From positions 1,729,133 through 1,793,132 of the forward strand of contig NZ_JAEHGD010000001.1 in NCBI RefSeq assembly GCF_016097405.1: a stretch of 64,000 nucleotides of DNA, written 5' to 3'. Shown in pieces: positions 1 through 64,000 of this stretch. The translations under genes and the position numbers were made by a program. The stretch is from a methane-oxidizing endosymbiont of Gigantopelta aegis. GTDB taxonomy: Bacteria; Pseudomonadota; Gammaproteobacteria; Methylococcales; Methylomonadaceae. Numbering within the stretch: the first letter of the stretch is position 1; each line of letters opens with the position of its first letter. The notes beneath the pieces were generated by a model. The model was not told where the DNA came from, did not search any database, and saw nothing but the letters and a program-made list of their open reading frames with translations.

Positions 1-153
1 AAACAATTGTGCAATCTTGTTTTCATACCCGGTTTGTTCTTTGGTCGAGTAGGGCGGATTGAGCGGGTCGGCGCAGACACGGAATTTTTCCGCAGCATTC
101 ACCGAAAAACTATAAATAAACAGAAATAAGAAAAATAGTTGTGTTCGAAACAT
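1..153 (-). CDS. xoxJ: XoxJ/MxaJ-like periplasmic binding protein (N-terminal part)
   Basis: Only the first 51 codons lie in the window; the gene runs off the left edge. The start ATG is at 151-153. The visible protein has a hydrophobic signal peptide (about residues 1-21, ending S-V-N-A-A) followed by F-R-V-C-A-D-P-x-N-x-P-Y-S and G-Y-E-N-K-I-A, the characteristic mature N-terminus of the solute-binding-fold proteins encoded next to PQQ methanol dehydrogenases (MxaJ/XoxJ). These are periplasmic accessory proteins thought to help activate or assemble the dehydrogenase. It lies directly downstream of xoxF on the same strand, 190 bp away, with a terminator-like hairpin between them, so it may be expressed at a lower level than xoxF or from its own promoter. 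Family and context agree; truncation limits the certainty. Confidence 0.8.
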   Translation of the reverse strand, partial: MFRTQLFFLFLFIYSFSVNAAEKFRVCADPLNPPYSTKEQTGYENKIAQLF

Positions 154-280
154 ATTTAAAGAATGAATAAAAGTTAATGATAAGGGTAACGATACCATTA
201 ACTGACAGACAAGCTAAATAAAAAGTTCGATGCGCACTAAATCCGAGAAGACTGCTTTGCTCAAGATTTTTTTGTACCTC

Positions 281-317
281 AAAAAGAAAGGCCTTGACTG
301 AGAACAGCCAAGGCCTT
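281..317 (-). terminator. Rho-independent terminator after xoxF
   Basis: Inverted repeat with 13-bp arms at 288-300 and 305-317 (one G-U pair), AGAA loop on the plus strand. Read on the minus strand it is followed by a run of T (281-286). It sits 27 bp past the xoxF stop and ahead of xoxJ, so it would end or attenuate xoxF transcription. Confidence 0.8.
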
Positions 318-343
318 GTTTGCTCTTTTAAATAAGTTGAAAC

Positions 344-2203
344 TTATTTATTATCAGGCAGTGCAAATACAGTCAGTGTACCGCCCAATTTTGTGAAAGA
401 GCTTAAGCTTCTGTATGCACCTACGGCGCCCAAGCCTTCAGAGTTAGAAGACTCTTCACCAGTATCTAGGCCCGCAGCGATACCGATACCGGCCCAGCCA
501 CCAATACCAGACAAGACGCCAACGTATTGTTTACCGTTGTATTCCCAAGTATTGACGTTGCCGATAATACCTGAAGGCGTTTTGAAGCGATACAGTTCTT
601 TGCCTGTTTTCGCATCAACCGCTTTCAAGTAACCTTCCAGGGTGCCATAGAAAACGACGCCGCCAGCAGTTGCAACAGAACCAGACCAGACAGAGAATGG
701 TTCTTTATTTGACCAAACGATTTTACCTGTTGTGGCATCCCATGCGGTGAATTGACCGAGGTTATGAGAACCATCAGGTTTTCCAGTCAATACGTCACCT
801 TGCGCAGGACGCATGGTCAAGGTTGCACCTACATAAGGCTGACCCGCTGTGTATGAAACTTCAAAAGGTTCATAGTTCATGCACAGGTGGTTGCCTGAAA
901 TGTAGAAGTAACCTGTTTGTGGTGAGTAAGAAACAGGTTGCTGGTTTTTAGCACCCAGTGCCGCAGGACAAATGTCGGTAGTGTTTTCGTCTTCACCGTG
1001 GAATTCGGTGGAATAACGATCAACAACTTGTGGACGGCCAGTTTTCATATCGACGTGGCTTGCCCAGTTGACTGTTTTGTCGAATTTTTCAGCGACTAAC
1101 AATTCACCGGTAACGCGGTCTAAAGTATAGCCAAAACCGTTACGGTCGAAATGCACGATAGTTTTGCGCATTTTGCCGTTGATTTTTTGGTCAACCAGAA
1201 CGGTTTCGTTGATACCATCGAAATCCCACTCATCATGTGGCGTCATTTGGTAAACCCATTTGACTTCACCGGTGTCGGCATCACGTGCCCACAAAGACAT
1301 AGACCATTTGTTATCACCTGGACGTTGTACCGGGTTCCAAGTAGAAGGGTTACCTGAACCGTAATACACCAAGTTCAGATCTGGATCATAGCTGTACCAG
1401 CCCCAAGTGGTGCCACCGCCAATTTTCCATTGGTCGCCTTTCCAGGTTTTCAAGCTGGAATCTTTACCCACTTTTTGAACTTTGCCATCTTTCCAGGTTG
1501 TGGTTTTGTTAGGGTTGATCAAAGTATCTGAATCAGGCCCCATGCTGTAACCTTTCCAGCGCAGTTCACCAGTGCGAATGTCATAGGCTGCAAGGAAACC
1601 CCGAACACCGAATTCACCACCGGCGATACCCGTCAGAACCATATCTTTAACGACTAATGGTGCATTAGTGTTGGTCATGCCCAGTTTAGGGTCGCCGTTT
1701 TGAACGCTCCATACGCGTTTACCGGTTTTAGCATCCAGTGCAGTCAGAACAGTGTCAGACTGTTGTAGGAAAATTTTTCCATCGCCATAAGCCAAACCAC
1801 GGTTGACGGTGTCACAACACATCACAGGGATGGTGACATCTGCATCCATTTGTGGTGTGAATTCCCAAATGACGGATTGTGTTTTGGGGTCAATCGCATA
1901 AACCGTATTAGGAAAAGGTGTATGAATGTATAAAATGCCATTGATAAACAATGGGCCACCTTCATGGCCACGTAAAACACCTGTTGAGAAAGACCATGCA
2001 GGTTGCAGATATTTTACGTTTTTAGTGTTGATTTGATCCAGCTTGCTATACCGGGTACCTGCATAGTTACCTAATGCAGTGGCCCAGTTAGCCGGGTTTT
2101 GGGTCAGTTTTTCAACGCCGCTGTTAGCGCTTGAAAGGGTAGGTGCAGCAAGTAAAGTAGCTACAGTCGAAGCAAGCAGCCAGTTTTTTACAGGCTTCTT
2201 CAT
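344..2203 (-). CDS. xoxF: Lanthanide-dependent PQQ methanol dehydrogenase XoxF
   Basis: Periplasmic quinoprotein that oxidises methanol (possibly on to formate) and passes electrons to a c-type cytochrome. The 619-residue product has a signal peptide with a likely cut after A26 (L-S-S-A-N), the vicinal cysteine pair C129-C130 that stacks on PQQ in this family, G-G-E-F-G-V-R-G at 195-202, and repeated beta-propeller W-motif segments. The catalytic stretch reads H-D-E-W-D327-F-D329-G: the second Asp, two residues after the catalytic one, is the lanthanide-coordinating residue of XoxF enzymes, whereas calcium-type MxaF has Ala there. This sequence position decides XoxF over MxaF. Start: ATG preceded by a strong AGGAGG 5-6 bp upstream. 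No mxaG-like cytochrome is visible in the window; xoxJ follows. The long upstream gap (2204-2634) must hold the promoter. Confidence 0.95.
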
Positions 2204-2634
2204 ATGTTTCCTCCTGGTATCCTGTTACGCGCCAGAATACGATTTCATGTTATTAAGACTAATATTAGTTTTAAAGCTTTGTTGGATGGCTTTTACTTTT
2301 TTCAGTTTAAGCTTAACCTGAATCAAGCGGTTACCGCCTTTCCAGATGCGTAAATTGAATGATTTTGGGAAAAAAGTCAACTTTAAATGACAAAGAAATG
2401 ACAACGGAACAATGGAGAATCGCTTTAGTTTTTTGGCTAAGGGCTTGAAATTTCAGAAAACTGAACCGTTGTTAATGATCGCTTATGAAAGTGGGATAGA
2501 TAATCTGATGGCTAAGTTGTGGTGGGCGAAGAATCGGAAGCACGGATATGCCGACTCTAGATGCGAAGTGTTTGCTCAAATTTTTACCAACAGTGCTGGC
2601 TATAGTCTGTTTTGATGCTAAAGTTATAGGCATT
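2204..2634. other. Divergent intergenic region xoxF / rnd
   Basis: About 430 bp without a convincing gene. It holds the xoxF Shine-Dalgarno sequence (plus-strand complement at about 2208-2213) and a perfect 12-bp palindrome ACTAATATTAGT at 2258-2269, 55-66 bp upstream of the xoxF start, which is a possible operator. Small open frames here show no family resemblance or ribosome-binding site and I do not call them. Function of the palindrome is inference only. Confidence 0.4.
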
Positions 2635-3804
2635 ATGATAATTCAATACATTGACACCCCTGAAAAACTGGCAGAACTTTGTCAGAGCATTAAAAATGAA
2701 AGCTGGATTGCGCTGGATACCGAATTTCTGCGTGAGAAAACCTATTATCCCAAATTTTGTCTGTTGCAAATTGCAACGCCTGAATGGGTGGCTTGCGTTG
2801 ACCCATTGGTTTTACGGGACCTGACGCCTTTGTTTGAGGTCTTGTATGATGAAAATATCACAAAAGTTTTGCATGCGTGCCGTCAGGATCTGGAGATTTT
2901 TTATCAAATAACCGGTCGCGTAATGGCGCCGGTTTTTGACACCCAAATTGCTGCACCGTTGCTGGGTTTTCAAGAAAACCCAGGGTATGCGATGCTGGTA
3001 TCGAGTTTTCTAAATGTGAATTTGAGTAAAGCGCATACCCGAACCGACTGGAGTGAACGGCCATTAAACCAGGATCAAATTCAGTATGCCGCTGATGATG
3101 TCATTTATCTTTGCAAAATTTACCAAAAAATGACCGCGCAGCTGGAAAAATTAGGGCGTCTGGACTGGTTGAAACAGGATTTTGAAATATTGACAGACCC
3201 AGCCTTGTATCAAATTGATCCTGAGCAAGCCTGGCTTAGAATCCGGGGCAAAAACAAATTAACCGGGCGCCAGCTATCCATCGTGCAATTATTGGCGCAG
3301 TGGCGAGAAATGACGGCCCAGCAAAGCAATCGACCCCGCAATTGGCTGATGCGCGATGATATATTGTTTGAGTTGGCAAAATTGCAGCCTGTCACTGTGG
3401 CGGAATTGGCCAAAATAAGGCAGATCAATGATGGGCTTATCAGGCGCCACGGCAAGGTGTTATGTGACTTGGTCAAACAAGGCCGGGAGCGCGCACCGAC
3501 GCCGCTTAATGAAAAAGGGCGGCCTGGGAAGAAAGGCGCTCGACAAGAAGCGGTTTTAGACGTGTTGACCGCCGTTGTTAGGATTCGTAGCGAAGAAAAT
3601 GCATTGAATCCGGTGATTTTGGCTGGACGAAAGGACTTGGAGCGCTTGTTGGACGGCGATCCGGAAACGCCGGTTTTGCACGGCTGGCGTTACAGTATGG
3701 TGGGCAAGGAATTGGAAGGGTTGCTGCAAGGGCAATTAGCGTTACGTATTTCGCCCGACACTGTTAGCCTAACGCCTTCTGTAGCAATGCCGGTGGCAGA
3801 GTAA
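2635..3804 (+). CDS. rnd: Ribonuclease D
   Basis: 3'-5' exoribonuclease that trims tRNA and other small RNA 3' ends. I chose ATG 2635 (389 residues) rather than the frame's first start at 2548, because homology begins with M-I-I-Q-Y-I and family length is about 375-390. DEDDy exonuclease motifs are intact: L-D28-T-E30-F, H-A-C-R-Q-D85, and Y151-A-A-D-D155. An HRDC nucleic-acid-binding domain follows at about 205-285, and a variable C-terminus. The gene faces the GDT1-family gene and its last 41 bp overlap the 3' end of that convergent gene. Only a weak ribosome-binding site is visible before 2635. Confidence 0.92.
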   Translation: MIIQYIDTPEKLAELCQSIKNESWIALDTEFLREKTYYPKFCLLQIATPEWVACVDPLVLRDLTPLFEVLYDENITKVLHACRQDLEIFYQITGRVMAPVFDTQIAAPLLGFQENPGYAMLVSSFLNVNLSKAHTRTDWSERPLNQDQIQYAADDVIYLCKIYQKMTAQLEKLGRLDWLKQDFEILTDPALYQIDPEQAWLRIRGKNKLTGRQLSIVQLLAQWREMTAQQSNRPRNWLMRDDILFELAKLQPVTVAELAKIRQINDGLIRRHGKVLCDLVKQGRERAPTPLNEKGRPGKKGARQEAVLDVLTAVVRIRSEENALNPVILAGRKDLERLLDGDPETPVLHGWRYSMVGKELEGLLQGQLALRISPDTVSLTPSVAMPVAE

Positions 3805-4420
3805 ACCAGGCTTTATAGGCGGCAAAGCCGGCTAGAATTAGGAAAATAACGCCGCTGATTTTATGCAATAAAGCCATAGAGAAACGTTGCAGAATGGTGC
3901 GGCCAGCTAACACGCCAAGCGCTGATGTCAAGCTTAAAGCCAGCGTTGCGCCTAGCCAGACGGCGTAAATGTTGGCTGTACTGCTAAAGGCAACAACGGC
4001 AAGTTGTGTTTTATCGCCAAATTCGGCCAAGGTAATCATTAAAAAAGTCGTCAAAAAAATACCATGGCCTTTTTTCTCAACAATTTCCTCATCGTCATCC
4101 TCCTCATGACCAAACAGCGAAAACAGGCCGAACAGGGCAAATAATATCGCAACGGCGCTGGCCACAAGATAGGCTGGAATCCAGTTAGCTAAGGCGGCAC
4201 CGAAAACGACTGCTAATGTGTTAAGCAAAGCAAAAGCCGTGATTGCGCCTAAGATAACCGGTAGGCCGCGATGCTTTGAGGCCAGCGTCATGCAGACGAG
4301 TTGGCTTTTATCACCCATTTCGGCCGCTACGATCAAAATGAAGCTGGACAATGTAGTGGCCGACAGGCGGGCAAAATCAGTTGAATTAAAATAATCGAAC
4401 AATGAGGACAGATAATCCAT
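3764..4420 (-). CDS. GDT1/TMEM165 (UPF0016) family divalent cation transporter
   Basis: Polytopic inner-membrane protein of 218 residues with the two hallmark repeats: E34-M-G-D-K-S and E133-F-G-D-K-T, one in each half of an internally duplicated six-helix fold. A strongly acidic loop (about 105-115, H-E-E-D-D-D-E-E) joins the halves. Bacterial members characterised so far export Mn2+ (MneA/Mnx-type); the eukaryotic ones carry Mn2+/Ca2+ with H+. It is 20 bp downstream of the ZIP-family gene and co-directional, so the two are probably co-transcribed. Its stop lies inside rnd on the other strand (41-bp tail-to-tail overlap). Substrate is inferred from family, not seen. Confidence 0.85.
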   Translation of the reverse strand: MDYLSSLFDYFNSTDFARLSATTLSSFILIVAAEMGDKSQLVCMTLASKHRGLPVILGAITAFALLNTLAVVFGAALANWIPAYLVASAVAILFALFGLFSLFGHEEDDDEEIVEKKGHGIFLTTFLMITLAEFGDKTQLAVVAFSSTANIYAVWLGATLALSLTSALGVLAGRTILQRFSMALLHKISGVIFLILAGFAAYKAWFTLPPALLQKALG

Positions 4421-4440
4421 GAGTCAATTGAAGGGTTAGG

Positions 4441-5370
4441 TTAGCCGAGAAATTGTTCCATGGCCATCATGACGATAAAGCCAAACATCAACATAAAGGT
4501 TGCAATTCGGGAGCGGCCTTTAGCATGTGTTTCTGGAATAATTTCTTCGCTGATCACAAATAACATAGCGCCTGCTGCAAAACCCATGGCTAGCGGAAGG
4601 ATTGATGAAAAGGCTGTGACCATAGTGATACCCAAAAGGCCGCCAATAGGCTCGACCAGACCGGTAAGTGTGGCAATGGCGACAGCTTTCCAGCGATTGA
4701 CACCAAGCCCAACTAAGGGTAAGGCCACTGCAAGGCCTTCTGGTATGTTCTGTAAGCCGATGGCGATCGCTAAAATCATACCGTTTTTAGTGTCACCCGT
4801 GCCAAAGCTGACGCCCACCGACATACCTTCCGGGAAGTTATGAATCGTGATGGCGACGATAAACAAGGAAAGTTTTTGCAGGGTTTCAACATGAGTGTCG
4901 GAAACCGAGTCAAAATGCAAATGGGGGAGTTTTTCATCAGCAAAATGTAAAAATAACGCGCCGATAATCATGCCGGCCGAGACCATCCAGATGCCGGTGT
5001 CAGCAGAGAGCTGATTGCCAAACTCAATGCCGGGGAGAATCAGGGAAAATGCTGTTGCCGCCAACATGACGCCAGCCGCCATACCTAATAAGCTGTTAAA
5101 CAGACGGTCAGAAATCTGCGTGAGAAATAAAGCGGGTAGCGCGCCAATGCCGGTTGCCATACCGGCCATGATGCTGGCGAAAAAGCCAATGACAACGATT
5201 TTTCCAAAAAGCAAATACAAACTGCCGAAAATAATGATTTGGCTGACTAAAAATAAGCCGATGAAGCTCGCCCAGCGCTGTGCTGTTGGCAGCGCCATGA
5301 TTTTTTTGAATGTGCTGTTGGCTTGGATTGTTGCAACGTGATCGTCAAAAAAGGTCTGTATATTGGCCAT
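4441..5370 (-). CDS. ZIP-family metal transporter (GufA/BbZIP type)
   Basis: 309-residue inner-membrane protein with about eight hydrophobic segments. The binuclear metal site is recognisable: H177-N-F-P-E181-G in TM4 and Q207-N-I-P-E211-G in TM5, with E240 in the next segment. The Gln in place of the usual second His is the arrangement known from the Bordetella ZIP transporter BbZIP, whose length is the same. A His/Asp-rich loop (about 141-160) precedes TM4. The family takes up Zn2+ and other divalent metals (Mn, Fe, Cd). First gene of a probable two-gene unit with the GDT1-like exporter. ATG start; upstream region shared with lepA. Confidence 0.88.
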   Translation of the reverse strand: MANIQTFFDDHVATIQANSTFKKIMALPTAQRWASFIGLFLVSQIIIFGSLYLLFGKIVVIGFFASIMAGMATGIGALPALFLTQISDRLFNSLLGMAAGVMLAATAFSLILPGIEFGNQLSADTGIWMVSAGMIIGALFLHFADEKLPHLHFDSVSDTHVETLQKLSLFIVAITIHNFPEGMSVGVSFGTGDTKNGMILAIAIGLQNIPEGLAVALPLVGLGVNRWKAVAIATLTGLVEPIGGLLGITMVTAFSSILPLAMGFAAGAMLFVISEEIIPETHAKGRSRIATFMLMFGFIVMMAMEQFLG

Positions 5371-5564
5371 AGCATTTATTTTTTTAAGATAAGAGTTCTC
5401 GTATTATATGCAAAAACCTTCTAAAAGTAAGGGCATAAAACATGGCATTTTCTTTGTCGAGTCAATGTGTGTTGATTCTGTTATAATCAATCAGTTTTGA
5501 TGCCGGATACAGTTTCTGTGGCGGGCGTTTCTTGTTAATTTACAAACCGACTTACGGATTCCAA
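5371..5564. promoter_or_regulatory. Divergent promoter region ZIP gene / lepA
   Basis: 194 bp between divergent genes. A consensus -10 hexamer TATAAT is visible at 5482-5487 on the plus strand, 78 bp before the preferred lepA start; no good -35 at 17 bp spacing. Nothing else recognised. Confidence 0.4.
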
Positions 5565-7364
5565 GTGGATCAAAAATATATTCGAAATTTTTCTATTATT
5601 GCTCATATCGATCACGGTAAATCAACATTGGCCGACCGTTTTATTCAAATATGCGGAGGACTGGCCGAGCGTGAAATGGAAGCGCAAGTGCTCGATTCTA
5701 TGGATTTAGAGCGTGAACGCGGTATCACCATTAAAGCTCAGAGTGTGACGCTGCATTACAAGGCCAAAGATGGTCAGGTTTATCAGTTAAATTTTATCGA
5801 TACGCCGGGACATGTTGATTTCTCCTACGAAGTATCAAGGTCGCTGGCCGCGTGTGAGGGCGCGTTATTGGTTGTCGATGCGGCTCAAGGCGTGGAGGCG
5901 CAGAGTGTGGCAAATTGCTATACCGCGATTGAGCAGGGCCTGGAGGTTGTGCCGGTATTGAACAAAATCGATTTGCCTTCGGCCGAACCTGAGAAAGTCA
6001 TGGCCGAAATTGAGGATGTCATCGGGATTCCGGCCGATGAAGCGTTAAAAATCAGTGCCAAGACGGGTATTGGTGTCGAATCGGTGTTGCAGCAATTGGT
6101 GGAAAAAGTACCGCCACCGAGTGGTAAGGAAGATGAGCCATTGCAGGCATTAATTATTGACTCCTGGTTTGATAATTATTTAGGTGTGGTGTCGTTGGTA
6201 CGGATTGTCAATGGCTCTTTGCGCAAAAAACAGAAGATCACGGTGATGTCCACCGGCAAATCTTTCCAGGTAGAAAAACTAGGTGTTTATACGCCTAAAC
6301 AACTGGAGAAAGAGAGCTTGAGTACCGGGGAAGTCGGTTTTATTGTGGCCGGCATCAAAGATATTTTTGGTGCCCCGGTCGGCGATACAATAACGGCGAC
6401 TGATCGTCCCGCAAAAGAGCAGTTGCCGGGGTTTGAAAAAGTTCAGCCGCGGGTATTTGCCGGATTGTATCCAGTCAGTTCCGACGATTATGGCAATATG
6501 CGGGAAGCATTGGATAAATTACGCTTAAATGATGCGGCGCTGAATTTTGAGCCGGAAACCTCGCAGGCCTTAGGGTTTGGCTTTCGCTGTGGCTTTTTGG
6601 GCATGCTGCATATGGAAATTGTGCAGGAGCGCTTAGAGCGTGAATACAATATCGATCTGATTACGACCGCGCCGACGGTTATTTACGAGGTTGAGTTGCA
6701 TTCGGGCGAAGTGATTATGGTGGACAATCCTGCCAAACTGCCGGATGCAGGGTCAATCACCGAGATTCGCGAGCCGATTATTCTGGCCAATATCCTGGTG
6801 CCACAGGAATTTCTGGGTAATGTTATCAGTTTGTGTATTGAAAAGCGCGGGGTACAAAAAAATATGCAATATACCGCGACCCAAGTATCTTTAAATTACG
6901 AACTGCCAATGAGTGAGGTGGTGCTGGACTTTTTTGATCGACTGAAATCGGTGAGTCGGGGTTATGCATCATTTGAATATGAATTTGTGCGCTTTGACCC
7001 GTCACCGTTGGTCAAGCTGGATGTGTTGATCAATGGCGATAAAGTCGATGCCCTGTCGATTATCGTACACCGTGACTTGAGCCAGAGCCGTGGCCGCGAA
7101 TTGGTTGAAAAGATGAAAGACCTGATTCCAAGACAAATGTATGAGGTGGCGATTCAGGCGGCGATTGGCTCTAAAATTATTGCGCGCTCAACCGTTAAGG
7201 CGATGCGCAAAAACGTTACGGCGAAATGCTATGGCGGCGATATTTCGCGCAAGAAAAAACTGCTCGAAAAACAAAAAGCCGGTAAAAAGCGCATGAAACA
7301 AGTCGGCAGTATCGAGATTCCCCAAGAAGCCTTTCTGGCCGTTTTGCAAGTTAAAAAAGACTGA
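5565..7364 (+). CDS. lepA: Elongation factor 4 (LepA) GTPase
   Basis: Translational GTPase that back-translocates or remodels ribosomes during initiation/elongation stress. I prefer the GTG at 5565 (599 residues, starting M-D-Q-K-Y-I-R-N-F), which matches the family N-terminus and has GGA about 8 bp upstream; a TTG at 5532 would add 11 unconserved residues. Seen: G1 [20 protein letters not shown], and the LepA-specific C-terminal domain with the basic K-K-K-L-L-E-K-Q-K stretch. First gene of the lepA-lepB-DUF4845-rnc-era-recO unit, with lepB 25 bp downstream. Confidence 0.96.
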
Positions 7365-7389
7365 TTCAACCCACTTAAAAGGAATATAC

Positions 7390-8166
7390 ATGGATTATGA
7401 TTTTTCATTTTTTCTGCTTGTCGCAACCGTCGTAACAGGCATTGTTTGGGGTGGTTATTTAATCTATCTGAAAGCGAGCGGGCAGGTTTTTTTGGAAGAA
7501 AAAGAACCCTTGCTGGTTGAATATGCGCGGTCTTTTTTTCCGATCGTTCTGATCGTTTTATTGTTGCGTTCTTTTTTGGTCGAACCCTTTCGCATTCCAT
7601 CCGGCTCGATGATGCCGACTTTGCTGGTCGGGGATTTTATTCTGGTCAATAAATATGCCTATGGCATCCGTTTACCTGTCATCAATAAAAAAATCATCGA
7701 AGTTGGTGAGCCTGAGCGGGGCGATATTGTCGTATTTCGTTTTCCGAAGAACCCTAAAGTCGATTACATCAAGCGTGTCGTCGGGTTACCCGGCGATAAA
7801 ATTGCCTATTACAACAAAAAGGTCTATGTCAATGGCAAACTAGCTAAGCAGACCTCGCTAGGCCGTTATCAAGGGGTCGGGCAAGGGCGCAATATGACCG
7901 GTGCTGAATTATTGCTGGAGGATTTGATAGGGTTGGAGCATGAAATTTTGATCATGCGCGGGGCGCCTACGGTTGAAGGTGTTTTTCAGGTCCCGGCAGG
8001 GCATTATTTTGTGATGGGTGATAACCGGGATAACAGTAATGACAGTCGTTACTGGGGCTTTGTGCCAGAACAAAACTTGGTGGGTCGGGCCTTTTTTATC
8101 TGGATGAATTGGGATTTGGAAAATAAAGGTATTGCATTTGAGCGTATTGGCACTGTTCTGAAATAG
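7390..8166 (+). CDS. lepB: Signal peptidase I
   Basis: Inner-membrane endopeptidase that removes signal peptides from exported proteins such as XoxF. Two N-terminal membrane segments (about 5-27 and 48-66), then the catalytic box I-P-S-G-S73-M-M-P with Ser73 as nucleophile, D-Y-I-K128-R-V-V-G with the general-base Lys, and box E G-D-N-R-D-N-S-N-D-S-R-Y. 258 residues, normal for the family. Start ATG has AAAGGAA upstream. Placed between lepA and DUF4845-rnc as in most gammaproteobacteria. Confidence 0.96.
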   Translation: MDYDFSFFLLVATVVTGIVWGGYLIYLKASGQVFLEEKEPLLVEYARSFFPIVLIVLLLRSFLVEPFRIPSGSMMPTLLVGDFILVNKYAYGIRLPVINKKIIEVGEPERGDIVVFRFPKNPKVDYIKRVVGLPGDKIAYYNKKVYVNGKLAKQTSLGRYQGVGQGRNMTGAELLLEDLIGLEHEILIMRGAPTVEGVFQVPAGHYFVMGDNRDNSNDSRYWGFVPEQNLVGRAFFIWMNWDLENKGIAFERIGTVLK

Positions 8167-8216
8167 TCTATCCTTGTGATATATGTTTCCTGATTGACTC
8201 TAAAAAAGGTCTTGTT

Positions 8217-8594
8217 ATGAACAATGCAATGCAAAAACAAAAAGGACTCACGCTGATTTCTATTGTTTTTATTCTGGTTTTTATTGGTTCGGTGGTGTTG
8301 TTGGTGTTGAAAATTGCACCTATTTACATGAATCATAACAATGTTGCCAATGCGGTCGAGGCGTTGAAAGAAATGCCTGAAATCACCAGGATGAGCCGGC
8401 GAGAGATTGAAATGACATTGCTGAAGCGGTTTAATTTAAATTATGTGGAGGATGTGACCATGGATGATGTTGAAATTGTCAAACGGCCTGGCTATGTCAA
8501 AGTCAGAATTGCGTATGAAGTGGTGCAACCTATTGTGGGAAATTTAAGCGTTTTGGTCGAATTTGATGATTCTTTTGAAAAAGGTGGCGAGTGA
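8217..8594 (+). CDS. DUF4845 family membrane protein
   Basis: 125 residues with a short basic N-terminus (M-Q-K-Q-K-G-L-T) and one strong membrane helix (about 11-32), followed by a periplasmic domain. The K-G-L-T-L-I-S-I start resembles a type IV pilin-like N-terminus but a classical G-F-T-L-I-E prepilin site is not present. Proteins of this family are found in the same position, between lepB and rnc, throughout gammaproteobacteria; function is unknown. Its stop overlaps the GTG start of rnc by 4 bp (GTGA), so translation is probably coupled. Confidence 0.85.
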   Translation: MNNAMQKQKGLTLISIVFILVFIGSVVLLVLKIAPIYMNHNNVANAVEALKEMPEITRMSRREIEMTLLKRFNLNYVEDVTMDDVEIVKRPGYVKVRIAYEVVQPIVGNLSVLVEFDDSFEKGGE

Positions 8595-9274
8595 TCAGAA
8601 AACCTGAGCAACTAGCGAAAAAACTGGGCTTGCAGTTCAAGCGGCCCGAATTGTTCAAAATGGCGCTGACACATCGCAGTATGGGCGCAAAAAACAACGA
8701 ACGCCTGGAGTTTCTGGGTGATTCAGTATTGGGCTTTGTCATTGCGCAAGCCTTGTTTGAGAAATTTCCAGCCTCGGAAGAGGGGGTTTTAAGTCGCTTG
8801 CGGGCGAGTCTGGTGAATCAGGCATCGTTGGCTGAGTTGGCGCGACAGCATAATATTGGCGATTATCTGATCCTGGGCGCTGGCGAATTGAAAAGCGGCG
8901 GATTTCGGCGGGACTCGATATTGTCCGATGCGATGGAAGCTATCATGGGAGCGATTTTGCTTGACCAAGGTGTTGCCGCATGCCAACAATTCATCCTGGG
9001 ATTATTTAAAGAAAAACTGGCGGCATTAGATGTCGGTAATTGGAATAAAGACCCTAAAACCAGGCTTCAGGAAATGATGCAGGCTCGGCAAAAAAGTCTG
9101 CCTGTGTATGAATTGGTCAATCAGGCGGGTGCGGCGCATCAGCAGACCTTTACTGTTAAATGCGTGGTTCCCGTTCACCATGAAACAACGGAAGCGAGTG
9201 GCGCTTCGCGCAAAAAAGCCGAACAAGCCGCCGCTGAAAAAATGTTGCAAAAACTGGAAGGAAACGTATCGTGA
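8591..9274 (+). CDS. rnc: Ribonuclease III
   Basis: Double-strand-specific endoribonuclease for rRNA and mRNA processing. 227 residues from a GTG start overlapping DUF4845. The catalytic signature E37-R-L-E40-F-L-G-D44-S is intact, a second acidic cluster D-A-M-E-A-I-M-G-A supplies the other metal ligands, and a dsRNA-binding domain occupies about 153-223 (A-S-R-K-K-A-E-Q-A-A-A-E near its end). The stop overlaps the era start by 4 bp (GTGA). Confidence 0.97.
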   Translation: MIRKPEQLAKKLGLQFKRPELFKMALTHRSMGAKNNERLEFLGDSVLGFVIAQALFEKFPASEEGVLSRLRASLVNQASLAELARQHNIGDYLILGAGELKSGGFRRDSILSDAMEAIMGAILLDQGVAACQQFILGLFKEKLAALDVGNWNKDPKTRLQEMMQARQKSLPVYELVNQAGAAHQQTFTVKCVVPVHHETTEASGASRKKAEQAAAEKMLQKLEGNVS

Positions 9275-10155
9275 AAAGTGGCTATGTTGCCTTGGTCGGA
9301 CGGCCGAATGTGGGTAAATCCACGCTGATGAATCATATTGTCGGTCAAAAGATCAGTATTACGTCGCGTAAACCACAAACGACGCGGCATCGAATCTTAG
9401 GTATTCATACCACCGAACACGGCCAGATTGTCTTTATGGATACCCCGGGAATGCACCGGGACGAAAAAAAAGCCCTGAATCGGTATTTGAATAAAACCGC
9501 CGACACCACCTTGCTGGGCGTCGATGTCGTGGTTTGGCTGATCGATGGGCTGAATTTTCAGCCTTATGACGATGTTATTTTCAAAAAACTTGAACGTGCC
9601 AATCTGCCGGTTATTCTGGTGATTAACAAGATTGACAGGGTCGAGGACAAAGAAGCTATGTTGGCTTTTCTGGCCGAGGCGCAAGATCGCTACCCTTTTG
9701 CTGAAATTGTACCGATTTCTGCCTTGAAGAAAACCAATCTCGATGAATTACAAACGTGTATTTATAACGTATTGCCCGAAGGCGGGCTGATTTACCCGGA
9801 AGACCAGATTACCGATCGTCCCGAACGCTTTTTGACGGCGGAAATTATTCGCGAGAAATTGACCCGGCGATTGGGCGATGAATTACCTTATGCGCTTACA
9901 GTCGAGATCGAGCGCTTTGAGGCACTGCCAAATATCACTAAAATTTATGCCGTTATCTGGGTGGAGCGCAGCAGTCAGAAAAATATCGTCATTGGCAAGC
10001 AAGGTGAAATGCTTAAAAAAGTGGGCATGGATGCACGCCGCGATATTGAATTATTATTGGGGCAGAAGGTTTTTTTGCAACTTTGGGTCAAGGTCAAAAA
10101 AGGCTGGTCAAATAACGAACGCTCTTTGCAAAGCTTAGGGTTCAGTGATTCCTGA
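9271..10155 (+). CDS. era: GTPase Era
   Basis: Ras-like GTPase that binds 16S rRNA and matures the 30S subunit. 294 residues: G1 G10-R-P-N-V-G-K-S, D-T-P-G-M, N-K-I-D, and a C-terminal KH RNA-binding domain (I-G-K-Q-G-E-M-L-K-K-V-G). GTG start overlapping rnc; recO follows after 2 bp. Confidence 0.97.
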   Translation: MKSGYVALVGRPNVGKSTLMNHIVGQKISITSRKPQTTRHRILGIHTTEHGQIVFMDTPGMHRDEKKALNRYLNKTADTTLLGVDVVVWLIDGLNFQPYDDVIFKKLERANLPVILVINKIDRVEDKEAMLAFLAEAQDRYPFAEIVPISALKKTNLDELQTCIYNVLPEGGLIYPEDQITDRPERFLTAEIIREKLTRRLGDELPYALTVEIERFEALPNITKIYAVIWVERSSQKNIVIGKQGEMLKKVGMDARRDIELLLGQKVFLQLWVKVKKGWSNNERSLQSLGFSDS

Positions 10156-10157
10156 CC

Positions 10158-10859
10158 GTGAGCCGGACGACTGTATTGCGGCAGCCCGCATTTGTGTTAC
10201 AACGCAAAAACTACCGTGAAACCAGTCTGATTGTGGATGTGCTGACCGAAAACGAAGGCGTTGTGTCGCTTGTCGCTAAAGGCATCCGGCATAAAAAAAC
10301 AACATTAGCCGCCATTTTACAACCCTTCGTCCAACTTGAGTTGTCCTGGCGCGGACAGTCAACGCTAAAGCCTTTGCTTCAGGCTGAATTATCGACTGAC
10401 TTCTCATTGTCAGGCATGGCGCTGTATTGCGGTTTCTATGTCAATGAGCTGGTGCATTGTTTTTTGCATCCCTATGACCCAAATCCTGATGTTTTCAGAC
10501 TTTATCGGCGCTGTCTTGCCGATTTGCAATCGGCTGAAAATGTGGCATCGGTGCTGCGTTATTTTGAACTGGATTTGCTGCGCTGTGCTGGTTACGGTGT
10601 CTCGTTGGATCAGGACAAGCATAGCGCCTCGATAAAAGCCGATATGCGGTATCGTTTTGTTGAAGGCGAGGGCTTTGTCGCCGATACAAATGGGCGGGTG
10701 AGCGGCGCAACTTTATTGGCGTTATATCGGAGAGAAGCATTAGATAGCCTGAAGTTGCAGGAAGCCAAGGCCTTGATGCGTGAAGTTATCGATGATCTGC
10801 TAGCCGGGAAAGTGCTTAAAAGCCGTGCGGTTCTTACCTCAATTATGCGTTATCGTTAA
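10158..10859 (+). CDS. recO: DNA repair protein RecO
   Basis: Recombination mediator that loads RecA on gapped DNA with RecR. 233 residues from a GTG start 2 bp after era. N-terminal OB-fold (P-A-F-V-L-Q-R-K-N-Y-R-E-T-S-L-I-V-D-V) and the helical C-terminal domain with F-Y-V-N-E-L and F-E-L-D-L-L-R-C-A-G-Y are typical of the family. The usual next gene pdxJ is absent; instead the convergent SulP-CA gene ends 6 bp away. Confidence 0.92.
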   Translation: MSRTTVLRQPAFVLQRKNYRETSLIVDVLTENEGVVSLVAKGIRHKKTTLAAILQPFVQLELSWRGQSTLKPLLQAELSTDFSLSGMALYCGFYVNELVHCFLHPYDPNPDVFRLYRRCLADLQSAENVASVLRYFELDLLRCAGYGVSLDQDKHSASIKADMRYRFVEGEGFVADTNGRVSGATLLALYRREALDSLKLQEAKALMREVIDDLLAGKVLKSRAVLTSIMRYR

Positions 10860-10865
10860 AAGAGT

Positions 10866-13103
10866 TTAGAGCTGAAAATGCACCCTGCCTGTTTCAATAT
10901 TGTAAACGCCGCCAACAATATCAATTTCGCCGTTTTCTTTCATTTTATTGAGTAATGGGCTTTGTGTACGAATTTGTTTCACCATGAGTTCGACATTACG
11001 GCTGGAAACCTTTTCCACTAAGGACATGTTGTTCAATGTCACAGCTTGTCGATATTCAAATTCGATTTCCTCGATTGCAGGCTTTATTTTTTGTAATAAG
11101 CCCGTCAAATGATCTAGTTTAGCGCCCGAACAAGCACCTTTTATGGCGCCACAACGGGTGTGTCCCAACACAACAATGAGCTTGGCACCTGCAAGTTTGC
11201 AGGCAAATTCCATGCTCCCCAATATGTCATCATTGACTATATTACCGGCAATACGAACACTGAAAATATCGCCGAGGCTTTGGTCAAAAATCAATTCAGC
11301 TGTGGTACGCGAATCGATGCAGCTTAAAATAATAGCCAGAGGGTATTGGCCGGAGACGGTTTCATTGATGCGCTGGAGTAAATTGTCATGTGTTTTCAGA
11401 TTGTTGACAAAGCGTTCGTTGCCTTGTTTTAGGATGTTAAGCACTTGATCTGGTGTTAATGACGCCTGTAATTCTTTGGTGGCGGGCTTGGCCGGCTCTA
11501 TGGGAGGCAGTATGCCATAGCCACGCAGGTTCTGAATAATCAGTTTAATATTTTTTCGTTTAGCTTCGGCTTTGAAGTTTTGAATGATCTCGTAAATATC
11601 GTAATCGATATATTTAGCATAGGTTGCATCAATGACAACGGTTGAGCGGTTTGGCAGTCTGTCCAGATGATGTAAGAGATTGGCTTTATTTAAAAAGGAT
11701 ACATTTTCAGAGAGCGTGATGATTGTTTTATTGGCCTTATGATGTTCATGTAAATAAAAGCCGACTTTTTGATTTTCCAGCAAAATGAAGAAAATGGCAA
11801 AAGCCAGGCCAATGGCAATCCCCATCAGCAGGTTAGTCAGCAGAAGACCTGACACCGTGGCGATAAACGGGATGAAATGATAGGGGCCGACGTTATACAT
11901 TTTTACAAATAAATTCGGCGTCGCCAGTTTATAGCCCACCACTAATAAAATTGCAGCGAGTGAGGCGAGGGGAATTTTATTGAGCAGTTCTGGAATAAAT
12001 AACGTACTAAGCAACAAGATAACACCATGGGTTATCGCTGCGATTTTGGTTTTAGCCCCAGCTTGAACATTGGTTGAGCTGCGGATAATGACTTGGGTGA
12101 TCGGTAAGCCACCGAGTAAACCAGAGCAGATATTGCCAATCCCTTGCGCTTTTAATTCTCGATTATTGGGCGTAACACGCTTATAAGGGTCAAGCTTGTC
12201 GATGGCTTCGGCACTGAGTAAGGTCTCGATGCTAGCAACCAGCGCCAGGATAAGGGCTGTCTTGTAAATGATGAAATTATTCAGTTGACTAAAATCGGGG
12301 AAAACGAGAAGTGTTTTCAGTTCAGCGGGGCTGGAGATAGCCGGAATATTGACTAAATGTTGTGATGACAAGGCCCAGTCAGGCTGCCATATCTTAAAGC
12401 CTTCGTTGAGAAAAATTGACGCGAGAACAGCAATAACGCCGCCATGAAGCCAGTGTGGGACAGATAAGCGTTTAAATGGTTTACTCTCCCATAACAGAAG
12501 AATAAACAAGCTTAACAGGCTGATACTGATCGCTCCCGGCGATAAAAAATCTAGCATATTCTTAAGCTCGGACAGCGTGGTGAAATCATCATTTTGAACA
12601 AAAGATAAGTCACCTTCATAATCGGCATCATAACCAAACGCATGTGGAATTTGTTTTAAAAAAATGATGATGCCAATACCTGCGAGCATACCGCTGATCA
12701 CAGCGGAGGGGAAATAATAGCCGATAATCCCGGCTTTCAAATGCCCCATGATAAATTGAATACAGCCGGCTAAAACAACAGCTAATAAAAAACTTTCGAA
12801 GCCAAGCTCCTGAATCGCATTGAATACAATCACGGTTAAGCCGGCGGCCGGTCCGCTGACACCCACATGTGAGCCACTGACAACGGCGACGATGGTGCCA
12901 CCGATGATGCCGGCAATCAGGCCGGAAAATAAAGGTGCGCCGGAGGCTAGTGCGATGCCTAAACATAACGGTAGCGCAACGAGGAAAACAACAAGCCCTG
13001 CGGGAATATCGGAACTAAGACTTGAAAGATAAGGAACCTGTTTTTGCAAGCCTTTTTTAGTCATTGTGTTGATTAGCCTTGTTAAATGATAGCTACCCAT
13101 CAT
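10866..13103 (-). CDS. SulP anion transporter fused to beta-carbonic anhydrase
   Basis: 745 residues in three parts. About 25-440: SulP/SLC26 membrane domain (D-I-P-A-G-L-V-V-F-L-V-A-L-P-L-C-L-G near the start). About 450-530: a STAS-like cytoplasmic domain (T-V-V-I-D-A-T-Y-A). From about 540: a beta-carbonic anhydrase with the zinc ligands C-x-D-S-R near residue 590 and H-x-x-C near 640. Such fusions are believed to couple bicarbonate transport to CO2/HCO3- interconversion; HCO3- is the likely substrate, possibly feeding anaplerosis or pH control in a methanotroph that releases CO2. Whether import or export is favoured cannot be read. Start uncertain: ATG 13103 or 13100, or ATG 13064 which has an AAGG upstream and begins M-T-K-K-G. 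Divergent from recA. Confidence 0.88.
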   Translation of the reverse strand: MMGSYHLTRLINTMTKKGLQKQVPYLSSLSSDIPAGLVVFLVALPLCLGIALASGAPLFSGLIAGIIGGTIVAVVSGSHVGVSGPAAGLTVIVFNAIQELGFESFLLAVVLAGCIQFIMGHLKAGIIGYYFPSAVISGMLAGIGIIIFLKQIPHAFGYDADYEGDLSFVQNDDFTTLSELKNMLDFLSPGAISISLLSLFILLLWESKPFKRLSVPHWLHGGVIAVLASIFLNEGFKIWQPDWALSSQHLVNIPAISSPAELKTLLVFPDFSQLNNFIIYKTALILALVASIETLLSAEAIDKLDPYKRVTPNNRELKAQGIGNICSGLLGGLPITQVIIRSSTNVQAGAKTKIAAITHGVILLLSTLFIPELLNKIPLASLAAILLVVGYKLATPNLFVKMYNVGPYHFIPFIATVSGLLLTNLLMGIAIGLAFAIFFILLENQKVGFYLHEHHKANKTIITLSENVSFLNKANLLHHLDRLPNRSTVVIDATYAKYIDYDIYEIIQNFKAEAKRKNIKLIIQNLRGYGILPPIEPAKPATKELQASLTPDQVLNILKQGNERFVNNLKTHDNLLQRINETVSGQYPLAIILSCIDSRTTAELIFDQSLGDIFSVRIAGNIVNDDILGSMEFACKLAGAKLIVVLGHTRCGAIKGACSGAKLDHLTGLLQKIKPAIEEIEFEYRQAVTLNNMSLVEKVSSRNVELMVKQIRTQSPLLNKMKENGEIDIVGGVYNIETGRVHFQL

Positions 13104-13150
13104 ATCTGAATTTATAAGGTAGAAAAACCCTAAAATTTATTCATGTAGGA

Positions 13151-13166
13151 CTGTTTCAAGTGACAG
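13151..13166 (+). promoter_or_regulatory. LexA (SOS) box upstream of recA
   Basis: CTGT-TTCAAGTG-ACAG fits the gammaproteobacterial SOS box CTGT-N8-ACAG exactly at its conserved ends. It overlaps the place where a -35 element should be for the -10-like TGTGATAAT (GATAAT at 13175-13180), so LexA bound here would block the recA promoter. Confidence 0.8.
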
Positions 13167-13174
13167 CTCTATGT

Positions 13175-13180
13175 GATAAT
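13175..13180 (+). promoter_or_regulatory. recA: Probable recA -10 element
   Basis: GATAAT preceded by TGT, resembling an extended -10. The expected transcript start is about 13186-13188, directly before the long hairpin at 13190. Confidence 0.5.
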
Positions 13181-13189
13181 AAGCGGTTA

Positions 13190-13231
13190 CAAATGAGCTA
13201 AGAAGCCGGAGGCGGCTTCTTAGCTCATTTG
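13190..13231 (+). other. Perfect 19-bp inverted repeat in the recA leader
   Basis: Arms 13190-13208 and 13213-13231 are perfectly complementary, with a 4-nt GAGG loop. On the plus strand the repeat is followed by GAGATTTAAG, on the minus strand by no T run, so it is not a normal intrinsic terminator. It would form a stem at the very 5' end of the recA mRNA, 37 bp before the start codon. Confidence 0.8.
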
Positions 13232-13268
13232 AGATTTAAGTGTTTTACACGAACTCAGGCAAATAACT

Positions 13269-14309
13269 ATGGATGAAAACAAGAAAAAAGCGTTGAGCGC
13301 CGCGCTGATGCAGATTGACAAGCAGTTTGGAAAAGGCTCGGTGATGCGGTTGGGCGATGTTGGGGCAAGTCGCGATATAGAGGTCGTATCTACGGGATCT
13401 CTGGCGCTCGATATTGCCTTGGGCTGCGGTGGACTCCCGCGAGGTCGGGTTGTTGAAATTTATGGGCCTGAGTCATCGGGTAAAACGACATTGACACTGG
13501 AAACCATAGCCCAGATGCAAAAATTGGGCGGGACGGCCGCTTTTGTCGATGCAGAGCATGCGCTGGATCCATCTTATGCCGAAAAAATCGGGGTGAAGGT
13601 TGAAGACTTGTTGGTCTCGCAACCGGATACCGGTGAGCAGGCGTTGGAAATTACCGATATGCTGGTGCGCTCCGGTGCGGTCGATATTGTCGTCGTCGAC
13701 TCTGTTGCCGCATTAACGCCTAAGGCCGAGATTGAAGGCGATATGGGTGATTCGCATATGGGGCTGCAGGCACGTTTGATGTCACAAGCCTTGCGTAAAT
13801 TAACGGCCAACATCAAGCGCTCCAATACGCTGGTTATTTTTATCAATCAGCTGCGGATGAAAATCGGTGTTATGTTTGGTAATCCGGAAACGACGACTGG
13901 GGGAAATGCTTTAAAATTTTATGCCTCGGTACGGCTTGATATCCGGCGAACTGGAGCCATCAAAAAAGGTGACGAGGTGATCGGCAATGAAACCCGGGTA
14001 AAAGTGGTTAAAAATAAAGTCGCGCCGCCTTTTAAGCAAGCTGAGTTCGAAATTCTATATGGCGAAGGGATCTCGTTTTATGGTGAATTGGTCGATTTAG
14101 GGGTTAAATACGGATTTATCCAAAAATCAGGCGCTTGGTACAGTTATGGGGATCAGAAAATTGGCCAAGGCAAAGATAATGCCAAGCAATTTTTCAAAGA
14201 TAACCCGGACAAAGCGAAAGCTGTTGAAGATGCTATTCGGGCCGAAGTGTTTGGTAACAGCGACACTGAAGCGGAAGCGCTACAAGACGATGATAAAGCG
14301 ACTGAATAA
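13269..14309 (+). CDS. recA: Recombinase RecA
   Basis: Strand-exchange protein and LexA co-protease. 346 residues; Walker [10 protein letters not shown], the [15 protein letters not shown] segment, I-N-Q-L-R-M-K-I-G (L2 loop region begins), and an acidic C-terminal tail ([10 protein letters not shown]). SOS control is supported by the LexA box at 13151. Followed 2 bp later by recX. Confidence 0.98.
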
Positions 14310-14311
14310 TT

Positions 14312-14776
14312 GTGGAGCAGTCCAGGCAAACGATTAAAGAAGTTTGTTTGAGATTATTGGCGCGGCGTGAACATAGCCAAAAAGAGCTGCTGACCAAACT
14401 GAAGCAGCGAGGCTTGGACACAGAGCAAGCGAAAATAGTCATCGACGAACTGGCTCAAGAAAATTGGCAGAGCAATGAGCGGTTTTCTGAGAGTTTTGCT
14501 CGGCAACGTATTCGAAAAGGCTATGGCCCAGTAAGAATTTGTTACGAATTACAGCAAAAAGGGGCTGCTGCGCTTGATTTGGACAAGCTGCTAGATGATA
14601 TGGCCATGACCTGGCTGGATGTGATCGAACAGGTTTATCTGAATAAATATCCACAGTCAACATCGATAACGTTGGCAGACTGGTCCAAGCGTTATCGGTT
14701 TTTACAACAGCGTGGATTTAGTGCAGACTTGATCAAACAATTATCACAACATTTGAAGATTAAAATTGAGCGTTAG
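14312..14776 (+). CDS. recX: RecA regulator RecX
   Basis: Inhibitor of RecA filaments. 154 residues from a GTG start 2 bp after recA, so probably translationally coupled. Three-helix repeats are recognisable: [13 protein letters not shown] at the N-terminus and [15 protein letters not shown] in the middle. Gene order recA-recX-alaS is standard for gammaproteobacteria. Confidence 0.93.
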
Positions 14777-14789
14777 GAACGACGAGTCT

Positions 14790-17402
14790 ATGAAAAAAAT
14801 GAGCAGCGCCGCATTGCGTCAGGCCTTTTTAGATTACTTCAAGCAACACGATCATGAGGTCGTGCCCTCCAGCTCGCTGGTGCCGGGTAATGATCCGACC
14901 TTATTGTTTACCAATGCTGGAATGGTGCAGTTTAAAGATATCTTTTTAGGCCGGGAAACACGACCTTACAAACGGGCTGTTTCTAGCCAGCGCTGTGTGC
15001 GGGCGGGCGGCAAGCATAATGACCTGGAAAATGTCGGTTATACCGCTCGTCATCATACTTTTTTTGAAATGCTTGGCAATTTCAGTTTTGGCGATTATTT
15101 CAAAAAAGAAGCAATTCACTATGCTTGGGATTTTCTGACGCAAGTACTAGAAATTCCACCTGAAAAACTTTGGGTAACTGTCTTCAAAGAAGATTCTGAA
15201 GCCGAAGCTATCTGGTTGGATGATATCGGTATTGATCCTAAACGCTTTTCCCGGATTGGTGCCAAAGATAATTTCTGGTCGATGGGCGATGTCGGGCCTT
15301 GCGGACCGTGTAGTGAAATCTTTTACGATCATGGCGAAGATGTGGCCGGCGGGCCGCCAGGCAGTCCGGATGAAGAAGGTGACCGCTATATCGAAATCTG
15401 GAATTTGGTATTTATGCAGTATGACCGGGATAAAGAGGGTAACCTGAATCCACTGCCGGCGCCGTCTGTCGATACCGGCATGGGGCTGGAGCGGATTGCC
15501 GCTGTTGTCCAGGGCGTACACAGCAATTATGAGATCGATTTATTCCAGAATATTCTGAAACATGCGGCGCAATTAGCGGCGGTGGATGATTTGGAAAACA
15601 GCTCATTGCGTGTTATTGCCGACCATATCCGCTCCTGTTCTTTTTTGATCACCGATGGCGTTTTGCCTTCAAATGAAGGGCGTGGCTATGTGTTGAGACG
15701 CATCATTCGTCGAGCGATTCGGCACGGCTATCGCCTAGGCATTCATGAGACCTTCTTTTATAAGCTCGTCAAGCCCTTGGTCGACGAAATGGGTGATGCC
15801 TATCCTGAACTCAAGCAGGCTCAGAGCCAAGTCGAACGGGTATTGAAAAAAGAAGAAGAGCGCTTTGCTGAAACGCTGGAGCAAGGCATGAAAGTGTTGG
15901 AGTCCTGTGTGGAAAAGCTCGATGGTCGGGTTATTCCTGGCGATGTGGTGTTCCTGTTGTACGACACCTATGGTTTTCCAGTCGATCTGACGGCCGATTA
16001 TGCTCGTGAACAGGGGTTGAGTGTCGACCATGCGGGCTTTGAAGTGGAAATGGCTAAACAGCGTGATCGCGCTCGTGCGGGAGGACGTTTCAACGCCGAT
16101 TATGATCAGGATATTGTTCATGACAGCCAGACAGAGTTCACCGGCTATGACAAACTGGAAGATCAAGCCACAATCAGTGCTCTGTTTAAGCAAGGTGAGC
16201 CGGTAGACCATCTGGAGCAAGGGGAAGAAGGAATTGTTATTCTAGATCAGACGCCTTTTTATGCCGAATCAGGCGGTCAGGTCGGTGATAGCGGGATTAT
16301 TAAAACGGCATCGGGTGTGTTTGAGGTGGAAGATACTCAAAAACAGGGGGCGGACTTGTTTTTGCATAAAGGCAAAGTCATTCAAGGTTATCTGTCCTGT
16401 AATGACGCTTGCCAGCCTTGTGTCGATCAAGCAAAACGTAAGGCAACTGAATTGAATCATTCGGCGACTCACTTATTACATGCCGCGCTTCGGCAGGTAT
16501 TAGGCGAGCATGTCAATCAGAAAGGCTCATTAGTCAATGCAGAGCGCTTACGTTTCGACTTTGCCCATTTTGAACCGATGACGGCGCAAGAACTGGCTGA
16601 AGTTGAACGCCTCGTCAATGAGCAGATTCGTTTGAATAATCCAGTCAAGGCCGAAATTATGGCCAAAGATGATGCAGTTAAGGCCGGTGCTATGGCTTTG
16701 TTTGGTGAAAAATACGGCGATGAAGTACGGGTGCTCAAGATTGGTGATTTTTCGACAGAATTATGTGGCGGTACGCATGTTAATCGGGCCGGCGATATCG
16801 GTCTGTTCAAAATTATTAGTGAATCCGGGGTGGCTTCAGGTGTCAGACGAATTGAAGCCGTTACAGGAGAAGCCGCTTTAAGCTGGTTGAGTGCGCGTGA
16901 ACAGGCCTTGATGGGGGTTGCGCATATGTTAAAAAGCAGCCCGGAAAAAGTGTTGGATAAGACTCGCCAATTACTGGATAAAAACCGAACTTTGGAAAAA
17001 GAGGTCGAACGCCTGAAAGCCAAGTTGGCCAGTAGTGCTGGCGGTGAATTGACAGCACAAGCGGTTGATGTGGAAGGTATCAAGGTTTTAGCTGTCAAGT
17101 TGGATGATGTTGATAATAAGGCCTTGCGGGCGATGATGGATCAACTTAAAAACAAACTGGGCAGTGCGGCGATTGTTTTGGCAACCGTCAATGGTGATAA
17201 AGTCGGACTTATCGCGGGCGTGACCAAAGACCAGACCCACCGAATCAAAGCGGGAGACTTGGTGAATGCAGTGGCGACAAAAGTTGGTGGAAAAGGTGGT
17301 GGACGCCCTGATATGGCGCAAGCCGGCGGTACTAATCCAGCGGCTTTGGAAGATGCGCTAAAGTATGTCCCGGACTGGGTTCAGCAACAATTACAAGCAT
17401 AA
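14790..17402 (+). CDS. alaS: Alanyl-tRNA synthetase
   Basis: Charges tRNA-Ala and hydrolyses mischarged Ser/Gly-tRNA. I use ATG 14790 (870 residues, [13 protein letters not shown]) with AGGA 11 bp upstream; an upstream start at 14766 inside recX is possible. Class II catalytic domain with the motif [10 protein letters not shown] near the N-terminus, editing-site H-S-A-T-H and C-G-G-T-H, a coiled-coil near 725-755, and a C-terminal DHHA1 domain with [15 protein letters not shown]. lysC starts 4 bp after the stop. Confidence 0.97.
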
Positions 17403-17406
17403 AAAA

Positions 17407-18633
17407 ATGGCATTATACGTTTATAAATTTGGAGGAACCTCGGTGGGTTCGGTTGAGCGCATCAAAGCGGTCGCCGAAAAAATCAAAAAAGCCCATGACC
17501 AAGGTCATCAACTGGTGGTTGTGGTTTCGGCGATGAGTGGCGAAACCAATCGTCTCACTGCATTGGCCAAAGAAATGCAGGCCCAACCCAGCGAGCGGGA
17601 AATGGATGTTTTGCTGTCAACTGGTGAACAAGTTACCATGTCGCTATTGTCGATGGCATTGCATGCGCTTGGCTGCGATGCTTGCTCATATACAGGCAGT
17701 CAAGTCAAAATCCTGACCGATAGCAGTCATACCAAGGCGCGTATTCAGGACATCGATGATCACAAAATTCGTCAGGATCTGGAGCAAGGTCGGGTCGTTG
17801 TCGTAGCAGGGTTCCAAGGTGTCGATGAAAAAGGGAATATTACCACCTTAGGGCGGGGGGGCTCAGATACCACGGCCGTCGCTTTAGCGGCGGCCTTGAA
17901 AGCCGATGAATGTCATATCTATACCGATGTAGATGGTGTTTATACCACCGATCCAAGAATAGAGCCTAAGGCGCGCCGACTCGATAAAATAACCTTCGAA
18001 GAAATGTTGGAGATGGCCAGTCTCGGTTCTAAAGTCCTGCAAATTCGTTCGGTGGAATTTGCCGGCAAATATAATGTCGCATTAAGAGTTTTATCATCAT
18101 TTAAAGAAGGTAATGGCACACTTATTACCTATGAGGAATCACAAATGGAAAAAGCCCTAATCTCTGGTATTGCCTTTAATCGGGACGAAGCTAAACTGAC
18201 GGTAACCGGAGTGCCGGATTTGCCGGGTGTCGCCTCAAAAATACTAGGGCCGATTGCGGAACAAAACATCGAAGTCGATATGATTATTCAAAATATCGCC
18301 GATGACGACACGACCGATTTTACTTTTACCGTACATCGAAATGATTATCAGCGGGCCTTGGAAATACTGAAAAAAGTGTGTCAGGAAACCGGTGCAAGAC
18401 AGGTGACAGGCGCAGATAATATTGTTAAAGTTTCCATCGTGGGTGTCGGTATGCGCTCCCATGCTGGAATAGCCAGCACCATGTTTAAAACACTGGCGGA
18501 CGAAGGAATCAATATTCAAATGATTTCAACCTCGGAAATTAAAATTTCTGTGGTTGTAGATGAAAAATATTTGGAGCTGGCGGTACGTTCTTTGCACAGT
18601 GTTTTTGGTTTAGATAAAAAAGAACAGGCGTAA
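17407..18633 (+). CDS. lysC: Aspartate kinase
   Basis: First step from aspartate to lysine, threonine and methionine. 408 residues from ATG 17407 ([13 protein letters not shown]); the longer frame from 17365 would overlap alaS and is not needed. Kinase motif [29 protein letters not shown], then two ACT regulatory domains (about 270-400), so feedback inhibition by amino acids is expected. The region around the second ACT domain has an internal start typical of alpha/beta-subunit aspartokinases. Confidence 0.96.
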
Positions 18634-18659
18634 AGCTTTTTTTTAATAAAAAAAACACG

Positions 18660-18665
18660 TATAAT
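18660..18665 (+). promoter_or_regulatory. csrA: -10 element before csrA
   Basis: TATAAT followed by a G+C-rich stretch (ACGCGGC), 57 bp before the csrA start, just after an A/T-rich inverted stretch at 18638-18656. The -35 region is T-rich and poorly defined. Confidence 0.55.
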
Positions 18666-18721
18666 ACGCGGCTCTGTTGCCGTTTTCGTCAACAGTAATT
18701 TTATAGATGCAGGGAGATATT

Positions 18722-18916
18722 ATGCTTATCTTAACTCGACGGGTTGGAGAAACCTTAATGATAGGTGATGACGTAACCGTTACCGTTCTGGGTGTTAAGG
18801 GTAATCAAGTTCGTATTGGTGTCAATGCACCGAAAGAGATTTCGGTACACCGTGAAGAAATATACGAACGAATTAAAAAGGAACAAGAAGAGTCTTCTTC
18901 AAATTCTGAAGAATAA
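18722..18916 (+). CDS. csrA: Carbon storage regulator CsrA
   Basis: Small homodimeric RNA-binding protein that represses or stabilises mRNAs by binding GGA sites. 64 residues, [11 protein letters not shown] at the N-terminus and the binding-region [16 protein letters not shown] intact. The start at 18722 has AGGGAG at optimal spacing; the longer frame from 18707 is not supported. tRNA-Ser begins 9 bp after the stop, the same neighbourhood as in enterics and pseudomonads, so csrA and tRNA may share a transcript. Confidence 0.97.
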
Positions 18917-18925
18917 ACAGTTTTA

Positions 18926-19017
18926 GGAGAGTTGGCCGAGAGGCTGAAGGCGCTCCCCTGCTAAGGGAGTATGGGTTTTATCGCCCATCGAGGGTTCGAA
19001 TCCCTCACTCTCCGCCA
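18926..19017 (+). tRNA. tRNA-Ser (GCT)
   Basis: 92 nt including encoded CCA. Acceptor GGAGAGT pairs with the 3' arm, anticodon loop contains CTGCTAA (anticodon GCT), long variable arm typical of serine tRNA, T-loop GGTTCGAATCC. Confidence 0.97.
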
Positions 19018-19049
19018 CTAGAAAAGTCATTATTTTATGGAAAAAATAG

Positions 19050-19078
19050 TTGACATAAAATCGCTAAAAAAGGATAAT
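19050..19078 (+). promoter_or_regulatory. Strong sigma-70-type promoter for tRNA-Arg/tRNA-Asn
   Basis: TTGACA at 19050-19055, 17-bp spacer, GATAAT at 19073-19078; transcription would start about 9 bp before tRNA-Arg. Confidence 0.75.
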
Positions 19079-19093
19079 AAACGGCTCAACAAG

Positions 19094-19170
19094 GCGCCCG
19101 TAGCTCAGCTGGATAGAGTACTCGGCTACGAACCGAGCGGTCGGGAGTTCGAATCTCTCCGGGCGCGCCA
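19094..19170 (+). tRNA. tRNA-Arg (ACG)
   Basis: 77 nt including encoded CCA. Acceptor GCGCCCG pairs with CGGGCGC; anticodon stem CTCGG/CCGAG encloses the anticodon ACG (wobble A presumably converted to inosine by TadA); T-loop GTTCGAATC. Confidence 0.97.
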
Positions 19171-19188
19171 TGTTGACAACCAGACAAT

Positions 19189-19264
19189 TCCCCTGTAGCT
19201 CAGTTGGTAGAGCGGGTGACTGTTAATCACTAGGTCGGCGGTTCGAGCCCGTCCGGGGGAGCCA
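19189..19264 (+). tRNA. tRNA-Asn (GTT)
   Basis: 76 nt including encoded CCA. Acceptor TCCCCTG pairs with CGGGGGA, anticodon GTT in GACTGTTAATC, T-loop GTTCGAGCC. Same transcript as tRNA-Arg, 18 bp apart. Confidence 0.97.
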
Positions 19265-19275
19265 TATAAAATAAG

Positions 19276-19307
19276 GGCTGTAGCGGTTTCCGTTACAGCC
19301 TTTTTTT
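19276..19307 (+). terminator. Rho-independent terminator of the tRNA unit
   Basis: 11-bp stem (19276-19286 with 19290-19300, one G-U pair), TTT loop and seven T residues, 11 bp after tRNA-Asn. Confidence 0.9.
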
Positions 19308-19336
19308 ATGGCTGTAGTAAATTTATCACAATTTAT

Positions 19337-19533
19337 TTATGTTTTCTGCATACCCGGCCAAGTGTCGGCTGATAAATGTGCATACTTCAGAACCTTTTCA
19401 GATCAGCCCAGCCGCTAAGCTCTTGCAACACATGAAGCGGTGTTTCGTTTGAGCATGCCAACTAGCCAGCCTGAGTATATCGTAAATCATGCCAGCGAAA
19501 ATCACTAATTTCAGCTCGTTTAAGCGCCTTGCG
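19337..19533 (-). pseudogene. Decayed tyrosine-recombinase (phage integrase) C-terminus
   Basis: No intact frame, but the minus strand translates in pieces to the C-terminal core of a phage-type integrase: K-A-L-K-R-A-E-I-S-D-F-R-W-H-D-L-R-Y-T, a stop, then N-E-T-P-L-H-V-L-Q-E-L-S-G-W, then after a frameshift K-Y-A-H-L-S-A-D. The H-D-L-R box, L-Q-E-L-G-G-W-like segment and the Tyr before A-H-L-S are the expected order of catalytic landmarks. It carries an in-frame stop and at least one frameshift, so it is a relic. It lies 70 bp past tRNA-Asn; tRNA genes are common integrase targets. The N-terminal part is absent. Confidence 0.75.
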
Positions 19534-19582
19534 CTAGACGTGATTATTCCTCAATAACGTCCTGAAATGAATGGTTGCTTAT

Positions 19583-19681
19583 GGCTTTGTTGCATAAATA
19601 GTCCACAGCGTACTCTTTTCTTAAATTCCAGTCTTTATTCATGAAACAGAATAACTTTCAGGCATACCCAAGCCTGTCATT
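19583..19681 (-). mobile_element. IS5-family (IS903-like) right-end remnant
   Basis: 99 bp that match, in reverse orientation and with two mismatches, the 3' end of the IS5-family element at 57007-57105 (end of transposase reading K-M-T-G-L-G-M-P-E, then the terminal GGCTTTGTTGCATAAAT). The match stops a few bp before the IS3-family terminal repeat at 19689, so the rest of this copy is missing. Confidence 0.85.
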
Positions 19682-19688
19682 CGCTAAA

Positions 19689-21341
19689 TGTCAACCAACC
19701 TGTCGCATTTTTTGCAATAATTTACGAAATGAATTTTATTAAGCTGCTTGACATTCTGTTGTGTTGAAATTTTCCTTATCCGGATTAAGATAAACATGGC
19801 CAATGGGCGTTAAATTTCGTGTTTGTCGTCCATTCCATCGCTCTGGATTGTCTCTTTTTGCTTGCTCGATGACTCGTTTTCTTTTTTCGAGTACGGCGCT
19901 GTCTAAGCCGTTATGGCGTTGGTTGGGTGTTACAAACTTGAGCGCACTGTGTTGATGTTCATTGTTGAACCAACAAACGAAAGCTTCAACCCAGTTCCTG
20001 GCTTCGCTTAATGTTTTAAAAGGGTTTTCTGGAAAGGTATGATGATATTTGACTGTTTTAAATAACGATTCTGAATAAGGATTATCATTACTGACACGAG
20101 GTCTGCTGAACGACGTGGCAATGTCTAAATCGACCAATTTGGCCCTTAATGTTGCGCCTTTCATCGGACTGCCGTTGTCAGAATGTATCACCAATTGCTT
20201 TTTGTCGATGTTTTCCCGGCGAGCGATATCTTCGATCAAATCAGCAGCGTGTGCGCTTGATTCGGCATCATGAACTTGCCAGCCTACGATTTTCCGACTA
20301 TAGATGTCCATCACCATGTAGAGGTAAAAATACTGCCCTTTGACGGGGCTTAATAAATACGTAATATCCCACGAGTAGATTTGATTGGCCTGTGTGGCTT
20401 TGAGTGACTGCGGTTTATTATGCTGACCTGCGGCTCCTTTAGCTCTGTGCTTAAGCTGGTTGTGGGCTTTCATGACACGATAAAAGGTTGATTCTGATGC
20501 GAGATAGCAGCCCAAATCCAATAACCTCGGAACGATTTGATGCGGCGTTAAAGCGCTGTATTCCGGTTTATTAATCACGGTGATGATTTCTTGCTTGATG
20601 GCCTCGGATAATTGATTGTGCACAGGCGCTGTATTGTGCAGTCGTAGGTCTTCTGAGAGTCCTTCTCCCCGGTTCCAACGCTGATAGGTTCGAGCTGATA
20701 TACCCACCAGTTCACAGGCTAATTTCTGCCGCGCTCCATTGTCAACGGCTTCATCAATGAGTGCGCTGTAGTGTTGGCGATCTGAGTAGGCGATTAATCG
20801 GCCGCCTTTTCCCCCAGATCGCTTGGCACTTTTTGATAACACCAGTAAAGCCGCTGTTTCTGATAACGCTTTCTCTTTGCGGTTTAGCTCCTTATGCAAA
20901 CGCTTGTTTTCTTGTTTGAGTTTTGTTTGCGCCTGTTTATATACGGATTCTGTTGATTTAGATTCTGACAAAAATTCCGCTTTCCAGGTATTTAGATGAT
21001 GTAAGTAGATGCCTTGTTCACGACAATAGGCGCTAGCCTGATCATCGGTGAGATGATGACAATGAACAATGGCTTCAAAACGTTCTACTGTATTCCAATC
21101 TTGAGGGCTTTTTTCTTTTGACATGTTTGACTCTGTTTTTTCGAGTTGATTTTTCTTAGCTAACCGAATCCATTTTTGAAGTGTGGAGTAACCCACACCT
21201 AAAGTAACTGCAATTTGCTTTAGCGATTGTTCTGGTCTTCTGGATAATGCTTTTTCTACTGATTGTACTTTAAATTCTTGGCTAAATACGCTCATTTTTG
21301 TCTCCTGATTTAAAATTTCCTAGGCGACAGGTATGTTGACA
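19689..21341 (-). mobile_element. Complete IS3-family insertion sequence
   Basis: 1653 bp bounded by 18-bp terminal inverted repeats (19689-19706 and 21324-21341) matching at 16 positions, with TG...CA outer ends. One transposase gene inside. The outer 3-4 bp on each side (AAA versus TAG) do not form a target duplication. Confidence 0.85.
19739..21295 (-). CDS. IS3-family transposase, single fused frame
   Basis: 518 residues. An N-terminal helix-turn-helix (about 18-45, L-K-Q-I-A-V-T-L-G-V-G-Y-S-T-L-Q-K-W), a second HTH-like stretch and coiled coil (about 115-150), another HTH (about 188-208) and an rve DDE integrase core with D310 (Y-S-W-D-I-T), D373 (H-S-D-N-G-S) and E409 (Y-S-E-S-L-F), the last two 35 residues apart as in the D-D-(35)-E group. 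Most IS3 elements make OrfAB by frameshifting; here both parts are in one uninterrupted frame, so no frameshift is needed. All catalytic residues are present, so the element may be active. Confidence 0.9.
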   Translation of the reverse strand: MSVFSQEFKVQSVEKALSRRPEQSLKQIAVTLGVGYSTLQKWIRLAKKNQLEKTESNMSKEKSPQDWNTVERFEAIVHCHHLTDDQASAYCREQGIYLHHLNTWKAEFLSESKSTESVYKQAQTKLKQENKRLHKELNRKEKALSETAALLVLSKSAKRSGGKGGRLIAYSDRQHYSALIDEAVDNGARQKLACELVGISARTYQRWNRGEGLSEDLRLHNTAPVHNQLSEAIKQEIITVINKPEYSALTPHQIVPRLLDLGCYLASESTFYRVMKAHNQLKHRAKGAAGQHNKPQSLKATQANQIYSWDITYLLSPVKGQYFYLYMVMDIYSRKIVGWQVHDAESSAHAADLIEDIARRENIDKKQLVIHSDNGSPMKGATLRAKLVDLDIATSFSRPRVSNDNPYSESLFKTVKYHHTFPENPFKTLSEARNWVEAFVCWFNNEHQHSALKFVTPNQRHNGLDSAVLEKRKRVIEQAKRDNPERWNGRQTRNLTPIGHVYLNPDKENFNTTECQAA

Positions 21342-21463
21342 TAGGGGGCATTTTATTCATTGCGCCTTGCAATTCTGAAACCTTTGATACCGGCAGAAAA
21401 CGGGGAGATAAAGTAGTGCCTGTATTTTTAGAAAGACACCACTTGGTCAGCGGTTAGCGGCTA

Positions 21464-22195
21464 TTATTTTTTCTTATCAATAATATTCCCCGCATGCAGG
21501 CCGCATTCTTTTTTGTTTTCACCTTCCCACCACCAGCGGCCGGCGCGTTCGTGTTGATTAGGGAGTACGGGTCGAGTACAGGGTTCGCAACCGATACTGA
21601 TGTAGCCGTGCTGGTGCAATTCGTTATAAGGGACTTGCCAGGCTTCAATATAATCCCAGACCTGAGATGAGCGCCAGTTGAGCAAAGGGTTGAATTTTAT
21701 CAAGGGCCTGTCTTCGCTAGAAAAGGCAGTGTCTAATTGGACTTCTGGAATATCGCTACGGGTATCCTGGCTTTGATCCTTGCGTTGGCCGGTTATCCAG
21801 GCATCGAGTTGCGCCAGTTTTCGTTTTAACGGGGATACTTTGCGAATACCGCAGCATTCCTGATGACCATCTTCATAAAAGCTGAATAAGCCCTTTTGTT
21901 TGACAAAGGGTTCGAGCTCGGCGGGATCTGGATTGAGCAGTTCGATGTCAATGTTGTAATGCGTTCTGACTTTTTCGATGAAACGATAGGTTTCAGGATG
22001 CAGGCGACCGGTATCCAGGCTGAAAACCTGAATATCGCGGCGAATTTTTAACGCCATATCAATTAACACGACATCTTCTGCGCCGCTGAATGAGATGGCG
22101 ATATTATCGAAATTTTCCAGTGCGACTTTTAAAATAGGCATTGGTTTTTTGTCTTTTAATTGTGCTTGGTAATGAGGCAGGTCGAAGTCAGTCAT
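21464..22195 (-). CDS. cysH: Assimilatory adenylyl-sulfate (APS) reductase
   Basis: Reduces activated sulfate to sulfite with thioredoxin. 243 residues; P-loop-like [18 protein letters not shown], and the catalytic E-C231-G-L-H. The two cysteine pairs C114-C115 and C203-x-x-C206 bind a [4Fe-4S] cluster and mark APS rather than PAPS specificity. Start overlaps the gshA stop (ATGA), so the two are translationally coupled: sulfate reduction with glutathione synthesis. The 3' side ends 122 bp from the IS3 element. Confidence 0.93.
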
Positions 22196-23775
22196 AGTGT
22201 TTGTGCAAAATAATGTTCCAGAAAGTCATCAAAACTCAAGTGGTCGCTATTTTCGATTTCTTTTTGTTTAAGATGCGACATACGCGCGAGTTCTTTGAAA
22301 TAGTGCTGCCGCTCTTCAGGCAAAGGCTGTTGTTTGAAGTTTTTGTTATGTTGAGCGGAAATATTCAGCCCATAGCGGCCAAAGGGGATTTCTTGTTCGC
22401 GCATTTCGGCCAGCATTTTTGCCGAAGGGGTTAAGTCCGGGTCTTTGACCAAGGTGAAAAAATGGGTCAGGGCATCTTGATAGGGTTGGCCTTTTTCGTC
22501 CTGATCCAGAATTTCGCAAATAGGGTGCATGTTTTGCAGGATTTTTGTCGCCCAGTCTTGTAACGATATTTGGCCCTCGGCGTGTTCAAGCATTAAGCCG
22601 GGTTTGCGGCCTTCATGGGCGACTTTGAGCTGGTTACGGTTGTTTCGTGCGTATTCGTCGTGTTGCTGATCAGGGCTGTCTTGCAATAAACAATGGAGCA
22701 GGAAGGCTTCGAGAAAGCGTGATTTATCGGCATCGATGCCAATCGGATTGAATAAATCAAGGTCTAGGGAGCGCACTTCAACATAACGCACGCCACGTCG
22801 CTTTAAGGCTAAGGTAGGTTTTTCGCCGGAATTGGCAATCTGTTTAGGGCGGATGGTGCTGTAAAACTCGTTTTCAATTTGCAGAATATTGGCGTTGAGT
22901 TGACGATATTCCCCATCGACTTTCACACCAATTTTTTCGTATTCCGGGTAGGGTGTTTCGATAGCCGTACTTAAGGTTTCGACATAACCATCGAGTGAAT
23001 TGTAATCAATGTTGAGTTGTTCCTGGTTTTTGCTTTTATAGCCGATATCACTCATGCGTAACGAGGTAGCATAGGGATGGTACAGCGTATAGCTATCAAA
23101 TTCATCAAATTGCGCCATCAGGTGTGGACGGCTTTTGAAGAATTTTTTGCAAATTGCGGGCGATGCGCCAAACAGGTACAAAATAAGCCAGCCCTGGCGC
23201 TGAAAATTTCGAATCAAACCGAAATAGCTTTCGGAAATGAAATGATCAAGGCTGTCAAAAGAGCCGCTTTGTTGGTGTAGCAAAGGCCATAAGGCGACCG
23301 GTACGGAATAGTTGAAATGGATACCGGCAATCGCCTGCATGGTCCGTCCATAACGATACCAGAGTCCTTTGCGGTAGACATGTTTCATCTGGCCGATATT
23401 GGAGGTGCCGTATTCGGCAATACGAATACTGTCGTCGCCATTGATACCACAAGGCATGCTGGTGGTTAACAGCATTTCATCGTGCAGGTTTTGATACACA
23501 AAGCGATGAATGTGCTGCATAAACAACAGGCTTTCATTGATATCGGAGAAAGGTGGGGTAATAAATTCCAGCAGAGCTTCGGAATAGTCCGTTGTGATAT
23601 GCGGATGGGTTAGCGCTGCGCCTAATGATGCGGGATGATCGCTTTGTGAAATACAACCTGAAGAATCAATGCGCAGGCTTTCTTTTTCAATGCCTTTCAG
23701 ACCGTGTTTCAGCAAGTGCTGTTGTTGGTGTGCAATGATATATTTTAAGCGGGACGATGACGGATGCGTGTTCAT
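22192..23775 (-). CDS. gshA: Glutamate-cysteine ligase
   Basis: First step of glutathione synthesis. 527 residues, the size of the gammaproteobacterial type (GshA family 1). N-terminal G-I-E-K-E-S-L-R-I and the [13 protein letters not shown] stretch form the ATP/Mg-binding acidic site; [10 protein letters not shown] is the family signature. First gene of the gshA-cysH unit. Reading frame continuous; ATG start at 23775. Confidence 0.95.
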
Positions 23776-23914
23776 TAATCAGGCTACGCGAATGACGCGT
23801 CTTAGGTATAATCGACCTATTATAGAGTGTTGTCGAGATTTTGAGAACCTTATCGACAGCATGCAGGCCGGGGTAGGCGTTAATGCATAAAAAATCAAGG
23901 GTTTGTTTTGTATT

Positions 23915-26047
23915 ATGAACGATAAGGTGTTACACACATTACGCACGGTTTTTGGCTATGAGCAGTTCCGCGGTCAACAAGCTGAAATTATCAGCCAGCT
24001 GATTGCGGGTAATGATGTATTGGTTTTGATGCCGACCGGAGGCGGGAAATCCTTGTGTTTTCAGATTCCAGCCTTGCTGATGGATGGGGTGGCGATTGTG
24101 ATTTCGCCATTGATTGCGTTGATGGAAGATCAGGTTAATGCCTTGCATCAGCTTGGTATCCGTGCCGCCTTTTTAAATTCAACCTTGTCATTAGATGAGG
24201 TTCGGCAGATTGAGGCGCAGCTGCAACAGGGCGCGTTGGATTTACTTTATATGGCGCCGGAGCGTTTGAACAATGAGCGCACCTTATCGCTGTTTACCCG
24301 CACAAAAATTGCTTTATTCGCAATCGATGAGGCGCATTGTGTGTCGCAGTGGGGACATGATTTTCGTGCCGATTATCTGCAATTGTCGCTGTTGCAGCAG
24401 CGCTTTCCCGATGTGCCGCGCATTGCCCTGACAGCGACTGCAGACAATAAAACCCGCGCTGAAATTATCCAACGCTTAGGTTTGGAGCAGGCAAAAATTT
24501 TTGTCAGCGGCTTTGATCGGCCTAATATTCGCTACAGAATTGTACATAAACAACAGGCGCGACAACAATTATTGCAGTTTATTCAACAAGAACATGCGGG
24601 CGATGCAGGTATTGTTTATTGCTTGTCGCGAAAAAAAGTCGAGGCGACGGCCGAGTGGCTGAATGAAAAAGGTATTACCGCCTTGCCTTACCATGCCGGT
24701 ATGAGCAATGAATTGCGGCAACGTCATCAGCAACGCTTCATCAAGGAGGAAGGCTTGGTCATCGTTGCAACGATTGCATTTGGCATGGGCATAGACAAGC
24801 CGAATGTACGCTTTGTCGCGCATTTGGATTTGCCTAAAAGTATCGAAGCCTATTATCAGGAAACCGGCCGTGCCGGTCGTGATGGGCTGCCAGCGAATGC
24901 CTGGATGGCGTATGGCTTGCAGGATGTGATTTCCCTGCGTCAAATGATGGCCGGCTCTAATGCCAATGAAACGCACCGGCGGCTGGAATTGCATAAGCTT
25001 GATGCCATGCTGGCCTTGTGTGAAACCATTCATTGCCGCAGACAGGATTTATTGGCTTATTTTGGCGATATGCTGGAGGCGCCTTGCGGTAATTGTGATA
25101 CCTGTCTGGAGCCGGTCAAGACTTGGGACGGAACAGTGGCGGCACAACAAGCCTTATCCTGTATTTATCGTACTGGCCAGCGCTTTGGTGCGAGTTATTT
25201 AATCGACGTGCTGCGCGGCAAGGATAATGACCGGATACGACATTTTGGCCATGATAAACAATCAACCTTTGGAATTGGTAAAGAGTTAGATGAACAACGC
25301 TGGCGTTCGGTGTTTAGGCAATTGGTCGCGCGTGGTTTGATTGAGGTTGATTTTGAAGGGTTTGGTGCCTTTAAACTCACCGAGGCGTGCCGACCTGTAT
25401 TGCGCGGCGAACAAACCCTGATGCTGCGCAGCGATATTCAAGTCAAAAAAGCGCGTTCAGGCACATCCAGGAAAGTGCAGCCTGATAATCCGTTATGGGA
25501 GGCATTACGCGCTAAACGCCGGGAAATTGCGCAGCGCCAGGATGTCCCGCCCTATGTTATTTTTCATGATGCCACCTTGATGGAAATGGTGGCGGCAAGG
25601 CCGAAAACATTGAGTCAGATGGCGCATGTTTCAGGTGTCGGTGAGCGTAAACTGGCACTTTATGGGGATGAGTTTATCGCGGTGATTCAGCAGTTTTCAG
25701 GTGTTGACATCAAGGAAAAAAGCAGTGATACGGTACAGGAAAGTCTGGACTTGTTTCGATTAGGGTACACGGCTGAACAAATTGCTGAGCAGCGCGAACT
25801 TAAAGCAGATACCATTTATCGACATTTATCGGTCGCAATTGAGCAGGGACAGATTGCATTGAGCGAGGTGGTATCGTTGCCGGACTCTGAAATAGACAAG
25901 CTGCAAGATGCCATATTATCGCTGCCAGATGATCAGAATAATCGTCTGAAGCCGGTTTATGAACAATTCTCGGGTGTCTATTCGTATGGGATTCTGCATT
26001 GTGTCAAGGCGTCTTTAACACACGAGATTGAAGCGTCTTCGAGCTGA
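23915..26047 (+). CDS. recQ: ATP-dependent DNA helicase RecQ
   Basis: 3'-5' helicase in recombination and fork repair. I use ATG 23915 (710 residues, M-N-D-K-V-L-H-T-L); a TTG at 23903 is an alternative. Walker A P-T-G-G-G-K-S (40-46), I-D-E-A-H-C (DEAH-like box), aromatic-rich loop W-G-H-D-F-R, motif [12 protein letters not shown], a zinc-binding Cys set ending C-G-N-C-D-T-C, winged-helix RQC, and an HRDC domain at about 515-595, with about 110 extra residues at the end that include a helix-turn-helix-like stretch. No clear ribosome-binding site. Confidence 0.94.
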
Positions 26048-26065
26048 AACTACAGCTTGCCCTGG

Positions 26066-26518
26066 TTAAGCCGGGGCTAAGTCCTGTGTTTGGCTTGAAA
26101 AGTGGTAATGATCTTTTAAACAGTGTGTCAGCCATTTGTCCAGAAAATAATTGAGTCGCCATTTATAGTGCATGATGGCAACAGATTCGGTGGCTGATTT
26201 GTACACGTACGATACCGGATGACGGGCGTGGTCGCTTAAAACTTCGGCCAGTTGGGCGTCAAAATAGATGCGGATGACGACCTCGGGCATCATGAATGTT
26301 TCCAGTTCATCGCCGAAACGATGAGAGAGTTTGATGGTGACGGTGTAACGGCTTTGTTCCAGCATTTCAAGATGAATGGCGGGTTTGTTCTTGCACAAGC
26401 CTACAGCTTCAGTTTTTATCTGTTTGAGTTCGGGAATCAGACGCAGCAGTTTTTGGTAATTGGATTCACAAAGCTTTTCCAGGCACCAGGAGGTGTTGAT
26501 AGGTTGAACATGTCCCAT
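26066..26518 (-). CDS. DUF1249 family protein
   Basis: 150-residue soluble protein of the DUF1249 (YqiB-like) family: Y-Q-K-L-L-R-L-I-P near the start, V-V-I-R-I-Y-F-D-A-Q-L-A-E-V, and K-W-R-L-N-Y-F-L-D-K-W-L near the end. Function unknown. Third of three tightly packed genes (pilZ-queD-DUF1249, gaps 5 and 3 bp), convergent with recQ. Confidence 0.85.
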   Translation of the reverse strand: MGHVQPINTSWCLEKLCESNYQKLLRLIPELKQIKTEAVGLCKNKPAIHLEMLEQSRYTVTIKLSHRFGDELETFMMPEVVIRIYFDAQLAEVLSDHARHPVSYVYKSATESVAIMHYKWRLNYFLDKWLTHCLKDHYHFSSQTQDLAPA

Positions 26519-26521
26519 GAT

Positions 26522-26926
26522 TCAATCTTCCCGGTAACAGGCACAGGCGCTGTCGGTTTCCCATAATACAACCTGGTCGATATTGAATCCCTGGTTTTTT
26601 AAATGGCGATAAATCATTTTGCTTAAAACTTCAGCAGTCGGGTGTTCATCCAGTAACATAAAACGCTCGTTATTGGCGCGTAAAGCCGGTACTAAGGGAT
26701 CATCTTTATGCAGTAAAAAGTTGTGATCGAGTTGGTCGTCAATATACGATTTGACGCTGGCTTTGATATCTGAAAAATCACAGACCATAGCTTGGTCGTT
26801 CAGCTGTTCCTGGCGAATGGAAATAGCCGCTTTGACGCTATGGCCATGCAGGTTGCGGCACTTCCCGGGATGGTTCATCAAGCGATGTCCGTAGCAAAAA
26901 TAAACCTCCTTGGTGATGATGTACAT
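26522..26926 (-). CDS. queD: 6-carboxy-tetrahydropterin synthase / PTPS family (QueD)
   Basis: Converts dihydroneopterin triphosphate to a 6-substituted tetrahydropterin, normally the second step of queuosine synthesis. 134 residues with the zinc ligands H14 (C-Y-G-H14) and H27-G-H29, nucleophile C23 (G-K-C-R-N-L-H-G-H), and the C-terminal W-E-T-D catalytic glutamate. No other queuosine gene is nearby, so a role elsewhere in pterin metabolism cannot be excluded. ATG start with GGAGG-like sequence upstream (complement of CCTCC at 26908-26912). Confidence 0.85.
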   Translation of the reverse strand: MYIITKEVYFCYGHRLMNHPGKCRNLHGHSVKAAISIRQEQLNDQAMVCDFSDIKASVKSYIDDQLDHNFLLHKDDPLVPALRANNERFMLLDEHPTAEVLSKMIYRHLKNQGFNIDQVVLWETDSACACYRED

Positions 26927-26931
26927 ACAAT

Positions 26932-27228
26932 TCAGCCTTTTATGCTTTTGATTATCGCGGCGATTTCGTATTGATCAGGCGCTTTTTCTGTGCAGCGCAC
27001 AACTTCAATCAAGGCGGCCATCGGGGGCGTGAGTGATTTTTTAGGTTCGACACAAACATCCATGGCCAGTCCGGGTTCAAACGGGGTGTCAGCGATAAAT
27101 GATAAGCCGGCACCGCTGAGCGATGTGCAGCGGCCACGTTTTTCATCACTGCCGTCAAGGGTTTTGTAGGTAATGTCACAGTCGACATTCATGCGCATAT
27201 AGTTACGTTTTTCATCATAATCTAGCAT
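26932..27228 (-). CDS. PilZ domain protein
   Basis: 98 residues consisting of a single PilZ domain, which normally binds cyclic di-GMP. The first motif K-R-N-Y-M-R-M fits R-x-x-x-R; the second reads S-L-S-G-A-G-L-S-F where D/N-x-S-x-x-G is expected, so its leading acidic/Asn residue is Ser. Binding may therefore be altered. First gene of the pilZ-queD-DUF1249 unit. Confidence 0.8.
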   Translation of the reverse strand: MLDYDEKRNYMRMNVDCDITYKTLDGSDEKRGRCTSLSGAGLSFIADTPFEPGLAMDVCVEPKKSLTPPMAALIEVVRCTEKAPDQYEIAAIIKSIKG

Positions 27229-27429
27229 CGCTATTTCCTCTGAAGTAAACGGTTATCATAACAAAATATTTAGCGTTTAATTTATAGACGCACTTGAATG
27301 ATTTTTCCAGGTTTTGGCTTAGGCTTTTTATTGAGACCGGGATATACGTAGCGTAAGCACGGTATTAGCCCAATAGTGTTGCGTAGCCCCTCGTAGGGCA
27401 CCTGCCCCTATAAGGTTGTTTCTTTAATA

Positions 27430-28635
27430 TCAAATATTCAATAGTAAGTGGGCCGGTGCTTCGAGGCATTCTTTTATGGTGCCGAGAAATTGCACGGCTT
27501 CTTTACCGTCAACCAGGCGGTGATCATAGGACAGTGCTAAATACATGATCGGCCGAATAACAATTTCACCATTTTCAACCACTGGGCGTTCTTTGATCGC
27601 ATGCATACCTAAGATGGCACATTGTGGCGGGTTAAGGATGGGGGTAGACAGCATGGAACCAAAAATACCGCCATTGGTAATGGTGAAGGTGCCACCGGTT
27701 AAATCATCCACACTGATGGTGCCGGCTTTTGCTTTGCCGCCAAATTCGGCAATACTTTTTTCAATGCCGGCAAAATCAAGTTGATCGGCATCTCGGATGA
27801 CAGGAACGATGAGGCCGCGGGGTGATGAAACTGCAATACCAATATCGTAATAGCCATGATAGATAATATCGTTACCATCTATCGAGGCATTGATGGCCGG
27901 GAAGCGTTTTAAAGCTTCAATCGAGGCTTTGACAAAAAATGACATAAAGCCGAGTTTAACCTCATGTTTTTGTTCAAAGCGTTGTTTATATTGCTGGCGA
28001 AGATTGATGACCGCCTGCATATTCACTTCATTGAAGGTGGTCAGCATGGCGGCATTTTGTTGGGCCTGCAGCAAGCGTTCGGCAATTTTTGCCCGTAGCC
28101 GTGTCATGGGGACGCGTTGTTCCGGACGTATTGGGGAGGAGGTGGCGTAAACCGGCGTTTCTATATCCTGCGTAGTCGGGATTGCGCTGGGTTCGGTTGA
28201 TTTTTTGGCTTCTGCTTGCGCTTGTTTTTCCAGATAATCCAGAACGTCTGTTTTTAAAATACGGCCATGCTTTCCCGTACCCAGAATTTTTTGAGGGTCC
28301 AACTGATTTTCCTGGATTAAGCGCCTGACGGCGGGACTTAGTGGAATATCGGCACTGGCGTTGGTGGTTGTTTCGGTGTGCTCTGGTTCTGCAATCGCTT
28401 GTTCTTCCATGATGGCGAGGACTTCGCCGGCAGTGACCGTTGCGCCATCAGGTTTGATGATTTCTTTCAGGACGCCTGTGGCTGGCGCGGGAACTTCCAG
28501 CACCACTTTATCGGTTTCCAGGTCGACCAGGGTTTCATCCTTGGTAATCGAATCACCGGGCTGTTTGTGCCAGGCGACCAGTGTTGCATCGGAGACTGAT
28601 TCAGGTAAGTCCGGGACCAGAATTTCATGTTTCAT
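27430..28635 (-). CDS. sucB: 2-oxoglutarate dehydrogenase E2 (dihydrolipoyl succinyltransferase)
   Basis: Core of the OGDH complex, moving succinyl from lipoate to CoA. 401 residues: N-terminal lipoyl domain with E-T-D-K43-V-V-L-E-V (lipoylated Lys43), a peripheral-subunit-binding domain (about 95-135, S-P-A-V-R-R-L-I), a Pro/Ala-rich linker and the catalytic domain ending with S-Y-D-H-R-L-V-D-G (active-site His). Start overlaps the sucA stop by 11 bp. An E3 gene is not downstream in the window. Confidence 0.95.
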
Positions 28636-31456
28636 TGTTATTTCCTATCAGGTTTCCATAGAGGGCTGATTGAACGACGGCGCGTTGTTCTTGAATATGT
28701 GTTTTGAAGCTGCCAACCGCTGGCGCTGCCGAAGCTGGACGCCCAACATACTCAATATTGGCATTGGTATCAAGATTGTTGTAGAAATGATGTTTGCTTT
28801 GATACCAGGCACCTTGGTTTTTGGGTTCTTCCTGGCACCAGACATATTCCTTGATATTGGGATATTGTTGAATAATGCTGCGAAACGCCTGCGCAGGGAA
28901 GGGGTATAATTGCTCGACCCGAATGATGGCGATGTGATCTAGTTTATCGCGGCGACGTGCTTCGAGCACATCATAATAAACCTTGCCCGAGCACATGATC
29001 AAACGCGTGATGCGGGCTTTATCCAAGTCGTCTATTTCGTCAATGACGGTCTGAAACTGTCCTTGGCTCAATTCTTCCAAGGTGGACACAGCCAGTTTAT
29101 GTCGCAGCAGGCTCTTAGGGCTCATCACAATCAAGGGCTTGCGGTATTGTCGGATTAACTGTCTGCGCAGCAGGTGAAAAATCTGAGCGGGCGTGGTGGG
29201 GTAACAAACCTGAATATTCGCGTCGGCACACAGTTGTAAATAACGTTCCAGCCGTGCCGAGGAGTGTTCAGGGCCTTGGCCTTCGCAACCATGCGGTAGC
29301 AACATGACCAAGCCGCTCAAACGTCCCCATTTTGATTCACCCGAGCTGATGAATTGGTCAATAACAACTTGGGCACCATTGGCGAAATCGCCAAATTGCG
29401 CTTCCCAGATGACCAGCTTGTTAGGTTCGGTGGAGCTGTAGCCATATTCAAAGCCTAAAACACCTTCTTCCGACAGTAATGAATCGAATATTTGCGGGCG
29501 CGCCTGATTTTCAGCCAGGTGTTTTAACGGGATGTAAGGCTCGCCGTTGATTTGATTGTAAATAATCGCGTGACGATGGAAAAAAGTGCCTCGGCCTACA
29601 TCCTGGCCAGTTAAGCGGATTTCGTAATTTTCCAACAATAAGGTGGCATAGGCCATGGTTTCGGCAAACCCCCAATCCAGTGGCAACGCGCCAGCCGCCA
29701 TTTTATTGCGGTTTTCCATGATTTTGGCGACGCGTGGATGCAGCTCAAAGCCAGACGGCAGGCGTTGCAGCCTGTCATTACAAAAACGAATCCGCTCCAG
29801 GGCGACACGCGTATCGGCCGGCTCTTCCCAGCTTTTATAGAGAAAAACATCCCATTGGCGGGAATAAGAATAACTGGTGTTATCCAGAATCGGACGGGAG
29901 ACGACCTGTTCCTGATCCAGTTTATGCTGATACTCTGTCTCCATTGCCTTGGCTTCGTCGGCGCTGATCAGCTGCTCCTGAATGAGTTTTTCAGCATAGA
30001 TTTGACGCGTTGTCGGATGATTATGGATGATTTTATACATAACGGGCTGGGTGACGGCCGGTTCATCCGCTTCGTTATGTCCGCGGCGGCGATAACAAAT
30101 TAGGTCGATGACAACATCTTCATGAAAGCGCATGCGGTATTCGAGTGCTAATCGGGTGACAAAAATAACCGCTTCAGGGTCATCACCATTGACATGGAAT
30201 ACCGGCGCCTGAATCATATTGGCTACATCGGTGCAATACAGCGTGGAGCGCGCATCGAATGGATTACTGGTCGTGAAGCCGATTTGATTGTTTATCACGA
30301 TATGGACGGTGCCGCCGGTCGAAAAGGCACGGGTTTCCGACATATTCAAGGTTTCCATGACCACGCCCTGGCCTGCAAACGAGGCGTCGCCATGGATCAG
30401 AACCGGGATGACGGTGTCAACACTGCCTTTTCCGCGTCTGTCCTGTCGTGTCTTGACTGAGCCTTCCACCACAGGATTGATGATTTCAAGATGGGATGGA
30501 TTGAAGGCCAGGGTGACATGTAGCGGGCCACCTGAGGTCTCGACATTGGAGGAAAAGCCCATGTGATATTTGACGTCGCCCGTCAAGGCACCGGGTGAGG
30601 ATACATGGGTGCCTTCAAATTCACCAAACAAGGCCGCTGGGCTTTTACCGAGTATATTGACCAGAACATTGAGCCGGCCACGATGCGCCATGCCGATAAC
30701 AAGCTCTTTTGCCTGCTTTGTACCCGCGAGCTGAATCAGTTCATCCAGGATGGGAATCAACGATTCACCACCTTCTAATGAAAAGCGTTTTTGGCCGACA
30801 TATTTGGTATGCAGGTGTTTTTCGATGCCTTCTGCGGCTGTGAGTAAGTGCAACAGCCAGCGTTTTTGTTCGGGATCGGTCAAGCCGGGGCGCGAGCTTT
30901 CCAGTTTGGTTTGAATCCAACGTTTAGCATCGGTATCGACAATATGCATGTATTCTGTGCCGATACTGCCACAATAAATATCCTTCAGTGTGGTGATGAT
31001 TTCCCGCAGAGGCATGCGGTCCTTGCCATATAAATTACCGGTATGGAACAGAGTATCCATATCCGGCTCTGCCAGACCGTAATATGCCGGTTCAAGGTCG
31101 GGCGGGATGTGAATATCTTTCCCTAGTGGATTATTGTCTGCAATCTGGTGGCCTTTCATGCGGTACTGATTGATCAGGCGGGCGACGGCAGATTGTTTTT
31201 TGACGCTTTCTTCTGTAAAGCCTTGTAATTTGGCTAAACGCCCGGGAGAGCTGACGGCAAGTTGTGCAAACCTTTCCACAATCGGGCTGTGCGGGATGTC
31301 ATGCTGATTCGGCTGACGAATTTCGCTGAACTTTTTTTGCCAGCTTTCAGGGACAGAATCAGGGTTTTCCAGATATTGTTCATATAAGTCTTCGACAAAG
31401 CTGGCGTTATTACCATACAAGGCCGAAGTGTCGTAAAACATTTTGACAAGACTCAT
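28625..31456 (-). CDS. sucA: 2-oxoglutarate dehydrogenase E1
   Basis: Thiamine-diphosphate decarboxylase subunit of OGDH. I use ATG 31456 (943 residues, [15 protein letters not shown]); the longer frame adds 28 unconserved residues. Family landmarks: A-H-R-G-R-L-N-V-L, the ThDP motif region [18 protein letters not shown], and [11 protein letters not shown] in the transketolase-like C-terminal part. Its presence means a complete oxidative TCA cycle is possible, as reported in several gammaproteobacterial methanotrophs. Confidence 0.95.
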
Positions 31457-32060
31457 GCAAAATTCCAGTTTTAGCAAGTGATGCTTAATGATAGGCCGTA
31501 AGTGGTATATTACCAAGTCAAAATGACACACACGATTCAAATTGTATCTTTCAAGACTTTAGCTGGTGCAGCACTAGAACAACATCATGACTGAAAAAAG
31601 AATAGTAATCAAAATCAATCAGAAAAAAATGCAGGATACAGTATCCTCTATCGAGCCCGAGATGATTACAGAGTGGAATATTCCACGGCTTATTATGTTT
31701 TTTTTAGGACTTATATTAATCATTGGAATGGTATTTTTTTGGGTGGCTAATCAATCCGAAGAAGAAGCTAATGGCAGGCTGGTGCATAATGCGCAAAGTG
31801 ATAATGAAGTGAGAAATACGCGTACTGAAATTGATAATGTAATGACTTCGAGCGTAGTTAAAAAAGAGAACGATTCATTTCCTATCAAAACCGAAAAGAC
31901 TGTAGCAGTTGAAGAACCAGATGTTCACATTAAAAAAGATACCGCTAATATTACAGAGAAATATAAGTTTCCAGTTAAAATCAATATAGCTGATAAAAGA
32001 GTAAGTCGGGCTGTTATTGCTTATTCATTAAAACAAAAGGAGCCTGAGGAGGTTGTGACA

Positions 32061-33490
32061 CATAAGCGCCAACTTAAGCCCCCAACCACTTGATTAAACA
32101 CGACTTACGCCCAGCTCTCTGCATTGTCGAATCATTCCCAAAATCGGTTCAGGTAGACTCTGCAACGAACGTTTTCTCGGGCGTTCGCTAACGCTTTTCA
32201 AATAATCACGCTGAAAGCGTTCTTGCTTCGGAAAACAGGCGTTCAATCCTGATTTAATGTCCTCAGCAATCGTTTTATACAAACGCCAGGGTGTCAATGC
32301 ACGCGGCCCATCCATTTTCGTCAAGGCCTTGGTAAAACACCGCTGCGCGATCTTTTCCGTAACCACCGCATACAGAAGTTTGCCCTGTAAATACAATTCG
32401 GCCAATTGACTGTCTTTACGGGCACGTAATTGATTGATCGCCAACAGGCTTTTCAGCCGTTTGATCACCAATTCCACCTGCCAGCGTACACGATAGAGCG
32501 CGGCAGCCGTTTCGGTGCTGAGCAACTCGACCGGCACGGACGTTAAAATTAAGACCCATTCACTGAGATAGAGCGTTTTTTCCTGGGCTGTACGTCCTTT
32601 GTTCTGCGCTCTGAGTTTCGCTTTACGCCGGGCTTGCGCCGCTTTTTCGGCAGGTAACGGAACCGCATGTACCGTGCAGGCGATTCGTTTAGTATCATGG
32701 CACAAATAAACCGGAATAGCCCCCGCTTGTTTCCCGAGACGTTGTAATTTCGTTTCCCAGTCAATTTTTATCATTTTGCCGTGCTCGTCAAGCTCGTATA
32801 AATTCATGCTGTGTGCGTTATAGCGCAGCACAATATCGCCACCTCGGTCAATAAAGGCACCAACGACTTCGGTTGATTGTAGCCACGATCAATCAACACG
32901 ACATCGCCCGATTCCAGCACATAATGGTCAAGGCTTTCGCCAATCTTGTCCGTACTGACTTCAACCTGGCGCAATGTCAGTGAAATCAAATCTATCGCGA
33001 TATGTAGCCGATACGTGGTTTCTGTCGCACCGGGTTCCTGCACGGTCGAGCCATCAATAATAACGAAGCTTAATGAACCACTGTCAACCACCTGATGCAA
33101 CCCAAATACGCCCGATAGCAAGGATTTTACCCAAGGAACGCAGGCCGCCAGTCTTTTTACCGCCGTATCACTCAGGTAGCCCTGTAAGTGAGCCACCTCG
33201 CCGGCGCAACTCCGCAAGGAGAAATCCAGACCACAGTAGAGCATCACCAACTGTAACAGTTGTAAGGGCGAACGGATCTTGCGCGCACGCGTGAAGGCTT
33301 TAAATTCATAGGCTTGTTGTTGATAATCTTCTGGAAGTTCTTGCACAAATTGTTCAAAACGAGTATCTATGTGAGGTGGCTGCTTTTTCATAGGGTTTTC
33401 ACTTTTGTCGGCAAAAGACTCTATGTGGTGGCCACACCTTTATTTTTCAACACGTAATCAATGATTTAATGGCTTAAGTTGGCGCTTATG
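32061..33490 (-). mobile_element. IS4-family insertion sequence
   Basis: 1430 bp with perfect 20-bp terminal inverted repeats CATAAGCGCCAACTTAAGCC (32061-32080 and complement at 33471-33490), flanked by an exact 11-bp direct repeat AGGTTGTGACA (32050-32060 and 33491-33501). Repeat length and transposase type agree with the IS4 family. Confidence 0.95.
32094..33391 (-). pseudogene. IS4-family transposase with a frameshift
   Basis: Two overlapping frames: 33391-32804 (start M-K-K-Q-P-P) carries D113 (V-I-I-D-G-S-T) and D168 (L-I-D-R-G-Y-N-Q), the other (to 32094) carries the Y-R-x-R-W-Q-V-E-L-x-x-K glutamate motif. The frame passes from one to the other near 32860-32880, where the second frame reads A-F-I-D-R-G-G-D-I-V-L-R-Y-N across the segment that the first frame reads out of register. 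A one-base deletion near K-S-L-V explains it. The element is probably not self-mobile unless frameshifting rescues it. Confidence 0.85.
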
Positions 33491-33762
33491 AGGTTGTGAC
33501 AGGGTGGGTTAAGGCAGATAAGGCGAAGGCGGTTGGTGTCTATTTTTTTACCGAAATCAATCAGATGAAAGGAAAGGTTTTATTCCATAAATGGTATCTG
33601 AATAATAAAATAGTATTTAGCAGAAGACTTAATATACTAGGAAACCATTGGAGAGCTTCAACCAGTAAATTGATTACTTATTCTCAAAAAGGCGAATGGC
33701 GTGTCACGTTAGTTAATCGAAATCAGCAGGTTTTAGCTGAAATAAGGTTTTATGTTATTTGA

Positions 33763-33827
33763 TTAACCCATCTTTTCCAGAAATAACAAGAATTATTTTT
33801 ATGTGCACAATGGAAAGGCTGGGTTAA
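33763..33827. repeat. Imperfect 17-bp inverted repeat
   Basis: Arms 33763-33779 and 33811-33827 (starting TTAACCCA, ending TGGGTTAA) pair at 15 of 17 positions across a 31-bp A+T-rich spacer; followed by TTTTGTTTTT (33831-33840). It begins right after the DUF2914 stop codon, so it may act as a terminator, or it could be a small inverted-repeat element. Confidence 0.65.
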
Positions 33828-33896
33828 TGCTTTTGTTTTTATAAGATTATATATATAATATCTAGGTTTATTTTTATTTATAACCAAGAGGATATT

Positions 33897-34214
33897 ATGA
33901 CCGAATTGAGTAAGCTTTCTGAAGCGGAACTGCAAGCTATGATTCAAAATGCTGAAAAGGCATTAAGAGAAAAACAGGAAAGTAAAAAGAAAGAAGTCAT
34001 CGCTCAAATCAAGGCATTAGCCGATTCTGTCGGTATTAATGTCATTATTCAGGATGGTGTAAAACAATCTTCTCGGAAAGGCGTTAAGGTTCCACCGAAA
34101 TATCGGAATCCGTCTAATCCAGAGCAAACCTGGACTGGTCGTGGCGTGCCCCCTAAATGGATGCAGGAACTGATTGCAGCCGGGCATGATAAATCTGAAT
34201 TTGAAATTCAGTAA
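33897..34214 (+). CDS. H-NS family nucleoid protein
   Basis: 105 residues. N-terminal coiled-coil dimerisation region (about 1-45, rich in Glu/Lys/Ala) and the C-terminal DNA-binding motif Y-R-N-P-S-N-P-E-Q-T-W-T-G-R-G in a stretch ending P-P-K-W-M-Q-E-L. H-NS relatives bind curved A+T-rich DNA and silence foreign genes. It has its own strong AAGAGGATATT ribosome-binding region and an A+T-rich promoter region upstream (33828-33880). Position next to an IS insertion may be incidental. Confidence 0.9.
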   Translation: MTELSKLSEAELQAMIQNAEKALREKQESKKKEVIAQIKALADSVGINVIIQDGVKQSSRKGVKVPPKYRNPSNPEQTWTGRGVPPKWMQELIAAGHDKSEFEIQ

Positions 34215-34253
34215 AACATTTAGCGTAGCGCATAAAATGGCTTAAAGATTATC

Positions 34254-34305
34254 TGCGGGAGCGGCCCACAGTTGCGATCTAATCGTGGCTGATGCCGCTC
34301 CTGCA
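34254..34305. repeat. REP pair (BIME-like palindromic repeat)
   Basis: TGCGGGAGCGGC at 34254-34265 faces GCCGCTCCTGCA at 34294-34305 (11 of 12 complementary). Each half resembles the common TGTAGGAGCGGCTTCAGCC REP type; the second, read on the minus strand, is TGCAGGAGCGGCATCAGCC. Lies in the 207-bp gap between the H-NS-like gene and aguB, which otherwise shows nothing. Confidence 0.65.
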
Positions 34306-34421
34306 GCCGCTCAAATCCCATCAAAAAGACCTCCCACCTCTAATCGCGTTGCTTTCAAGATAAGCATTGGCTTGATATTTCAAACCTGGGTTTTATCGAT
34401 TGTCTCGTTCTGTGTATAACA

Positions 34422-35303
34422 TCAGTCAATATAACGTTTATTCAAGTCATTGTAGGCGTCAATACGGCGGTCACGAAAAAATGGCCAGATGTTACGGACG
34501 TCCTGACTGCGCGTTAAATCCAAATCCTGTATCAGAATTTTATTTTCCTCGTCGTTAGCGTGCTGGAGAATTTCGCCTTGAGGGCCTGCAATAAAACTGT
34601 TGCCCCAGAATTGAATACCGCCGTTTTGATCGGGTGCACACTCAAATCCAATTCGGTTACAACTGATAATCGGTAAACCATTGGCAATGGCATGACTGCG
34701 TTGAATTGTTATCCAGGCATCAAGTTGGCGTTGCTTTTCGGCGGCTGTGTCGGCAGGCTCCCAGCCAATTGCAGTCGGGAATATCAGTATATCCGCACCC
34801 GCCAGGCTCATTAAGCGAGCAGCCTCTGGATACCACTGATCCCAGCAGATCAATACGCCAAGTGTGCCAATCGAGGTTTTAATCGGCGTAAAGCCCAAAT
34901 CGCCCGGGGTGAAGTAAAATTTTTCATAATAGCCCGGGTCATCCGGGATATGCATTTTGCGATAACGGCCGGCAATCGCACCATTCTTATCAAATACGAC
35001 GCAGGTGTTGTGATAAAGGCCGGGCGCGCGTTTTTCAAACAGAGTCGAGACAATCACAATGCTATTGTCTTTAGCGACCCGGCTCAGTAAATCCGTGGTC
35101 GGGCCGGGGATGGTTTCGGCTTGGCTAAAAACAGCGGTATCTTCGGTTTGGCAGAAATACGGGCCACAATGTAGTTCAGGCAGGACGGCCAGGTCAACAT
35201 GCTCCCTTGCGGCCTGTTCTATTTGCCGGATGGAGTAGGCCAGGTTCTCTTGTTTTTTGAGTTTACAAGGTTGTTGTATGGCGCAAACTTTAAGGTGGCT
35301 CAT
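34422..35303 (-). CDS. aguB: N-carbamoylputrescine amidase
   Basis: Hydrolyses N-carbamoylputrescine to putrescine, CO2 and ammonia. 293 residues from ATG 35303 (M-S-H-L-K-V-C-A-I-Q-Q), which overlaps the aguA stop (ATGA); the longer frame is an artefact. Nitrilase-fold triad: E in L-P-E-L-H, K in R-K-M-H-I-P-D, C in L-I-C-W-D-Q-W-Y. Works with the product of the preceding gene aguA to make putrescine from agmatine. Confidence 0.94.
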   Translation of the reverse strand: MSHLKVCAIQQPCKLKKQENLAYSIRQIEQAAREHVDLAVLPELHCGPYFCQTEDTAVFSQAETIPGPTTDLLSRVAKDNSIVIVSTLFEKRAPGLYHNTCVVFDKNGAIAGRYRKMHIPDDPGYYEKFYFTPGDLGFTPIKTSIGTLGVLICWDQWYPEAARLMSLAGADILIFPTAIGWEPADTAAEKQRQLDAWITIQRSHAIANGLPIISCNRIGFECAPDQNGGIQFWGNSFIAGPQGEILQHANDEENKILIQDLDLTRSQDVRNIWPFFRDRRIDAYNDLNKRYID

Positions 35304-36322
35304 AGGGCAAGTTCCAAGGTTGCTGGAAACTGCATGGTCATGCAATGCAGGCTTCCATATTGGTGAACAATGGGACGACAGGGGATAGGGATGATGTCCC
35401 GTTCCGGAAAACATTGGGCGATGCGGCTTAAGGCAATTTCGTCGTTGCGGTCGCCATAGACCGGTACTAAAACGGCATGATTGATAATCAGAAAATTGGC
35501 GTAGTTCGCCGGCAAGCGTTGGCCGTTGTCATCGTAAATAGGTGCGGGTAAAGGCAGTGCCACCAATTGGTAGGGTTTGCCGCTGGCTGTGGTGAAGGTT
35601 TCCAGTTGTTGGCGCAGTTTTTGCAGTCCCGGATAGTGCGGATCATCAGGGGTGTCAGAGGTGCTGTAAGCGATGATTTCAGGGCTGCAAAAGCGAGCGA
35701 GGGTGTCGATATGGGCATCGGTATCGTCGCCGGCCAGGTTGTTTTGCTGTAACCATAGGATTTTTTCACAACCGAAATGGTTTTCCAGGGTACGGCTGAT
35801 GGCAAAACGGTTGTAGTCCGGGTTGCGGTTGGGATTTAGTAAGCAGTTTTCGGTGGTCATCAGGGTAGTGATACCATCGGATTCAATACTGCCGCCTTCC
35901 AGCACAAAATCGATATGTTGACAGGACAAACCTGAAAAAATAGGATGTTGCAGTAACTGTTGATTTAATTGATTGTCTGCAGTATGTGGGTATTTATTAC
36001 CCCAGCCATTGAATCTAAAATTCAGTAACCGCGCCTGCCGGTCTTCTTCGATAGTCAAAAAAGCTGTGTCTCGTAGCCAAATATCATCGTAATTGGCCTG
36101 GATGAAATGGGTTTGCGTCGTTGTGTTTAACAGCTGTTCGATGTGTTGTTGATGCGCTGCATCACGACACAGAATAATCAAAGATTGATAATGGCTGATG
36201 GTTTGTGCAATGAGGCTATAACTGTCTTCAACTTCGGCTAGGTTGTTAAAATCACCTTCGCTATGTGGCCAGGCGATCATGACGGCAGATTGGGGTTCCC
36301 ATTCGGCTGGAAAACGGCGCAT
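35300..36322 (-). CDS. aguA: Agmatine deiminase
   Basis: Converts agmatine to N-carbamoylputrescine. 340 residues of the PAD_porph fold: N-terminal P-A-E-W-E-P-Q-S-A-V-M-I-A-W-P-H, substrate-binding W-L-R-D-T-A-F, L-E-G-G-S-I-E-S-D-G, and the C-terminal catalytic Cys in G-S-L-H-C-M-T. Two bp from recN and overlapping aguB. Confidence 0.94.
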   Translation of the reverse strand: MRRFPAEWEPQSAVMIAWPHSEGDFNNLAEVEDSYSLIAQTISHYQSLIILCRDAAHQQHIEQLLNTTTQTHFIQANYDDIWLRDTAFLTIEEDRQARLLNFRFNGWGNKYPHTADNQLNQQLLQHPIFSGLSCQHIDFVLEGGSIESDGITTLMTTENCLLNPNRNPDYNRFAISRTLENHFGCEKILWLQQNNLAGDDTDAHIDTLARFCSPEIIAYSTSDTPDDPHYPGLQKLRQQLETFTTASGKPYQLVALPLPAPIYDDNGQRLPANYANFLIINHAVLVPVYGDRNDEIALSRIAQCFPERDIIPIPCRPIVHQYGSLHCMTMQFPATLELAL

Positions 36323-36324
36323 GA

Positions 36325-38001
36325 TTAGTCCTCTCCTGTGTGCTGTAACATTTCGGCGGCATGATTACGGGTATTTTGAGTGATACGAACGCCGCCGAGC
36401 ATACGCGCGAGTTCTTCAATGCGTTGCTCTTGGCTCAGCGTTTGTACGCTGGAACTGGTGACCGCTGCTTCGGTGTTTTTTCTGACATGCAAATGTTGAT
36501 GTGCTTGCGCGGCAACTTGCGGCAGGTGTGTGACGCATAACACTTGCCGGTTATCGGCGAGCTGGCGCATTTTGTGCCCTACAATTTCAGCAATACCACC
36601 GCCAATGCCGGAATCAACCTCATCAAAAATCATGGTGGGCACCGTTTTATCGCTGCTGGTTGTAACTTGAATGGCTAGGCTGATACGCGATAGCTCACCA
36701 CCTGATGCGACTTTTGCCAGCGGTTTGGGTGGCAGGCCCGGGTTGGCGCTGATTAAAAACTCAATGTTATCCAGGCCATTGGGCTTTGGCAGTGATGACA
36801 GATCGGTTTCGATCTGAATAATAAATTCGCCTTGCGGCATGCCGAGTTCCTGAATCATCGCACTGATGCGGCGGGATAAAATTTTGCCTTGCTGTAGCCG
36901 GCGTTGGCTTAATTGCTGAGCTAACTTTTGATATTGCTGAGAAAAGTTTTCACACTGTTTTGAAAGCTGTTCAATCCGTTCATCGCTATGGCTCAGAAGG
37001 TCGAGTTCCTGTTCGATCTGTCGGGCTATTTGCGGTAATTGTTCGGCTTGGCAATGATGTTTTCGGCTTAAATCCATAATCAGGCTAATTTGGGCATCCA
37101 GATCAGCTAGGCGGCCGGGGTCAAGTTCCTGCGATTCTAGAAAGCGGCGGAGCTGATGACTGGCTTCGGAAATCTGAATCTGGGCTTCTTCCAGCAAGGC
37201 GGTTATTTCATCTAACTCAGGTGCATATTGGCTTAAATCACTCAGTACAGTGACAGAGTGTGCCAATGACTGGTTTAAAGATTGCTGATCATTATCATAG
37301 AGTAAATCAAGTTGTTGTTGGCCTTGTGTCAAAATCAAGCCTAAGTTGGATAATTTACTGTGTTCTTCAGAAAGGGCCTGAAAATCAAATTGTTCCAGAT
37401 CAAGTTGTTGCAGTTCTTGCAGCTGATAACGCAGGAATTCTTCACGTTCGGCTTGATCTTTGTTGTTTTGAGTTAAACGCTCAAGTTCGGTTTGGGTTTG
37501 TTTCCAGTCTTTAAAAACCTGGTTTAACTGGGCGACTAAGGGTTGGTTCGAAGCAAAATTGTCCAGCAGCCTGCGCTGTTCGTCATGTTGTAATAAGGTC
37601 AGGTGGGCATGTTGTCCATGAATTTCGACCAGTAAGCGTCCTAGCGCTTGCAGACTCTGAAGTGTGGCAGGGCGATTGTTGATCCAGGCTTTGGAACGGC
37701 CATCCTGATTGATGATGCGGCGGATAATGCAATGTTGCTCATCATCGAGTTCGTGTTCTTGTAACCATTCTTTCGCTTTCGGTGCATCACTCAAATCAAA
37801 TTCAAGCGAAATTTCAGCGCGTCGGCTGCCAGGGCGGATAAATCCGGAATCAGCACGATCGCCAAGCGCCAGCCCTAACGCGGTCAGTAAAATGGATTTA
37901 CCGGCGCCGGTTTCTCCGGTTAAAACAGACATGCCTGGCTTGAGTTCAAGCATGAGGTTTTTAACGACGGCCAGATCAATGATGTTGATAGTTGAAAGCA
38001 T
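36325..38001 (-). CDS. recN: DNA repair protein RecN
   Basis: SMC-like ATPase for double-strand-break repair. 558 residues: Walker A G-E-T-G-A-G-K-S (about 29-36), long central coiled coil (about 155-370, Gln-rich), and C-terminal S-G-G-E-L-S-R signature with D-E-V-D-S-G-I Walker B. A TATAAT is visible on the minus strand at 38039-38044 at the end of nadK, so recN may have its own promoter. No exact LexA box found, though recN is commonly SOS-controlled. Confidence 0.95.
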   Translation of the reverse strand: MLSTINIIDLAVVKNLMLELKPGMSVLTGETGAGKSILLTALGLALGDRADSGFIRPGSRRAEISLEFDLSDAPKAKEWLQEHELDDEQHCIIRRIINQDGRSKAWINNRPATLQSLQALGRLLVEIHGQHAHLTLLQHDEQRRLLDNFASNQPLVAQLNQVFKDWKQTQTELERLTQNNKDQAEREEFLRYQLQELQQLDLEQFDFQALSEEHSKLSNLGLILTQGQQQLDLLYDNDQQSLNQSLAHSVTVLSDLSQYAPELDEITALLEEAQIQISEASHQLRRFLESQELDPGRLADLDAQISLIMDLSRKHHCQAEQLPQIARQIEQELDLLSHSDERIEQLSKQCENFSQQYQKLAQQLSQRRLQQGKILSRRISAMIQELGMPQGEFIIQIETDLSSLPKPNGLDNIEFLISANPGLPPKPLAKVASGGELSRISLAIQVTTSSDKTVPTMIFDEVDSGIGGGIAEIVGHKMRQLADNRQVLCVTHLPQVAAQAHQHLHVRKNTEAAVTSSSVQTLSQEQRIEELARMLGGVRITQNTRNHAAEMLQHTGED

Positions 38002-38039
38002 GGTCGGGACTGTGTTAAACAGGCAGTTAAAGCACTTTA

Positions 38040-38927
38040 TTATATATGGTAACCGCTACTCCAGTTGAGTTTATCACGCAAAATACGAAAGAAATCATGG
38101 TTTTCAGGATGCAGAATAATCAGTTGTTTGGCTTCTTTTTTGATTTTAATAATATCGCTAATGCGTACATCCGGAATCTCCAGATGATCGCAAGTCACTA
38201 AGGCGTGGATTTGCTTAGTCTGGCTAAAGCGGATTTCAATTTCGCAATCATCATCAATAACGACTGGACGATTGGATAAGGTATGTGGATTGAGCGGGAC
38301 TAAAACCAGCGCATTCAATGAGGGCTGAATAATCGGGCCGCCGGCTGATAAAGAATAGGCTGTGGAGCCTGTCGGGGTGGCGATAATTAAACCATCGGAG
38401 CGCTGCGTATTAAAGTAAGCACCGTTGATGGAGGTGATGATTTCAATCATGCTTGGCGTGACCCAACGATGGATTACGACTTCATTCAAGGCAGTTTGCT
38501 GATGAATTATGGCATCATCCCGAATGACCTGGGCATTGAGTAGGCTACGTGATTCTTTTTGGTAGTGACCTTGCAAAATAAGATCCAGGTGAGTTGCCAG
38601 CTCATCGGGCGAAATATCGACTAAAAATCCGAGATGGCCTAGGTTGACGCCAATCAGAGGGATTTGATCGTTGACGATAGCCCGTGCAGTTGCCAGAAAA
38701 GTGCCATCGCCACCGACAACAATAACAACATCGCACTGTTGGCCCAACGACTCAAGTGGACATGTCGTGTAATCAAAGCCCGATGCATATTGCTGGCTGT
38801 GTTCGGTCAGAAATATACGATAACCTTTCTGGGCTAAAAAACGCCCCAGGCGGCAGAGGACGCTGATAATTTCAGGTGCATTAGGTTTGGTTGTGATGCC
38901 AATATTCTTAAAAGTATAAGATTGCAT
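38040..38927 (-). CDS. nadK: NAD kinase
   Basis: Phosphorylates NAD to NADP. 295 residues with the diagnostic G-G-D-G-T-F motif and N-L-G-H-L-G-F-L, N-E-V-V-I-H, T-P-T-G-S-T-A-Y-S-L-S-A-G-G-P. First gene of a nadK-recN-aguA-aguB series on the minus strand (38-bp gap to recN). Confidence 0.95.
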   Translation of the reverse strand: MQSYTFKNIGITTKPNAPEIISVLCRLGRFLAQKGYRIFLTEHSQQYASGFDYTTCPLESLGQQCDVVIVVGGDGTFLATARAIVNDQIPLIGVNLGHLGFLVDISPDELATHLDLILQGHYQKESRSLLNAQVIRDDAIIHQQTALNEVVIHRWVTPSMIEIITSINGAYFNTQRSDGLIIATPTGSTAYSLSAGGPIIQPSLNALVLVPLNPHTLSNRPVVIDDDCEIEIRFSQTKQIHALVTCDHLEIPDVRISDIIKIKKEAKQLIILHPENHDFFRILRDKLNWSSGYHI

Positions 38928-38988
38928 GGGTGATGAGCGGCCAGTCGATTAAATGATATAGTCTTAATTTTAAAACGATTATAGTCTC

Positions 38989-39501
38989 ATGTTTTATTAT
39001 TCATTACCTTTATTTTTTACGCATATCAAGTGGTTTTCCCTATCTGAATTATTGGGTGTCGCCTTGCTTTTATTATTTGTTCTAGGCTTGACTGCGCCAC
39101 CGCCTGAGCAAAAAGAGGAATTAGTGCAGTCATTATTTGACGAACATTATGTACATTTATGCTGGTTGGGCTTGAAGCCTTTATGGGCTGTGTTTTGGCC
39201 CTGGTTTTTGTTTTTTAATCTGGCTGTTTTTACTGTCGATAGCCTGGTGCTTGCAGGCCAGCTCAGTGCATCGAGTTGGGATGACGTGTATTTTGTTTTG
39301 TGTTTACCCAGCATACTCTGGTCAATAGCCGTCTGGCGGAATTCAAGTAATACACAGTATCGGATTTGGGCGGCTTTAGCGCGCTTGATGACTTTGGCGG
39401 TGTGGTTTGAATATGCGTTAAAGTGGGTGATACGCTTTGATTATGCACGCATTTTTTTCAATTGTAATGAGGTCGTGTTGGACTATGCAGCTTGTTTTTA
39501 G
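38989..39501 (+). CDS. Hypothetical membrane protein
   Basis: 170 residues with about three to four hydrophobic segments (about 19-36, 59-82, 95-118, and a weaker one near 128-150) and unusually many Trp, Phe and Leu. I do not recognise a family. It is divergent from nadK (61 bp) and 3 bp upstream of the DUF3047 gene, so the two are likely co-transcribed. No ribosome-binding site worth the name precedes its ATG. Confidence 0.55.
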   Translation: MFYYSLPLFFTHIKWFSLSELLGVALLLLFVLGLTAPPPEQKEELVQSLFDEHYVHLCWLGLKPLWAVFWPWFLFFNLAVFTVDSLVLAGQLSASSWDDVYFVLCLPSILWSIAVWRNSSNTQYRIWAALARLMTLAVWFEYALKWVIRFDYARIFFNCNEVVLDYAACF

Positions 39502-39504
39502 ACG

Positions 39505-40158
39505 ATGAAAAACAGGACTTGGTTTTTTTTGAGTGTACTGATGATGAGTGCGGTTTTATTAGCGTCTGAGAGATTGATGGTCGGAAGATTTTCGGTCGGA
39601 GATTTGTCGGGTTGGACGTCTCAGAAATTTAACGGCGAAACCCATTATCGCTTGAAATTTGATCACGGTGACCAAATATTAGAAGCCGATAGCCAGCAAA
39701 CAGCTTCTGGCTTAGTTAAAAATCAAACGGTTGATTTAAGCAAAACGCCTTTTTTGAATTGGCGCTGGAAGGTGATCAAGTGTCCTGCTGCCAGGGATAG
39801 GGATGAGCGAAGTAAGGCCGGTGATGATTATGCGGCCAGAATTTATGTCATTAAAAAAGGAGGATTGGCCTTTTGGCGTACGAAGGCCATAAATTATGTG
39901 TGGTCAGCGAATCAGGCTCGAGGCAGCGTATGGGAAAATGCATTTGCAGGCAGGCAAGCTATCATGGTGGCGGTCAGAGGTCAGGACGATGCCGGCGGTG
40001 AGTGGAAGGTGGAAAAAAGGGATGTCCGCAAGGATTTTAAACGCTTTTTCGATGAGGATATTTTGGTAATCGATGCGATAGCGATTATGACCGATACAGA
40101 TAATGCTGGCGGGCGAGCCATCGCGGAATATGGCGATATTTATTTTACAGCAGATTGA
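39505..40158 (+). CDS. DUF3047 family periplasmic protein
   Basis: 217 residues with an N-terminal signal sequence (about 1-21, F-F-L-S-V-L-M-M-S-A-V-L-L-A). F-S-V-G-D-L-S-G-W, L-N-W-R-W-K-V-I-K, G-D-D-Y-A-A-R-I-Y-V and the N-Y-V-W-S and D-A-I-A-I-M-T-D-T-D-N-A-G-G-R-A-I-A-E-Y-G-D-I-like end region match the DUF3047 family (beta-jelly-roll-like, unknown function). Follows the membrane ORF by 3 bp and precedes the heat-shock operon. Confidence 0.82.
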   Translation: MKNRTWFFLSVLMMSAVLLASERLMVGRFSVGDLSGWTSQKFNGETHYRLKFDHGDQILEADSQQTASGLVKNQTVDLSKTPFLNWRWKVIKCPAARDRDERSKAGDDYAARIYVIKKGGLAFWRTKAINYVWSANQARGSVWENAFAGRQAIMVAVRGQDDAGGEWKVEKRDVRKDFKRFFDEDILVIDAIAIMTDTDNAGGRAIAEYGDIYFTAD

Positions 40159-40189
40159 CAGATGGAAATATAGCTGGTAGCTTTGCTCG

Positions 40190-40216
40190 CTGGCACTCGT
40201 TTGTGCTGAGTGCTAA
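40190..40216 (+). promoter_or_regulatory. CIRCE operator of the heat-shock operon
   Basis: CTGGCACTC-N9-GAGTGCTAA against the consensus TTAGCACTC-N9-GAGTGCTAA: right half perfect, left half with two changes. It lies 13 bp before the preferred hrcA start, so HrcA is expected to autoregulate hrcA-grpE-dnaK. Confidence 0.88.
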
Positions 40217-40228
40217 TGGGTGAATCTT

Positions 40229-41275
40229 ATGCATACAACAATTGATAATCACAATTTAAATGAAAGATCGCTGCAACTGTTAAAGGCGTTGGTCGAACGT
40301 TATGTGCAGGATGGCCAGCCAGTAGGTTCCAGGGTTTTATCAAAAGATAGTCAGCTGAATTTGAGTCCGGCCACGATCCGCAATGTGATGGCTGATTTAG
40401 AAGATATGGGGCTGATTCGTTCACCGCATACGTCAGCGGGGCGGGTGCCGACGGTGAGTGGTTATCGTTTGTTCGTCGATAGTTTGTTGACGGTTCAACC
40501 GGTCGACAAGAAGTTGTTAAACAAGGTGAATAGTGAATTTAATGCCTCAATGGAAAAGGATGAGGTGGTGGAGAAAGCATCCCGAATTTTGTCAGAGGTG
40601 ACGCGGATGGCCGGCGTCGTGACCTTGCCTAATCGGGAGATTGTTCAGTTCAGGCATATTGAGTTTCTGAAATTGTCTAATAATCGAATTTTGGTGATTT
40701 TTGTCGCCGATGAACAGGAGGTTCATAACAAAATCATCCATACGGATCGTACCTTTTCGGCCGCAGAATTACAGCAAGCGGCGAATTATCTGAATTCAAT
40801 TTATGCCGGCCAGAGTCTAGCGGAAGTTCGGGAAGCAATCGTGCAAGACCTGGAGCATAATCAACATCAGGTGAATCAGGCAATGATTGATGCCGTGACG
40901 ATGGCGCAACAAGTGTTTGAAAACACGTCGCATGAGGACTACGTCGTCAGTGGTCAGACTAACCTGATGGATTTTTCGGAATTATCCAATATGGAGCGAT
41001 TGAAACAATTATTTGAAGCCTTTAATCAAAAGCAGTCTGTATTACATTTATTGGATAAGTGTCAACATGCCGAAGGGGTTCAGATTTTTATCGGTGAAGA
41101 ATCGGATTATGAGCCGTTCCAGGAATGCTCGCTTGTAACCGCCCCATATAGCGTCGAAGGCCAGGTATTGGGCGTCTTGGGAGTGATAGGACCGACCCGG
41201 ATGGCATATGAAAAAGTAATTCCTTTTGTGGATGTGACGGCAAAATTATTGGGTGCGGCCTTGAAGAGTCGATAA
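40229..41275 (+). CDS. hrcA: Heat-inducible transcription repressor HrcA
   Basis: Winged-helix repressor binding CIRCE. I use ATG 40229 (348 residues, M-H-T-T-I-D-N) with GGTGA about 7-8 bp upstream; GTG 40220 is possible. N-terminal HTH with S-P-A-T-I-R-N-V-M-A-D-L-E, G-L-I-x-x-P-H-T-S-A-G-R-V-P-T, then the GAF-like C-terminal domain. The operator is immediately upstream. Confidence 0.95.
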   Translation: MHTTIDNHNLNERSLQLLKALVERYVQDGQPVGSRVLSKDSQLNLSPATIRNVMADLEDMGLIRSPHTSAGRVPTVSGYRLFVDSLLTVQPVDKKLLNKVNSEFNASMEKDEVVEKASRILSEVTRMAGVVTLPNREIVQFRHIEFLKLSNNRILVIFVADEQEVHNKIIHTDRTFSAAELQQAANYLNSIYAGQSLAEVREAIVQDLEHNQHQVNQAMIDAVTMAQQVFENTSHEDYVVSGQTNLMDFSELSNMERLKQLFEAFNQKQSVLHLLDKCQHAEGVQIFIGEESDYEPFQECSLVTAPYSVEGQVLGVLGVIGPTRMAYEKVIPFVDVTAKLLGAALKSR

Positions 41276-41327
41276 TTGACCCCATTACTGGATTTATTAA
41301 ATAAATATTTCATTGGAGCGAATGATT

Positions 41328-41942
41328 ATGAGTGACAAACAACCGACATCTGAACAGGATTTGCCGGAGCAAGAGCTAGATTCTGCCCAAAATGATGCTC
41401 AGGCAGAAAATACAGCGGATGACGATATTGAAACACTGAAGAAAAAGCTAGCCGAGGCTGAAAAAAAGGCCGAGGAAAATTGGGATAAGGCGGTGCGTGC
41501 GGTCGCTGAAATGGAAAATATGAAGAAGCGTATTCAACGTGATCTTGAAAATGCGCATAAATATAGTCTAGAGAAAATTGCTAAAGAATTGCTGACTGTT
41601 ATTGATAGCCTTGAGTTAGGCATCTTGGCTGCAAATAGCGACCACCCTGAGGTGCAAAAGCATAAGGAAGGTAGCGAGTTAACTAAAAAGCAATTGGAGT
41701 CCGTATTTTCCAAGTTTAATATTGAAGCCATTGATCCAATAGGGCAGCCGTTTGATCCAGAAAAGCATCAGGCTATGTCAATGCAGCCGACATCGGAGGT
41801 CGAGCCCAATACGGTTATCAATGTGTTTCAAAAGGGATACACCTTGAATGACCGTTTGATTCGGCCTGCGATGGTCGTTGTGTCCAAAGCGGATGACTCG
41901 CAAAAGCCCGATGAAAACACAAAAATTGATGAGCAGGCTTGA
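41328..41942 (+). CDS. grpE: Nucleotide exchange factor GrpE
   Basis: Releases ADP from DnaK. I use ATG 41328 (204 residues) with GGAG 10 bp upstream; ATG 41322 and TTG 41313 are in frame. Acidic, Gln/Glu-rich unstructured N-terminus, long coiled coil (about 35-85), and the beta domain with R-P-A-M-V-V-V-S near the end. 61 bp before dnaK. Confidence 0.94.
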   Translation: MSDKQPTSEQDLPEQELDSAQNDAQAENTADDDIETLKKKLAEAEKKAEENWDKAVRAVAEMENMKKRIQRDLENAHKYSLEKIAKELLTVIDSLELGILAANSDHPEVQKHKEGSELTKKQLESVFSKFNIEAIDPIGQPFDPEKHQAMSMQPTSEVEPNTVINVFQKGYTLNDRLIRPAMVVVSKADDSQKPDENTKIDEQA

Positions 41943-42003
41943 AATTGCAATAACGAGCCGCATATTAGAACTAACAAATTAATTAAGAAAACGGGAGAGA
42001 TCA

Positions 42004-43941
42004 ATGGGAAAAATAATTGGAATTGACTTAGGAACCACAAATTCCTGTGTGGCTGTGCTGGAAAACGGCAAACCACGTGTGATTGAAAATAGTGAAGGCG
42101 CAAGAACGACGCCTTCGGTTATCGCATTTACCGATAACGATGAGGTTTTAGTCGGTCAAGCGGCTAAGCGGCAAGCCGTAACAAATCCTGAGAACACGTT
42201 ATTCGCCATCAAGCGCTTGATTGGGCGTAAATTTGATGATGATGTGGTACAAAAAGACATCAGTATGGTGCCTTATAAAATCGTTAAGGCTGAAAATGGT
42301 GATGCCTGGGTTGAGGTGCGTGGTAAGAAAATGGCGCCACCTGAAGTGTCATCAAGAGTTTTGATGAAGCTGAAAAAAGATGCTGAAGCATTTTTAGGCG
42401 AAGAAGTCACTGAAGCGGTGATTACGGTGCCGGCTTATTTTAACGACTCACAACGCCAGGCGACTAAAGATGCCGGACGGATTGCCGGTCTCGATGTCAA
42501 GCGGATTATCAATGAGCCAACAGCAGCGGCATTGGCTTATGGTATGGACAAAACACCAGGTGATGTAACATTGGCTGTTTATGATTTGGGTGGTGGTACG
42601 TTTGATATTTCCATTATCGAAATTGCGGAAGTCGAAGGCGAGCATCAGTTTGAAGTATTGTCTACCAATGGTGATACCTTCTTAGGTGGTGAAGATTTCG
42701 ACTTGAGAATCATTGATTATTTGGCGGATGAGTTCAAGAAAGATACTGGCATTGATTTGCATAACGATCCATTGGCGCTGCAGCGTTTGAAGGAAGCTGC
42801 CGAAAAAGCCAAGATTGAACTGTCATCAGCAGAACAAACCGATGTCAACTTGCCTTATGTGACGGCTGACGCTTCAGGGCCTAAGCATTTAAATGTCAAA
42901 CTGACTCGCGCGAAACTGGAATCTTTGGTTGACGATCTGATTGAAAGAACACGCAAGCCGTGTGAGCAAGCGTTGAAAGATGCTGGATTATCAGCTTCCG
43001 ACATCAATGATGTGATTCTGGTTGGTGGTCAGACGCGTATGCCTAAAGTTCAGGAGATGGTGAAAAACATCTTCGGCAAAGAGCCGCGCAAAGATGTTAA
43101 CCCGGATGAGGCGGTGGCATTAGGTGCTGCGATTCAGGCGGGTGTATTAGGTGGCGATGTCAAAGATGTCTTGTTGCTGGATGTGACACCACTATCTTTG
43201 GGTATTGAAACCATGGGTGGTGTGATGACCAAGCTGATTGAGAAAAATACCACGATTCCAACCAGTGCATCACAGGTATTCTCGACAGCAGAAGATAATC
43301 AGACTGCGGTAACGGTACATGTCTTGCAGGGTGAGCGGGAAATGGCATCGGCGAACAAATCGCTAGGGCGGTTTGATTTGACCGATATTCCACCTGCACC
43401 ACGAGGTGTGCCACAAATTGAGGTAACCTTTGATATTGATGCCAATGGTATTTTGAATGTATCGGCTAAAGACAAAGCGACCGGAAAAGAGCAGTCGATT
43501 GTGATCAAGGCATCAAGTGGACTGTCTGAGGAAGAGGTCGAACGCATGATAAAGGATGCTGAGGCACATGCCGAAGAAGATAGAAAGCTAAAAGAGCTGG
43601 TGACGGCGCGAAATGCTGCGGAAGGCATGATTCATGCGACTGAAAAATCACTGGAAGAGCTTGGTGATCAGGTTTCCGGTGATGAAAAATCGGCGATTGA
43701 AACAGCAATCAACGAGCTGAAAGAGGCAGTTAAAGGTGATGATAAAGACGCGATTGAGGCTAAAACCAAAGCCTTGACCGAATTGTCAGGAAAATTAGCC
43801 GAAAAAGCTTATGCCCAGAAAGGTGGTGCGGAAGCTTCAGCAGAATCTGCCGCTGGCGCAGGGGCTGAATCGGCTTCTTCAGCAGATGACAGTGTTGTTG
43901 ATGCTGAATTCGAAGAAGTTAAGGATGATGATAAAAAATAA
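42004..43941 (+). CDS. dnaK: Chaperone DnaK (Hsp70)
   Basis: ATP-driven chaperone. 645 residues: [31 protein letters not shown], linker [10 protein letters not shown], substrate domain, helical lid and the C-terminal E-F-E-E-V tail. CGGGAGA precedes the ATG. Followed by a terminator. Confidence 0.98.
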
Positions 43942-43963
43942 GTCGATAAGACTTTTGTAGTAG

Positions 43964-43997
43964 AAGAACTGCGTCAGCTTTTGGCGCAGTTCTTTTT
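43964..43997 (+). terminator. Terminator after dnaK
   Basis: 10-bp perfect stem (43964-43973 with 43985-43994), 11-nt loop, T-rich tail, 22 bp past the dnaK stop. It separates dnaK from dnaJ. Confidence 0.8.
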
Positions 43998-44289
43998 GTT
44001 TGTGAATGCAGAAAAAGTTAAAAAACAGCGGGTTTGATGTGTTCGTTGACTTCATTTGTGAGGGGTGGCTGGCATGTGACGAACTCCGTTAAATGCACGT
44101 TAACTGAAGCCGGATGCGCGTTGCTTTCTGCGGTTCAGCAGGAACTATGTTAAAATTAACGGTTTTCGATTTTGACGCGCAATGCATATTTTTAGAGTGT
44201 GTATTGCGCATCAAAAACACACTATAAAGATCAACACAGAGGGTAAAAAATCTCCTGCATTTAAATAGAAAAGGGAGGTTGATTGAATC
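43998..44289 (+). promoter_or_regulatory. dnaK-dnaJ intergenic region with inverted repeat
   Basis: 292 bp without a gene. Contains 13-bp arms at 44171-44183 and 44203-44215 (12 of 13 complementary, 19-nt loop; TTTGACGCGCAAT at the left arm) and, just downstream, ACTATAAAG near 44221-44229 that could be a -10. dnaJ probably has its own promoter here. No CIRCE copy seen. Confidence 0.5.
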
Positions 44290-45426
44290 ATGGCGAAAGA
44301 AGACTATTATAAAATTTTAGGGATAGCCAGAACGGCCAGTGAAGTCGAAATCAAGAAGAGTTATCGGCGGCTAGCGATGAAGTATCATCCCGATCGCAAT
44401 AAGGATAATTCGACAGAGGCTGAAATTAAATTCAAGGAAATCAAAGAGGCTTATGAGGTGTTGTCCGACCCGAAAAAAAGGTCTGCTTATGACCAGTTCG
44501 GACATGCCGGTGTGGATAACTCATTTGGTGGTGCTGGTGGTTTTAGCGGCGCGGAAAGTTTCAGTGATATTTTTGGTGATGTATTTGGGGATATTTTTGG
44601 TGGCGGCGGTCGTCAGCGCAGCGGTGGTGCACAGCGTGGCGCGGATTTACGCTATAACCTGGAGTTGACGCTTGAAGAGGCTGTGCATGGAACCGAAGCA
44701 ACGGTTAAAGTGCCAGTCATGGTCAAATGTGACGAATGCGGCGGCTCGGGTGCTAAAAAAGGCAGTGCTCCTGTTACCTGTACTACCTGTCATGGTCATG
44801 GTCAGGTCAGGATGCAGCAAGGCTTTTTTTCGATTCAGCAAACCTGTCCAACTTGTCACGGCTCGGGGCAGAAAATCAAAGATCCTTGTCGTAAATGCCA
44901 TGGACAGGGGCGGGTTCAAGAGACTAAAACCTTGTCGGTCAAAGTGCCTGCTGGCGTTGATACTGGGGACAGGATTCGATTGGCCGGTGAAGGCGAAGCC
45001 GGGGTTATGGGCGGCCCTGCCGGCGACCTTTATGTTCAGGTTCATGTCAAGGAGCATCCGATTTTTACCCGGGAGGGTGCGGATTTATATTGCGAGGTAC
45101 CGATCAATTTTCCGACAGCTTGTCTGGGTGGAGAGCTGGAGGTGCCAACTTTAGATGGCAAAGTTAAATTAAAAATACCGGCTGAAACACAAACCGGAAA
45201 ATTATTTCGTTTGCGCGGAAAGGGTGTAAAACCGGTGCGGGGCGGTCCGGCCGGTGATTTAATCTGCCGAGTCGTCATTGAAACACCAGTGAAACTGAAT
45301 AAAGAGCAGCGCGAATTACTGGAAAAGTTGCGTGATTCATTGTCGGGTGGCGGCAAGCATCATAGTCCTCAGGAGCATTCCTGGACGGATAGTGTTAAAA
45401 GCTTTTTTGATAAATTGACAGGATAA
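44290..45426 (+). CDS. dnaJ: Chaperone DnaJ (Hsp40)
   Basis: DnaK co-chaperone. 378 residues: J-domain with H-P-D-R-N, Gly/Phe-rich linker (about 75-115), four zinc-binding repeats [24 protein letters not shown] and C-R-K-C-H-G-Q-G, and the C-terminal substrate domains. GGGAGG upstream of the ATG. dapB follows after 3 bp. Confidence 0.97.
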
Positions 45427-46236
<810 letters not shown>

Positions 46237-46256
46237 TTGTGACTGATTGATAACTC

Positions 46257-47165
46257 TTGGGCAGAATCGTAATTTTTACCGATGACCCAGGTTGGCACGG
46301 GGAGCAGCTGCGGCTGTCTTTTGCTAAACGGGGATTTGGAGCTGACTATGTTTCATTGACCTGCTGTCGATTGCAGTGTCAGCCAGGCTTGCCATGCATT
46401 CAAATTCCAGGTTTTAAGTCATTGCCGGATGCCGTTTTTGTGCGCGGTGTGCCGGGTGGTTCATTGCAAGAAGTCATTTTTTATCTGGATATTTTGCATG
46501 CACTGAAAATTTCCGGAGTGCCGGTCTATAATGATGCGGGCGCAGTTGAGCGAAGTGTCGATAAGGCCATGACCAGTGTATTGTTGCAGCAGGCGGGCTT
46601 GCCTACGCCGCCGACCTGGGTGTTGCGTGACAGAGATGAGGCGTTGGCCATTGCAGAATCTGAGCTGACGGCCGGTCATTTGTTGATCAGTAAGCCAATA
46701 TTTGGCTCACAGGGTGAAGGGATTCGGCGCCTTGAAAAAATGACCGACTTGTTCTGGTTGACCAGTAGCCAGGGAATTTATTATTTACAGCGGTTCATTA
46801 TGTGTCGCGGAAACGGCTATTCGGATATTCGGGTTTTTGTGATTAATGGCCAGGTAATGGCGGCTATGCGTAGAATGGGGCAGTCATGGTTGAATAATGT
46901 CGCCAAAGGTGCTGTGTGCGAGACGATGAAAATATCGGAATATGTATCGGATTTAGCGATCCAGGCCGTTACAACCTTGCAAATGGATTATGCAGGTGTC
47001 GATATTATTCAGGATGACGAAGGAGGCTATCATATTATTGAGGTAAATAGCATTCCGGCCTGGAAAGGCTTATATAAAACGACTGGGCTTAATATGGCGG
47101 ACTATCTGGTAGCGGATCTGATTGAGCGTTATTTATCCTCATCTTTCAAATGCGGTGTGAATTAA
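46257..47165 (+). CDS. ATP-grasp (RimK-like) ligase of the H4MPT cluster
   Basis: 302 residues; ATP-grasp landmarks L-L-I-S-K-P-I-F-G-S-Q-G-E-G-I (ATP-binding loop), D-Y-A-G-V-D-I and H-I-I-E-V-N-S-I-P-A-W (metal site). The only plausible start is TTG 46257, since an in-frame stop lies 6 bp earlier. RimK relatives add glutamate to an acceptor; the archaeal MptN adds it to tetrahydromethanopterin, so a glutamyl ligase for H4MPT or methylofuran is likely. The order ligase, CitG-like gene, fae matches the orf5-orf7-fae order I know from methylotrophs. The exact substrate is inference. Confidence 0.8.
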   Translation: MGRIVIFTDDPGWHGEQLRLSFAKRGFGADYVSLTCCRLQCQPGLPCIQIPGFKSLPDAVFVRGVPGGSLQEVIFYLDILHALKISGVPVYNDAGAVERSVDKAMTSVLLQQAGLPTPPTWVLRDRDEALAIAESELTAGHLLISKPIFGSQGEGIRRLEKMTDLFWLTSSQGIYYLQRFIMCRGNGYSDIRVFVINGQVMAAMRRMGQSWLNNVAKGAVCETMKISEYVSDLAIQAVTTLQMDYAGVDIIQDDEGGYHIIEVNSIPAWKGLYKTTGLNMADYLVADLIERYLSSSFKCGVN

Positions 47166-47166
47166 C

Positions 47167-48021
47167 ATGAGACAGGCATTGGTCGAGGCGTACCGGAAGG
47201 CGTGTGAGGTTGAATTGCAAGCCTTCAAGCCGGGCAATGTGAGTGTTTATAGCGATGGTCATGACATGACAGTCGAGGATTTTAGAATTAGTCTGGATGT
47301 TAGTTCCGGTCCTATCTGTGATCCGAGCTATTCATTGGGTAAGAAAATATACTATGCCGTCCGTGCGACGCGGGAAGCTGTAGGCTGTAATACAAATTTG
47401 GGGATTATTCTTCTTTGTGCACCATTGATTCATGCGGTACAAAATCGGCAAACTGGGCAGGTATTGCGGGACGCATTGCAAGATGTGTTAAAAGCGACAA
47501 CAAAAGATGATGCGGATTGGGTATTTCGTGCCATAACGCTGGCATCGCCAGGCGGGCTGGGCGATTCGGAGCAGGCGGATGTTTCTGAAAAGGCCTCGGT
47601 CACCTTGCTTGAAGCGATGGAAATAGCTGCAACTAAGGATAGAATTGCTTATCAGTTCACATCTTGTTACAAAGATATTTTTGAATTTACAATTTTGCTG
47701 TATAATTCCATTCTAGCGAAATTTGGTAATTTTTATTGGGCGGCATTGGCTGTTTATGCAGGAATGCTAGCACAATATCCTGATAGCCATATTGAGCGCA
47801 AATATGGTCGGCAGTATTCTGGCTGGGTTTCTTCGCAGATGCGGGAGATTCAGAAGGCATTGATCAATACCGATAATCCTGAATCATTGCTTCCGCTTCT
47901 ATATGAAGTGGATCAAGCATTCAAGGAAAAAGGGATCAATCCAGGTACGACGGCCGATATAACAGTGGCAACTGTACTGGTGGTGTTTTTGGAGCAGTTG
48001 GTCAATAGAGAATTCTGTTGA
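47167..48021 (+). CDS. CitG-like (triphosphoribosyl-dephospho-CoA synthase family) protein of the H4MPT cluster
   Basis: 284 residues; family features are F-K-P-G-N-V near the start, N-T-N-L-G-I-I-L-L-C-A-P-L, A-S-P-G-G-L-G and G-T-T-A-D-I-T-V-A near the end. Family members attach a ribosyl triphosphate to dephospho-CoA, but this branch is found next to fae in H4MPT-using methylotrophs, where citrate lyase is absent. It probably handles a phosphoribosyl or related step in cofactor synthesis. Starts 1 bp after the ATP-grasp gene; fae follows. Confidence 0.8.
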   Translation: MRQALVEAYRKACEVELQAFKPGNVSVYSDGHDMTVEDFRISLDVSSGPICDPSYSLGKKIYYAVRATREAVGCNTNLGIILLCAPLIHAVQNRQTGQVLRDALQDVLKATTKDDADWVFRAITLASPGGLGDSEQADVSEKASVTLLEAMEIAATKDRIAYQFTSCYKDIFEFTILLYNSILAKFGNFYWAALAVYAGMLAQYPDSHIERKYGRQYSGWVSSQMREIQKALINTDNPESLLPLLYEVDQAFKEKGINPGTTADITVATVLVVFLEQLVNREFC

Positions 48022-48100
48022 TTGGGCATAAATGGATTTGCCGATTTTTTTTGATTCATTCTTATTATTGTTTTTATTTTCTTTAGGAGAGAAAAGTAAA

Positions 48101-48610
48101 ATGGCTAAAATCAACAATTTACGTGTTGGCGAGTCTCTGGTTGGTGAAGGTAACGAAGTTGCTCACATTGATTTAATGATTGGACCTCGTGGTTCAGCAG
48201 CTGAGTCTGCATTTGCAAATTGCCTGACTAACAACAAAGACGGCTTCTCCAGCTTGTTGGCTGTTGTTGCTCCTAACCTGATGGTTAAACCGGCTACTGT
48301 TATGTTCAACAAAGTCACCATTAAAGGTTCTAAACAAGCTGTTCAAATGTTTGGACCAGCACAGCGTGGTGTTGCCATGGCTGTTGCTGATTGTGTTGAA
48401 AACGGCACAATTCCTGCTGACGAAGCGGACGATTTGTTTGTTTCTGTGGGTGTATTCATTCACTGGTTGGCCGATGATGACGCTAAAATCCAGGAATACA
48501 ACTACAAAGCGACTAAAGAAGCGTTAGAACGTGCTGTTGCAGGTTCACCAACTGCAGCTGAAGTTGTTGCGCAAAAAGCGACTGCTGAGCATCCATTCGC
48601 TGCAAACTAA
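48101..48610 (+). CDS. fae: Formaldehyde-activating enzyme
   Basis: Condenses formaldehyde with tetrahydromethanopterin to methylene-H4MPT, the entry to C1 oxidation and detoxification. 169 residues, start ATG 48101 with AGGAGA 10 bp upstream (the longer frame from 48032 is an artefact). The N-terminal [17 protein letters not shown] contains the catalytic His of the family. Codon use appears more uniform than in its neighbours, as expected for a very abundant protein, and it has its own strong terminator. Confidence 0.97.
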
Positions 48611-48631
48611 GTTTCAGTTTAACAGCTGAAG

Positions 48632-48661
48632 AAATACCCCGCCCATGCGGGGTATTTTTTT
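48632..48661 (+). terminator. Rho-independent terminator of fae
   Basis: 11-bp perfect stem (48632-48642 with 48647-48657), CCAT loop, seven T residues. Lies in the gap between fae and the convergent HisA-like gene and could serve both strands. Confidence 0.92.
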
Positions 48662-48697
48662 GCCTGCTATTTTTGCTGATTTATTATGAACCCGGTA

Positions 48698-49378
48698 TCA
48701 GGATAATGATTGAATTTCAGAGGCTGTCAGTTTGCCGAAATGCAAGCAGCTAGAAACCAAGGCAGTTTTTATGCCAAGACGGATTAGCTCTTGTAAGTCG
48801 GTTAACCCTCGAATACCGCCGGCGGCAATAAAATTTTTGTCCGGATAATGTTGGCGATAATAGGCCAGCTTTTTGAAGTCGGGGCCGCTGTTCATGCCGA
48901 CCTTGTTCAGTGTCATCAGAATGACTGAATCAGGCCAGAAACGGCTGTCGTCAAAGATTGATTGTGCCCCCAACGGGGTGTCGTTTTGAAAGTCCAGGGA
49001 AAGAATACTATTGGCTGGTAGTGGTGCTTTTATCTGTGTTTGGGATTCAGTGCCGAAAACGATACGGTAATTGGATGGATAGCTATATTGATTCATCTCC
49101 ACTACGCTTAAGCCATTATCCACCCAAAATGAAATATCGGGGTACTGCTGGAGCAAATTCTGAATCAGTTCGGTGTGGCTGCCTTGATTCAAAATGGCAT
49201 CTAAGTCGGCAATATAAAATTGCTTGAAAGGATAAAGTGTCAAAAAATGCTGGATGACCTCAAAAACATCTGCTGATGGGCAAAGTGGTGTGCACAGTGG
49301 TTGATAGTTTGAGCGCTCTCCGGCCTTAGCTAGAACCACATGCTGATTTTTTAAGTCAATAACAGGGATAATGTGCAT
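48698..49378 (-). CDS. HisA/HisF-like TIM-barrel protein of the C1 cofactor cluster
   Basis: 226 residues resembling the His_biosynth TIM barrel: I-P-V-I-D-L-K-N at the start, Y-I-A-D-L-D-A-I-L, F-I-A-A-G-G-I-R-G-L-T-D-L and A-L-V-S-S at the end. The HisA-type first Asp is kept. It is not a histidine gene by context: no other his gene, but flanked by fae and mfnD/F-like genes. HisA-like proteins of unknown role occur in H4MPT gene islands of methylotrophs. Its ATG is only 2 bp from the divergent GTG of the next gene. Confidence 0.8.
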   Translation of the reverse strand: MHIIPVIDLKNQHVVLAKAGERSNYQPLCTPLCPSADVFEVIQHFLTLYPFKQFYIADLDAILNQGSHTELIQNLLQQYPDISFWVDNGLSVVEMNQYSYPSNYRIVFGTESQTQIKAPLPANSILSLDFQNDTPLGAQSIFDDSRFWPDSVILMTLNKVGMNSGPDFKKLAYYRQHYPDKNFIAAGGIRGLTDLQELIRLGIKTALVSSCLHFGKLTASEIQSLS

Positions 49379-49380
49379 TG

Positions 49381-50391
49381 GTGAAAATCTTAATCGTTGA
49401 GTTTATTACCGGTGGCGGCTTAGCGGCTGAAAAGGTGCCTGAATCGCTTGCCCGGGAAGGTGATATGATGCTACAGGCTTTATTGGCGGAACTCAATGTG
49501 CTAAAGGGCCTAGAGTGTGCTGTCATGCTCGATTGGCGTTATCAAAACAATGTCTCGGGACAGACCTTAACAAAAATTATCGTGCAGGAGAGCGAAAATT
49601 TCTATCGGGTTCTGGCACGTACCTTGCCGGATTACGACGTGTTTTGGCCTATCGCACCGGAAACCGACCATGCCCTAGCTGAGATGGTTAGATTGAGTGC
49701 TGAAATCGGTGTAAAATACGCAGCCTCTTGTCTATCGGCAATTGATTTATGTAGCGATAAATTGGCCACGATGAACGTGTTGAAATCAGTTCTACCTGTA
49801 CCTGAAACCCACAGCTTGACCGTTTTTACGCCAGAATTTCCACCCGCATGGGTGGTAAAACCGATCGATGGAGCAGGTTGTGAACAGACGATATTGGTTT
49901 CTGACCATCAAAGTTATCGGCAATGCCTGGCCGAAATAGACCAGCCTGAAGCCTTCATCGCACAACGCTATGTTGCAGGCAAAGCCATTAGTCTTTCCGT
50001 ATTGTTTAAAGCAGGGCAGGGTTGGTTATTGTGCTGTAATGAGCAACAGATAAAAATTGACGATAATCATTTTGTTTTAATGGGCTGTCGAGTGAATAGT
50101 GCGATTGACCATTTAGCTTCTTATCACGACGTGATTGACGCTATTGCACGCCGCATTCCTGGGTTATGGGGGTATGTCGGCATTGATTTGATTGAAACGC
50201 CGGACAATATGCATGTTGGAAAACATCAACTCCGGGTACTGGAAATCAACCCGCGCCTGACTACTTCCTATGCTGGAATTCAGGCTGCAACCGGTATCAA
50301 TGTAGCCGAACAGGTCTTGCAATTGTTTGATGGTGAGCCGGATATGACACGATTACGCAACGAAATGGTTACCTTAAAACTTCGAAAATGA
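49381..50391 (+). CDS. ATP-grasp ligase, MfnD-like
   Basis: 336 residues from GTG 49381 (a TTG at 49378 is in frame). N-terminal V-E-F-I-T-G-G-G, P-A-W-V-V-K-P-I-D-G-A-G-C-E, and L-E-I-N-P-R-L-T-T-S-Y-A-G-I identify the COG1821-type ATP-grasp family that includes archaeal tyramine-glutamate ligase MfnD (methanofuran synthesis). Bacterial methylofuran carries a tyramine-like core and polyglutamate, so a ligase role in methylofuran synthesis fits. Overlaps the mfnF-like gene by 4 bp. Confidence 0.82.
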   Translation: MKILIVEFITGGGLAAEKVPESLAREGDMMLQALLAELNVLKGLECAVMLDWRYQNNVSGQTLTKIIVQESENFYRVLARTLPDYDVFWPIAPETDHALAEMVRLSAEIGVKYAASCLSAIDLCSDKLATMNVLKSVLPVPETHSLTVFTPEFPPAWVVKPIDGAGCEQTILVSDHQSYRQCLAEIDQPEAFIAQRYVAGKAISLSVLFKAGQGWLLCCNEQQIKIDDNHFVLMGCRVNSAIDHLASYHDVIDAIARRIPGLWGYVGIDLIETPDNMHVGKHQLRVLEINPRLTTSYAGIQAATGINVAEQVLQLFDGEPDMTRLRNEMVTLKLRK

Positions 50392-51437
50392 CTCAATTCA
50401 TCATTGGCTGGGATATTGGCGGTGCGCATGTCAAAGCGGCGTTGTTAACTAAAGATGGCACGCTAAGAAATTTGGCATTACAGCCCTGTCCGTTATGGAA
50501 AGGACTTGATTATCTCAAACGAGCCGTTTTGGCGATTGAGCGACAATTTATCACGCAACCCTGTCAGCATGCCATTACCATGACGGGTGAGCTGGTTGAT
50601 TTGTTCGACAATCGGGTACAAGGTGTTGAAGCGATTATTCACTCAATGCAAGCGTTTTTTCCAAACCAGTCTGTGCAGATTTATGCCGGTAATCACGGTT
50701 TTTTAACGCCCTCAATGATTGACCCGGCGCAGTGTCTGAGGGTTGCATCGGCAAATTGGCTGGCCAGTGTGCATTTTGTAGCGGCTCAGGTTGCGAATGC
50801 TGTCTTTGTCGATATTGGCAGTACCACGACAGATATATTGTTGATCGAAAACCATGCCCCCAATGCATTGGGTTATACCGATTATCAGCGTCTCGTGTCC
50901 GATGAGCTGGTTTATACCGGCATTGTTAGAACCGCCGTCATGGCAGTGACGCAACAGGCTGTATTTAAACAGCAAGAAATGTCGCTGATGGCAGAATTTT
51001 TTGCCAGTATGGCTGATGTTTATCGACTGAGCGGTGACTTAAACGAAGCGCATGATTTGAGCGATACGGCCGATGGCGGGGCAAAAACACAGGTTGCGAG
51101 TGCGCGCCGATTATCCAGGATGACGGGCTATGATTTTGACGAAAAAGATATGTCGTTGTGGCATGATTTTGCCGAGGACATTAAAATTCGGCAAAAAACA
51201 AGAATTATGCAAGCGATAACACGACAGATTGAGCGTGGCAGACAGCAGGATATAACCTTGGTGGGGGCAGGTATTGGGCGTTTTTTGGTCAAGGAAATTG
51301 CACAGGATATGGGACACAGCTATATCGACTTTGATAACCTGGTCGAAACAAAAATGCAGGCCAATACATTGCACAGTTCAGATTGTGCACCGGCCGTTGC
51401 CGTCGCTAAGTTGGCGTTACAATCAAGCCTGGTATAA
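50388..51437 (+). CDS. Hydantoinase-like H4MPT-linked C1 pathway protein (MfnF-like)
   Basis: 349 residues with an actin/hydantoinase ATPase-like fold: G-W-D-I-G-G-A-H-V-K-A-A at the start, V-F-V-D-I-G-S-T-T-T-D-I in the middle, V-G-A-G-I-G-R-F. This family is annotated as an H4MPT-linked C1 transfer pathway protein and its archaeal member MfnF joins the furan and tyramine parts of methanofuran. ATGA overlap with the preceding ligase; pabB follows after 9 bp. Confidence 0.85.
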   Translation: MTQFIIGWDIGGAHVKAALLTKDGTLRNLALQPCPLWKGLDYLKRAVLAIERQFITQPCQHAITMTGELVDLFDNRVQGVEAIIHSMQAFFPNQSVQIYAGNHGFLTPSMIDPAQCLRVASANWLASVHFVAAQVANAVFVDIGSTTTDILLIENHAPNALGYTDYQRLVSDELVYTGIVRTAVMAVTQQAVFKQQEMSLMAEFFASMADVYRLSGDLNEAHDLSDTADGGAKTQVASARRLSRMTGYDFDEKDMSLWHDFAEDIKIRQKTRIMQAITRQIERGRQQDITLVGAGIGRFLVKEIAQDMGHSYIDFDNLVETKMQANTLHSSDCAPAVAVAKLALQSSLV

Positions 51438-51446
51438 AATCCCGAA

Positions 51447-52823
51447 ATGACAGCTGCAAAACTCCAAATTCATCCCTTACCGTATTTTCCTGATTCTGCG
51501 GACTTGTTTTCCGCCATTGCCAACAAACCTTGGGCGATTTTTTTGGATAGTGGTTATCCGATAACGCATCAGGGGCGATTCGATATTATAGCGTGCGACC
51601 CGGTTGTGACGCTTGAAACCCGAGGCCAGAAAACAACCATTAAACAACAAGGCGAAGTATTGGTATCAGAAGCAGATCCTTTTGCATTGGTTAAACAGTT
51701 TTTAGATGTTTCGCTGTCCAGTGAAGAGGATCTACCCTTCAATGGGGGGGCAATCGGCTATTTTTCCTATGATTTGGCAAGGCGACTGGAAAAACTACCC
51801 GAAATCGCCGAAGACGCCGAGCAGATTCCAGAAATGGCCGTTGGCATTTACCATTGGGCGGTGATTGTCGATCATCATAAACAGCAGACACATCTGATTG
51901 GCCATCATTTAAGTGAAGATGTTTGGGAAACATTGATCGATCAGTTCAGTCTGTTACCGGCTGTGCCGCAGGATGACAGTTTTAGTGTGTTGGAAACGCC
52001 TGTTTCCAATATGGATCGGGACTATTACGCTAAAGCCTTTGACAAGATACAACATTATTTAAAAGAGGGGGATTGCTATCAAGTTAATCTGGCGCAGCGT
52101 TTCAGCGCTCCCTGTCAGGGCAATCTGTGGCTGGCTTATCGCTATTTGCGTCAAATCAATGCTGCGCCTTTCAGCAGTTATATCAATCTGCCGGATGTAC
52201 AGGTGTTGAGTTCTTCGCCCGAGCGTTTTTTAAGTGTTAATGATGGCGAAGTAGAAACCAAGCCGATTAAAGGGACGCGATCGCGTAAATTCTCCGAACA
52301 ACTGGATGTGCTGCAAATCGGGGCGTTGATAGAAAGTCGTAAGGATCGCGCCGAAAATGTGATGATTGTCGATTTATTGCGTAATGATATCAGCAAATGC
52401 TGCAAACCCGGATCGGTCAAAGTGCCCCGCTTGTTCGATATCGAAAGCTACGCCACCGTGCATCATTTGGTGAGCACCGTCAAAGGCGAGTTAAAACACG
52501 ATCAACATGCGCTTGATTTGTTGCGCAGCTGCTTTCCGGGAGGCTCGATTACCGGAGCACCAAAAATCAGAGCGATGGAAATTATTGAAGAATTGGAACC
52601 ACACCGACGCGGTGTTTATTGTGGTTCGATCGGTTATATCGGCTTTAATGGTAATATGGATACCAATATTGCGATTCGCACGCTGGTACATTCAGATGGC
52701 TGTATTCGGTTATGGGCGGGGGGCGGCATTGTCAATGACTCCAGCATGGAAGAAGAATATCAGGAAAGTTTTGATAAGGCCGCTGCCTTGTTGAACGTGC
52801 TGGCACATTTTAAAGCGTCATGA
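51447..52823 (+). CDS. pabB: Aminodeoxychorismate synthase component I
   Basis: Makes aminodeoxychorismate for p-aminobenzoate, a precursor of both folate and H4MPT. 458 residues of the chorismate-binding family: E-G-D-C-Y-Q-V-N-L-A-Q-R, the K-P-I-K-G-T signature with the catalytic Lys, and F-P-G-G-S-I-T-G-A-P-K. No glutaminase (PabA) domain is fused. Its place between mfnF- and mfnE-like genes suggests dedication to H4MPT. Overlaps the next gene by 4 bp. Confidence 0.94.
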   Translation: MTAAKLQIHPLPYFPDSADLFSAIANKPWAIFLDSGYPITHQGRFDIIACDPVVTLETRGQKTTIKQQGEVLVSEADPFALVKQFLDVSLSSEEDLPFNGGAIGYFSYDLARRLEKLPEIAEDAEQIPEMAVGIYHWAVIVDHHKQQTHLIGHHLSEDVWETLIDQFSLLPAVPQDDSFSVLETPVSNMDRDYYAKAFDKIQHYLKEGDCYQVNLAQRFSAPCQGNLWLAYRYLRQINAAPFSSYINLPDVQVLSSSPERFLSVNDGEVETKPIKGTRSRKFSEQLDVLQIGALIESRKDRAENVMIVDLLRNDISKCCKPGSVKVPRLFDIESYATVHHLVSTVKGELKHDQHALDLLRSCFPGGSITGAPKIRAMEIIEELEPHRRGVYCGSIGYIGFNGNMDTNIAIRTLVHSDGCIRLWAGGGIVNDSSMEEEYQESFDKAAALLNVLAHFKAS

Positions 52824-53365
52824 CAACCGTCATAAAAGTGGGCGGCAGCTTGGCTAAAAATGGCCGATTAAGCGACTGTCTGAGCCGAATCGACCAATAT
52901 TATCAACAAAACACAGTCCTTGTGCCAGGCGGAGGTTGTTTTGCCGATCAGGTACGTGCTGCACAGCAACACTGGCAATTTGATCAGCAAACCGCGCACC
53001 ACATGGCGCTATTGGCGATGCAACAAATGGCGCTGCTGTTTAAAGCGTTACAACCGGGGTGGCATCTTGTATCGAAGACGAAAGAAATCAGCTGCTACCC
53101 TAATGATATCCTGATCTGGCAACCCGATATTGCAGAGCTGGATGCGGCCGGTGTCGAAGCGAGCTGGGAGGTTACCTCAGACAGTTTGTCCGCCTGGCTT
53201 GCCGAGACGATTAACGCCGATAGACTCATTATATTAAAATCGACACTGATGGCGGTCAGTGCCAATATTGACGCATTACAACAAGCAGACATTGTGGACC
53301 CAGCATTCCATCGTTTTATGCATGCAAGTATACCGTTTGACGTGCGTAATTATGAGCAGCTGTAA
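52820..53365 (+). CDS. Amino-acid-kinase-fold protein, MfnE-like
   Basis: 181 residues: V-I-K-V-G-G-S-L at the start, V-P-G-G-G-x-F-A-D, and W-E-V-T-S-D-S-L-S-A-W-L-A. The short length and these motifs match the kinase group that includes archaeal MfnE, which activates aminomethylfuran phosphate to the diphosphate. Starts in the pabB stop (ATGA). The mfnB (furan synthase) and mfnA equivalents are not in the window. Confidence 0.82.
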   Translation: MTTVIKVGGSLAKNGRLSDCLSRIDQYYQQNTVLVPGGGCFADQVRAAQQHWQFDQQTAHHMALLAMQQMALLFKALQPGWHLVSKTKEISCYPNDILIWQPDIAELDAAGVEASWEVTSDSLSAWLAETINADRLIILKSTLMAVSANIDALQQADIVDPAFHRFMHASIPFDVRNYEQL

Positions 53366-53409
53366 CGTGTTATTTTCTTTTGTCGATGATGAACAGACAT
53401 GATGGAACT

Positions 53410-54066
53410 ATGTATTCAAAACTAAGACAATTCGTCCGGAAATTTATTAATCAGGCCTATTATAAAAGCCGGGAATCCCTGCTTGGGCATCATAAACGCG
53501 ATATTGTCGTGGTTCATGTCGATGCTGCCTGTGATAGCTTAGAAGACAGCCGGGAACAATTTGAAGATACATTGGAAAAATTTAAAACTCTGTTGACACT
53601 GCCTGATCTGTCGCTGGAATACCGTTATCAGCAACTTAAAAAGCAATATGACTTTTGCCGCATTAAAACTGATGAAGTAAGTCACAGAATTCGGGCCATT
53701 GAGGAAGTTTCCGAAGCCTTGTTCGAGGAATGGGAGCAGGAGCTGGATTTATACAGTAACCGCACGTTAAGAATGCGCAGTAAGCAGCAGCTGGAAAAAT
53801 CACGTCGACAATATAAAAAACTGATTAAAGCAATGAAAAAAGCCGAGGCGCGTATTTATCCGGTATTGAATGCCTTTCAAGATCAGGTTTTATTTTTAAA
53901 ACATAACCTCAATGCGCAAGCGATTGCTGCATTACAGCAGGAATTTGCGGTGATCAGTTTGGATATTTCTAAACTCATTGCCATTATGGAAAAAACTATT
54001 GCTGAGGCTAGCCAGTTTGTGTCGGTATTAACCGAACAAAAACAATTACCAGGTTCGACAACATAA
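53410..54066 (+). CDS. DUF2959 family coiled-coil protein
   Basis: 218 residues from ATG 53410 (M-Y-S-K-L-R-Q); TTG 53380 and ATGs 53386/53389 are in frame. Almost wholly helical and charged. H-K-R-D-I-V-V-V-H-V, A-L-F-E-E-W-E-Q-E-L-D-L-Y, and Q-V-L-F-L-K-H-N-L-N-A-Q-A-I-A-A-L match the DUF2959 family. Function unknown. No clear link to the cofactor genes upstream. Confidence 0.8.
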   Translation: MYSKLRQFVRKFINQAYYKSRESLLGHHKRDIVVVHVDAACDSLEDSREQFEDTLEKFKTLLTLPDLSLEYRYQQLKKQYDFCRIKTDEVSHRIRAIEEVSEALFEEWEQELDLYSNRTLRMRSKQQLEKSRRQYKKLIKAMKKAEARIYPVLNAFQDQVLFLKHNLNAQAIAALQQEFAVISLDISKLIAIMEKTIAEASQFVSVLTEQKQLPGSTT

Positions 54067-54072
54067 ATCGAC

Positions 54073-54101
54073 GGCGGGAGCGGCCAGAGCTGGCCGATCC
54101 C
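54073..54101. repeat. Single REP-like palindrome
   Basis: Begins GGCGGGAGCGGCC and contains the perfect hairpin CGGCCAG-AG-CTGGCCG (54081-54096). Shares its head with the REP pair at 34254. Lies between the convergent DUF2959 and lipoprotein genes and could terminate both. Confidence 0.6.
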
Positions 54102-54111
54102 TAACACATGA

Positions 54112-54540
54112 TTACATATTGCCTAGGTTATACAAGACATTGTTTTGTCGATCACGTGGATCTGGACGTTTACGGCGATTTTGTTCCATTCGTTGCTTGG
54201 TATAATCGGCAATCATTTGCTCCCAGCTATCGAATTTGTCATAGCCTTTAAAACCCGCGTTTTTCCGTTCCTGGAATAGTTTTTTACCTTCTTCAATCAA
54301 TTCTTCCGGCGTTTTGCCGTCAACAGTATCTAGGAATTCCTTTTTATCCCGAATCGCATCCCTGAGTGACCAAAAAGAAACTTCAAACTCGATCCGTTTT
54401 TCTACCGGCAAACGGTCTTTAATATAACTGACAGAACGGTTTGCAGTGCGTAGACTACGACCATTGATTTGATTGCCTTTGCTGCACGCCGTCAAAAACA
54501 AGCATAAAATCAGGGTAAGAATTGTGGGTAAAGCTTTCAT
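54112..54540 (-). CDS. Small lipoprotein of unknown function
   Basis: 142 residues from ATG 54540 with GAGG 6 bp upstream. Lipobox L-T-A-C at about 16-19 follows a hydrophobic stretch, so an N-terminal lipid-modified Cys is likely. Mature part is charged and helical: S-L-R-T-A-N-R-S, L-P-V-E-K-R-I-E-F-E, T-V-D-G-K-T-P-E-E-L-I-E-E-G. This recalls DUF6694-type lipoproteins but the match is from memory and weak. Confidence 0.6.
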   Translation of the reverse strand: MKALPTILTLILCLFLTACSKGNQINGRSLRTANRSVSYIKDRLPVEKRIEFEVSFWSLRDAIRDKKEFLDTVDGKTPEELIEEGKKLFQERKNAGFKGYDKFDSWEQMIADYTKQRMEQNRRKRPDPRDRQNNVLYNLGNM

Positions 54541-54831
54541 AATTAACCTCAAAAAGATTGGCATTGTATAGTTTATTTTAATTTTGAATTCAAATGCTTA
54601 GGGTTATAACAAGGAGATAGTCAAGTTAAATTGTACCGCATCAGTCAGAGAATTTCCTGTTTTTAAAAGACACTGCGTCAAAATCAGGTTTGTAGATAGG
54701 GGAGGTGTTAGAGCGGTATGGTCTGAAGCTATTTTTGTTGTATATAGAGACTTTTGCGGAATAGTAAGAGCACATTGAAAACCAAATAAACAGCACCAGG
54801 AAGCGATCGGGTATAGAGGTTATCAATAAAT
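54541..54831. other. Intergenic stretch without a recognisable gene
   Basis: 291 bp. A 61-codon minus-strand frame (54641-54826) has no ribosome-binding site and no family features. Nothing else seen. Confidence 0.4.
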
Positions 54832-54877
54832 GGTTTAGATGGTGATTACACGCTAGGCGCGAATCACTATCTAAACC
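54832..54877 (-). terminator. Stem-loop after cytochrome b561 pseudogene
   Basis: 16-bp arms 54832-54847 and 54862-54877 (15 of 16 paired), 14-nt loop, directly past the b561 stop on the minus strand; the following T-tract is interrupted. Probable terminator of the original b561 gene. Confidence 0.6.
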
Positions 54878-54979
54878 TGTTGATTTAAGCTTTTTTCTTG
54901 CCTGTTATCATGGCTTTTATTAAATTTTCATGGTGTAGACGACTCGCCACAATAACACCTGAGATATGCAGGAAAATTA

Positions 54980-55797
54980 GGGGCTGTTGCCGTTTTGAAA
55001 ATCCCCCTTGAAATTCAATAACTCCGCCACATAGATTGTTTATTTTGACTCAAAAACAAGCAAACTATGCCCCGACAAATGCTTACGGATGAACTTTGGG
55101 AGAAACTGAAGATAATTATGTTGAAAATGGGAATTTATGACAAACCTTGTCTTCGAAAAACAGTCGAAGGTATTTTTTATCGCTTGCGAGTAGGTTGTCC
55201 CTGGAGAGATTTACCCACGGCTTTTGGTAATTGGAATGCGGTATATAAACGATTCAATGACTGGTCTCGTAAAGAAAAACTGATGGATCCAGACCTGGAA
55301 TGGGAATTTATTGATGGGAGTATTGTGAAAGCACATCAGCATAGTAGTGGTGCGGCCTGTGAACAAGAAACAGCGATAGGGAAATCTGTCGCCGGGAACA
55401 CCAGTAAAATTCATATGGCCGTTGATGCCTGTGGTCTTCCTATTCATTTCTCAGTGACAGGCGGCGAAGTTCATGACTGTAAAGAAGCACCGAAATTAGT
55501 TGCAGAGCTCCCAAAAGGTGACTATATAGTTGCTGACAGAGGCTATGACAGTGAAGCATTACGTCTTCAAATTAAAGACAAAGGGCTGTTCCTGTTATCC
55601 CAAGAAAAAAGAATTCAACTCGGGGAAATGATGAAATGGATTGGTGTCTCTACAAATATCGCCATCTCGTTGAAAATGTGTTTGCAAGACTTAAGCATTT
55701 CAGAGCGATCGCCACGCGATATGACAAACTCAAACGAAATTTTGAAGGCTCTATCGCTCTGGCTTGCGCCTTTTTATGGTTACCTATCAACAGCCCC
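54980..55797 (+). mobile_element. IS5-family (IS427/IS1031-like) element
   Basis: 818 bp with perfect inverted ends GGGGCTGTTG / CAACAGCCCC and a TA duplication (54978-54979, 55798-55799). Size and transposase fit the small IS5-family subgroup. Confidence 0.9.
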
Positions 55798-55800
55798 TAA
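55067..55800 (+). CDS. IS5-family transposase in two frames
   Basis: Frame 1 from ATG 55067 holds F-I-D-G-S-I-V-K-A-H and V-A-D-R-G-Y-D-S; the third catalytic residue lies in the -1 frame, which reads V-P-V-I-P-R-K-K-N-S-T-R-G-N, D-W-C-L-Y-K-Y-R-H-L-V-E-N-V-F-A-R-L-K-H-F and ends at TAA 55798-55800. The switch falls at about 55583-55586 (A-A-A-G-G-G). Either programmed -1 frameshifting, known in this group, or a one-base deletion. Without a shift the frame runs on to 55831 with a foreign tail. Confidence 0.85.
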
Positions 55801-56282
55801 AAACAAAGTGAAATTTGTGGATGCCTCGTGAATTTCTTCCCAAAATTCCTCTTCTTGCTCATTTTCCTTTTCATACTCATCATCGCGCTCATCTTCATCC
55901 GCATATACGTTATCGATTATGCTGAATTCACTCGTTATCTCTGCGAATGGACCAAGGCCTTCTTCAATGGCATAGAGTTTTAGGCCACTTAGGGTCACTA
56001 CAAACAAACTTAACAATAAAGCAAAAATCATATAAGCGCCTGCGGGATTATGCCCAACATAATGGGTTGGTTTTTTTTTCATGAGCTCTTTCAGATATTG
56101 AATAACTTCAGTGGGTGAATATAGAAAACTACTGAAGCGTGCATACTTACTGCCAATGAATCCCCAAATCACTCTGAATATAATCAGGCCGAGTACGGTA
56201 TAGCCAGAATAAATATGCCAAAGGTTCTCTTCCTCTGCGGTGAAATATGCAATGAAAAAAGAGGTGACCAGCGACCAATGAA

Positions 56283-57106
56283 TGCGCATTGACCCTGAGA
56301 GAACTCTTTAAGCTGCCGTTGAGAGCGACACAGGGATGTTTGTTGTCGTTAGTCCAGTTATTAAAGCTGTCTATCCAGATTCCTCATTACAGTACATTAA
56401 GTCGCCGCCAGCAAACTCTGGAGGTTCGGCTGCCTCGTTCAAGCAGTCGAACGCCAAGACACTTAGTCGTCGATTCGACCGGCTTAAAGTCTACGGTGAA
56501 GGCGAGTGGAAAGTTCGCAAACATGGTGCCAGCAAGCGCAGAACCTGGCGTAAACTCCATATCATGGTTGATGCACAAACGCAGGAAGTCGTGGCAGTTG
56601 AGATGACGGCTAATTTTGTTGGTGATTCCGAAGTCTTGCCGGATTTATTAGAGCAGCTGGATGAACACGACCAAGTTGCCAGTGTGGCGGCGGATGGCGC
56701 TTATGATACGATCCAGTGTCATCAGGCGATTCGTAACAAAGGCGCCGATGCATTGATACCGCCGCGGGAAGGGGCGGTGGAATGGCCGAGTGATGAAGAT
56801 GGGAGAACTCATCCAAGAACAGCGATTGTTCAACGTTGCGCTGAAATCGGGAGAAAGGCATGGAAACAAGAAAGTGGTTATCATCAACGCAGCCTGGCTG
56901 AAACGGCTATGTTTCGCATCAAAACGCTCTTTAGTGGCCAATTAAAAAACCGGACCTTTGCGGCTCAGATGGTTGAGGCGTATCTCCGCGTCGGCGCAAT
57001 GAATAAAATGACAGGCCTGGGTATGCCTGAAAGTTATTCTGTTTCATGAATAAAGACTGGAATTTAAGAAAAGAGTACGCTGTGGATTATTTATGCAACA
57101 AAGCCC
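56283..57106 (+). mobile_element. 5'-truncated IS5-family (IS903-like) element
   Basis: The right end carries the terminal sequence whose complement is GGCTTTGTTGCATAAAT (up to about 57105), shared with the remnant at 19583. The left terminal repeat and the first part of the transposase are missing; homology begins with A-L-T-L-R-E-L-F at about 56286, against the broken b561 gene. Confidence 0.85.
56286..57049 (+). pseudogene. IS903-like transposase, truncated and frameshifted
   Basis: Frame A (L-F-K-L-P-L-R-A-T-Q-G through H-L-V-V-D-S-T-G-L-K, with the first Asp) passes to frame B (V-Y-G-E-G-E-W-K-V-R-K-H-G onward, with A-A-D-G-A-Y-D-T and S-L-A-E-T-A-M-F-R) by loss of one base at about 56486-56492, where TTAAAGTC replaces an expected TTAAAAGTC. 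The N-terminal third is absent. Not functional as it stands. Confidence 0.88.
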
Positions 57107-57411
57107 TTTTATAGTATTGTCATTATTCATTTCGAGTCCTCATCGAGTGTGTTTTTGAGTATGTGGATTTATAGGGAGTCATACTGTCAGGAATATTAGG
57201 GTGGTTAATGCAATTTGTCTATAGCAGGAAGTCGAATTATAAAATACTTTTCACGTATGGGACTACGGCCATATCAGTGGTTCTTTTTTGATGAATTTAT
57301 GGCATACAGCGCATGTTTTTTCTGAATAACACAAAAACACGAAGGCTTTTTGCAGGTTATAATAGAAAGTCAGCTTTTTGTCAGGTGATTGGACCTTAAA
57401 AAAACCCCTCT
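57107..57411 (+). promoter_or_regulatory. Region upstream of the GTPase pair
   Basis: 305 bp without a gene. A TATAAT is visible at 57358-57363, 49 bp before the GTPase start, with no clear -35. Otherwise nothing recognised. Confidence 0.45.
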
Positions 57412-59154
57412 ATGTTGGAATTTATCCAAACTTTAAAGCAGCGTTATCACGCCGTTTTGTCACGTGTTGATGTGAAACATCCTCGATGGCATGAATACCA
57501 GCGGCGGATAGAGCAGTTGATCTATGCCGAAGCCTTTATCCGTAAAGGAGAAGTGCTGGACCAGGAAGCCTCGTTTCCTTTGCAGATTGCGGTCATCGGC
57601 CCGACACAGGCGGGTAAAAGTTCTGTCGTCAATACTTTGTTAGGCCGTGATCTGGCGGGGGTGAGTCCTTTAGCGGGCTATACCGTGCATCCACAAGGAT
57701 TTTGTAACCAGCACTCAATCGCCGATTGTAAGGGGCTACAATATTATTTTGGCCGCTTTCAACAATTATCAGTCGAGCAATTGAGCGCGCAACGCTATGA
57801 TTGCTATTCACTGGCTGAAAATAATGCATCTTCCGCATTATTGCCCCCTTGCGTGTTATGGGATACGCCCGATTTCGATTCGATTGATGCGGCAGATTAC
57901 AGGGAAGGCGTTATTCGCACCATCGCCTTGGCAGATATTATTATTTTGGTTGTCAGTAAAGAAAAATATGCGGATCAATCCGTCTGGGAAATGATGAAGA
58001 CGATTGAAGCGTTTGCACAACCGACCCTTATTTGCCTGAATAAACTGACGCCGGACAGCGAAGCCTTTATTATTCCATCATTGCAGGAAAAATGGCTGCA
58101 AACTCGTCAGGATGTTTTTCCACAACTGATACCGCTACATTTTGATAAACACAAAGGAAGCCCTGCCTGGCCTGCAGATCAAACGCAGGCCTTAATGGAT
58201 TGTCAGCAACAGGTTGCCCGAAATAAACATGCCTTGCAATGTCATCAATTGCTCTGTCGGTTCTGGGATGACTGGTTAGAACCTGTGCGGGCTGAAATCA
58301 ATGCTGCCGAGCAATGGCGTCACATGGTGGATCAATGTATCGCTCAGGCATTGGAAGAATATCAACGTGATTATCTTAATCATCCGCATTATTACGATAC
58401 CTTTCAGGATGCCTTGGTTGAATTATTGAATTTACTCGAAATTCCAGGGCTTTCCCGCGTATTGGGGACAACACGCAGAATTGTGACCTGGCCGGTACGA
58501 CAGCTGATAAACCTGGGGCGTAAGAATACGTTAGACGGTGTATCGCATGAAGTCACCTTGCTTGAGCAGTTGGCAACGCATGTCCTGATTCAATTGAGCG
58601 AGAAGATTTTAGAAAAAGTCGAGACCGATACGCTTAATAGAGAATGGTGGCAGGATGCCGCCTCCGTCCTGCGCCAACAAAAGAATAAATTACAAGGCCG
58701 CTTTGCCCAGGAAGCTGAAAAATACCATGAGCAGTTTCAGCAGGACGTTGAGCAGACGGCAAAGCGCTTGTATCGTGAACTGGAACAACATCCGATGCTG
58801 TTGAATACCTTGCGCACCACTCGGGCGACAACCGATGCCACGGCGCTAGCGGCCGCTATTTACGGCGGTGGTATCGGCTTGCATGATCTGGTGTTGACGC
58901 CGGCAATGCTATCGATTACCTCATTGCTGGCAGAAAGCGCGGTGAGCAGTTTTATGTCTAAACAAGAGGCCGAACTCAAACGGCATCAGTTAAAAACGGT
59001 CAAACAACGGTTATTTGAAGACCAATTGCAACATGCCTTGAATGTCATTCCACAGCAATTACCGGTCGAAAAACGGTTCAATATTTCAGCCCAGCAATTA
59101 AAACAGGCTGAAGATCAGTTAAATGAGAAAAGAAATGGCTTACGCATACTCTGA
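57412..59154 (+). CDS. Large dynamin-like/Era-like GTPase A
   Basis: 580 residues. G1 G63-P-T-Q-A-G-K-S70, G3-like D151-T-P-D-F-D-S157, and N210-K-L-T where NKxD is expected, so guanine specificity may be relaxed. Long helical middle and end, and a hydrophobic stretch (about 473-513, A-L-A-A-A-I-Y-G-G-G-I-G-L, then L-T-P-A-M-L-S-I-T-S-L-L) that could insert in or lie on a membrane. The layout of GTPase head, helical stalk and hydrophobic patch is dynamin-like. I do not recognise a named family. Its 3' end overlaps gene B by 32 bp. Confidence 0.6.
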   Translation: MLEFIQTLKQRYHAVLSRVDVKHPRWHEYQRRIEQLIYAEAFIRKGEVLDQEASFPLQIAVIGPTQAGKSSVVNTLLGRDLAGVSPLAGYTVHPQGFCNQHSIADCKGLQYYFGRFQQLSVEQLSAQRYDCYSLAENNASSALLPPCVLWDTPDFDSIDAADYREGVIRTIALADIIILVVSKEKYADQSVWEMMKTIEAFAQPTLICLNKLTPDSEAFIIPSLQEKWLQTRQDVFPQLIPLHFDKHKGSPAWPADQTQALMDCQQQVARNKHALQCHQLLCRFWDDWLEPVRAEINAAEQWRHMVDQCIAQALEEYQRDYLNHPHYYDTFQDALVELLNLLEIPGLSRVLGTTRRIVTWPVRQLINLGRKNTLDGVSHEVTLLEQLATHVLIQLSEKILEKVETDTLNREWWQDAASVLRQQKNKLQGRFAQEAEKYHEQFQQDVEQTAKRLYRELEQHPMLLNTLRTTRATTDATALAAAIYGGGIGLHDLVLTPAMLSITSLLAESAVSSFMSKQEAELKRHQLKTVKQRLFEDQLQHALNVIPQQLPVEKRFNISAQQLKQAEDQLNEKRNGLRIL

Positions 59155-60715
59155 ATGTGTTAAACAGGCAAAAGACTGGGCGCAACAGGCGCTTGCCGGA
59201 CACCTGCTTTCAGAAGAACAGGTTCAGGCCTTGCTTGAAATTGAAGACAGAACACCGGACAGTTTGTTTCAAGACATCGAAACACGGCCATTGGTTGTCG
59301 CCTTTATGGGGGGCACCGGTGTCGGTAAAAGCACCTTGTTAAATCGCCTGGCCGGCGCGCCGATTGCGCGTACCGGTGTCGAACGACCGACGTCCCGCGA
59401 AGTGACCTTATTTCACCATCAAAGTCTGAGCATTGACCAGCTGCCTGACGGCTTGCCACTAGAATCGATTAATATCGGCAGCCATCAAAATTCGCATTAT
59501 CAGAATATTTTATGGATCGATATGCCTGATTTCGACAGTGTTGAAACGGCCAATCGACAACTGGTTCTGGAATGGCTGCCGCATATCGATGTGTTGATTT
59601 ATGTCGTCAGCCCCGAGCGATATCGTGACGCTAAAGCCTGGCGGTTATTGTTGCAAGAAGGGGCAAACCATGCCTGGCTGTTTGTCTTGAATAAGTGGGA
59701 TTTAGGCGACAGTGTTCAATATGAAGATTTTAAAACACAATTAAAACAAGCCGGTTTTGACAATCCGGTTATTTTCAAAACCAGCTGTGCCGATACCGGT
59801 TCGGCTGATGAGTTTGAACAACTGGTCGCCTATCTTGAAAAATTATCCAACGCACATATTGTCAAGTCGCTGGACCAGCGCGGAAAAGCGATACGTTTTG
59901 AACAACTGGAACAGCGGCTTGAAGCGCTAGGTCAAACGCTGGCTGCAGAAAAATTTCAGCAACTGGAAAAATTTGCCCGGCAACAATGGCGGCAGCGTGA
60001 AGATATGTTTAAACAGGCGTTTGAATGGCCGTTAAAACAAGCTGCCCAGAACTATGCTGCAAAAGGCGGTGGTAAAACTGAGATTGAGGTGTGGGATCAG
60101 TGGGCGCAAAGCCGTTTTGATGATGTTATAGATGATGTGCTGTTTAAAGCTGCCCAATTACAGATTCCGTCAACTGTATTAAAACAAAGCTTGAAGAAGC
60201 TGGGACAAGAGGTTGGGAAACAAGTCACCGCGAAAACTGAACTGGAATGTCGTAAAGCCTTGATCAATCCCGGAAACCGGATACAGCGATGGACGCTCAA
60301 ATTTCTGAAACTGTCAGAATTTTTGTTACCGCTAGCGGCCATGAGCTTTGTCAGTTATCAGGTTTTTATCGGCTATTATGAAAGCGTCGAGCGTGGTGAA
60401 CCTTTTCTAGGTGTTGATTTTGTGGCGCACAGCATTCTGTTGATTCTATTAAGCTGGCTGATTCCCTTTTTTCTGCATAAAAAACTGCAGCCCTCATTAC
60501 AAAAAACTGCCGAGCGTGGTTTAAAAAAAGGAATGGAGTTGGCTTTGGCCGAATTAGAACAGCATATTCTGCAAGCGATTGAAGCCGAAAAACAACGCAG
60601 TCAGGCGGCACGCGAGGCATTGAGTTCAATCATCCAGATGTGCCGGGATGGTAAACGACAAAATATTGAGCATGCAACGGATCAGGCGTTACAGGATTTA
60701 TTGATGAGTAACTGA
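59123..60715 (+). CDS. Large membrane-anchored GTPase B
   Basis: 530 residues from ATG 59123 (ATG 59135 also possible). G1 G63-G-T-G-V-G-K-S70, D133-M-P-D-F-D-S139, and a canonical N190-K-W-D193. Helical region, then two membrane segments (about 398-417 and 431-451) with a short loop, then a helical tail. Shares the D-x-P-D-F-D-S switch motif with GTPase A, so the two are likely paralogues acting together, A peripheral and B membrane-anchored. Function unknown; stated as inference. Translation is probably coupled to A by the 32-bp overlap. Confidence 0.62.
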   Translation: MRKEMAYAYSECVKQAKDWAQQALAGHLLSEEQVQALLEIEDRTPDSLFQDIETRPLVVAFMGGTGVGKSTLLNRLAGAPIARTGVERPTSREVTLFHHQSLSIDQLPDGLPLESINIGSHQNSHYQNILWIDMPDFDSVETANRQLVLEWLPHIDVLIYVVSPERYRDAKAWRLLLQEGANHAWLFVLNKWDLGDSVQYEDFKTQLKQAGFDNPVIFKTSCADTGSADEFEQLVAYLEKLSNAHIVKSLDQRGKAIRFEQLEQRLEALGQTLAAEKFQQLEKFARQQWRQREDMFKQAFEWPLKQAAQNYAAKGGGKTEIEVWDQWAQSRFDDVIDDVLFKAAQLQIPSTVLKQSLKKLGQEVGKQVTAKTELECRKALINPGNRIQRWTLKFLKLSEFLLPLAAMSFVSYQVFIGYYESVERGEPFLGVDFVAHSILLILLSWLIPFFLHKKLQPSLQKTAERGLKKGMELALAELEQHILQAIEAEKQRSQAAREALSSIIQMCRDGKRQNIEHATDQALQDLLMSN

Positions 60716-60808
60716 TGTTACGCCGTGACTTTTTTATCATTCCTCAAGTAAGACTAAAATAACCCAATAGCCGGGAGGTCGCATTATATTGAGTCAATTT
60801 ATCACCGG

Positions 60809-62242
60809 TTATCGTTTCGTGTGTTGAGTAGAATAAATATAATCAGCCGCTTCATATTTAAGTCGTTTAAAGAGGTCGGGTAAAAAAATTAAGGCTATCA
60901 ATAAGGTTAAGCCTGCAAGTGCGGCAAAAAGGAGATTTGCTTGCTGATTTAAAAATCGAAAGCCTAAGCCGTAAAACAGTGCCGAGAGCAGAATAAATAT
61001 CCAGTTAAGCCAGTTCACCGCAGCAAATACTCGACCTTTGTCTTTTACCGGCGGGCGGGCCTGAATAAAGGCTAATAATGGCACCGAATAAAAACCGGAG
61101 GCGACGCCTAATAAAAAACATAAGGCGAACGCGATAAGCTGGATGTTGAAAGTGGCCGTTGGGAAAATCTGGATCTGTTCTAATAGTTCAGGCGTGTTTT
61201 TTAACTGTTGAAATAACACGAATTCTTCAGTCTGTGGCTGATGCACGGGCAATAGGCTTAAGGTCAGTAAGCACAGTATCAGCACGCTTATCGCCGGTTT
61301 GATCAGGCCGAGTCGTATTTTGCCAGCCGATAGACGCCCCACAATCAGGCTGCCTGCAGCGATGCCCAATGAGGTGACAGCAACCATCAAACTGGTTTCA
61401 AAATTGTTCAGGCCGAGTTGAAAGCGGCCGAAGGCGTTAATTGCCGTGAGTGCTACGCCGCCGACAAACCAAAACCAGGAATAAATCAGCATGATGCGGA
61501 ACATCAATTTATCCTGCTGAAAAACCTCAGCCAAGGTTTTCAGCACGCTGATGAAGGAATGACGGTTGAGGCGGCGTTCAGGATCAGCGGCAGGATGCTT
61601 AGCGATGGCGAGTGAGGAGAGGGTGCCAAATACAGCGATACCGACAGTAATAATACCGGCCAAGTACATTTTTCCGACCAAAAAATCAGCCAGCAAGCCG
61701 GCAACGGCGACCCCCAGAATTATGGCTAAGAATGTGGTCATTTGGGTTAGCCCGGTCGCTTGTGATAAATCATCCAGGCGTACCAGTTCAGGGAGACCGC
61801 CGTATTTGGCCGGACCAAAAAAGGCGCTTTGTGTGCCGAGTAAAAAAGTAACACCGGCCAATAACCACAGATAAAGCGGTACCTGTTGGATTAGAAAGGA
61901 GGTATACGTCATGGTCAGAAAAGCGCCAACACCGAGCAAGGCGATGATGATTTCGGCGATTTTACAGGCGACCATCATGCGGCCTTTGCTGAACTTGTCG
62001 GCTAAATCGCCGGCAATGCCGGAAAAAAGCAGGAAAGGCAGTGCAAAAAGAGACTGAACAACGGCTTGATATTCAACGCCCAACATCAAATAACCAACCC
62101 CCAGTAATAACACCAATTGTTTAAATACATTGTCATTGAAAGCGCCTAGCGCTTGGGTCAGTAAAAAGGCGAGAAATGAGCGGTTTTTGAAAGGTAGTGG
62201 GGGAATATCGTCTGTGGATGGTGGTTGATCGCTTTTGCTCAT
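60809..62242 (-). CDS. MFS transporter, LplT-like
   Basis: 477 residues, twelve predicted helices. N-terminal F-L-L-T-Q-A-L-G-A-F-N-D-N-V-F-K-Q and G-D-L-A-D-K-F-S-K-G-R-M match the LplT/lysophospholipid-flippase group, often fused or linked to acyltransferase/acyl-ACP synthetase domains (absent here). Likely imports lysophospholipid for membrane repair; inference. Convergent with the GTPase pair. Confidence 0.78.
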   Translation of the reverse strand: MSKSDQPPSTDDIPPLPFKNRSFLAFLLTQALGAFNDNVFKQLVLLLGVGYLMLGVEYQAVVQSLFALPFLLFSGIAGDLADKFSKGRMMVACKIAEIIIALLGVGAFLTMTYTSFLIQQVPLYLWLLAGVTFLLGTQSAFFGPAKYGGLPELVRLDDLSQATGLTQMTTFLAIILGVAVAGLLADFLVGKMYLAGIITVGIAVFGTLSSLAIAKHPAADPERRLNRHSFISVLKTLAEVFQQDKLMFRIMLIYSWFWFVGGVALTAINAFGRFQLGLNNFETSLMVAVTSLGIAAGSLIVGRLSAGKIRLGLIKPAISVLILCLLTLSLLPVHQPQTEEFVLFQQLKNTPELLEQIQIFPTATFNIQLIAFALCFLLGVASGFYSVPLLAFIQARPPVKDKGRVFAAVNWLNWIFILLSALFYGLGFRFLNQQANLLFAALAGLTLLIALIFLPDLFKRLKYEAADYIYSTQHTKR

Positions 62243-62270
62243 GTATCAGCTCCAGGTGTGGAGGGTAGAA

Positions 62271-63008
62271 TTAAAAAAAGGCAATAATCATCCCTTGAAC
62301 CACCGACTCATTGACATTGGCTAAACCAAATTTGTGGAGCCAGTAACTGTATTCGGTGCCGACATATAACGTATCTTTTTTCCAGCCCGCCAAATCGCCT
62401 ACGTCAATCAGCATTTGTGGCTGCGCCAGAATGATAAAATTCCCGTTGGCATTGGTATAACCAAAACGAAAATCGGTAAATCCACGGAACTTGAAACGGA
62501 TATCGCCAAGACTGAAGGGATAACTCCAAACCGGGGTGACCTGTAAGCCATATTTTCCGGAAATATTGTCGTCTTTATAGGCGGTAATATCCAATTGCAG
62601 ATAATCAAAATAGCGATTGGATAAATCAAAACTGATGCCGCCCAGCCAGGCTTTGAAATTATCGGATTCAGGTTTGTTGCTGATATTGATACCGGCAACC
62701 AGTGAAATATCGCGGACAGGGCCAAACCAGAGCTGATTTCCAGAGAGCTTGTTTAAGCTTAAATAACTATAAACCTCGGCATACACCTCAACCCCGATGT
62801 CGCTGCGGAAAGCGGTATCGACAAAGAAGAAATTTGTGCCATAGCGCCAGCCATCGGCGTGTTCGACCGTGATGGTGGGGCGGTCGTTGTCGCCAAGCTC
62901 AAAATCGCTGCCGTATAAAAATTGAATATTTTGGCTGCTCCAATCAATGGCCGAGGCAATCGGCACATAAAAACATAAGATCAGAAGGTAAAACTTAAGG
63001 CGCTGCAT
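62271..63008 (-). CDS. Tsx/OmpK-like outer membrane channel
   Basis: 245 residues with a signal peptide (about 1-20, I-A-S-A-I-D) and alternating beta-strand pattern ending in Phe (I-I-A-F-F), as in outer-membrane barrels. W-S-S-Q-N-I-Q-F-L-Y-G and F-F-F-V-D-T-A-F recall the Tsx/OmpK nucleoside-channel family. Starts 1 bp after the cytochrome gene stop; 28 bp before lplT-like gene. Substrate unknown. Confidence 0.75.
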   Translation of the reverse strand: MQRLKFYLLILCFYVPIASAIDWSSQNIQFLYGSDFELGDNDRPTITVEHADGWRYGTNFFFVDTAFRSDIGVEVYAEVYSYLSLNKLSGNQLWFGPVRDISLVAGINISNKPESDNFKAWLGGISFDLSNRYFDYLQLDITAYKDDNISGKYGLQVTPVWSYPFSLGDIRFKFRGFTDFRFGYTNANGNFIILAQPQMLIDVGDLAGWKKDTLYVGTEYSYWLHKFGLANVNESVVQGMIIAFF

Positions 63009-63009
63009 C

Positions 63010-63810
63010 TTATGGCGTAAACGATTTTAAATACAGCTGGATTTTTTCGACCTGTGAGTCGGACAAGATATTTTCGAAAACAGGCATTTTAGTTTTGGGG
63101 TTGAAATGCCGCGCATTCATGATGCGTTGTTTTAAAACGGATTCGGAGTAGATTGCTGTAGGGTTGACGGGGGTATTTAAGTCGGGGCCAACAGACCCAC
63201 CGCTGCCATTGATCGCGTGGCAACGGATACAGTAGCGACTGAACAGGTTAAAACCAGCCTGTACATCAGCGTCAGTCGATTGCGGGACGGCGTTACTAAA
63301 GAACTGTTCAGCGGGTTTTATTGCAATTTTTGTTAATTGAAAAGGCCAGGCATAACGCCATTTTTCCTTGTCTGTGCTGTCTGGCCAGACCAAATAAAAC
63401 GGTGCGGGCGTGGTTTTATTCTCGCCAAACTGAAATGGCTGCCAATGACCTTTCTTAACGCTCAGATCCTGAAATGCGAGATAACCCTGATTAGTGGATA
63501 CATCGGCATACGGCATGGTCGCCTGATAACCATCTTTAGCTGTAAAGACAACGATAGCTTGCGATAAATCACCGGCATATTGTGTGGCTAATTGCTTAAT
63601 GATTGGACGCAAAGCGATGGCACGGTAGTGTTTCTCGGTTTTATAGACAGGGTCATGCTGGATTCGTACGGTTTTGGCAGGATAACGCGATGCTAAGGTA
63701 TCTACAGATAACTTAATAGACGGCCAGGCAGATTGCCTGGAAACGTCTGCAATAGCCATGTGGCTGAGTAAAACTAAAAAAGGCAGTGCGAAAAATTTAA
63801 ATACTTTCAT
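63010..63810 (-). CDS. Periplasmic c-type cytochrome with N-terminal domain
   Basis: 266 residues from ATG 63810 (M-K-V-F-K-F-F), chosen over 63855 because the signal peptide then begins normally; cleavage near M-A-I-A-D. The first about 160 residues form a domain without haem motif (P-A-K-T-V-R-I-Q-H-D-P-V-Y), possibly a molybdopterin-oxidoreductase-like fold as in some cytochromes. The C-terminal part has one haem site C-I-R-C-H and axial Met candidate in T-K-M-P-V-F. Overlaps the receiver-domain gene by 14 bp. Electron partner unknown. Confidence 0.78.
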   Translation of the reverse strand: MKVFKFFALPFLVLLSHMAIADVSRQSAWPSIKLSVDTLASRYPAKTVRIQHDPVYKTEKHYRAIALRPIIKQLATQYAGDLSQAIVVFTAKDGYQATMPYADVSTNQGYLAFQDLSVKKGHWQPFQFGENKTTPAPFYLVWPDSTDKEKWRYAWPFQLTKIAIKPAEQFFSNAVPQSTDADVQAGFNLFSRYCIRCHAINGSGGSVGPDLNTPVNPTAIYSESVLKQRIMNARHFNPKTKMPVFENILSDSQVEKIQLYLKSFTP

Positions 63811-64000
63811 GTTGAATACAATGGGCAATGATTTCAGCAAGTTTAGAGGAATCAATGGGTTTTGTCAGGTAATAATCAAAGCCGGAATTCAAGGCACTAT
63901 CGATTTTGTTCTGTTCGGCAAAGGCGCTGATGGCAATGGTTGTTAAAACAATATTATATCGCTTTATTTTTTTGATCAGATCCAATCCTGATAATACCGG
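63797..64000 (-). CDS. Response-regulator receiver domain (C-terminal end)
   Basis: The last 67 codons of a gene that continues past the right edge. P-V-L-S-G-L-D-L-I-K-K-I-K, A-I-S-A-F-A-E and Y-Y-L-T-K-P-I-D are the beta3-to-alpha5 part of a CheY-like receiver with the conserved Lys. The receiver is at the C-terminus and no output domain follows, so this is a single-domain regulator or the end of a hybrid histidine kinase. Overlaps the cytochrome c gene by 14 bp, suggesting co-transcription. Confidence 0.88.
   Translation of the reverse strand, partial: PVLSGLDLIKKIKRYNIVLTTIAISAFAEQNKIDSALNSGFDYYLTKPIDSSKLAEIIAHCIQHESI

Follow-up and report, generated by a model that had tools for sequence, protein, structure and literature searches.

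Genes A and B, which overlap on the forward strand of the 64,000-nucleotide stretch of DNA analysed here (the window, from a methane-oxidizing endosymbiont of Gigantopelta aegis), are a real and conserved heterotypic pair of dynamin-like genes, whose GTP motifs are divergent and, for the most part, complementary between the two partners. Their products probably constitute a conserved unit, in which two dynamin-like proteins would assemble at the cytoplasmic membrane as a single hetero-oligomer, using nucleotide binding and hydrolysis to drive membrane tethering or reshaping. Features of the pair and of its surroundings are collected in the table.

Features of the A/B gene pair and of its upstream surroundings, given as positions in the window
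Feature	Position	Strand	Basis or remark
Small putative lipoprotein gene, divergent from A	54112..54564	-	DUF6694-like, below cut-off
Insertion-sequence material, two IS5-type transposase genes, between lipoprotein gene and A	55067..57049		ORFs, Pfam/NCBIfam
Gene A	57412..59154	+	580 aa; predicted dynamin-like partner, soluble or peripheral, with degenerate G4 motif
A P-loop GPTQAGKS, residues 63-70	57598..57621	+	Sequence
A G3 motif DTPDFDS, residues 151-157, in place of DxPG	57862..57882	+	Sequence
A G4 motif NKLT, residues 210-213, Asp of NKxD gone	58039..58050	+	Sequence
A mildly hydrophobic conserved stretch, about 472-511, candidate membrane paddle	58825..58944	+	Alignment, model, hydropathy
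Gene B	59123..60715	+	Called at 530 aa, with 526 aa and a start at 59135 most likely; predicted as the dynamin-like partner anchored in the membrane
Conserved 20-bp A/B overlap, given B start at second ATG	59135..59154	+	Comparison of named loci
B P-loop GGTGVGKS, residues 63-70	59309..59332	+	Sequence
B G3 motif DMPDFDS, residues 133-139	59519..59539	+	Sequence
B G4 motif NKWD, residues 190-193	59690..59701	+	Sequence
B predicted membrane hairpin by trunk tip, about 398-452	60314..60478	+	Alignment, hydropathy, model helices 386-424 and 431-515

Both open reading frames run on the plus strand and overlap by 32 bp in the ORF list of the window, as the original prediction had it, but the start of B most likely corresponds to the second ATG, which shortens the overlap to 20 bp. 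This assignment relies on the named loci, that is, the best 80 of 358 relatives from one scan, mostly Methylococcales, where a B ATG is placed for an exact 20-bp overlap with A in 68 of the 80 (11 bp in 7, neither in 5); the second ATG of the window gene matches this spacing and the first does not. The two proteins share a G domain beyond what chance would give (30% over 159 aa, E 4e-11, BLASTP of A against B; E 5.1e-22 over 167 columns, profile against profile), in agreement with their proposed nature as paralogous GTPases, and neither method detected similarity outside that domain. Scans for promoters (two candidate sites on the opposite strand, versus 1.6 expected) and for terminators (a single terminator-like site, also on the other strand) gave nothing usable.

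The P-loops and the shared D-x-P-D-F-D-S motif previously noticed in A and B are indeed present, and related forms of both recur in 223 A and 224 B sequences, kin to one another and mostly from Methylococcales. The P-loop reads GPTQxGKS in 222/223 A sequences, GGTGxGKS in 200/224 B sequences and GGSGVGKS or GGAGVGKS in another 22 of the latter, while G3 takes the form DxPDxDS in 219/223 A and 224/224 B. At G4, A keeps the Asn-Lys of NKxD and lacks the Asp in 217/223, and B keeps Asn and Asp but lacks the Lys in 212/224 (Gln in 197, His in 15, Lys in 12), with NQWD in 191/224; once exact duplicates are removed, Asp is absent from 213 of 219 A and Lys from 209 of 220 B sequences. Hence, the letters NKLT and NKWD had been correctly read in the window, but the B motif then considered normal is an exception of the family, the window protein being among the 12 that keep the Lys. 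As judged from these alignments, the decay of NKxD is complementary between A and B across the family, in most of its members, and represents a new trait. Canonical dynamins carry DxPG at G3 and NKxD or TKxD at G4, a combination found in neither A nor B; their departure from consensus distinguishes them from the Campylobacter jejuni pair Cj-DLP1/2, and the G4 of mitofusin/Fzo1 is likewise canonical. Because G3 and, in most family members, G4 are off consensus, we refer to them as dynamin-like and do not file them as canonical dynamins.

Family models cover the pair in part. PF00350 (Dynamin_N) scores above its gathering value on A and B along model positions 1-28 and 1-42 of 168, namely the P-loop end, and generic GTPase models from Pfam equal it in strength; such a restricted coverage lowers our confidence in the preferred explanation. 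No model of a characterised family in Pfam, NCBIfam or PADLOC spans either protein at full length, and an assignment of both to such a family would have spoken against the original reading. Single A and B sequences gave just weak generic matches against the PDB. Searches of the open-access literature, judged by title and abstract opening and mostly without subscription journals, turned up no work on a dynamin pair in methanotrophs or on an A/B family in Gammaproteobacteria.

AlphaFold models of A and B match bacterial dynamins, mitofusin/Fzo1 and OPA1 past the G domain, into neck and trunk. In these predicted models, helices flanking the G domain on both sides make up a neck, which is followed by a long helical trunk (helices 270-544 in A and 244-515 in B), and Foldseek alignments to Cj-DLP and BDLP extend over at least 600 columns. 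Both proteins are therefore predicted to adopt a BDLP/mitofusin-type fold, with a G domain, a neck contributed by N- and C-terminal helices and a long helical trunk. The models thus favour the dynamin-like layout initially proposed, including a stalk, whose absence would have spoken against it.

Regarding the membrane, the hairpin predicted in B is hydrophobic and conserved in the alignment, whereas A lacks such an element. Kyte-Doolittle profiles with a cut of 1.6 display two peaks in 119/224 B sequences, one in 95 and none in 10. Two clear membrane helices had been claimed for the window B; one of them holds, as the single segment above 1.6 (start 433, 2.28), while the other (about 399-419, positioned by eye on the alignment) is weaker. 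The candidate paddle of A is glycine-rich and is located in a tip modelled with low confidence (pLDDT under 50 at 469-510). A membrane action of the pair is likely overall. B would remain permanently in the inner membrane through its trunk-tip hairpin, with both ends cytoplasmic, and A would join it through the G domains or the trunk, its hydrophobic tip perhaps touching lipid. The two divergent nucleotide sites may be mutually dependent, B being more likely than A to act as the guanine-binding and hydrolysing subunit, and A a putative partner devoid of the guanine-specifying Asp.

Cj-DLP1/2 is the best Foldseek match of both models and, similarly to A and B, derives from two adjacent and different dynamin-like genes; its two proteins are reported to assemble into a membrane-tethering 2:2 tetramer (PMC6104087). 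On the contrary, no sequence similarity to it appears among the matches listed in the profile search of the PDB, A and B are shorter (580 and 526 aa versus 84.5 and 71.2 kDa), and the predicted hairpin of B further sets them apart. Mitofusin/Fzo1, the best VIA matches, also combine a G domain with a neck of helices before and after it, and their tip helices provide permanent membrane attachment according to the same paper (PMC6104087). Such attachment resembles that predicted for B, A having no such helices, although mitofusin/Fzo1 are eukaryotic.

The genome of the window contains one copy each of A and B, each search also detecting the other paralogue. Among 274 genomes sampled across the Gammaproteobacteria, family-level matches place A in 20 and B in the identical 20, which span 12 family labels; the sample includes labels up to f171 or higher. 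Weak matches were excluded from the carriers (21 further genomes for A, best 23.3 bits; 62 for B, best 34.4 bits) and mostly correspond to the P-loop region. The two genes are adjacent in 19 of the 20 carriers and about 2.5 kb apart in G258; in G066, one of the 19, A is truncated by the contig end, with the A end adjoining B. One genome with an excluded weak match, G195 (58% complete, from the family of the carrier G060), is a doubtful case: a 3.4-kb contig matches the B model over positions 384-498 (27.4 bits), no A match was obtained there, and the G060 proteins found nothing in this genome.

Within the order of the window, 121 genomes were surveyed, with A in 99 and B in 99: both occur in 98, only A in one (G380, 83% complete), only B in one (G372, a B fragment, 78% complete) and neither in 21, the latter comprising all 18 genomes of family f176, the two of f177, and G362. 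Of the eight families sampled, six have the pair, and f176 and f177 are those without it. Co-occurrence across the class and across Methylococcales, with neither gene regularly alone, concurs with the suggestion that A and B form one two-gene unit. Among the 98 genomes with both, the genes are adjacent in 90 and apart in 8 (G296, six genomes of genus g246, and G368), a contig break being possible in several drafts. In G296 they share a contig with about 0.8 Mb between them, and in G323, G358 and G368 the contig upstream of B is free of A for at least 7.5 kb. Since the genes are not side by side in these 8, their pairing is not mere operon inertia, and the retention of both after separation is the strongest evidence that A and B work together. 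Two different dynamin-like genes are thereby kept together, as in heterotypic bacterial dynamin pairs. A draw of 398 genomes from the phylum, searched with B at E 1e-12, picked up the window alone, 21 of the 398 genomes being listed, and says little about B beyond its rarity.

The genomic context gives no pointer to a pathway or function. Among the best 80 of 358 relatives, relatives of the lipoprotein gene lie upstream of A in 65 loci, on the opposite strand every time, and DUF2959 lies beyond it in 47; further up, pabB and its neighbour recur in Methylococcales. The insertion-sequence material of the window is missing between the lipoprotein gene and A in G249. The pair is flanked by ubiA and a comF-like gene in G190, G145, G051 and the divergent G060 (order ubiA-A-B-comF; G060 genes by Pfam, the others by BLAST cluster), and in a fifth genome comF alone stands beside it. 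Other loci vary, with RubisCO, Rnf, TatC, exosortase and RmuC among the neighbours. An LplT-like transporter gene (60809-62242) was discarded as a functional neighbour and regarded as local only, with a relative in 0 of the best 80 of 358 loci, which extend at most 4 kb past the match.

A search of PLSDB plasmid records led to Nonomuraea gerenzanensis, where an 11.85-Mb record is filed as plasmid. This actinobacterial locus holds two overlapping genes, A-type then B-type. The first encodes 897 aa with a long low-complexity N-terminal extension, DTPDIDS, no NKxD and no hydropathy peak above 1.43; the second encodes 540 aa with DLPDHDS, NQAD and two membrane segments. The class-wide B profile matches them at 1.1e-24 and 4.8e-24 and the A profile at 8.9e-17 and 4.3e-11 (E-values set to 4000 sequences), versus 0.0095 or worse for the best unrelated ORF in a decoy set of 183 ORFs that included the four proteins' own frames. 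Among its B-type kind (query and 120 best hits), DLPDHDS occurs in 121/121, NQxD in 120/121 and two or more hydrophobic peaks in 120/121, under database names such as YfjP family GTPase, GTP-binding protein or ABC transporter. Gene order and overlap are as in A/B, as are the DxPDxDS carried by each of the two proteins and the restriction of membrane segments to the B-type, whose NQxD is that of most family B proteins. Differences are found in sequence likeness, which for the B-type is confined to the G domain, and in the A-type, extended at its N-terminus and wholly devoid of NKxD.

This likeness bears on a role in cell division, in which the pair would be located at the septum and stabilise the Z-ring as Streptomyces DynA/DynB do, B anchoring it via two membrane helices. 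In Streptomyces, two transmembrane segments hold DynB, which works with DynA, and the two proteins stabilise Z-rings (PMC8748795); a partner pair with two such segments in one member recalls A/B. The Nonomuraea locus adds to this with its shared gene order, membrane asymmetry and motifs, but its relation to DynA/DynB is putative and its sequence resembles A/B in the G domain only. Considering also that (i) no division gene appears among 28 annotated neighbour proteins, which are part of the neighbours, and (ii) 254 of the 274 sampled Gammaproteobacteria divide without the pair, a function as division helper seems unlikely.

A role of the pair in building or maintaining the intracytoplasmic membrane stacks of type I methanotrophs is still less probable, even though it occurs in most sampled families of the order and the named relatives (best 80 of 358) mostly belong to methanotroph genera. 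The AMO/pMMO family and the photosynthetic reaction centre mark membrane-forming metabolism, and their genes, used here as markers, are found in 9/274 and 5/274 genomes of the class sample. A marker accompanies 4 of the 20 carriers (three of the window's own order and G258) versus 10 of 254 non-carriers (p 0.013), but this association vanishes once the order is removed (1/17 versus 10/254, p 0.52). Moreover, 16 of the 20 carriers have neither marker, 10 of the 14 marker-positive genomes lack the pair, and the pair-less families f176 and f177 nonetheless contain AMO-family genes (12/18 and 2/2 genomes). The link to intracytoplasmic membranes initially suggested thus finds no support outside Methylococcales, and within the order it is inseparable from common descent; internal membranes are not likely to be the general purpose of the pair.

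An anti-phage or stress module akin to Leo/dynamin systems is very improbable. LeoA and LeoBC are bacterial dynamins, LeoA is among the structure matches, and PADLOC reports LeoBC (2.8e-13, 381-577, the C-terminal half) and LeoA (1.8e-8, 13-79) on A and LeoA (3.7e-7, 40-207) on B, all of them partial, with no full-length LeoA/LeoBC match to either protein. The LeoA gene belongs to a pathogenicity island in enterotoxigenic E. coli (PMC4159319), whereas A/B are present in 98/121 genomes of the order. A mobile or defence element was likewise considered unlikely in view of the single copy, the recurring chromosomal neighbourhoods such as ubiA-A-B-comF, and the lack of a full plasmid match, no PLSDB record covering 80% of B at one place and A giving zero matches. 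Finally, the idea that A and B are Era/Der-like GTPases acting in ribosome assembly or tRNA modification and carrying extra helices is scarcely credible and was rejected, given that their closest PDB profile matches (Der and Era for A, YlqF and Der for B) span the P-loop region only, no Pfam RNA-binding domain is found in them, and the fold matches of the models extend over dynamin neck and trunk.

Beyond the preferred reading of a membrane-tethering or reshaping hetero-oligomer, a bolder and improbable version of it would describe an ancient, obligately asymmetric dynamin, with A lacking the Asp and B mostly the Lys, nucleotide recognition completed across the A-B interface, and a two-chain motor on a one-chain anchor; it would have been inherited as a unit by Gammaproteobacteria and Actinomycetota, and in methanotrophs would hold the internal stacks to the cell membrane. 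That the window B keeps its Lys further lowers this reading.

Only a few paired bacterial dynamins are understood in detail, and the division of labour between partners is open. The pair described here persists even where its genes have parted, and the division of labour between its nucleotide sites is open to G4 mutagenesis. Cas9 editing exists for Methylococcus capsulatus, a type I methanotroph (PMC9942187), and deletion methods for such organisms put the part played by the pair in division, internal membranes or repair within reach.

The genes that recur beside the pair in Methylococcales and those that adjoin it in the window are collected in the table. The lipoprotein-A neighbourhood of relatives is interrupted in the window by a block of IS5-type insertion sequences. 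The MFS gene adjoining B resembles acyl-ACP--phospholipid O-acyltransferase over that enzyme's transporter part, in a match (E 1.1e-68) that falls short of the cut-off; it was found next to B in none of the 80 named loci, these being the best 80 of 358 relatives.

Features neighbouring the pair in the window
Feature	Position	Strand	Remark
DUF2959 protein gene	53380-54066		recurs beside pair in Methylococcales
Small putative lipoprotein gene	54112-54564		recurs beside pair in Methylococcales
Insertion-sequence block	55067-57049		two IS5-type transposase genes, cytochrome b561-like ORF between
Cytochrome b561-like ORF	55780-56289	-	IS5-type transposase gene on either side
ORF	56289-56606		different frame; overlaps second transposase ORF
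Second IS5-type transposase ORF	56336-57049		family model matched in later part only
MFS gene	60809-62242		adjoins B

Both A and B are retained, at separate sites, in G296, six genomes of genus g246 and G368, all from the order sample. In the gammaproteobacterial genome G258 (locus L082), which is reaction-centre-bearing, about 2.5 kb with ORFs on the opposite strand separates A from B. The Nonomuraea record carrying an actinobacterial A-type/B-type GTPase pair (L064, NZ_LT559118.1; 11.85 Mb) bears no more than 10 annotated features and is classed among plasmids.

In G195 (locus L059), a 58% complete gammaproteobacterial genome, the C-terminal part of B is weakly matched on a short contig (27.4 bits), being a candidate only, and no match to A accompanies it. 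The pair is missing from two families of the window's order, f176 and f177, although AMO-family genes, one of the markers taken for internal membranes, are still present in 12 of the 18 genomes of f176 and in both genomes of f177.
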